Of a DNA stretch of 30,255 bases, positions 1-30,255 are shown in pieces. The position numbers were made by a program, and so were the translations under genes. The stretch comes from a virus, in IMG/VR virus record IMGVR_UViG_3300030090_005587, positions 1-30,255 of that record; one strand, given 5' to 3'. Position 1 is the stretch's first letter, and each line of letters starts with the position of its first letter. The notes below the pieces were generated by a model, which had not been told where the DNA came from, did not search any database, and saw only the letters and a program-made list of their open reading frames with translations.

Positions 1-113
1 TTGGTGTGGTCATACCGCAGGCAGATGCTGGCGTTATGATGCCTCTTCTTCTAGGTATGTTAGGTCTTGGTGGTGCTCGTTCATTCGAAAGGGTCAAAGG
101 GGTCGGCAAGTAA
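1..113 (+). CDS. C-terminal end of a holin-like membrane protein (partial)
   Basis: An open frame enters from the left edge and ends at TAA 111-113, just before the ATG of the endolysin. The visible 36 residues contain a short hydrophobic stretch (PLLLGMLGLGG) followed by a basic tail, RSFERVKGVGK. From memory, proteins of the three-TM holin type found in gene transfer agents and marine phages end in a similar way (hydrophobic segment, then R-S-x-E-K-x-K-G-V). The adjoining endolysin makes a holin the natural reading, because holins and endolysins are usually paired. Holins permeabilise the inner membrane so the endolysin can reach the cell wall. With only the tail visible, another small membrane protein remains possible. 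Confidence 0.5.
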   Translation, partial: GVVIPQADAGVMMPLLLGMLGLGGARSFERVKGVGK

Positions 114-464
114 ATGAGTGATTACAGATACTTCAAACTGGAAGATTTTGATTGCCAAGAAACCGGCGAAAACCATATGTCCGAAGAATTTATCGAACGT
201 CTCGACGGACTGCGACACGTTTGTGAGTTTCCGTTTATTGTTACTTCTGGTTACAGATCTCCAAACCATAGCATCGAAGCTAGAAAAGAAAAACCCGGAC
301 AACATGCACAAGGTATTGCTGCGGACATCAAAGTTGTTGGGGGCGCACAACGGCGTTTGTTAGTAGAAAAAGCTCTGGACATGGGTTTCACAGGGGTTGG
401 CGTGGATAAAAATTTTGTTCACGTCGATATTCGAACAACAACACCAGTTCTTTGGGTGTACTGA
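114..464 (+). CDS. M15-family peptidase, probable phage endolysin
   Basis: This 116-residue protein carries the signature of the peptidase M15 group (D-Ala-D-Ala carboxypeptidase / L-Ala-D-Glu endopeptidase type). Residues 45-50 are SGYRSP, residues 64-72 are HAQGIAADI with zinc ligands H64 and D71, and residues 102-106 are VHVDI with the third ligand H103. It would cleave peptide cross-links of peptidoglycan to lyse the host. Its length fits single-domain phage enzymes, and no wall-binding domain or signal peptide is seen, so it probably relies on the holin encoded just upstream. The ATG directly follows the stop codon of the upstream gene, and its own stop overlaps the next start in a TGATG. 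A role as a virion-associated lysin used at entry cannot be excluded. Confidence 0.85.
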   Translation: MSDYRYFKLEDFDCQETGENHMSEEFIERLDGLRHVCEFPFIVTSGYRSPNHSIEARKEKPGQHAQGIAADIKVVGGAQRRLLVEKALDMGFTGVGVDKNFVHVDIRTTTPVLWVY

Positions 465-2347
465 TGCCGTTAGCCAAGTTCATCTTCAATCCCGGTATCA
501 ACAAAGAAGGCACTGCATATACGGCAGAGGGCGGTTGGTTTGACGGCAATCTGGTGCGTTTTCGCAAAGGGTTGCCGGAGAAGATAGGCGGCTGGACGAA
601 ATATATCGAAACCTCTTACGAAGGCACTGGTCGTAAACTGCACGGCTGGGTCGATCTAGACGGGACAAAGCTCTTGGGCCTCGGCACACGGTTCAAGCTA
701 TACATACAAGAAGGCACATCCTATAACGACATCACCCCGATACGGTCTACAACCAGCGCAGGTGACGTGACTTTTGCCGCGACCGACGGATCAAGCACGA
801 TCACGGTCACAGATTCTGGCCACGGCGCAGTCAACGGGGATTTCGTTACGTTTTCTGGGGCCTCTTCACTAGGGGGCAACATAACTGCTGCGGTATTGAA
901 CCAAGAATATCAGGTAGATACAGTGCCAACCGCTAATACGTTTACGATAACCGCCAAAGATACCTCTGGTGCAACGGTTACTGCCAACAGCAGTGACAGC
1001 GGCAACGGTGGCGGGTCTGTAGTCGGAACCTATCAAATAAATAGCGGCCTTGACGTGTTTGTAGATGGCACAGGTTGGGGTGTAGGAGCTTGGAGTTCTG
1101 GAACCTGGGGGTCCACTACTTCTTTGGGTGATTCGAACCAGCTACGGCTGTGGTCAATGGATAACTTTGGTGAGGACCTGATATCCAACCCTAGAGCGGG
1201 GAGCATTTATTATTGGGACAAAACAAATGGGCTAAACACCCGCGCAGTAGCCCTGACAAGCTTGCCGGGTGCTAACTTGGCACCAACACGAGGTCTTCAA
1301 GTCATTGTATCAGACGTTGATCGTCACGTTTTTGTATTGGGGGCGGACCCAATTAGTGGGGGTTCTCGTAGCGGGACAATAGATCCGTTGCTCATCGCAT
1401 TCTCTGACCAAGAAAACGCCGCAGAATGGGAGCCAACGGCCACCACTACAGCGGGATCGTTACGTTGTTCTGCTGGCTCTGAAATAATCGGTGGTTTACG
1501 GGCCAGACAAGAGACTCTCGTCTGGACGGACGTGGCACTATACAGCTTGCAATTTATCGGGCCACCTTTGACTTTTGGTCTGAACCTCGTTAACGAGGGC
1601 GTCAGCCTGATTGGGCCAAATGCCGCCGTAAACACGCCCCGTGGCGTGTTTTGGATGGACAAAAAAGGTTTTTACAATTACAACGGGTCCGTCACCCCGT
1701 TGCCCTGTAGCGTCCAATCCTATGTATTCGATGACATCAACGAAAAACAGGCATTTCAATATTTTGCTTTTGTAAACAAACAGTTTGATGAGGTCGGTTG
1801 GTTCTATTGTTCAGAGGATGCGACCGTTATAGATCGGTATGTCGTATACAACTATGTGGAACAGACATGGAACATTGGTCAATTGTCCCGCACAGCGTGG
1901 TTAGATGAAGGTATTGTGGCCTTCCCACGAGCAGCAGGTAAGTCAGACTCGACTCACTTTTTATTCCAACACGAAACTGGTCACGATGATGACGGAAGCC
2001 CTATGACCAACGTGTTTATTGAGTCTGCGGACTTCGATATCGGTGATGGCGAGGAGTTTCAGTTCATACGCCGTATGATACCAGACGTGAAGTTTACCGG
2101 CGATGGTGGTAGTGATCAGGCAATCAACGTGGTTATGAAGACACGGAACTTTCCTGGTCAATCACTGACCTCGGACCAAACAAGCAGTTTTACTGCGACC
2201 ACTACCAAGATAGATATGAGAGCGCGTGGGCGGCAGGCTTCGGTGCGGTTCGAATCGGACGATGACGCAGGCACTGATGTCACGTTGGGGGTCGGTTTTC
2301 GACTCGGTGGTACGAGGCTAGATCTGCAACCCAACGGGCGTAGATGA
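464..2347 (+). CDS. Virion structural protein, neck/tail-hub candidate
   Basis: A 627-residue protein starting at the ATG in the TGATG overlap with the endolysin; an in-frame TTG four codons upstream is less likely. The N-terminus (FNPGINKEGTAYTAEGGWFD, then a stretch ending in EKIGGWTKY) is a pattern I recall from structural proteins of marine podovirus-like phages, sometimes annotated as P22 gp10-like DNA-stabilisation proteins; this is recall, not a search result. Residues of about 100-195 form a Ser/Thr/Gly-rich insertion (TITVTDSGHGAVNGDFVTF and LNQEYQVDTV) like the FCCH/Ig-like beta modules found in phage adhesins. The rest is beta-rich with many aromatic residues, consistent with a propeller- or hub-like protein. 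It heads a virion gene run with no gaps. Exact position in the particle is inferred. Confidence 0.65.
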   Translation: MPLAKFIFNPGINKEGTAYTAEGGWFDGNLVRFRKGLPEKIGGWTKYIETSYEGTGRKLHGWVDLDGTKLLGLGTRFKLYIQEGTSYNDITPIRSTTSAGDVTFAATDGSSTITVTDSGHGAVNGDFVTFSGASSLGGNITAAVLNQEYQVDTVPTANTFTITAKDTSGATVTANSSDSGNGGGSVVGTYQINSGLDVFVDGTGWGVGAWSSGTWGSTTSLGDSNQLRLWSMDNFGEDLISNPRAGSIYYWDKTNGLNTRAVALTSLPGANLAPTRGLQVIVSDVDRHVFVLGADPISGGSRSGTIDPLLIAFSDQENAAEWEPTATTTAGSLRCSAGSEIIGGLRARQETLVWTDVALYSLQFIGPPLTFGLNLVNEGVSLIGPNAAVNTPRGVFWMDKKGFYNYNGSVTPLPCSVQSYVFDDINEKQAFQYFAFVNKQFDEVGWFYCSEDATVIDRYVVYNYVEQTWNIGQLSRTAWLDEGIVAFPRAAGKSDSTHFLFQHETGHDDDGSPMTNVFIESADFDIGDGEEFQFIRRMIPDVKFTGDGGSDQAINVVMKTRNFPGQSLTSDQTSSFTATTTKIDMRARGRQASVRFESDDDAGTDVTLGVGFRLGGTRLDLQPNGRR

Positions 2348-2673
2348 GTAAGCTTTTACAGGGGAGATTGCCCTTCGCACAAGGCGAACAGGTTGATACT
2401 GGCACGTTCAATCGAACTGTACGTTTGCTCGAACTTAGCTTAGACTCTGTTGATCCAGATGCGACACCGCAGTTTACCGCAGCTCGTCGAGATGAGTTGA
2501 AATTTAACGCTGGTGATATAATCTGGAATCTGACTGAGGGCGTTTTGCAGGTATATACCGGCAACGTCTGGCAGAATATATCTTCTCCGTCAACATCGGG
2601 GTTAAGCGCAACAGTTAGTGTCGGGACCGTCACGGTAGCTACCAACGGTTCTACGGTTGTAACAATCAGTTAG
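2344..2673 (+). CDS. Small probable virion protein of unknown function
   Basis: A 109-residue protein whose ATG overlaps the preceding stop by four bases (ATGA), which implies translational coupling. The middle contains GDIIWNLTEGVLQVYTGNVW, a pattern seen in small phage fibre or decoration proteins where a beta hairpin carries W and Y residues. The C-terminal 25 residues are Ser/Thr/Val-rich (SVGTVTVATNGSTVVTIS), suggesting a beta-strand end. No catalytic motif, signal peptide or membrane segment is visible. Its place between two virion genes suggests a minor structural or assembly role; the function is not known. Confidence 0.6.
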   Translation: MSKLLQGRLPFAQGEQVDTGTFNRTVRLLELSLDSVDPDATPQFTAARRDELKFNAGDIIWNLTEGVLQVYTGNVWQNISSPSTSGLSATVSVGTVTVATNGSTVVTIS

Positions 2674-2682
2674 CGGTAACTT

Positions 2683-4419
2683 ATGGCGGAACCTGCTCTA
2701 CAATACGACGAATTTGAAGATATCGAGCCGATAGAGATACCTGCCGGTGGCATTGCTACCTTCCTGACCGCACGAGAAGGCATAGCCGCCGATTCTGATG
2801 ATGAAATCCCACAAAGTGGCATAGCCCAAGTCAAAGCCGTCGCAGACCAGTTAGCAGAGTTCGGTCGCCATGAAGACCAGTACATGGTCCACGCAGCACA
2901 CGGCGAAACAGTTATCCCGATGGAGGTTTTTCGTAAAAACCCCATTTTGAAAGAAAACATCTACAAACAAATGCGCGACATGGGCCTTGAGCCAGAGCGT
3001 TATGTTGTAGGCAGTGAATTCAACTCGATCAACCCAGTAACGGGGCAGCCTGAGTTTTTTCTAAAGAAGCTCGTCAAAGGCGTGAAAAACGTCTTCAAGG
3101 GGGTCAAAAAAGTTTTTAAGGTTGTTGCTCCTTTATTGGTAACCGCCGCTGTTAACACTTTATTTCCGGGTCTCGGAGCGATTGCTGTCGGAGCAATATC
3201 GGGGGGTATTACCTCTCTCGTACAAGGCGGTGATCTCAAAGATGCATTGAAAGGTGCGGCGATTGGCGGAGCATTGGGCGGTATTACAAAAGCTGTTAAA
3301 GGTGCTGCTGGTGCTGCCTCGGAAGGGAAAAACGTTCTCGGAGGTGCCAAAGCTGGTTTCATGGCAACACCCGAACAAAGCCCTTTTACTGCTGGCAAAT
3401 TTTTCGCTGAAGCTCCTGCAACTCAATACGGGCCACCTCTGCCTCCTGTGGATGAAAAAGCATTGGCATCTTTGCAAGACACGACGCGCGTCTACTCGTC
3501 TGGCGGCGATTATATACCGTCTAATGTGACACAAAGTTTTTCCGCAGAAGATATCAGTCGATTAGAAAAGTTACCTTTCGATGCTAAAACTAACCCGTAT
3601 GGCTTCAAGACAAACGTAACTGACACAACTGCCGCTGGGGACGCAGTTCGCAGAATGGGTTTTGATGTGACGGATGAAGAGGCCTCCAAATTGTTATCGA
3701 GTCAAACAACGTCGGGTGCTGCCGTGACCGATGTGGCAGATGCAACTATCGAAGTACCGGGTATCAGATCTGGTTTGGCACGGCTGACGGGTTATGGAGA
3801 CGCGGCTTTTGAACCTATCGAGGGTTTCAAAGACATATTTTTGCCGGGGTTACAACAAAACGCCGCGATTGCGGACGCTGCTGAAAGGTTCACAAAGCAA
3901 ACAGGTTTTGGGCGCGGAACACCAGAGTTCGCCAAGTTTATGGCTAACCTCGATATACAAAAACCGGGTTTTTTCCGTAAATTTGGTCCGGGCATCGCTG
4001 GTCTTCTGGCGGTTGACGCTTTGACCCGAGAGGAGCCAAAAGATTTTAACGTGGCAGAAGCGGTTGAAAACCCCTTCATTGGAGATCGTAGATACTCACC
4101 TGGCACATTTTTGCCGAGACCGTCCTACACCATAAAAACTTTGAAGCCAGAGGATTATATAGTCCCGACGACTGCTCCTATTTACCAGCCACAAGCTTTT
4201 GCAGCAAAAGGCGGCGGCATTGAAGAAAACATTTTCCCACGTATGAATGGTCCTATTGAGGGTCCGGGCACTGAAACGTCGGATGACATACCGGCCATGC
4301 TGTCAGATGGTGAGTTCGTAATGACAGCGAAAGCAGTCCGGGGAGCAGGCAACGGGTCACGCCAAGAGGGGATGAGAAACATGTACCAAATGATGAGTAA
4401 TTTCGAGGCTAGAGCCTGA
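2683..4419 (+). CDS. Virion protein with cationic helix and glycine-rich membrane segment
   Basis: A 578-residue protein. Residues 1-125 are acidic and contain HGETVIP (73-79). Residues 128-146 are a Lys-rich amphipathic stretch (LKKLVKGVKNVFKGVKKVF), followed by a hydrophobic segment (147-180, APLLVTAAVNTLFPGLGAIA then a Gly/Ile-rich run) and a glycine-zipper repeat (187-213, LKGAAIGGALGGITKAVKG). The C-terminus holds SDDIPAMLSDGEFVMTAKAV (about 533-552), a motif I recall from virion proteins of marine phages. The membrane-active middle suggests a protein ejected into the host envelope at infection, but this is inferred. The stop overlaps the next start in a TGATG. There is little Shine-Dalgarno sequence before its ATG. 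Confidence 0.65.
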   Translation: MAEPALQYDEFEDIEPIEIPAGGIATFLTAREGIAADSDDEIPQSGIAQVKAVADQLAEFGRHEDQYMVHAAHGETVIPMEVFRKNPILKENIYKQMRDMGLEPERYVVGSEFNSINPVTGQPEFFLKKLVKGVKNVFKGVKKVFKVVAPLLVTAAVNTLFPGLGAIAVGAISGGITSLVQGGDLKDALKGAAIGGALGGITKAVKGAAGAASEGKNVLGGAKAGFMATPEQSPFTAGKFFAEAPATQYGPPLPPVDEKALASLQDTTRVYSSGGDYIPSNVTQSFSAEDISRLEKLPFDAKTNPYGFKTNVTDTTAAGDAVRRMGFDVTDEEASKLLSSQTTSGAAVTDVADATIEVPGIRSGLARLTGYGDAAFEPIEGFKDIFLPGLQQNAAIADAAERFTKQTGFGRGTPEFAKFMANLDIQKPGFFRKFGPGIAGLLAVDALTREEPKDFNVAEAVENPFIGDRRYSPGTFLPRPSYTIKTLKPEDYIVPTTAPIYQPQAFAAKGGGIEENIFPRMNGPIEGPGTETSDDIPAMLSDGEFVMTAKAVRGAGNGSRQEGMRNMYQMMSNFEARA

Positions 4420-6050
4420 TGGCAACCACAACCCAAATACAAGAGGTAAGAGAATCTCAGCCGGTTGAAGCATATAAATTAGGTCTGTACGAGTCCGCGC
4501 AAGATTATATCACCCGGATGCAGGGCATCGATCCTGCCACCGGGAAACCGCTCGTTGATGCAGAGGGTAGGGAACTTGGACCGGTTTTACCGCCAACCCA
4601 AGCTATCGCTGGTCTTACAGCAGAACAAATTGGTGCAGGTGAACTAATCAGGACGGGTATTGGTGGTTACGAGCCGTTTCTGCAAGGCGCGTTGGCAAGC
4701 ACACAAGCAGGTCAACGTGCTATCACAGAAGGGGCTTTGCCCGGTATACAAGAGGCTTTGGGAACACAACGTGGCGCGTTATCCACACTGCGCGATGCCC
4801 AGACTCTTGCGGCAGCTACCAGGGCAGAGCCTTTCACTTTTAGAGATCAAGCACTTAGGGGTTTATCAGCCGCCGCTTCCGACATTACTGGAGCGCAGGC
4901 TGGTGTGCCGTTGCAAACTCAAGCTGCACAGCAGGGTATTACAGCGGCAGACGTAATTGGACAACGGGCAGCACGAGATGCACAAGCTCGTTTGAGTCTG
5001 GGCGCACAACAAGCCAGACAAATAGCTGGCACAGGTCAGCGTGATTTACTGGCTGCAAGACAGGGGTTGGCGGGTGCAGAGGCACAGTTTGACCCGAGTG
5101 GCATCGGTCAATTTATGGACCCGTATATCAGCCAAGTTGTAGAGCAGGCCCGAAAAGAGGTGATGCGAACTGGGGAGTTGCAAAAGCAACAAGCTGATGC
5201 CCAAGCCATAGCGGCGGGTGCTTTTGGTGGTTCTCGGGGCGAGGTTCAAAGAGCGGAAATAGATCGGGCCGTCAATGAACAAATTGCAAGACAAACCGCT
5301 GGTTTATTGAGCCAAGGGTTCGGTCAGGCACTTGGTGCCGCGCAACAAGCTTTTGAAGCTGGCAAAGGACGACAACTCCAACGCGCAGGGATAGCGGGGC
5401 AACTGGCACAAACACAAGCTGGTCTCGGATTACAAGGCACGGCCGTCGGACAGCAGGCGGCCCAGACAGGTGCTCAACTAGGATTACAAGCGGCGCAACT
5501 AGGTCAGCGTGGTGCTCTCTCTGGTGGACAGCTTGGTCTGCAAGGTCAGCAGGCCTTGGCTCAAATGGCTGGTCAGAGAGCAGACATCGCAAGAACAGGC
5601 GGTCAGTTGGGACTCCAGTTTGGTCAATTGGGGCAAGCAGATGTTAGTCAGTTGGCTGCATTGGCTGGTCAACAAGCGCAGACTGCCCAAGGCATCGGGT
5701 CGTTAGCGGCACAAGGCGGTCAGCTTGGCGGCAGACTCGCTTCGATGGGTCAAATACAAGCCGCTCTGGGGCAACAGGCTCAACAGCAAAGAGCCGCTGA
5801 CGCACAGCAGTTATTAGGATTTGGCGGTATGCAGCAACAACAGGCGCAAAATGTATTGAATGCACAGTTTGCCGCTGAACAGGCTGCCTACGCACAGCCT
5901 TTACAACAACTTGGTTTCTTGGGTGATCTGACCAAGGCACTGCCTTCATCACAAAGCTCAATCTTGCAACAAAATGCACCCAATCCCGGTCTCGGGCAAC
6001 AGGTCGCTGGTTTGGCACTGGGTGCCGCTGCACTCGGGAGGGCGTTTTAA
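4419..6050 (+). CDS. Gln/Ala-rich repetitive virion protein, probable internal/ejection protein
   Basis: A 543-residue protein with an extreme bias to Gln, Ala, Gly and Leu. Residues of about 330-450 contain degenerate short repeats built on QLGLQ and GQQA, likely a long helical or coiled-coil rod. The segment PYISQVVEQARKEVMR near residue 230, followed by GAFGGSRGE, and the ending QQVAGLALGAAALGRAF match a type of internal or tail protein I recall from marine podoviruses. No enzyme motif was found. The gene shares single-base stop/start overlaps with both neighbours (TGATG and TAATG), so it is part of one co-translated virion cluster. It may form an inner core or injection conduit together with the proteins on each side; that role is inferred from composition and position. 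Confidence 0.6.
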   Translation: MATTTQIQEVRESQPVEAYKLGLYESAQDYITRMQGIDPATGKPLVDAEGRELGPVLPPTQAIAGLTAEQIGAGELIRTGIGGYEPFLQGALASTQAGQRAITEGALPGIQEALGTQRGALSTLRDAQTLAAATRAEPFTFRDQALRGLSAAASDITGAQAGVPLQTQAAQQGITAADVIGQRAARDAQARLSLGAQQARQIAGTGQRDLLAARQGLAGAEAQFDPSGIGQFMDPYISQVVEQARKEVMRTGELQKQQADAQAIAAGAFGGSRGEVQRAEIDRAVNEQIARQTAGLLSQGFGQALGAAQQAFEAGKGRQLQRAGIAGQLAQTQAGLGLQGTAVGQQAAQTGAQLGLQAAQLGQRGALSGGQLGLQGQQALAQMAGQRADIARTGGQLGLQFGQLGQADVSQLAALAGQQAQTAQGIGSLAAQGGQLGGRLASMGQIQAALGQQAQQQRAADAQQLLGFGGMQQQQAQNVLNAQFAAEQAAYAQPLQQLGFLGDLTKALPSSQSSILQQNAPNPGLGQQVAGLALGAAALGRAF

Positions 6051-8356
6051 TGCAAGGCAGTATGCCCCGCGAGATCAAAGACATCATACGCAACGTCCAG
6101 CAAATGGATCTGCCGGAGAACGGTATTGCTGACATCCGCATAAAAATACAGGGCGGTGACGTGATGGACCGTCCCATGTTCAAAAAAGGCGGTGGCGCAA
6201 ACAAGTTCCCAGATCTCAGTGGTGACGGGAAAGTTACACAAAAAGACATATTGATAGGCCGTGGCGTCATTGAGAAACAAGAGGGCGGAGCAGTTAACCC
6301 AGAGCAGGCGATAGCTCAAGTCGAGATGGCTGCCGAAGCAGAGGGCGAACAGCTTGGCCTTGACTATCTGGCCCAGCAGATGGGCGGCATTGATATGGCA
6401 GAAGACGCAGAGGGCCTGATCAATGCACTACGGGGCAATGAGATGCCTATATCAGCACGGCGCACGGAACTTGCAGAGTATGTCGGGGAAGAAGATGCGA
6501 TGCGGACCCCAGAGTCTGTATTGGCAATGGTACAGCCCACCATAATGATGACAGAAGAAGGGGCTATGAACTCAGGCATTGGTGAATTGATGCAACAACT
6601 CACCTCAGATGTCGAAATGGCTACGGAAGGTGGTGCGCCAACAGACATGGGTCAGGGTGTCGGCGCATTGATGATGGCAGGAGCACCGGAACAGCCCGTG
6701 CAGCAGTTTGCGGCGGGTGGTGCTGTGCAGTATTTTCAAGACGGCACACAAAAAGACCCGTTGACAGGTGAGGACTTGTTTCTTGCCGGGGCCATCAGGA
6801 GAGCAGGCGCACTGCAAAACATGCAAAACATAGGTACAAGTCCGAGCAACTTACAAACGTATTTTGATGAATACCTACCTCTTTACGAAAACCTGATACG
6901 AGACAGCGAATCTGAAGAAGATAGGAGGAAAGACAGAGCACTTGCTCTGGCGAAGGCGGGTTTTAGGTTTGCGTCGGGCGTAGGCCCGAAAGGACAAAAC
7001 ATTGCAGGCCAGCCTTTGCTTTCACAGGCTGCAGCCGCCGCTATCCCGGCCATAGATGAACTAGGTGATATCGAGTCACGTCGTCGAAAAGAAGATACCG
7101 CACTTCGTACCCTTGCCGCACAATCAGCGATGAAGGCCCAAGAATCCGCAACGGAACGTCTCCAAAAACAAGCGGAGCTAGAGTTTACTGCTGGTTTATC
7201 TTTGCAGAAGACCGGTCTCGAGCAGATGCTCAAAGGCGATGAGTTTTCTATTTCCAAAGTAAAAGTAGGAGAGAACGAAGAAAGAGCTATTGTATTGAAC
7301 AAAAAAACAGGCGAAACGTCACCGCTTGAAGATTTCAGTGCAGGAGCAAGTGCCGTTGGTTTAAATAGCCTCCCGGCAAACTTGTCAGAAGGGAAACAAA
7401 TTTCTTTGTTGTTTGAAAATTTGAAACCATTGAGCGACGGAACTCTGAACCCAACGGTCGTAAAACAACTCGACGGTATCATTGACACGTTGTATCCGGC
7501 AGAAATAGTCACTGCTGGTGTCAAAAAGATTCCAACGGTTCCTGTCAGTGTTTTGCAGATGCTAGCTGACAGGATCAATCGAGGCGAAATGCCCGACGTG
7601 CAGGAACGAATTATTCGACAAGCTCAGTTGTACACCGCAGATCCTCAAGCTGTTCTGGAGTCGCAAACAGAAACCGCTATCCAAAACATGCGACGGAACA
7701 CTGAAGAACAGGCGAAATTGGGTGAAGTGCCCGGTCAAGAACCACTTATTGCAGAAGGCATTAGACCAGAAGCATCTTATGGCTTAGGAAAAGCAGTTGT
7801 AGCTCCTTTAGTAATGGCACTTACCGCACTTGAAGATGAATTACTGGGTGCAGGCACGCTCGGTGAGGCGAGAAGTCAACGCTTCAGAAGGTTTTTCGAA
7901 AACGAAGGTGGTATTGAAGCTCTCGTGAATGACACAAGCCAACAGCTATTACAAAGTATTGGTGGCACCCGGTTGGCTGGAGAACTCGCGTTGATTACCG
8001 AGCAAACAGACAAGCTAAAACCCGGTGTTTTTAAATTTGAAGAAACCGCGAGAGCGGCTGCTAAGAAAGTTCTTGTTCGTTTACGAAATTTAGACACTCG
8101 AGCGAATCAAATCTTACGAGAGAATCTACGAACTCCAGGTATATATGCTCCAGAGGATGTTCAAGGTGCACAACGAGCGAAGATGGCTCTGCCGGGATTG
8201 ATTAGAGCGTACACAGTTTTGTTTGAAAGCTTTCCTGCTTCACAATTGTCTCAAGAGGAGGACCCACGAACACTTCCTTCAAATAGAACAAACGTGATCG
8301 CCGCGCCGATTTCGAATATTGGTCAGACAATACAATCAGGCGGAACATCAGACTAG
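6050..8356 (+). CDS. Large virion protein with an EF-hand-like calcium loop
   Basis: A 768-residue protein whose ATG lies in a TAATG overlap. Residues 55-66 read DLSGDGKVTQKD, which has the ligand spacing of an EF-hand/dockerin loop (D55, S57, D59, T63, D66). It is followed by a Met/Glu/Gln-rich region to about residue 220 and the segment FAAGGAVQYFQDGTQ, a type of motif frequent in marine phage structural proteins. The remainder is helical with several charged coiled-coil-like stretches (around 290-390) and no catalytic signature. The size and place in the virion run suggest an internal or tail protein. Calcium binding is predicted from the loop only. The stop is two bases before the next ATG. 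Confidence 0.6.
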   Translation: MQGSMPREIKDIIRNVQQMDLPENGIADIRIKIQGGDVMDRPMFKKGGGANKFPDLSGDGKVTQKDILIGRGVIEKQEGGAVNPEQAIAQVEMAAEAEGEQLGLDYLAQQMGGIDMAEDAEGLINALRGNEMPISARRTELAEYVGEEDAMRTPESVLAMVQPTIMMTEEGAMNSGIGELMQQLTSDVEMATEGGAPTDMGQGVGALMMAGAPEQPVQQFAAGGAVQYFQDGTQKDPLTGEDLFLAGAIRRAGALQNMQNIGTSPSNLQTYFDEYLPLYENLIRDSESEEDRRKDRALALAKAGFRFASGVGPKGQNIAGQPLLSQAAAAAIPAIDELGDIESRRRKEDTALRTLAAQSAMKAQESATERLQKQAELEFTAGLSLQKTGLEQMLKGDEFSISKVKVGENEERAIVLNKKTGETSPLEDFSAGASAVGLNSLPANLSEGKQISLLFENLKPLSDGTLNPTVVKQLDGIIDTLYPAEIVTAGVKKIPTVPVSVLQMLADRINRGEMPDVQERIIRQAQLYTADPQAVLESQTETAIQNMRRNTEEQAKLGEVPGQEPLIAEGIRPEASYGLGKAVVAPLVMALTALEDELLGAGTLGEARSQRFRRFFENEGGIEALVNDTSQQLLQSIGGTRLAGELALITEQTDKLKPGVFKFEETARAAAKKVLVRLRNLDTRANQILRENLRTPGIYAPEDVQGAQRAKMALPGLIRAYTVLFESFPASQLSQEEDPRTLPSNRTNVIAAPISNIGQTIQSGGTSD

Positions 8357-8358
8357 AA

Positions 8359-11300
8359 ATGGCTGAAACGCTACCACCACCAGATCCTACAATTACATAT
8401 GGCGATTTTGCGTCTGCTGTACGTCAATTTGGTTTGTCGCCCACTGTCAAAGCATATGTGACAGAAATTTCTGGCAACGAAAAAATTTACGATGATCTAG
8501 CGTCACAAGGATTGAGCGATTTTGTGATCGCAAACGATTTTTTCAAACTAGACGGTATTGACCCTACTTCTTTCATCGAAGGCGAACGTAGAGAGGGTCT
8601 GAGTCTCGAAGATTCTGCCAGACTCTTATCACAAGACATGAATATTGATTTCAGTGCTTTACGAGAGGAACAGGGTGTTTCAGTGCCTGATTTTCTTGAG
8701 TTTTTTACCAAGGGCCGTCGGTTAGAAGGACTTGATCTCGCGTTGGAGACCGCCGGTCGAGGACTTGTTTCCGGCAGCTCAATGGCGGCGGGTGCTGGCA
8801 CAGGTGCACTCATTGGAATGGGAATTCCTGTGCCCGGCGCGACAATGATTGGTACGATATTAGGCACAATCGGTGGAGCTTTTGCTGGGGAAGAGATCAA
8901 AGAAGAGGTCTTCCCACAAGAGCCGATTATCGTCCCTGGCTCTCGAGAAAAAATGGTTTTTGGAGAAACGTTGATTGAGGCCCTCATGGGGACTTCGTTA
9001 CTTAAAGCCGGACGAGAAGCATCTGGTTTTGTGTTTGACAAGGTGGGTGACGAGTTCAAAAACCGTGGTTTTTTTGCCGATAGGCTGAGAGAGTCTGCAC
9101 TCGCCAGAAACTACAACGTCGTGAAAACTGAAGCATTCAGACCGAGTGGCGCGACCCCCGCTCTAGGGGTGGTTCCAATGGAGCGATATATCGAAAGAAT
9201 CGCAAAAGAGGACCCTGTGTTATTCGCCTATCTAAGGGCGTACCAAAAAAACCCAAAAGCGACTATTGCAGCAGAGGCAGCAGGCGGTTTGGGTGCCGCT
9301 ACCGGTGCGTTTTTTGCCGAACAAGAATTTCCGGGTGACCCAGTTATGAGAGGTGTCATGGAGCTTGGTTTTGCTACGCCTTTATCGTACGCAAGCTTGT
9401 TTCCGTATTTTCTAGTCGCAAAAGACCGGTTGAAAGGATCTATTGATCGCGCTCGAGGGACTCTGACACAAGAAGAACAAGAGAAACGAGTAGGTCGAGT
9501 TTTAGTCGGGTTTTTTGAAGAAATGGGCGAAGATCCCCAAGATTTCATCACAGCACTTAATAACGGCACTTTTTTAAGATCTATCGAAGATACTTTGGCA
9601 GCGCATGACGCACGTTTTGCTGATTTGACAGAAGATCAGATAGCTGACCTACCCATGACCACTAGGATGCTGGCATCTTTAGATAGTAATGATTTGCGTG
9701 AAAACGTTTCTTTGGATCTGCTCGAAGCGACGATTAGGAAAAAAGTACCGTTTGAAGACCAAAAGTTTGTTCAAAACTACAACCTACAAACACGTCGTAT
9801 ACGAGATTTAATTGCTGCTTTGAGCACCAGCGAAAATCCAGATGCTTTGCAAGTGGCAGGCGACATGCGTTTGAAATTGTTCAAAGACACTATCCAAGCA
9901 CGTCTTGACCAGGCAACGAATGATCAACGACGAGTGGTTGATAACTTTGGCACCGGAGCATCTAGTGCCGCCGCTCGTCGAGAGGCTGGCCGAAAATTAG
10001 ATGCAGTTATGGAAGGAGCTTTTAACGACATCCGAGAGCAACAAAAAAGATTGTATGACCAAATACCCAAAGATTTATCGATAGGTGACTTCAACTTAAT
10101 TAACACAATACGTGAAATCAGCGCAGAACTACCGCCGGAGGCCAGAGCAGATGTTTTACCAAAAATCGTTCGGGGCACAGAAAAAAGATTCAACGACAGG
10201 ATTAACAAGGCCCGGCTAGAAAATGAGATCTCCCAGCTTGAGACCGATCTGGCGGAGTTGAAAAGCTATCAAGGTTTTGTACGCGAAGGTCCTTTGCAAG
10301 GGACCAATATACAAACACCTCCAGAGGTAAAGGACAGGCTTGCAGCCTCATATGACGTTCGATTCGATCAAGTAGAAAAAGAAATAAAAGACAGGCTCGG
10401 GGTGGCGCAAGAGGCAAACGAGAAACTTGGCGATGTCGATGATACCCCGCTTACCCGACAACAAATGTCAAAATATCGGTCTTTGATGTTGGGTGAAGCA
10501 AGAAAAGCCGGTGCCGACGGACAAATGGAGATCGCTCTCCTTTACAGCCGAATTGCAGATGCAATCGAAGAGGATTTTGCGGACGTGGGTACAATTACTC
10601 AACTAAATGATATTTCTTTGACAGAACAAGGAAAATTGAATGCTCAAATCGGAGCGGCAAATGCCTTTACGAGAGCTTTCAAAGATGCGTTTTCTCGTTC
10701 ATTCCCAAACAAACTTCAAAAAGAACGACGCACCGGGGAGGCGATAATCAACCCAGAGCTTCTGTACAAAGAAATCATAAGAGGCGGCACTGTCGAGCAA
10801 GATATCAAAATGGAGCAGATATCAGACGCGGTAACCTTCCTACAAAGAAGTTTGGTGGGAGATACTATTGGAGGCCCTAGTTTTAGAATGCTCAGGCCAG
10901 GTCAAGCCGAGGCAATAGAAACAAAAACCGCCGAACGTCTGAAAACGATGGGTGAAGCATACGAAGACATTTTCCGGGCGTTAGCAAGATCGAAGATTGT
11001 AAATGTTCGGCAAGGCGAAGAAGCAGAGATCAACCTGCCAGCTCTACGAGCTTTTATTGATGAAAACGAACAGGTGTTGGACCGCATACCAAATCTTAAA
11101 CGTGATTTGCTAGACGCTAAAACGGCCCGAGTCGCGTTGAATCGCGTTTTAGAAGATGAAAAACAAGGGGAGTTACCAGAGTTTTTTATATCTCGTTTAT
11201 TCCAACAAGTGACCGGCGACCGTCCTGATCAAGCAATTGAGAAACTTATCGGTTCTGATGCAACTCGTCCTCGGGAACAATTTTTTGATACGTTGGATAA

Positions 11301-12318
11301 ACTGCGAACGCAAGGAGTTTTTAGTGTGCCAGAAGAGACTGTCGAAGAGCGGCTTAAAACTGCCGTTTTGTCTTGGGCGCGTGGCAGATCACTCGGAAAA
11401 CGACCGGGTGAACCTTTCGGTGAAGTAACGGACCCAGCACTGTTAGACGATACAGCGGCCGCTTTTGAAGGTGTCGCGGAAACGCCGAATTTTTTGGCGA
11501 TGTACAATTCTTTGTTTTCGACCGATAGCGGCGGTCAAAGCGTTATGAGTATTTTGTCTCGACCGGGACCAGACGGGCAACCCGCTTTGTTTTCTTCAGT
11601 AGAGCGTTTGAATTTACAAAAAATATTGAAGAGAGGCATAGAGCTACAAAGAACCGTCTTGAATCCACGATTCAAAGACGTGGTTGAAGAAGTTGCTCCT
11701 GATGTCAACTTACTGACGGGTTTACTTATCAAACTATCTGGATCACAAATCGGTAGCTCTCTTGCTCGTTTTATACCGGGTAGGGGACAAGGTCTCATCG
11801 AAGCCGGGGCTGGTGTGCGCTTCCTCGAGAAGATGTTGGCACCTATACCTTCAAACGCGGTGGATGAGATTTTGTTACGAGCAGCCAAAGAACCAGAGTT
11901 CATGCGCTACATACTGAACACGGGGGTAATTGAGAAGGCTGCGGAGGGCACTGCAAAAAAACCGCCCGGTCAAACTATCCGGCAACAAGTCGGTGAGATC
12001 AAACGTTTCCGGTCTTATTTGTTACCCATTCTTGGTAACGTCGCAGACGAGATCTTGAGTGAATCAGAGGAAGAGATATTACAAGGAAGATTTGAGGGTT
12101 TTGAGGAGCAAAGGTCAGAAAGATATGAGCCTTTTGCCCCACCACAGCCTGTCGCGCCACCAATCGCGCCACCTGTATCAGCGGCTATGCCTGCCCCGGC
12201 CCCGACCGCACCAAATCCTCAACTCAGACAGCGGTTTGCAGCACTGTATCCAGATGATCCGATATCTCCGCTAATTGAGGCCCAAGGCATCGGAACACTA
12301 CCTCAAGGCAGGGTTTAG
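8359..12318 (+). CDS. Giant virion protein, probable ejected internal protein
   Basis: At 1319 residues this is the longest gene in the window. Residues 134-178 form a glycine-rich hydrophobic region (GTGALIGMGIPVPGATMIGT and flanks), and about 305-355 form a second one (AAGGLGAATGAFFAEQEFPG then a Leu/Phe-rich run). Most of the rest is charged and helical, with coiled-coil-like stretches around 610-670. The C-terminus has a Pro/Ala linker (about 1258-1290) and ends with RFAALYPDDPISPLIEAQGI, a C-terminal motif I recall from other marine phage virion proteins. No lytic transglycosylase or protease motif was recognised. The architecture fits a large protein delivered through the tail into the host envelope, like T7 gp15/gp16, but homology to those was not seen. 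The stop overlaps that of the convergent helicase gene. Confidence 0.6.
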   Translation: MAETLPPPDPTITYGDFASAVRQFGLSPTVKAYVTEISGNEKIYDDLASQGLSDFVIANDFFKLDGIDPTSFIEGERREGLSLEDSARLLSQDMNIDFSALREEQGVSVPDFLEFFTKGRRLEGLDLALETAGRGLVSGSSMAAGAGTGALIGMGIPVPGATMIGTILGTIGGAFAGEEIKEEVFPQEPIIVPGSREKMVFGETLIEALMGTSLLKAGREASGFVFDKVGDEFKNRGFFADRLRESALARNYNVVKTEAFRPSGATPALGVVPMERYIERIAKEDPVLFAYLRAYQKNPKATIAAEAAGGLGAATGAFFAEQEFPGDPVMRGVMELGFATPLSYASLFPYFLVAKDRLKGSIDRARGTLTQEEQEKRVGRVLVGFFEEMGEDPQDFITALNNGTFLRSIEDTLAAHDARFADLTEDQIADLPMTTRMLASLDSNDLRENVSLDLLEATIRKKVPFEDQKFVQNYNLQTRRIRDLIAALSTSENPDALQVAGDMRLKLFKDTIQARLDQATNDQRRVVDNFGTGASSAAARREAGRKLDAVMEGAFNDIREQQKRLYDQIPKDLSIGDFNLINTIREISAELPPEARADVLPKIVRGTEKRFNDRINKARLENEISQLETDLAELKSYQGFVREGPLQGTNIQTPPEVKDRLAASYDVRFDQVEKEIKDRLGVAQEANEKLGDVDDTPLTRQQMSKYRSLMLGEARKAGADGQMEIALLYSRIADAIEEDFADVGTITQLNDISLTEQGKLNAQIGAANAFTRAFKDAFSRSFPNKLQKERRTGEAIINPELLYKEIIRGGTVEQDIKMEQISDAVTFLQRSLVGDTIGGPSFRMLRPGQAEAIETKTAERLKTMGEAYEDIFRALARSKIVNVRQGEEAEINLPALRAFIDENEQVLDRIPNLKRDLLDAKTARVALNRVLEDEKQGELPEFFISRLFQQVTGDRPDQAIEKLIGSDATRPREQFFDTLDKLRTQGVFSVPEETVEERLKTAVLSWARGRSLGKRPGEPFGEVTDPALLDDTAAAFEGVAETPNFLAMYNSLFSTDSGGQSVMSILSRPGPDGQPALFSSVERLNLQKILKRGIELQRTVLNPRFKDVVEEVAPDVNLLTGLLIKLSGSQIGSSLARFIPGRGQGLIEAGAGVRFLEKMLAPIPSNAVDEILLRAAKEPEFMRYILNTGVIEKAAEGTAKKPPGQTIRQQVGEIKRFRSYLLPILGNVADEILSESEEEILQGRFEGFEEQRSERYEPFAPPQPVAPPIAPPVSAAMPAPAPTAPNPQLRQRFAALYPDDPISPLIEAQGIGTLPQGRV

Positions 12319-13757
12319 ACCAACCAAGACCTAGCTTCTTCCCCCAGCACCTGTTGTGCTATATCAATCTTACCTTTCAACGCTTTGATTATCTTTTCAT
12401 CGACTGTCCTGGGGCTAACTAGATCCACATACAGAACGTGGTGATCCTGACCAATTCTGTGGGCGCGGTCCTCTGACTGCAACCTGATCTCCAAATCGTA
12501 AGAGTTGTTGTAATACAGTACGTTAGTTGCCGCAGTTAAAGTTAACCCGTAGCCCCCGGTCTTTGGGTTTGCCACAAAGAAACGAACTGGGCTTTCTTTG
12601 TCTTGGAACTGTTCAACGATTCGGTCGCGCTCCTCTTGCGGCGTGGCACCATAGAATGTCACCACCGAATCTTCACCGAACTTCTCTGCTAATATCTGTT
12701 GTATCTGCTCAATGTCGTACACATAACTGGCCCAGATGATGACTTTGCCAATCATCTCACTTATGACCTCTAACATTTCAGTCATACGGTGGCTGGCAAG
12801 CGGTTGTATCTCTCCGTCATCAGTTCTCAGATGACCACAGGTGATCTCTTGCAGTCGCATAATCTGAGTCAACACGCTTTGCGTAGTCGATAGCTCCCCC
12901 TGATCCAGCATGGCTAACGCAAACTCCTGCATTTGTTTGTACGCCTTAGTTTGCTCCTCAGTCAGAGCCACTTGTCGCTGCATGTAGATCTTGTCCGGCA
13001 GGTCCAGACAATCTTCTTTCAAGACACGGTGGCTGTGCTTTTCGAGCTTGCAGTTCAACTCCTCGAGGTTCCTGTACCCAGTTATCTGTTGAAAGCTCCG
13101 TGCTCCAAACTTACGTTGTTGTACCACTGCATACCGACCTTGGAATGCGTAGTAACTGTCATAGTTCAGCATACCTTTATTCAAGAATGCACACTGGGAG
13201 AACAGGTCCATCGGGTTTTTTGTGACCGGGCTACCTGTCAAGATTCTTTTGTATCTAGCCTGCTTGCCGAGCGCAATTATGTTTTTGGTTCGCTGTGCCT
13301 GTCTATTTTTGATGGTGGTGCTTTCATCCACGACGACAAAACTGTCGGCATTCAGTTTCAAAAAGTCTTGTGCCACCTGGTTACCACGTTTAGTCGATAA
13401 AGCCTCTACATTCATAATCAGGATCCGCAGAGAATCTTTCGAACCCCGCGCAACTTGGATCAGACGTTTCTGAAACTTCTGTGTGGTCTTCGGCTCCCAC
13501 AGTAAAGAGTCCACTTTTACATCTTCTGACATGTGCTGTGGTATTTCTTTTGAGTGCCAGTTTGCATATACCCCTTTCGGAGCAATAATCAGGGCTGCCT
13601 CTATCTCGCCTTGTTGGAAAAGCATTCCCATCGTATCTATCGTGACTTTTGTTTTGCCCGTGCCCATCTCCATGAACAGGGCGTAGAAGCTGCGCTGCCA
13701 AGACTTTTCTAGCGCAACCTTCTGGTGTTCGTATGGTTCTGTTTTAAATTTATACAT
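12315..13757 (-). CDS. SNF2-family DNA helicase/translocase
   Basis: A 480-residue SF2 enzyme of the SNF2 group. Walker A is MGTGKT (31-36), motif II is VVVDEST (141-147, DEST in place of DEAH), motif III is LTGSP (173-177), and motif VI is QSEDRAHRIGQ (427-437), which is diagnostic for SNF2 proteins. It would move on duplex DNA using ATP; in phages such proteins sit among replication or recombination genes. It is transcribed away from the replication operon, from a shared 102-base divergent region, and converges on the virion genes with a four-base overlap of coding sequence. No Shine-Dalgarno sequence is evident before its ATG. A specific role (fork remodelling, protein displacement, recombination) cannot be told from sequence. 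Confidence 0.9.
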   Translation of the reverse strand: MYKFKTEPYEHQKVALEKSWQRSFYALFMEMGTGKTKVTIDTMGMLFQQGEIEAALIIAPKGVYANWHSKEIPQHMSEDVKVDSLLWEPKTTQKFQKRLIQVARGSKDSLRILIMNVEALSTKRGNQVAQDFLKLNADSFVVVDESTTIKNRQAQRTKNIIALGKQARYKRILTGSPVTKNPMDLFSQCAFLNKGMLNYDSYYAFQGRYAVVQQRKFGARSFQQITGYRNLEELNCKLEKHSHRVLKEDCLDLPDKIYMQRQVALTEEQTKAYKQMQEFALAMLDQGELSTTQSVLTQIMRLQEITCGHLRTDDGEIQPLASHRMTEMLEVISEMIGKVIIWASYVYDIEQIQQILAEKFGEDSVVTFYGATPQEERDRIVEQFQDKESPVRFFVANPKTGGYGLTLTAATNVLYYNNSYDLEIRLQSEDRAHRIGQDHHVLYVDLVSPRTVDEKIIKALKGKIDIAQQVLGEEARSWLV

Positions 13758-13859
13758 TTTGCTTTCTATATGTTGACATCTGCGATGTTAAGGGATTACT
13801 CTCACATTGGGAAGTGTTGAAAGACACTTAAACAATAAACAACGAACGAGGACTGACGA
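13758..13859. promoter_or_regulatory. Divergent control region between SNF2 helicase and replication operon
   Basis: Positions 13773-13791 form an imperfect dyad, TTGACATC-TGC-GATGTTAA, with one mismatch between arms. The left arm starts with a perfect -35 hexamer TTGACA for rightward transcription, and the complement of the right arm gives TTAACA for leftward transcription. A weak rightward -10, TACTCT, lies 18 bases after the -35; leftward, TAGAAA at 17 bases or TATAGA at 15 bases are possible. The overlap of the two -35 elements would make the promoters compete, or let one regulator bind both. The rightward gene has a GAGGA ribosome binding site about eight bases before its ATG. The -10 elements are poor, so the promoter call is tentative. 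Confidence 0.5.
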
Positions 13860-14432
13860 ATGAGTGACCTTTTTGACGAGATGGCCGAAGATGCCGAAAA
13901 ATCTCTGAATCTCCCCGATGACGGACAACTGGGCAGCGTATCGAAGATCGCTGAACAGATCATTGCCGAGCAGCAAAGAGTAGAAAATCTCGAGGCAGAG
14001 CACAAGGCTGCAAAAGCCAAACTTCTGAAACTGACCGATGAGGAACTCCCAGCAGCAATGCAGGAGTTGAACATGAGTGCCTTTGCGTTAGCAGATGGCA
14101 GTCAGGTGACGCTGAAACCAACGTATGGTGCCAGAATCCCCAAGGACAAAGAAGAAGATGCGTTTGAGTGGCTGAGACAACGGAACGAAGCTGATCTTAT
14201 CAAAAACACTGTGACAGTGCGCTTCAACAAAGAACAGGACAACGAGGCAAAAGCCTTGGTGGACGATCTGCGTAAGAGGCACATGGAACCAGAACAAGCT
14301 TCAACGATTCACCCCGGAACCCTGAGAGCTTGGGTGAAGGGCAGGGTCGAGGATGGTTTGGAACTGGACATGGAATTGTTTGGTGTGTGGGTCGGACAAC
14401 GAGCAGAAATCAAGAGGAACAAAGATGGCTGA
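13860..14432 (+). CDS. Conserved phage protein of unknown function, first gene of the replication operon
   Basis: A 190-residue acidic protein. Residues of about 30-75 are a predicted coiled coil (QQRVENLEAEHKAAKAKLLK). A compact domain follows: LADGSQVTLKPTYGARIPKD (about 77-96), then FEWLRQRNEADLIKNTVTVR and a C-terminal part with LRAWVKGRVEDG and LFGVWVGQRAEIK. I recall this layout from proteins next to primase and polymerase genes in roseophages and other marine phages, but no function is known to me. It has a good ribosome binding site (GAGGA) and overlaps the next gene by eight bases. Leading the operon suggests a role early in DNA replication or in its control. Confidence 0.65.
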   Translation: MSDLFDEMAEDAEKSLNLPDDGQLGSVSKIAEQIIAEQQRVENLEAEHKAAKAKLLKLTDEELPAAMQELNMSAFALADGSQVTLKPTYGARIPKDKEEDAFEWLRQRNEADLIKNTVTVRFNKEQDNEAKALVDDLRKRHMEPEQASTIHPGTLRAWVKGRVEDGLELDMELFGVWVGQRAEIKRNKDG

Positions 14433-15207
14433 TAAAGAAGTAAAAGAAACGAAAGAAGAAAAAAGCGTAGCTGTGATGGACGCGGCGATGTTTGAAGCGG
14501 ATGCTGGTGCTGGCATGAGCATGGAACAGGACGATTTGGCACTGCCATTTCTGAAGGTCCTCAGTGCTCTTGATCCCCTCATACAAGAGGGTGAGATCGA
14601 TGCAAAGCCCGGTGACCTTTACAACACCGTCACAAACACCGTCTATCCAGGTAAAGCAGGGGTGCAAGTGATACCGGCTCACTACGAGCGACGGTTTCTA
14701 CAATGGGCACCTCGAGGCAGTGGCTCTGGTGCTCCTATGAACATTTACGGACCGGACGATGAACGCCCGGAAACTAAGCGGGACGAGAACGACAACAAAG
14801 ACTACGTTGTCGATGGGGAAGGATCTTACATTGACGAGACCCATCAGCACTATGTCGTAGTCCTCGAAGAGGACGGATCGGCAAACACGGCTTTGATTTC
14901 TATGAAGTCAACGCAGTTGAAGAAGTCACGCAAATGGAATTCGATGATCGCCAGCAGGACGATGACAAACGCCAAGGGCATAAGCTTTCAGCCCCCACGT
15001 TTCAGTCACGTTTACAAGCTGTCTACCAGTTCTGAGAAGAACGACAAGGGTAGCTGGCACGGCTGGAACATTGAACTAGTCGGTGAGGTCAAAGACGCGA
15101 ACGTCTACCGGTCTGCAAAAGCGTTTCACGAATCCATCGCAAGTGGGAACGTGACCGTCAAGCATGAGCAGGAGACTTCAACAGGAAGGACCGACGAGCC
15201 TTTCTAG
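14425..15207 (+). CDS. Putative single-stranded DNA-binding protein
   Basis: A 260-residue protein starting at the ATG preceded by AGAGGA; an upstream in-frame extension lies inside the previous gene and is unlikely. The core begins with DLALPFLKVLSALDPL (about 36-51) and continues through YNTVTNTVYPGKAGVQVIPA and ERRFLQWAPR. This pattern recurs in conserved proteins beside phage primases and polymerases. The C-terminus is Ser/Thr-rich and ends RTDEPF, resembling the acidic Pro-Phe tip of bacterial SSB (DDDIPF) that docks partner proteins. I infer an SSB-like role from the tip and operon position (just before primase); no OB-fold signature can be proven by eye. A recombination or annealing protein is the main alternative. 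Confidence 0.45.
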   Translation: MADKEVKETKEEKSVAVMDAAMFEADAGAGMSMEQDDLALPFLKVLSALDPLIQEGEIDAKPGDLYNTVTNTVYPGKAGVQVIPAHYERRFLQWAPRGSGSGAPMNIYGPDDERPETKRDENDNKDYVVDGEGSYIDETHQHYVVVLEEDGSANTALISMKSTQLKKSRKWNSMIASRTMTNAKGISFQPPRFSHVYKLSTSSEKNDKGSWHGWNIELVGEVKDANVYRSAKAFHESIASGNVTVKHEQETSTGRTDEPF

Positions 15208-15233
15208 CCGCTATGGGGAACCCGGTCTCCACA

Positions 15234-15274
15234 GGCCCAGCAAATTCGTCTTTGATCGCTGGGCCATCCGGGCC
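15234..15274 (+). promoter_or_regulatory. Attenuator-like pair of alternative hairpins before the primase gene
   Basis: GGCCCAGC (15234-15241) can pair perfectly with GCTGGGCC (15258-15265) across a 16-base loop. The end of that second arm, GGCC (15262-15265), can instead pair with GGCC at 15271-15274, which is followed directly by TTTATATT and the primase ATG. The two structures exclude each other, as in attenuators. No Shine-Dalgarno sequence precedes the primase ATG at 15283, so structure may set its expression. The second stem is only four pairs, so a real terminator function is doubtful. Confidence 0.4.
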
Positions 15275-15282
15275 TTTATATT

Positions 15283-16812
15283 ATGATAGAACAATTTTCA
15301 AAAATATTTGACGGATTACAAGCTGCCTACGGCACATATAAGATCAATGGCCGAGACACAAAGGGCAAAGCCACTGGCAAAGCAACCGTCGTAAAAGAAT
15401 CTCGGACCACGGAGACCTGGGAAGCACATTTATCCGGGCAGCAGTCCATCGGTATCATCCCCATCAACGAAGACAACGAATGCAAATGGGGTTGTATTGA
15501 TATCGACGAGTACAACTTCGATCATCAGAAGCTACTCAAACAATTACAAAACGCAAAATTACCTTTGGTGGTGTGCCGCAGTAAGTCTGGTGGTGCCCAC
15601 GTGTTTTTATTTACAGCAGAGTTCATACCAGCCAAAGACATGCAAGAGACGTTGAAACGTCTAGCAGTGTCTCTGGGCTATGGTTCTTGTGAAATATTCC
15701 CAAAACAAATAGTGCTACATCTGGAGCGGGGTGATGTCGGGAACTTTCTCAACACGCCTTACTTTGATCACGAGAATGGCTTGCGGTATGCCTTCAAGGC
15801 AGATGGTACTGCCGCCACAATAGAAGAGTTTTTTGAGTTGCACGAGCAGAACGTGCAGACCCACGAGCAAGTGCTGGCATTGACAGTAGAAGAGGACCCG
15901 GATCTTCCGTTGAAGGACGGACCACCCTGTCTTCAGATGCTATGTCGAGATGGCATACCAGAAGGTGCGAGAAACAATGGACTGTTCAACCTCGGGGTGT
16001 ACCTACGCAAAGCCAACCCTGACGGTTGGGAGTCAGAGATCCTCGAACACAACATGAAGTTCATCCATCCACCGCTGCCTTTGGGTGAGGTCAACACAGT
16101 AGCCAAGCAGTTAGAAAGAAAAGATTACGCCTACAAATGCTCTGACGCACCAATCAACTCCGTGTGCAACCGAGAACTTTGTATGACCCGAAAGTTTGGT
16201 ATCGACGGTGTAGTGACCGGGGTACAGATAGCTAATCTTAGAAAGTATAACAGTACACCGCCGGTCTGGTTCCTCGATGTGATGGGTCAGCCGCTAGAGA
16301 TGCAGACAGATGATTTGTTGAACCAAGCTGCTTTCCAAAAAGCCTGTGTAGACCAACTGAACTTCCTGCCCAGAACAATCAAAAAAGATATGTGGGAGAC
16401 CCGCATCAACGGGTTGCTCAGTGAGATGTCAGATACAGAAGGCAGCATCATTGAAGTGTCTGAGGATGTCAGTGTCAATGGTCAGTTTAACGACCATCTG
16501 GAAGACTTCTGCACAGGCCACCAAGCGGCAGAAGAAAGAGAGCAGATACTATTGAAGAGACCTTGGACCGACGCAGAGAGAGGCGAGACCTATTTTAGAT
16601 TGAAAGATCTTGAGTCACACTTGATTAAAGCAAACTTCAAGCATTTCAAGACACACCAAATTGCACAGCGGTTACGGGATCTCAACGGGCATAGTTCGTT
16701 GTTGAAAATACAAGGCAAGCAAATCAGACTGTGGCGCATACCTTCGTTTGACATGGACAAATCTGAATTGAAAACACCCCAGTTCACAAAAGAAGAAGAG
16801 ATACCTTTTTGA
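15283..16812 (+). CDS. Archaeo-eukaryotic type primase (TOTE/PrimPol-like)
   Basis: A 509-residue protein. The catalytic hDhD motif is CIDIDEY with D73 and D75. The nucleotide-binding motif is SKSGGAHVFLF (100-110, H106), and EIFPKQ (137-142) and GNFLNTPYF (153-161) complete the pattern of the AEP primase domain found in TOTE systems and in phages. A middle region (about 213-305) carries C216, C221, C286, C295 and C300 (CNRELC at 295-300), a likely metal or Fe-S site. The protein would make primers for PolA and may also extend them. It ends KEEEIPF, like an SSB C-terminal tip. The following helicase gene starts in a TGATG overlap, implying coupled synthesis. There is no good ribosome binding site before the ATG. 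Confidence 0.8.
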   Translation: MIEQFSKIFDGLQAAYGTYKINGRDTKGKATGKATVVKESRTTETWEAHLSGQQSIGIIPINEDNECKWGCIDIDEYNFDHQKLLKQLQNAKLPLVVCRSKSGGAHVFLFTAEFIPAKDMQETLKRLAVSLGYGSCEIFPKQIVLHLERGDVGNFLNTPYFDHENGLRYAFKADGTAATIEEFFELHEQNVQTHEQVLALTVEEDPDLPLKDGPPCLQMLCRDGIPEGARNNGLFNLGVYLRKANPDGWESEILEHNMKFIHPPLPLGEVNTVAKQLERKDYAYKCSDAPINSVCNRELCMTRKFGIDGVVTGVQIANLRKYNSTPPVWFLDVMGQPLEMQTDDLLNQAAFQKACVDQLNFLPRTIKKDMWETRINGLLSEMSDTEGSIIEVSEDVSVNGQFNDHLEDFCTGHQAAEEREQILLKRPWTDAERGETYFRLKDLESHLIKANFKHFKTHQIAQRLRDLNGHSSLLKIQGKQIRLWRIPSFDMDKSELKTPQFTKEEEIPF

Positions 16813-18338
16813 TGTTTCGTTTGTTTGGACCACCGGGAACTGGCAAAACCACCACACTACTGAATCTGGTTGACAAGGCTCTCGCAGAGGGCACACCACC
16901 ACACAAGATTGCATTCTTTGCGTTTACCCGCAAGGCAGCATCTGAGGCAAAAGAAAGAGCTTCTGTACGTTTTGGATTAGATCCAAAAGCAGATCTGCCA
17001 TATTTTCGTACCATACACTCGTTGGCTTTCTTTTTGACCGGTCTGAAGAGTGACCAACTGATGACAGCGGCACACTACCGGGAAGTCGAAAACAAAATAG
17101 GCATCAGCTTAGTGTCGGGAGAAACCAGACTGCACGAGGTTGAAGAGGACCTCACTAACAGCCTACGCAAGGAGTCGCCCATTCTGAGGTTGATCACGTT
17201 GTCGCGCTTGAAAAAGACATTGCTGCGGCATGAATATAATTTCAGCGATATCGAGTACAACTGGCTGGAAGTGGATTACGTGGCACGGTCCTTGGACCAA
17301 TACAAGAAAGAACACAACCTGTTTGATTACACCGACATGTTGGAGTTGTTCGCCAAATCAGCACACGAGACGTGTCCAAAGTTTGAGCTTGCGATGATTG
17401 ACGAGGCACAAGATCTCAGTCCGTTGCAGTGGGAGATTGCCCACGCAATAGAAAAGAAGTCACGGCAGATGTACTGCGCGGGAGACGACGACCAGGCTAT
17501 TTACAAATGGAGTGGGGCAGACGTTGATCATTTCATCAATCTGCCGGGTAGCAGCGAGGTGCTCGAGCAAAGCTACCGGGTGCCAAGTAAAATACATGAG
17601 CTTGCCAACCGAGTATGTGCCCGGATCGTAAGGAGATTTCCAAAAAACTACCTACCAAAAAAAGAAGAGGGTTCGGTTAAGAGGATCACCGGGTTTGAAG
17701 AATTAGATTTGAGAGAAGGCACTTGGCTGTTTTTATCGCAGGCTAAGTTTCATTTGCAGGGGGCACATAACTTTTTGAAATCACAGGGTTATTTTTACGA
17801 ATATTCTGGCGGTAAGCCTAGTGTGCGTTTGAAAGTAAGGCAGGCACTCGAAGCGTGGAGATTGTTGCAAGCTGGTAAACCGGTTGTATTTGATTTGGTA
17901 AAAGTTTTATACAGCTACATGACGGGCAACGGTGTCAGAATAGCCAGAGGACATAAGAAGATTATTGGGGAAGAAGACGACACTTTTACTTTTGAGGAAC
18001 TGAGAGACCATCATGGTCTGTTGGCGAATCGAGATATGGAGTGGCACGAGGCTTTGGATAAGATACCGGGCGTGGACGTGGCTTATGTCAACGCACTGGT
18101 GCGGCGAGGCGAAGATCTCACCAAAGAACCTCGAATCAAGTTGTCAACAATCCACGGGGCAAAAGGCGGTGAAGCAGAGAACGTGGTCCTGTACACGGAC
18201 CTGACCGTTGCAGCAGAAGAATCAATGGAGCGCGATGCGGATAGTATCCACCGGGTGTTCTATGTTGCTGTGACTCGCTCGATGCGTAACCTTTTTATCG
18301 TGGAACCCGAAAATTTTAACAGGAGTTACGCGTTGTGA
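16812..18338 (+). CDS. SF1 helicase of the UvrD/Rep type
   Basis: A 508-residue helicase starting at the ATG in the TGATG overlap; a TTG immediately before it is less likely. Walker A is GPPGTGKT (6-13), motif Ia is AFTRKAASEA (37-46), motif II is IDEAQD (196-201), motif III is GDDDQAIYKW (224-233), motif IV is QSYRVP (253-258), motif V is STIHGAKGGEAENVV and motif VI is VAVTRSMRNL near the end. All motifs are intact. It is about 200 residues shorter than bacterial UvrD or PcrA, so accessory subdomains must be reduced. It is the best candidate for the 3'-5' helicase of this replisome, since no DnaB-type helicase is seen. It lies between primase and polymerase, and a four-base GTGA overlap links it to the next gene. 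Confidence 0.9.
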   Translation: MFRLFGPPGTGKTTTLLNLVDKALAEGTPPHKIAFFAFTRKAASEAKERASVRFGLDPKADLPYFRTIHSLAFFLTGLKSDQLMTAAHYREVENKIGISLVSGETRLHEVEEDLTNSLRKESPILRLITLSRLKKTLLRHEYNFSDIEYNWLEVDYVARSLDQYKKEHNLFDYTDMLELFAKSAHETCPKFELAMIDEAQDLSPLQWEIAHAIEKKSRQMYCAGDDDQAIYKWSGADVDHFINLPGSSEVLEQSYRVPSKIHELANRVCARIVRRFPKNYLPKKEEGSVKRITGFEELDLREGTWLFLSQAKFHLQGAHNFLKSQGYFYEYSGGKPSVRLKVRQALEAWRLLQAGKPVVFDLVKVLYSYMTGNGVRIARGHKKIIGEEDDTFTFEELRDHHGLLANRDMEWHEALDKIPGVDVAYVNALVRRGEDLTKEPRIKLSTIHGAKGGEAENVVLYTDLTVAAEESMERDADSIHRVFYVAVTRSMRNLFIVEPENFNRSYAL

Positions 18339-18577
18339 CTGAGGATAACGTAAACCAACCTAAGCACTACCTGATCGGCGGGATCGAGGCCATCGACGCA
18401 ATGGTCATGGTGTTTGGGGCCAAGTCAGTCAAACTTTACTGTCTATGCAATGCTTTCAAGTATCTGTGGCGATGTATGCACAAAGGGAAAGAAACAGAAG
18501 ACATCAAAAAGGCGATTTGGTATTTACGTTTTGCTATCGGTGACGACCCGCGAAAAGACCATGCAAAAAGAAACTAG
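18335..18577 (+). CDS. DUF3310 family small protein
   Basis: An 80-residue protein using a GTG start that overlaps the helicase stop (GTGA), with AGGAG about nine bases upstream. It has the DUF3310 pattern: VNQPKHY near the N-terminus, GGIEAIDAM, then CNAFKYLWRCMHKGKETEDI and KKAIWYLRFAI. Members are common in phage replication regions, and some are annotated as nucleotide kinases, but I know of no firm basis for that activity. The polymerase start lies inside its last codons (17-base overlap), so the two are likely co-translated. Expected to act in nucleotide metabolism or replication; function unproven. Confidence 0.8.
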   Translation: MTEDNVNQPKHYLIGGIEAIDAMVMVFGAKSVKLYCLCNAFKYLWRCMHKGKETEDIKKAIWYLRFAIGDDPRKDHAKRN

Positions 18578-20471
18578 ATTACAGTTTCCGTTGTTCACCC
18601 CGAAGTCGGAGTGGACACCACCATTCGAGTTACGAGATCTCACGGGTTGCAAAGAGATAGCCGTGGACCTCGAGACACGTGACCCGAACCTCAAACAGAA
18701 CGGACCCGGTTGGCCCAGAAAGGACGGTGATGTCGTAGGCATCGCTGTTGCAACGGATGGTTGGGAAGCTTACTACCCAATCGCTCATACCGGCGGCGGC
18801 AACCTGGACAAGGGCATAGTTATGCGCTGGCTGCAAAAACAGATGCAGACTGATTGTCCTAAGATCATGCACAACGCACCATACGACCTCGGCTGGCTGA
18901 AAGCATCCGGTATTGAAGTCAACGGTGACATCGTAGACACGATGGTGATGGCTGCCCTACTTGACGAGAATCGTTTTAGCTACAGCTTGAACGCTCTGTC
19001 ATACGATTACCTCGGCGAGGCCAAGTCAGAAAAGCTTTTGACTGAAGCTGCGGTAGAGTTTGGTGTCGATCCGAAGGGAGAGCTATGGAAGCTGCCATCC
19101 CAGTTTGTTGGTCCGTATGCCGAGCAGGATGCCCGGTTGGCCTATGATCTTTACAAGTTTTTCAAGCTTGAAATCAACAAAGAAGGACTCGAGACAATCT
19201 TCGATCTCGAAACACGGCTCACGCCCTGTCTCATCGATATGACGTTCCGGGGGGTAAGAATCGACCTTGAAAAGTGTGAAAGGACGAAGCAAGAGCTCTT
19301 AAAGGAAGAAAAACAAAAGCTCAAGCAAATCAACGACTTAGCGGGTATGGACGTTGAGATCTGGGCAGCAGCATCTTTGGCAAAAGCATTCGATAAGTTA
19401 GGCATCAAATACGCCCGGACGCAGACCGGACAGCCGTCATTTACCAAGGTCTTTTTGTCTGAGCACCCGCACGAGTTCGCGAAGCTGGTTGTCGAAGCAC
19501 GTAACCTTAACAAGGTACAAGGCACGTTTATTACCTCAATTATGAAGTATGTATCCAAAGAGGGACGTATACATGGGCACATCAACCAGTTGAGATCTGA
19601 CGAGGGCGGGACGGTAAGCGGACGGTTATCCATGAACAACCCCAACCTACAGCAGATCCCGGCCAGAGATCCAAAGCTAGGACCCCTGATTCGTAGTTTG
19701 TTTTTGCCAGAAGAAGATGAGCAGTGGGCTGCAATCGACTTCTCGCAACAGGAACCACGGATCTTGTGTCATTACGCAGATATCTTTGGTGAATGGAAGA
19801 ACAACCCGCTCAAAGGAGCGAAAGAGTTTGTCGCGGCATATAACGACGATCCAAACACCGACTTCCATACAATGGTGTCCGAGATGGCAAAAATACCCCG
19901 CAAGCAAGCAAAAACCATCAACCTAGGGCTGATGTATGGCATGGGTGTCAATAAGATGGCTGGTGAGCTTGACTTGTCCGTAGACGAGGCAAAAGAGATA
20001 ACGCAGCAATACCATGCCCGGGTGCCTTTTGTAAGAGAATTAATGCAGGGCGTGTCGAGATCGGTAGATACCAAGGAAGATGGGTCCATACGCAGCCTCA
20101 AAGGTCGTAAGTGCCGTTTTAATATGTTTGAGCCGGTAGGGTACGACTTGAAGAAAGCCATGCCTAGAGCGGAAGCTAAGGCCGTCTACGGCGATACTAC
20201 GCCTTTACGACGTGCATACACCTACAAGGCTTTGAATCGATTGATACAAGCCAGTGCAGCCGATATGACAAAACAAGCGATGGTTGACCTGTATGAAGCG
20301 GGTGAGCTACCACTTATCCAGGTTCACGATGAGCTAGGCTGTAGTGTTATGAACGCAGACCACGCACGACGGATCAAAAAGGTCATGGAAGAGGCCATAG
20401 AACTCAGGGTTCCTAATAAATGTGACATTGACCTTGGACCAAGCTGGGGAGAAGCGAAAGAACTTGCGTAG
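18561..20471 (+). CDS. polA: Family A DNA polymerase with 3'-5' proofreading exonuclease
   Basis: A 636-residue replicative polymerase. The start ATG lies within the end of the DUF3310 gene; longer in-frame starts would extend deep into that gene. The exonuclease motifs are VDLET (D36, E38), HNAPYDLGW (104-112) and YAEQDARLAYDL (186-197, D190). Polymerase motif A is DFSQQEPR (D393), motif B is RKQAKTINLGLMYG (447-460) and motif C is HDE (589-591). The residue equivalent to E. coli F762 is Leu455. There is no 5'-3' nuclease domain, as is usual for phage enzymes of this length. Together with the primase, putative SSB and helicases it would copy the phage genome. Only a weak GAAAAG precedes the ATG. 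Confidence 0.95.
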   Translation: MQKETRLQFPLFTPKSEWTPPFELRDLTGCKEIAVDLETRDPNLKQNGPGWPRKDGDVVGIAVATDGWEAYYPIAHTGGGNLDKGIVMRWLQKQMQTDCPKIMHNAPYDLGWLKASGIEVNGDIVDTMVMAALLDENRFSYSLNALSYDYLGEAKSEKLLTEAAVEFGVDPKGELWKLPSQFVGPYAEQDARLAYDLYKFFKLEINKEGLETIFDLETRLTPCLIDMTFRGVRIDLEKCERTKQELLKEEKQKLKQINDLAGMDVEIWAAASLAKAFDKLGIKYARTQTGQPSFTKVFLSEHPHEFAKLVVEARNLNKVQGTFITSIMKYVSKEGRIHGHINQLRSDEGGTVSGRLSMNNPNLQQIPARDPKLGPLIRSLFLPEEDEQWAAIDFSQQEPRILCHYADIFGEWKNNPLKGAKEFVAAYNDDPNTDFHTMVSEMAKIPRKQAKTINLGLMYGMGVNKMAGELDLSVDEAKEITQQYHARVPFVRELMQGVSRSVDTKEDGSIRSLKGRKCRFNMFEPVGYDLKKAMPRAEAKAVYGDTTPLRRAYTYKALNRLIQASAADMTKQAMVDLYEAGELPLIQVHDELGCSVMNADHARRIKKVMEEAIELRVPNKCDIDLGPSWGEAKELA

Positions 20472-20499
20472 TATCCCTGACCATCCTATACTCTCGCAG

Positions 20500-20673
20500 A
20501 TGGACACTGAAAAATATAAGTCAATTGCGGTCCCTCGAAGCGTATATCAGGACATCAAGATCCTGGCAAAGCATGAGGACCGTCCTATCAGTAAACAATT
20601 GGTAAAGATTCTCAGGGAATGGGAACAAGACCGTATCCGCGAGGCAGAACGTCTCACGGAACGTCTCCCATAG
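20500..20673 (+). CDS. Ribbon-helix-helix (Arc/CopG-like) DNA-binding protein
   Basis: A 57-residue protein from the ATG at 20500. KYKSIAVPRSVYQDIKILAK reads as the strand and first helix of a ribbon-helix-helix fold, and PISKQLVKILREWEQ as the second helix; the tail is charged. Such dimers bind short operators and often regulate their own operon. The start is uncertain: in-frame TTG 20464 (with GGGGAG about 12 bases upstream) or GTG 20422 (inside polA) would add 12 or 26 residues, and the ATG has no clear ribosome binding site. It is the last gene of the replication run and could act at the dyads near 13.78 kb or 24.3 kb; that is speculation. Confidence 0.6.
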   Translation: MDTEKYKSIAVPRSVYQDIKILAKHEDRPISKQLVKILREWEQDRIREAERLTERLP

Positions 20674-20935
20674 ACATGCCCATAGATTCATCGGTTTTGT
20701 CACGTCATTCCGAGAGGTCAACTGTGGGCGGGGCAAGGGCTGCTACCCTTGTATTTGCTAAGATGTCGATCCCTTGATTAGGGTCAGGCTTCATCAGGCC
20801 TTCCGTAGCGCACCGCACCGCTTGACCCGAAGTGCGGTTTATACCAATATCCAGCCATCCTTTTCTTCTCCTCGATGTAAGGATAGCGACCAGAAGGCCA
20901 ACCCTTATAGGCCTGACACGGCCCGAGCCGCCCGG
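20674..20935. other. Non-coding, hairpin-rich stretch between the RHH gene and the lipoprotein gene
   Basis: No convincing coding sequence lies here. It contains several inverted repeats in a row: CAAGGG/CCCTTG (20734-20751, six-base loop); CCCT/AGGG (around 20771-20783); GGGTCAGGC/GCTTGACCC (20781-20828, nine pairs with one G-T); AGGCC/GGCCT (20895-20914); and GACAC/GTGTC (20915-20940), whose right arm contains the GTG start of the lipoprotein. The density of dyads suggests a structured transcript, a leader or protein-binding sites. The strand and function are unknown, and open frames on the minus strand here look like shadows. Confidence 0.4.
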
Positions 20936-21121
20936 GTGTCGCGTTGGCGGCATTTATTGCTTTTGTTTTTGTTACTACCTGGCTGCAATGCTTTTGAGCC
21001 TGCCAAACGATCCGGTTGGGCATACAAGGGCCATGAATATGTAAACTGCCCTGACCGTAAGACCATCAAAATGTGCGAGAAGGCGGGGCCTTATATGATT
21101 TGTGAGTGTGCTCTGAGGTAG
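20936..21121 (+). CDS. Small lipoprotein
   Basis: A 61-residue protein from a GTG start. The N-terminus is an ideal lipoprotein signal: MSRWRH, a Leu/Phe run, then the lipobox LPGC with lipid-bearing C17. The mature part is about 45 residues with four more cysteines (NCPD, MCEK, ICEC), so disulfides in the periplasm are likely. Phage lipoproteins of this size are known as superinfection-exclusion proteins or as outer-membrane spanin subunits; distance from the lysis genes and the lack of a proline-rich mature part favour exclusion or another host-surface role, but this is inference. In-frame TTG starts further upstream (20774, 20822) would put a long non-signal segment in front and are unlikely. 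No clear ribosome binding site is present. Confidence 0.55.
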   Translation: MSRWRHLLLLFLLLPGCNAFEPAKRSGWAYKGHEYVNCPDRKTIKMCEKAGPYMICECALR

Positions 21122-21125
21122 GGAA

Positions 21126-21157
21126 GGGGCCGGTCAATGGGAGTAAAACCAGGCCCC
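21126..21157. terminator. Hairpin between convergent genes, possible bidirectional terminator
   Basis: GGGGCCGGT (21126-21134) pairs with ACC (21148-21150) plus GGCCCC (21152-21157), giving nine pairs with one bulged A and a 13-base loop. It begins five bases after the lipoprotein stop and ends about 20 bases from the stop of the minus-strand gene, where a bidirectional terminator would be expected. A proper U-run is missing on both sides, so termination may be weak or factor-dependent. Confidence 0.45.
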
Positions 21158-21178
21158 CGTGGGGTCAAAGATAAAGTA

Positions 21179-21448
21179 TCACAGTATCTTCTTTTCTGTC
21201 ACCTCAAAGTCTGCACCAGCTAGAAATTTAGTCTGTTCCTTGAGTGCTTGCGGGTGATGCGGTTCACTAGTCATCGTCATACCCATCAGTTGAAGTGTCG
21301 GGGGGTTCTCTTTCATACCCTCTTCGATTTTTTTCATCAACGGATGTTCACGGACCTGGTTCATTGACAACGACTGATAGACCACTGTGGTCGGTTTTGC
21401 CGTAGCCAAGTTTTGATACGTTACCGCCATTGTAAACTTTCTAACCAT
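21179..21448 (-). CDS. Hypothetical protein, last gene of the minus-strand island
   Basis: An 89-residue protein, not recognised. The start chosen is the ATG preceded by AAGGAG about eight bases upstream; it overlaps the end of the previous gene by eight bases. A longer in-frame version would lie inside that gene. The sequence is rich in Met, Thr and Lys (TTVVYQSLSMNQVREHP, LQLMGMTMTSEP) and has no membrane segment or known motif. The coupling to its neighbours and the strong ribosome binding site support a real gene. Confidence 0.6.
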   Translation of the reverse strand: MVRKFTMAVTYQNLATAKPTTVVYQSLSMNQVREHPLMKKIEEGMKENPPTLQLMGMTMTSEPHHPQALKEQTKFLAGADFEVTEKKIL

Positions 21449-21854
21449 CCGTAATCTCCTTGATTCCTTCGTTGATGATCTGACGTTTTTTCTGCTCCAG
21501 CAACTCCACCGCATCTACTAGGCCTTTTTCCAAACGTTTAAGGTCAAGCTCAGTAATCTTGATAGGTTCGATATCAACGTGGTCTAGGTCACTGTTTTCG
21601 AAATACTCCAGCACTTCCGACATTAAGTTACGGTCCCATGACATACCTTCAAAGTGATCCTTCCAAGCTTTCCACGTTTGTTTTTCATTAGGGTGCGGTA
21701 ATTCATCGCACCAATCTTCAACGGTCTTTACACAAGCCCAGACAGCGTTGAATTGATCTTCCGTTAGATGAAACTCTTTATCGTTCTCACCACCCATGAC
21801 CAACGTCGCATAGGCATCATATTGCTTTGGTGTTTTATCATTCCACTTCATCAT
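21441..21854 (-). CDS. Hypothetical acidic protein of the minus-strand island
   Basis: A 137-residue protein of unknown function. It is Trp-rich and acidic in the first two thirds (HLTEDQFNAVWACVKTVEDW, WKAWKDHFEGMSWDR), followed by LDHVDIEPIKITELDLKRLE and a charged helix. It overlaps the upstream gene by 17 bases and the downstream gene by eight. Two adjacent ATG codons are possible starts; GAGGAG lies four bases before the first and seven before the second (21851), so the second may be used. The acidic, small, soluble character is like phage proteins that bind host factors, but nothing specific is recognisable. Confidence 0.65.
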   Translation of the reverse strand: MMKWNDKTPKQYDAYATLVMGGENDKEFHLTEDQFNAVWACVKTVEDWCDELPHPNEKQTWKAWKDHFEGMSWDRNLMSEVLEYFENSDLDHVDIEPIKITELDLKRLEKGLVDAVELLEQKKRQIINEGIKEITDG

Positions 21855-22284
21855 TTTTCTCCTCTAGTCGAACCAGCAAACTACTCTCTGGATCGGGTTT
21901 CAGAAATATAGAGATGTAACCGTGGTCCGATATCGGCTGGTCGTACTCCTCGTTTATCTCCAGCTCCACGCCATGTGGCCCTTCGTCCGTGTCCAAGTAA
22001 AAACTCAAACGACAGAAAAAGTAACTAAGCAAAAAGGTGAATTCTTGCAATGACAGTATGTCACTCAAGCTGCCAATGTCCCGCGCCTTGTATTTATACT
22101 CAGCATGAAAGTCGATCATCCGTTTTTGCGACTTAATCATCTTGTCTAATTGCTCTCGGACATCCCCGGATTTCTGAATCTCGCCTTCAAGCGCAAGCTC
22201 CAGCGCATCGATCTTATCCAGATACTTATCGCACTGCCTTTTCCAGTGCTCGATCTCTTCAACTAACTCAGCCTTCTTCTTCAT
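21838..22284 (-). CDS. Hypothetical coiled-coil protein of the minus-strand island
   Basis: A 148-residue protein, not recognised. Residues of about 1-60 are a strongly predicted coiled coil (ELVEEIEHWKRQCDKYLDKI, then LELALEGEIQKSGDVREQLD). The C-terminal half is a beta-rich, acidic domain (HGVELEINEEYD, GYISIFLKPDPESSLLVRLE) preceded by an aromatic stretch LLSYFFCRLSFYLD. The start has GAGGAG seven bases upstream, and the gene overlaps its neighbours by 17 bases on both sides. No enzyme motif. Confidence 0.65.
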   Translation of the reverse strand: MKKKAELVEEIEHWKRQCDKYLDKIDALELALEGEIQKSGDVREQLDKMIKSQKRMIDFHAEYKYKARDIGSLSDILSLQEFTFLLSYFFCRLSFYLDTDEGPHGVELEINEEYDQPISDHGYISIFLKPDPESSLLVRLEEKNDEVE

Positions 22285-23167
22285 CTCTTTTCTCCTCTTT
22301 TCTTAACAAATGACGCTGCAAAAAGTCTGTCAACGCCTGCTTATGTTGCCCAGTGCCATACCACACCAGACCTTCCATCAAACGACCAATCACTCTTTGA
22401 TATGTGAGTTTGCCCGTGCCACTACCGGCATTGGCCCTGACCGCTTTGTCCCTTACTTCTCTGACCGTGTACTGCATCTCTGAGAACCCGGTCCAATCCT
22501 GACCCACAGCCAGGACATAAAGATCATTACCGCGAGGCTTTTGCTTCTGTGCAATCTTCATCGTCATAAACGTGTTGACCAGCAAATCCAAATTGTCAAT
22601 CGTGAAAGACGCATACTTTGAATAATCTTTCTTATCGACAACCTGTAGCTCCGGGACCAGTTCCGTTTCTTCTTCCGGCTCCGGCTGCACAACTTCCTGC
22701 TTGATCACCACAACATTGCTCTTGCTTCGCGGACCTTGGTCCGCTTTACGGGCCTCTACTGCTTGTAGTGCCCGTGAGATCTTTTTTTCTGTGGATACGC
22801 CGACCTCTTCTGGTTCGACTTCTCTCTCGAACTCTTCCAGTGATATCGCCTCGTGGTTCATAAACTCCACACGACGACTAGATATCTCGACGATGCGCTT
22901 CTCTTCCAACAAAACCGCATTCTCGTGATGTCTCCATCCCGTAGGGTTCAATAACTGAGCTACGTCGATCATCAATCCAGACTTGTCTACTAGGTTGCCC
23001 ATCAAGACCTGGTTAATAACGTAGCCGTTCAACTCCCGCTGCTCGTGGTCCACGACCTCAAAGAGTTGTTCCGGGATCACACTAGCCCCATCAGGCAGCG
23101 GATCTTTCTTCAATCTTCTTACTACACGCTCGAAGATCATTCCTTTTCTAAGTTGGTCTGCTTTCAT
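22268..23167 (-). CDS. Hypothetical two-domain protein of the minus-strand island
   Basis: A 299-residue protein, the largest of this island and not recognised. The N-terminal part (1-110) starts MKADQLRKGMIFERVVRRLK and looks like a compact alpha/beta domain. Residues of about 110-190 are a charged, Glu/Pro/Val-rich linker (VVQPEPEEETELVPELQVVD). The C-terminal domain (about 190-285) contains DLYVLAVGQDWTGFSEMQYT and KLTYQRVIGRLMEGLVWYG and may be helical. GAGGAG seven bases before the ATG supports the start. It begins a second block of the island after a gap of about 80 bases that holds a hairpin. Confidence 0.65.
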   Translation of the reverse strand: MKADQLRKGMIFERVVRRLKKDPLPDGASVIPEQLFEVVDHEQRELNGYVINQVLMGNLVDKSGLMIDVAQLLNPTGWRHHENAVLLEEKRIVEISSRRVEFMNHEAISLEEFEREVEPEEVGVSTEKKISRALQAVEARKADQGPRSKSNVVVIKQEVVQPEPEEETELVPELQVVDKKDYSKYASFTIDNLDLLVNTFMTMKIAQKQKPRGNDLYVLAVGQDWTGFSEMQYTVREVRDKAVRANAGSGTGKLTYQRVIGRLMEGLVWYGTGQHKQALTDFLQRHLLRKEEKRDEEEG

Positions 23168-23186
23168 TCACTTCTCCTCTAAAAAT

Positions 23187-23220
23187 CCCGCCAGACGGCC
23201 CACCCGGACGGGAACGGGTG
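23187..23220. promoter_or_regulatory. Alternative hairpins in the gap inside the minus-strand island
   Basis: CACCCG (23201-23206) pairs with CGGGTG (23215-23220) over an eight-base loop. Alternatively TCCCG (23187-23191) pairs with CGGGA (23209-23213); the two overlap and exclude each other. The gap of 81 bases (23168-23248) is the only sizeable one within the island, so this may be a partial terminator or processing site. There is no U-run on the minus strand after the stem. Confidence 0.3.
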
Positions 23221-23248
23221 TTCTAAGGCTGGAGTAGCCCTGGCCTAT

Positions 23249-23491
23249 TCAATGAATCTCCATGCTTTGGTTTTCACGCATCTCTGCTTTAGCACTGTCC
23301 CAATCGAACTCGACCATGCTTCTCGCAAGATCCACTTCTCGTTCAGAAAGGTCCAACTCCTTGCCACCAAGACATTCTTTGAAAACTCTTTCAAATTCTT
23401 TTTTCGATGAACCGTCTGTCGAAACCACGGCGATCCGTAAACACAAAACCAAAAAGACAAAATCGTTAGGGATTTCGGGCTGACGGCTCAC
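23249..23491 (-). CDS. Hypothetical small acidic protein, GTG start
   Basis: An 80-residue protein of unknown function. The GTG start overlaps the stop of the upstream gene in a GTGA, with GAGGAA about eight bases upstream. The N-terminal third is hydrophobic (FVFLVLCLRIAVVS), which could be a buried strand-helix or one membrane segment; the rest is charged (FERVFKECLGGKELDLSERE). No known motif. Coupling with the upstream gene is the best evidence that it is real. Confidence 0.6.
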   Translation of the reverse strand: MSRQPEIPNDFVFLVLCLRIAVVSTDGSSKKEFERVFKECLGGKELDLSEREVDLARSMVEFDWDSAKAEMRENQSMEIH

Positions 23492-23751
23492 GATTCTTCC
23501 TCACGGGCCTTGTATCTCGGTTCCATACGTTGGGTAACATCATTGTGTACCCAGTTGTAACCGCTCTGTTCTGTAACCGTGTTGTACAGATTTTTCATGC
23601 GGAAATGTGCCTGATGCAGCACGACACCCGCATAATTATCCGGGCTATCCGATTCTTGGCTCTCGTAACTGGTCTCTGCCAAATCATCGGTTGTTGTGCG
23701 TAACAGGTCCACAAGCAACGCCATTTGGTCGTCATTCAAATCAATCTGCAT
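23488..23751 (-). CDS. Hypothetical small acidic protein
   Basis: An 87-residue protein, not recognised. It begins MQIDLNDDQMALLVDLLRTT and is acidic and helical in the first half (ETSYESQESDSPDN); the second half holds HQAHFRMKNLYNTV and WVHNDVTQRMEPRYK. An AAGGAG lies eight bases upstream of the ATG. The start shares one base with the upstream stop (TAATG), and its own stop overlaps the next GTG. The N-terminal pattern, a short strand followed by D-D-Q-hydrophobic helix, occurs in many small phage proteins without assigned function. Confidence 0.65.
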   Translation of the reverse strand: MQIDLNDDQMALLVDLLRTTTDDLAETSYESQESDSPDNYAGVVLHQAHFRMKNLYNTVTEQSGYNWVHNDVTQRMEPRYKAREEES

Positions 23752-23924
23752 TAGTTCTTCTCCTTGCTTAGTTTGATGCAGCGTTTACACGCTTCTTGAT
23801 TTGGTAAGAGTTCAACAAACATGTCCAAAGGGACGGTTCTGTCGCTCGTCTCGCCACATAAAGCTCTGGTTGGGGTGAACCCGCCCATTTTGATATGGAG
23901 ACGTTCCCCGTTATATTCTGCCAT
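23751..23924 (-). CDS. Hypothetical 57-residue protein with a possible Cys zinc site
   Basis: A short gene found by reading the gap on the minus strand. The translation starts MAEYNGERLHIKMGGF and contains ALCGET and a later ACKRCIK. This C-G ... C-x-x-C arrangement, with a nearby His, resembles a small zinc-knuckle, though only three cysteines are present. It ends KLSKEKN. It has GGGAG about eight bases before the ATG, and single-base TAATG overlaps join it to both neighbours. The coupling on both sides and conserved-looking cysteines make it convincing despite its size. Function unknown. Confidence 0.6.
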   Translation of the reverse strand: MAEYNGERLHIKMGGFTPTRALCGETSDRTVPLDMFVELLPNQEACKRCIKLSKEKN

Positions 23925-24097
23925 TACTTTTTCTCCCGGCTTTTGGTTGGTTTGGTTGCGGGTCTATCCAAGATCGCCATCTTCAAGATCGTGTCTTGGT
24001 CTTTCTTGATTTGTTCGACATCAGCCAGCAACTGCTGCCACTGGCTCAAAAATTCTTCTACCTGTTCTTCGGGAACTGTGAGCTTGATTTCGATCAT
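23924..24097 (-). CDS. Hypothetical 57-residue coiled-coil protein, first gene of the minus-strand island
   Basis: A short gene read on the minus strand. It starts MIEIKLTVPEEQVEEFLSQW, continues with a helical, coiled-coil-like segment (QQLLADVEQIKKDQDTIL) and has a basic tail ending TKSREKK. Its stop overlaps the next ATG (TAATG). The ribosome binding site is weak (GGA about six bases upstream), unlike the other genes in the island. It lies directly downstream of a candidate leftward promoter at 24130-24157, making it the first gene of the island transcript. Not recognised. Confidence 0.55.
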   Translation of the reverse strand: MIEIKLTVPEEQVEEFLSQWQQLLADVEQIKKDQDTILKMAILDRPATKPTKSREKK

Positions 24098-24129
24098 TTT
24101 GTTCCATTTAAGATATGGGAATATGGGAA

Positions 24130-24157
24130 CTTATAGTACAGCGCATACAAAAACAAG
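24130..24157 (-). promoter_or_regulatory. Candidate leftward promoter of the minus-strand island
   Basis: On the minus strand, TATAAG (complement of 24130-24135) matches five of six bases of the -10 consensus. CTTGTT (complement of 24152-24157) lies 16 bases upstream as a weak -35. Transcription would start about 25 bases before the first gene of the island. Immediately downstream is a tandem ATATGGGA repeat (24113-24128 on the plus strand). Confidence 0.45.
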
Positions 24158-24203
24158 GGGTTTTTGATTAAATCGCGTATATACATAGTACTTTTTCGGG
24201 AAA

Positions 24204-24240
24204 AAATATTTTTTTAAAAAAAGTTTTTTTCAAAATGGTG
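24204..24240. other. A/T tract beside the repeat array
   Basis: The stretch is made of homopolymer runs of A and T, including AAAAAAA-G-TTTTTTT and AAAAAATATTTTTTT arrangements. Such tracts are easily unwound and are typical next to iterons at replication origins. They could equally act as a bend or an UP element for a promoter. Confidence 0.5.
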
Positions 24241-24328
24241 TCGATAGTGTCGATAGTGTAACCTTCCCTTTGAAAACGGGCGTTTCAAGGGTTACACCAG
24301 GGTTACACCACTCAATAATGGTGTAACC
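24241..24328. repeat. Repeat array with four GTGTAACC octamers: candidate origin or operator
   Basis: TCGATAGTG is repeated in tandem at 24241-24249 and 24250-24258. GTGTAACC occurs at 24256-24263 and 24321-24328, and its complement GGTTACAC at 24290-24297 and 24301-24308. GGGTTACACCA is a perfect tandem 11-mer (24289-24299, 24300-24310). The two right-hand copies form a perfect 10-bp dyad (24301-24328, eight-base spacer). Between the first and second copies, CCCTT-T-GAAA (24266-24275) pairs with TTTCAAGGG (24283-24291). The order +,-,-,+ beside an A/T tract, between divergent transcription units, is what one expects of an initiator or repressor binding region. Confidence 0.7.
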
Positions 24329-24330
24329 TT

Positions 24331-24359
24331 CTGGCAAAAAACGCACGAGTGCATATAAG
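24331..24359 (+). promoter_or_regulatory. Candidate rightward promoter for the terminase small subunit region
   Basis: CTGGCA (24331-24336, four of six bases of the -35 consensus) and TATAAG (24354-24359, five of six of the -10) are 17 bases apart. The -35 begins three bases after the last GTGTAACC copy, so a protein bound to the array would affect this promoter. The leader to the ATG at 24442 is about 75 bases and A/T-rich, with no clear ribosome binding site. Confidence 0.5.
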
Positions 24360-24441
24360 GGCTGAAATTTTTTATTTTGTAAGAAATTATTTTCTTCTGA
24401 AAAGTTGTATAGAGAAACGCTGTTTAATAGAATCCTCAGAC

Positions 24442-24981
24442 ATGGCAGAAGCAGTCAAGACCGAAACCCGGGGCAGGCCCCCAATCTCAGAGAACACAAG
24501 GCTCACCGGCAAGCAGTTGAAGTTTGTTGAACTGTATTGCACCCGAGAAGGAACTGAGACCCTCCAAAACCTTGCAATCGAAGCAGGGTTTAGTAAATCG
24601 GGTGCTCATACGAGGGCGTATGAGATGCTGAACCCGAAGAAAAGCCCTCATATATGCAAAGCAGTCCGGGAGCGCAAGGCCGAACTCAACGAGAAGTATG
24701 CTGTTACCTACGGGCAGCATTTAGCTGATCTTGGCAAGATCCGAGACGCAGCCTACGCCAACCAAAACTATGCCGGGGCCGTTGCTGCTGAAAAGGCTAG
24801 AGGGCAAGCTGCCGGGTTGTATGTTAGTAAGTCAGAAATAAGGCACGGTAGCATCGACCAAATGTCGAAAGAAGAAGTCAAAAAAGCACTGGATGATTTG
24901 AAACGACAACTGGGTGAAAGGGTAATCGAACATGAACCAGACGGAGTCGAGCTTTTGGAAGAGGCTGAAAAAAAGACTTGA
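24442..24981 (+). CDS. terS: Terminase small subunit
   Basis: A 179-residue protein with the layout of the Terminase_2-type small subunit. A basic N-terminus (TRGRPPISENTRLTGKQLKF) leads into the helix-turn-helix region (about 22-60: LTGKQLKFVELYCTREGTET, IEAGFSKSGAHTRAYEML). A charged oligomerisation part follows, with a coiled-coil-like end (MSKEEVKKALDDLKRQLGER). It would recognise the packaging site and load the large subunit. An in-frame upstream start exists at 24349 but would translate the A/T-rich leader, so the ATG before MAEAVK is preferred. Notably, the large subunit is 4.2 kb away rather than adjacent. A nuclease gene overlaps its end by 50 bases. Confidence 0.85.
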   Translation: MAEAVKTETRGRPPISENTRLTGKQLKFVELYCTREGTETLQNLAIEAGFSKSGAHTRAYEMLNPKKSPHICKAVRERKAELNEKYAVTYGQHLADLGKIRDAAYANQNYAGAVAAEKARGQAAGLYVSKSEIRHGSIDQMSKEEVKKALDDLKRQLGERVIEHEPDGVELLEEAEKKT

Positions 24982-25384
24982 ATCGAGTTACGAACAACCA
25001 GTAGTCACTCGAGTTGAAAATAGTTCGACCCCTGGAATACCCGACGTTATTCTTTGCGATTCGAAAAAAAACATACACCTGATTGAACTCAAAGTTACGA
25101 AGGGCAATAAGGTAAACATCAGCCCGCACCAGGTCTCATTTGCAACACGACACCATAGTGCTCGAGTCTGGATGCTGATCGAAAAACAAAGCACTGATCA
25201 GAACCAGTGTTATTTGTACCGGTCAAATAGTGTGATGAAGTTGGCTGAATTAGGCATCAAGGAAGTACAACCGGATCTTATTTTTGATTTGGCCCAGGAC
25301 GCTGAAACATTTCTTTGTTGGCTAAAAAATTCAAAAAAGCTTGACACGTTGCACGAGCGTAGTGTTAAGACTGCACAATGCTAG
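24932..25384 (+). CDS. VRR-NUC / PD-(D/E)XK-like nuclease
   Basis: A 150-residue protein with a nuclease core of the PD-(D/E)XK superfamily: E29, then GIPD (35-38, D38), a beta strand, IELK (51-54, E52 and K54), and Q67 after a loop. The spacing fits VRR-NUC or Holliday-junction-resolvase-like enzymes, which act on branched or damaged DNA. The start overlaps terS by 50 bases and has AAGGG about nine bases upstream. Standing beside terS, it may resolve branched DNA before packaging, though a role in host DNA degradation or defence is also possible. The C-terminal 40 residues are unassigned. Confidence 0.75.
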   Translation: MNQTESSFWKRLKKRLESSYEQPVVTRVENSSTPGIPDVILCDSKKNIHLIELKVTKGNKVNISPHQVSFATRHHSARVWMLIEKQSTDQNQCYLYRSNSVMKLAELGIKEVQPDLIFDLAQDAETFLCWLKNSKKLDTLHERSVKTAQC

Positions 25385-25629
25385 TCATATTTGAAAGACT
25401 CAAAGAAAAACGCCAGCTTGCTGAACTGCATGAAAAACTTCTGGCCGACCGCCTCGAACGGGAGCAGGCCGACCGGGACGCACTGAAAAGCATCAAAGAA
25501 AAAAACAATCGGATATCTGATTATTTGATTAGACAAAAGCGTATTAATATGGGATTGTTCGCAGACACTAACAACAACGGTGCGAACAATGAAACGACGA
25601 CCCAAGACACTTTTAAACCGAAACCCTGA
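25378..25629 (+). CDS. Hypothetical coiled-coil protein
   Basis: An 83-residue protein of unknown function. Residues 1-55 are a charged coiled coil (FERLKEKRQLAELHEKLLAD, LEREQADRDALKSIKEKNN), followed by a polar Asn/Thr-rich tail (NNNGANNETTTQD). It overlaps the nuclease gene by seven bases and the next gene by about 40. No good ribosome binding site is visible, so expression may depend on coupling. Confidence 0.5.
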   Translation: MLVIFERLKEKRQLAELHEKLLADRLEREQADRDALKSIKEKNNRISDYLIRQKRINMGLFADTNNNGANNETTTQDTFKPKP

Positions 25630-26323
25630 CGCTAATACCAAGATCGCGAAAACTCAAAAAGGATTTAATCCTTTTGACAAGCCTATCTTTATGGCTCATC
25701 TCAACTTATTTCCCGACCCTATCACCTGCCCAAGTAGTAAGGCAGCAAAATGTCTTGATCCGTGCTTGAATCTGGCCGGTCGAGGAAAATTTAGTAACGT
25801 CCAGGCAGCACGAAAAGCGAAAACCGAATTCTGGCATGAAGACCCGGATGGCTTTTTAGAATTACTCGACCACGAGATTACGCTGCATGAAGCAGCCCGA
25901 GCGAAGAAAGGACAACAAAGCGTTATTAGATTGAATGTGACTAGCGACATTGCTTGGGAAGATCACGGGATCATACAGAATCACCCCGACACTTTTTTTT
26001 ATGACTATAGCAAAAGAGCAAAACGGATCGATAAGACCCCAGAAAACTACAAGCTTATGTTCTCGTACAGTGGCGAACCAAAATACCAAAAACAAGTGGC
26101 AATCGCCAAAAAGACGGATGCACCTATTGCGGTCGTGTTCCGGCACAAACTACCCGACTACTTCGACAAGCTTGACCGACCCGTGATTGATGGAGATCAA
26201 ACCGACCTGGCAAACGCTTTCTCTGGTCCGGTGGTGGTGGGTCTCCTGGCAAAAGGACCAGCTAAAACCGACCGATCTAATTTTGTTCAAGATGTTGACC
26301 GCATCCCGGTAACTATGGGATGA
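25589..26323 (+). CDS. gp88-like conserved phage protein
   Basis: A 244-residue protein resembling the mycobacteriophage gp88 type family, a widespread phage family of unknown function. Visible marks are TCPSSKAAKCLDPCL (46-60; C47, C55, C59), RLNVTSDI (114-121), FYDYSKR (137-143), IAVVFRHKLP, a DGDQTD acidic motif (201-206) and GLLAKG (218-223). The three cysteines could bind a metal. The chosen start is the ATG; a GTG three codons upstream is possible. The gene overlaps the coiled-coil gene upstream, and no clear ribosome binding site is seen. The family assignment rests on remembered motif order; enzymatic function is not known. Confidence 0.6.
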   Translation: MKRRPKTLLNRNPDANTKIAKTQKGFNPFDKPIFMAHLNLFPDPITCPSSKAAKCLDPCLNLAGRGKFSNVQAARKAKTEFWHEDPDGFLELLDHEITLHEAARAKKGQQSVIRLNVTSDIAWEDHGIIQNHPDTFFYDYSKRAKRIDKTPENYKLMFSYSGEPKYQKQVAIAKKTDAPIAVVFRHKLPDYFDKLDRPVIDGDQTDLANAFSGPVVVGLLAKGPAKTDRSNFVQDVDRIPVTMG

Positions 26324-26353
26324 TTCCCAATTCTTAAACAGGAGTAACAAAAA

Positions 26354-26809
26354 ATGACCGCAGAACTTTATAAATCCCAACTACACGAAGCCGGAATGGC
26401 CGGTACTAGAGCCGTGGCAATTACTGAGGCCATCAGCGAATTGCATAAAGCATTCGCAGCTTGCGACGTGACGAACCGTAACATTGTCCGAGATCTATTC
26501 GGGAATTTGACCGTTGATCAAATGATAACGGACTTTGCCAAAACAGAAGACCTTGCCAAAGATATCTTTGACCAAGACCGCGAACCCCTCGAGGATCGCG
26601 TTTACATGATGGTCAAAGAGCGCGTCGAAGAAAACATTCACGGCCTCGTTAAAGATAGCTTGAACGAGCGTTTAGACGGGGTTGATTGGTCCGAGTATGT
26701 TGATGATTATATTAGATCGAAAATTGACACGATGATCGAAGACCCCGTAGGCGACGAAGTCAGAAAAATACTAGACGACGTAACTATTGAAGCCACTTTA
26801 CACTGGTAA
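26354..26809 (+). CDS. Hypothetical acidic helical protein
   Basis: A 151-residue protein, not recognised. It is acidic and mostly helical (FAACDVTNRNIVRDLFGNLT, LEDRVYMMVKERVEENIHGL, DWSEYVDDYIRSKIDTMIED). No motif, signal or membrane segment. AGGAG stands about 11 bases before the ATG. A canonical terminator follows 21 bases after its stop, so it ends a transcription unit. Confidence 0.6.
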   Translation: MTAELYKSQLHEAGMAGTRAVAITEAISELHKAFAACDVTNRNIVRDLFGNLTVDQMITDFAKTEDLAKDIFDQDREPLEDRVYMMVKERVEENIHGLVKDSLNERLDGVDWSEYVDDYIRSKIDTMIEDPVGDEVRKILDDVTIEATLHW

Positions 26810-26830
26810 ACGACCCGGCCTTAGAAAAAG

Positions 26831-26856
26831 CCCCGGTATGATCCGGGGTTTTTTTT
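26831..26856 (+). terminator. Rho-independent terminator 1
   Basis: CCCCGG (26831-26836), loop TATGAT, CCGGGG (26843-26848), then eight T. A run of A before the stem could also give a weaker signal on the other strand. This is the first of three nearly identical terminators in this region. Confidence 0.9.
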
Positions 26857-26909
26857 GGCCTGTTTATATGCGAACATTCTCATACATCTTAAAAAGGAGA
26901 AAACAAAAG

Positions 26910-27146
26910 ATGAGATCTATTAACGAAATTGCCAGAGATATCGAACGAGATTGGCAAGAAAAAGTAAACTTTGGTGCCCGTCCCTATCTCGAGGCCATGC
27001 ACAGTCTGAACAGTGTAAACGATTATTTCGGACACGATTCTGCATCGAGTGTAATCCGTTATTTCTTGAGTAATGCTACCACGTGGCGAGGACCGAAAGC
27101 GCGAGAGATCAAATTAGAATTAAAGGAGATCCTCAAAAATGCATAA
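26910..27146 (+). CDS. Conserved small phage protein of unknown function
   Basis: A 78-residue protein starting at the ATG 11 bases after AAGGAG; a longer in-frame version would run through the terminator and is rejected. It contains SINEIARDIERDW, FGARPYLEAMHSL and VIRYFLSNATTWRGPKAREI, a pattern I recall from small phage proteins with no assigned role. Its end overlaps the next start by eight bases (ATGCATAA), so it is coupled to the methyltransferase-like gene. Confidence 0.65.
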   Translation: MRSINEIARDIERDWQEKVNFGARPYLEAMHSLNSVNDYFGHDSASSVIRYFLSNATTWRGPKAREIKLELKEILKNA

Positions 27147-27843
27147 GATATTGATAGGCTGTGAATCGTCCGGGACCGTCCGAGACGCTTTCCAAGAGCG
27201 GGGATTTGACGCTTGGAGCTGCGACATAAAACCAAGCGAGACCCCAACCAATAGCCATTTGCAAATGGACGTGCGTCAGGCCTTGCGCGAACAAAAGTGG
27301 GATATGCTCTTAGTCTGTCACCCACCTTGCACTATGCTTTGTAATAGTGGCGTTCGATGGCTCCGCACCCCGCCACCCGGCCAAACATTAGCGGATCGTT
27401 GGCAAGAACTCGAAGACGGAGCGCGATTGTTCCGCGATTTGATGGACGCAGACATACCCGCAATTGCTGTCGAGAATCCCGTTATGCATAAACACGCAAA
27501 AAAGCTCATTTGGGGATCCGACTATGAACGAGCCTGTAAAAATGACGGAACGTTTATTCGTACATCTCAACACCCGTACCAGTTTGCGGAAAGTGTAGAC
27601 AGCCCGGACAACCAAAAAAAACTGACGCACTTTTGGATCAAAAACTTGCCGCCATTGATCCCGACCGGATCGCTCACAAAAGAGACCGCCCGGGACGATA
27701 TTCACAAAGCCCCACCCGGACCGGATCGCTCGACCTATCGAAGCCGGTTCCACGTGGGCATGGCAAAAGCGATGAGTGCCCAATGGGGAGATTACATACT
27801 CAAAAACGTCCGCCCCTGGTCAAAACAACTTAGCTTGATTTAA
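27139..27843 (+). CDS. Cytosine-methyltransferase-like (SAM-dependent fold) protein
   Basis: A 234-residue protein. The N-terminus KILIGCESSGTVRDAF (3-18) is like motif I of the SAM fold, followed by AWSCDIKPS. HPPCTMLCNSGVRWL (61-75) is the PC catalytic motif (C64) of C5-type enzymes, and VENPVMH (111-117) is like motif VI (ENV). It is shorter than full DNA cytosine methyltransferases (about 300 or more residues) and lacks a visible target-recognition domain, so substrate is uncertain. Phages use such enzymes to hide DNA from restriction. AGGAG lies 10 bases before the ATG. The gene is followed by terminator 2. Confidence 0.65.
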   Translation: MHKILIGCESSGTVRDAFQERGFDAWSCDIKPSETPTNSHLQMDVRQALREQKWDMLLVCHPPCTMLCNSGVRWLRTPPPGQTLADRWQELEDGARLFRDLMDADIPAIAVENPVMHKHAKKLIWGSDYERACKNDGTFIRTSQHPYQFAESVDSPDNQKKLTHFWIKNLPPLIPTGSLTKETARDDIHKAPPGPDRSTYRSRFHVGMAKAMSAQWGDYILKNVRPWSKQLSLI

Positions 27844-27861
27844 CCCTCCCTGGTCAAAATG

Positions 27862-27888
27862 CCCCGGACTCGATCCGGGGTTTTTTTT
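27862..27888 (+). terminator. Rho-independent terminator 2
   Basis: CCCCGGA (27862-27868), loop CTCGA, TCCGGGG (27874-27880), then eight T. The final T bases continue into TTGACT (27887-27892), a five-of-six match to a -35 hexamer, suggesting that a promoter starts at the end of this terminator. Confidence 0.9.
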
Positions 27889-27942
27889 GACTTCCAAAAA
27901 GCTTATCCTATTGGAACGTCGAGAGATCGGCGCGAACCAATA
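27887..27942 (+). promoter_or_regulatory. Leader with promoter-like element and dyads
   Basis: TTGACT (27887-27892) and TATTGG (27909-27914, weak) are 16 bases apart. TTCCAA/TTGGAA (27892-27897 and 27911-27916) and TATTGG/CCAATA (27909-27914 and 27937-27942) are overlapping inverted repeats. The sequence GAGATCGGCGCGAACC here recurs in similar form upstream of terL. A promoter or operator for the next gene is inferred. Confidence 0.35.
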
Positions 27943-27961
27943 ACAATGAAAAGGTAAAAAT

Positions 27962-28528
27962 ATGACAGATAAAAAAATGATCGGCGAACCCGTCCAACCC
28001 GGTGAGATCCCATTTTTGGACGAGGGATTGTCACTTCTCACAAAGAAATACCCGCCCGAGCCGGAAATCATCCAACTGGCTTTATCCGACGTTGTACTCG
28101 ATAAAAAGTACAACCCGTTAGGGGCTCCTGAGTACCAGTGGACAGCTCGAGAAAACTTGCGCGAAGCTTGCGGATTCATCCCCGAGTTTTTCGCAATGGC
28201 ACTCGGTGCCACGGTGATGGATGAACACGGAGACCCAAAAGAGACATCACCAACAATCGAACAACTGGCGGAAGCTTTCGACCGCGAACACAACCAATTT
28301 TCTGGATCTTGGACATTTTCCAAGCACCGGGAGATTTGGTCACAAGGAAAAATAGAAAACACGATTTATAAATCGGGAGATGGTGATCCGGATTTGTGGC
28401 CGATCCTGCAAGCATGGCCCCGGGACGTTGTTCTATATGGCAATAAATCTTTACTCGTGTATGAACACGCGATTTGCGCGATCATAAACCCGGACCGGGA
28501 CGAATACATCGTCGGCCATTGCGACTAA
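27962..28528 (+). CDS. Hypothetical protein of the terminase-region island
   Basis: A 188-residue protein, not recognised. It has AAAGG about seven bases before its ATG. It starts MTDKKMIGEPVQPGEIPFLD and contains REACGFIPEFFAMALGATVM (a helix) and later WPRDVVLYGNKSLLVYEHAI, which looks like a beta-rich end. No known motif or membrane segment. It lies 74 bases after terminator 2 and 14 bases before the next gene, with which it shares terminator 3. Confidence 0.6.
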   Translation: MTDKKMIGEPVQPGEIPFLDEGLSLLTKKYPPEPEIIQLALSDVVLDKKYNPLGAPEYQWTARENLREACGFIPEFFAMALGATVMDEHGDPKETSPTIEQLAEAFDREHNQFSGSWTFSKHREIWSQGKIENTIYKSGDGDPDLWPILQAWPRDVVLYGNKSLLVYEHAICAIINPDRDEYIVGHCD

Positions 28529-28542
28529 GTCGGGGGCATCGA

Positions 28543-28779
28543 ATGAAAACACTTATTCACCGGGACGATCCCAGAATCGAACGACGAATCGAGGAAATAC
28601 GATCATTACTCAATCGTAATGATTTCAATCCAAGACAACGCCAACAGGCACGACTCGAGCTTGGCAGGTTTTCGGATTGTCTTTTGAAGATCACTCCGAA
28701 ATACGACGGATTCAATTCTGACTATCGCCACTTGCAGACTGTAAAACGGTTAGACCGTCTCTATCGGTCCATTGAGTAG
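28543..28779 (+). CDS. Hypothetical small basic protein
   Basis: A 78-residue Arg-rich protein: RDDPRIERRIEEIRSLLNR, FNPRQRQQARLELGRF, HLQTVKRLDRLYRSIE. It is helical and basic, so nucleic-acid contact is possible but not shown. The ATG has a G-rich stretch (GGGGG) about six bases upstream; an in-frame longer version would lie within the previous gene and is rejected. Terminator 3 follows 19 bases after its stop. Confidence 0.55.
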   Translation: MKTLIHRDDPRIERRIEEIRSLLNRNDFNPRQRQQARLELGRFSDCLLKITPKYDGFNSDYRHLQTVKRLDRLYRSIE

Positions 28780-28798
28780 GCGATCAACTCGAGAAAGA

Positions 28799-28824
28799 CC
28801 CCGGCCAGCTCCGGGGTTTTTTTT
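28799..28824 (+). terminator. Rho-independent terminator 3
   Basis: CCCCGG (28799-28804), loop CCAGCT, CCGGGG (28811-28816), then eight T. Stem and tail are the same as in terminator 1; only the loop differs. Confidence 0.9.
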
Positions 28825-29213
28825 GCTCACCGTTTAATCAGTGAAACTTGCCGGGCCCCGGTGCCCGGTCCACCCGCCAAAAATTTTTGGGATCGGTCCG
28901 AGATCCCCGCGAACCGAACCGCGAACCGAAAACCGCGCCCCCTGGCACACGATCCGCGATCCAAAAACCCCGCGTCCTGGTCAAAGTGATATCACTGTGC
29001 GACGTGGTCCCCGGTCCGGGTCCCCCGGGCAATCGAGGCTAGCCGGACGGCCGCGACTCGAGATCCGCGAACCGGGATCGGCGCAGAATGGCCCGGCCCG
29101 GCGCACCTGTACCGGTGCAACTTTTCCGCAAACAATTACCAAAAAAATAAGAATGGCTTTCACTGGCAAAAAAACCTGCTATTCTGCCCCCAGATCCGTG
29201 GTCTGGGACCCCT
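28825..29213. other. GC-rich, palindrome-rich non-coding block before terL
   Basis: No credible gene. From about 28850 to 29120 the sequence is much more GC-rich than its surroundings and holds perfect palindromes CCAAAAATTTTTGG (28877-28890) and AGTGATATCACT (28985-28996). It also has a tandem 12-mer CGCGAACCGAA(C/A) (28908-28931), the hairpin GCACC/GGTGC (about 29103-29118), and six GATC sites in about 200 bases. The final 90 bases are A/T-richer and include a weak promoter-like TATTCT (29180-29185). Candidates are a packaging (pac/cos) site, a structured leader or a regulatory site. Confidence 0.45.
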
Positions 29214-30255
29214 ATGAATCTAGCCTTGGACACTGCCGAAGAGACCCAAAAACTCCGCTTAGAACTGCGTCTAAAGCAGTTGGAGAAGGTTGAAGCTTGT
29301 CACCAAGAATTTTTACCATTTGTCCGTAGCATGTGGCCTGGGTTCATTGCAGGCCGTCACCACCACATCATTGCCGAGAAGCTTGAACAGATTGCCAACG
29401 GCAAGTTGAAGCGTTTGATTATCAACATGCCCCCGCGACACACAAAATCTGAGTTCGCGTCATATTTGTTTCCTGCATGGATGATCGGTCGCAAGCCAGA
29501 CATGAAGATCATTCAAGCCACGCACACGACTGAGTTGGCTGTGAACTTTGGTCGTAAGGTCAAAAACCTTTTGGAGACGGACGAGTATCAGGAGATCTTT
29601 GAAAATACGCAGTTGTCACAGGACAGCAAGGCATCTGGCCGGTGGGATACTAAATCTGGTGGTATGTATTACGCCGTGGGCGTTGGTTCGAACTTGGCAG
29701 GACGTGGTGGTGATCTGATTATTATTGACGATCCGCATTCGGAGCAGACTGCAATGTCCGCGAGTGGGTTTGAGAATGCTTGGGAATGGTATACGGCGGG
29801 TCCTCGTCAGCGATTGCAGCCTGGTGGCGCGATAGTTCTGGTACAAACCAGGTGGTCCGAGAAGGACATGACAGGAAACCTGATCCGTCAAATGGCTAGG
29901 GACCCCCACGCAGATCAGTGGGAGGTTGTCGAACTACCTGCCATATTACCGAGTGGCGAACCAACGTGGCCCGAGTTTTGGAAACGTGAGGAGTTGGAAA
30001 GTGTAAAAGCTTCTATACCCCCGTATCAGTGGAATGCCCAGTATCAGCAGGCTCCGACATCTGAAAGTCTGGCGATTCTGAAACGCGAGTGGTGGAAGAT
30101 ATGGGAAGGTGCGAATGTCCCGAATCTTCAGTATGTGATACAGAGCTACGATACGGCGTTCTCGAAACGCGAAACGGCGGACTATAGTGCGATTACGACG
30201 TGGGGTGTTTTTTACCCGGAGGAGGCTGGCGGACCGGCGGCTCTGATACTACTGG
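29214..30255 (+). CDS. terL: Terminase large subunit (partial, 3' end beyond window)
   Basis: The first 347 residues of the packaging motor; the frame is open to the right edge. The ATPase domain has the phage-type Walker A MPPRHTKS (72-79), Walker B LIIIDDPHSE (168-177) and the coupling motif QTRW (211-214). The C-terminal nuclease domain begins at about 310 with QSYDTAFSKRETADYS, whose D313 is the probable first metal ligand. The ATG is followed by a charged coiled-coil-like segment (residues 10-28). There is no strong ribosome binding site; GGGACCCCT precedes the ATG. The gene is separated from terS by 4.2 kb. Portal and capsid genes are expected after the window. Confidence 0.95.
   Translation, partial: MNLALDTAEETQKLRLELRLKQLEKVEACHQEFLPFVRSMWPGFIAGRHHHIIAEKLEQIANGKLKRLIINMPPRHTKSEFASYLFPAWMIGRKPDMKIIQATHTTELAVNFGRKVKNLLETDEYQEIFENTQLSQDSKASGRWDTKSGGMYYAVGVGSNLAGRGGDLIIIDDPHSEQTAMSASGFENAWEWYTAGPRQRLQPGGAIVLVQTRWSEKDMTGNLIRQMARDPHADQWEVVELPAILPSGEPTWPEFWKREELESVKASIPPYQWNAQYQQAPTSESLAILKREWWKIWEGANVPNLQYVIQSYDTAFSKRETADYSAITTWGVFYPEEAGGPAALILL

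Follow-up and report, generated by a model that had tools for sequence, protein, structure and literature searches.

The 30,255-bp IMG/VR virus record analyzed here (the window) contains a compact group of short repeats beside an A/T tract, and it raises the question of what these repeats do and which protein reads them. To our knowledge, few replication origins have been described for uncultivated tailed phages. The window encodes tail/virion-type genes, an SNF2 helicase, an AEP-type primase, a UvrD-like helicase, a family A DNA polymerase, a small RHH protein, TerS, and a Hjc-like nuclease. We consider it probable (about 0.77) that the array serves a marine podovirus-like phage as its iteron-type replication origin, recognized by the phage's own AEP (archaeo-eukaryotic) primase. 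A replication start is the most likely reading because the repeat units change in step with two primase residues across dozens of phages.

Six repeat units beside an A/T tract

The array consists of six copies of one unit at 24236-24328, of which units 1 to 3 are direct, units 4 and 5 inverted, and unit 6 direct. Units 1 to 3 follow one another in steps of ~9 bp; after a 26-bp spacer, units 4 and 5 stand 11 bp apart, and a gap of ~10 bp precedes unit 6. The parts are as follows.

24200-24234, no strand: A/T tract adjoining unit 1; candidate melting region, from its sequence
24236-24244, + strand: unit 1 (TGGTGTCGA), direct repeat, 9-bp step; position conserved in relatives
24245-24253, + strand: unit 2 (TAGTGTCGA), direct repeat, 9-bp step; position conserved in relatives
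24254-24263, + strand: unit 3 (TAGTGTAACC), containing the octamer at 24256-24263
24264-24289, no strand: 26-bp spacer with a weak inverted repeat; similar length in relatives
24290-24298, - strand: unit 4 (GGTTACACC), inverted; 11- to 12-bp spacing to unit 5 conserved
24301-24309, - strand: unit 5 (GGTTACACC), inverted; identified by repeat match, geometry conserved
24320-24328, + strand: unit 6 (GGTGTAACC), direct; found in most relatives

The first-pass annotation had listed four octamers in the order +,-,-,+, a 10-bp dyad, tandem 11-mers, tandem TCGATAGTG, and an A/T run, all of which we located in the sequence. Exact matches to the octamer GTGTAACC number four (24256+, 24290-, 24301-, and 24321+) and lie within 73 bp, compared with 0.70 expected for the whole window. 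The perfect dyad pairs 24301-24310 with 24319-24328, and 24290-24299 also pairs with this arm; the 11-mers (AGGGTTACACC) start at 24288 and 24299. The array is therefore real but larger than had been described, with six units, the TCGATAGTG pair at 24241 and 24250 being part of the three direct units.

The array had also been thought to touch the -35 element of a rightward promoter. This was not borne out: the sole scanner candidate, GTTACA-17-AATAAT at 24291-24319, lies inside the array (3 matches were found by the promoter scan, versus a mean of 1.1 in shuffles), and the promoter-like pair that is kept in relatives lies at 24405-24433, ~77 bp from the array. The latter pair, TTGTAT-17-TAGAAT (24405-24442), falls below the scanner threshold; its spacing is retained in relatives while its sequence drifts. 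It ends ~8 bases before the terS ATG, so that terS may be transcribed leaderless. Two other repeats were seen in the window. A tandem ATATGGGA ATATGGGA at 24113-24128, before the leftward genes, is mostly retained in close relatives, and a GC-rich region at 28860-29260 contains repeated CCGCGAACC and CCGCGATCC words, similar to words that fill the pre-terS region of relatives with ~72% TerS identity.

Conservation of the array among related phages

Relatives were collected by TerS, giving 272 loci in viral contigs, 80 of which were kept. A geometry scan that ignores unit sequence found no match in 0.9 Mb of shuffled control DNA; for most relatives of which sufficient sequence was available, each contig gave a single array. 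We conclude that the array is not due to chance. Conservation in related contigs, which the first-pass annotation had proposed as a check, thus holds for the geometry; the unit sequence varies. In contigs with 76 to 99% identical TerS, the layout was unchanged and lay at a similar distance before terS, and the unit sequence was different, changing in all copies of an array together. Units of GTGTAACC occur in the window, L005, L014, and L015, and also in L017, L022, and L025 of the 86% lineage. Units of GTGTACCC (B-type) occur in L007 to L011 and L013, GTGTTACC/GTGTGAC units in L018, L023, and L026, CGGGACC units (D-type) in L027, and GTGTTACC with GTGTTCCA units in L028 and L029. L019 and L020 have hybrid arrays, and the units of the E lineage are mixed. 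An A/T-rich tract lies on the same side of unit 1 in nearly all relatives and is mostly replaced in L005.

Where a contig holds both, the array is usually 6 to 10 kb beyond the primase gene. Flanking genes and their directions differ from clade to clade, while the array, the A/T tract, and the primase stay together; the placement between divergent genes noted at first is therefore not general. In the clade with ~72% TerS identity the array is present ~4 kb from terS, a distance that speaks against the suggested link between replication and packaging control. Since the array occurs in other gene settings and, in one clade, well away from terS, we conclude that it is an element of its own and not an accessory of terS.

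No array was recognized in DSL-LC04, which has a related primase, or within ~10 kb in L332 and L288. In L267, mixed units (GTGTC, GTAAC, and GTGTC) lie ~7.7 kb downstream of the primase gene, and the primase has Thr473. No single contig pairs a B-type or D-type array with a primase; overlaps among L143, L095, and L094 only hint that the L143-type primase tail (KLKIQGKQT) may go with the B-type array. By the same logic of matched wing and unit, phages with the L027 array would be expected to differ at the wing tip, and L332/L336-type tails, which have Gln473-Met474, to go with an unusual unit. Searches found no prophage relatives in genome contigs and, among named phages, nothing closely related to 24100-24981 at the DNA level. 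The leftward genes at 21179-24097 form a mosaic in which near-identical phages have exchanged one large gene as well as small ones; for example, L020 has a 372-amino-acid (aa) gene at the position of a 500- to 630-aa gene in L022, L026, and L018.

Covariation of the units with the primase C terminus

Three replication genes of the window, all on the + strand, are relevant here.

15283-16812, + strand: AEP-type primase, the proposed initiator; Pfam AEP-TOTE (PF22548), 56 bits, cut-off 27
16564-16743, + strand: predicted winged helix, primase residues 428-487, from AlphaFold2 models and covariation
16809-18338, + strand: UvrD-like helicase (Pfam PF00580), likely replication partner
18480-20471, + strand: family A DNA polymerase (Pfam PF00476), likely primer extension

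Seven shared proteins were divided into 654 windows, and the divergence of each was correlated with that of the array. The five best of the 654 were all within primase residues 466-502, which span the wing of the predicted C-terminal winged helix, with r up to 0.96. For seven contigs, the distance between primase tails followed the distance between arrays (r, 0.95; exact permutation P, 0.0008), also when the rest of the primase was taken into account (partial r, 0.93). Pairs of phages gave the same picture. G002 and G005 have identical TerS, 99% identical g190 and g284, and different arrays, and 8 of the 14 differences between their primases fall in residues 480-495. The window primase is 92% identical to that of G002 (~78% at the DNA level), with the same wing residues and the same array units. 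In G007, where terS and its flanks come from another lineage, a C-type array was predicted from the primase tail and then found. The primase tail was first noticed in a single contig pair; the scan of all windows, G007, and the contigs added later guard against bias from this. A patch of UvrD and PolA were also considered as readers; their fit to the array is poorer than that of the primase wing.

The covariation can be assigned to single residues and bases. Outside the window clade, Val or Ala at residue 473 goes with A at base 3 of the unit (GTAACC), and Leu or Gln goes with T (GTTACC and GGTACA), in 32 of 32 phages; automatic unit calls agreed with the calls used in all 32. Lys at residue 475 goes with a pyrimidine at base 6 and Arg with a purine (37/37 phages), a rule that was noted only after the data had been seen. 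Among ~350 variable primase columns, no other column separates either set perfectly. Twelve contigs were added after the residue-473 rule had been set down, and all 12 obey it. Parallel pairs of primase tails (ESRL/ESRV, ESTL/ESTV, ESVL/ESVV, and ESML/ESMV) each go with T/A, which argues against shared ancestry alone. On a tree built without the primase tail, the traits change 6 to 9 times. Well-supported branches give four independent pairs per trait (those for base 3 counted outside the window clade), and all agree, a number with which a sign test cannot reach 0.05. Within the window clade the residue-473 rule fails, as Leu occurs with A (window, L142, and L145) and Ala with T (G007); there, the wing tip at residues 480-481 differs instead (QI, TT, and RV).

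The primase C terminus is predicted to be a winged helix. In the AlphaFold2 models, the covarying residues 473, 475, 480, and 481 all lie in the two strands of the wing (470-476 and 479-487). One position separates residues 473 and 475 on their strand, and both side chains should therefore point to the same side. The top PDB matches of the primase model were Prim-Pol and RepB' primase. By sequence, PriCT_1 scored 15 to 20 bits against a cut-off of 21.1, and no solved homologues were found.

Proposed origin function, alternatives, and known systems

As in iteron origins, short direct repeats (units 1 to 3 and 6) are grouped in a compact non-coding region, units 4 and 5 being inverted; an A/T-rich stretch lies beside them; and, on comparative evidence, the primase wing that covaries with the unit supplies a cognate initiator of matching specificity. 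The earlier suggestion of an initiator-binding origin thus gains comparative support from the conserved architecture and the covariation with the DNA-binding end of the primase, and the repressor switch offered beside it may be a second role of the array. We infer that the primase binds the array, that the adjoining DNA melts, and that replication starts there. The C-terminal winged helix would bind all six units, its conserved helix (QRLRD) contacting the part of the unit that stays constant and its beta wing (473, 475, and 480-481) the bases that vary. With several primases bound, to direct as well as inverted units, they would help to melt the A/T tract and would lay the first primers there, which the phage PolA, together with the UvrD-like helicase, would extend. 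The skew check proposed in the first-pass annotation gave a divided result. Raw GC skew tracks gene strand; in the long contig G025 the four-fold-site minimum, at 30.1 kb, was 0.5 kb from the array, in two other contigs it was 5 to 8 kb away, and the window showed no shift. A DnaA-dependent origin was considered and rejected, the sole DnaA-box match in the window being at 4779.

Covariation shows recognition rather than purpose, so the primase might read the array as a transcription operator or as a loading site for later synthesis, not as a replication start. The mixed skew results fit this alternative, as does the arrangement in the window and its close relatives, in which divergent genes flank the array and promoter-like sequence is present to its left and right. 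However, the flanking genes of many relatives are non-divergent and vary by clade while the array, A/T tract, and primase persist, and the reader is a replication enzyme whose AEP precedents are origin binders. We therefore regard an operator or loading site as unlikely, though it is the strongest of the competing explanations. If the inverted units formed a hairpin or cruciform, as RNA or as single-stranded DNA, and pairing alone mattered, this would account for the strand folding better than shuffles (z, -3.4 for RNA and -4.2 for DNA) and for the maintenance of 5/6 pairing while the sequence changes. The inverted units explain this fold; the direct units 1 to 3 change too, though pairing is not required of them, the primase wing and the unit are coupled, and no Rfam match at gathering score was found in 24000-24600. 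Pairing alone is thus highly improbable as an explanation.

The two binders named in the first-pass annotation, the RHH protein and TerS, fared poorly. RHH proteins commonly bind short tandem and inverted repeats, and an operator for the RHH protein, whose gene is present in the window, or for another small phage repressor would be favored for that reason. Against this, the RHH strand MDTEKYKS is identical in phages with unlike arrays, RHH distance does not follow array distance in the seven contigs (r, 0.10), and the best RHH window reached an r of only 0.16. The leftward small genes, also rejected as readers, are variable, and none is common to all array-bearing phages. We give such an operator very little weight. 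As a side observation, the RHH strand (window 20422-20673) is common to very distant phages, and the residues preceding it are replaced wholesale. The position of the array just before terS in the window and many relatives would suit a cos- or pac-like site that is bound by TerS and couples replication to packaging. Yet TerS is identical in L022 and L027, which have GTGTAACC and CGGGACC units, respectively; TerS of GTGTAACC and GTGTACCC phages differs at few residues, mostly near the C terminus; TerS distance follows array distance weakly in the seven contigs (r, 0.52; P, 0.06); and the ~4-kb separation in the ~72% clade is hard to reconcile with such a site, which we consider most improbable.

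The proposed primase-read origin has partial counterparts in known systems. The ColE2 origin is one compact site, unlike the array of about six units here, and the window belongs to a tailed phage that encodes a PolA and a helicase of its own and whose primase has no match to the Pfam plasmid replicase family up to an E value of 1. As in ColE2-type Rep proteins (PMC4538821, PMC5862659), a replicon-encoded AEP primase domain (PF22548 above its cut-off, with Prim-Pol folds) is followed by a C-terminal winged/HTH DNA-binding domain, here in a predicted structure (AlphaFold2 model and fold matches). The AEP primase ColE2 Rep both binds the origin of its own replicon and makes primers for Pol I (PMC4538821), and we propose the same for the phage enzyme and its Pol I-type polymerase. 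By analogy, the array may work as iteron origins do, its reader being a ColE2-like primase that is not a sequence member of the ColE2 family. The lambda ori (protein O) and the RepA_N origins (PLE satellite) also combine repeats beside an A/T-rich tract with a cognate initiator from the same replicon (PMC4980987, PMC7145576); the array differs from them in that the proposed initiator is the primase itself and in that direct and inverted units are mixed in a fixed layout. The best DNA-binding structural match of the primase C terminus was TcpK (Foldseek probability, 1.00; VIA-align Z, 7.7; rmsd, 2.8; 83 residues), a winged helix that reads nine-nucleotide tandem repeats of the pCW3 oriT mainly with its beta wing (PMC6137059), much as we propose for the predicted winged helix and the ~9-bp units here. 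Unlike the primase domain, TcpK is a conjugation protein; it is 14% identical and not fused to a primase, and the match, with Z under 8, may reflect a common fold only.

Origin recognition by the C-terminal winged helices of AEP primases from mobile elements has so far been suggested as a prediction (PMC5862659), for which the covariation offers comparative evidence and a testable code. For a group related to HTVC023P-type pelagiphages, the origin, its likely initiator, and the base-choosing residues can be read from sequence alone. A requirement that origin and primase tip switch together would explain unlike arrays in near-identical phages. More tentatively, marine phages that occur together may carry wing and unit as matched lock-and-key types that diversify, move between lineages, and form replication compatibility groups, the wing having a readable residue-to-base code; we hold this wider picture to be possible rather than likely. 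If true, such groups, like plasmid incompatibility, would prevent phages or parasites that infect the same cell from exploiting one another's replication machinery.

No description of such an array/primase system was found in the literature searched, largely outside subscription journals, and no literature was found that names HTVC023P-type phages together with a replication origin. Pelagibacter phage HTVC023P and phage 023Pt_psg01 resemble the window in having a related primase, helicase, and PolA, and in both an array of repeats lies between genes and close to an A/T-rich stretch, with CTAGGAAA units before terS in the former (L138:11678-11771) and TGGCACA units in the latter (L137:13692-13790). 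Both differ from the window group in units, geometry, and primase C termini.
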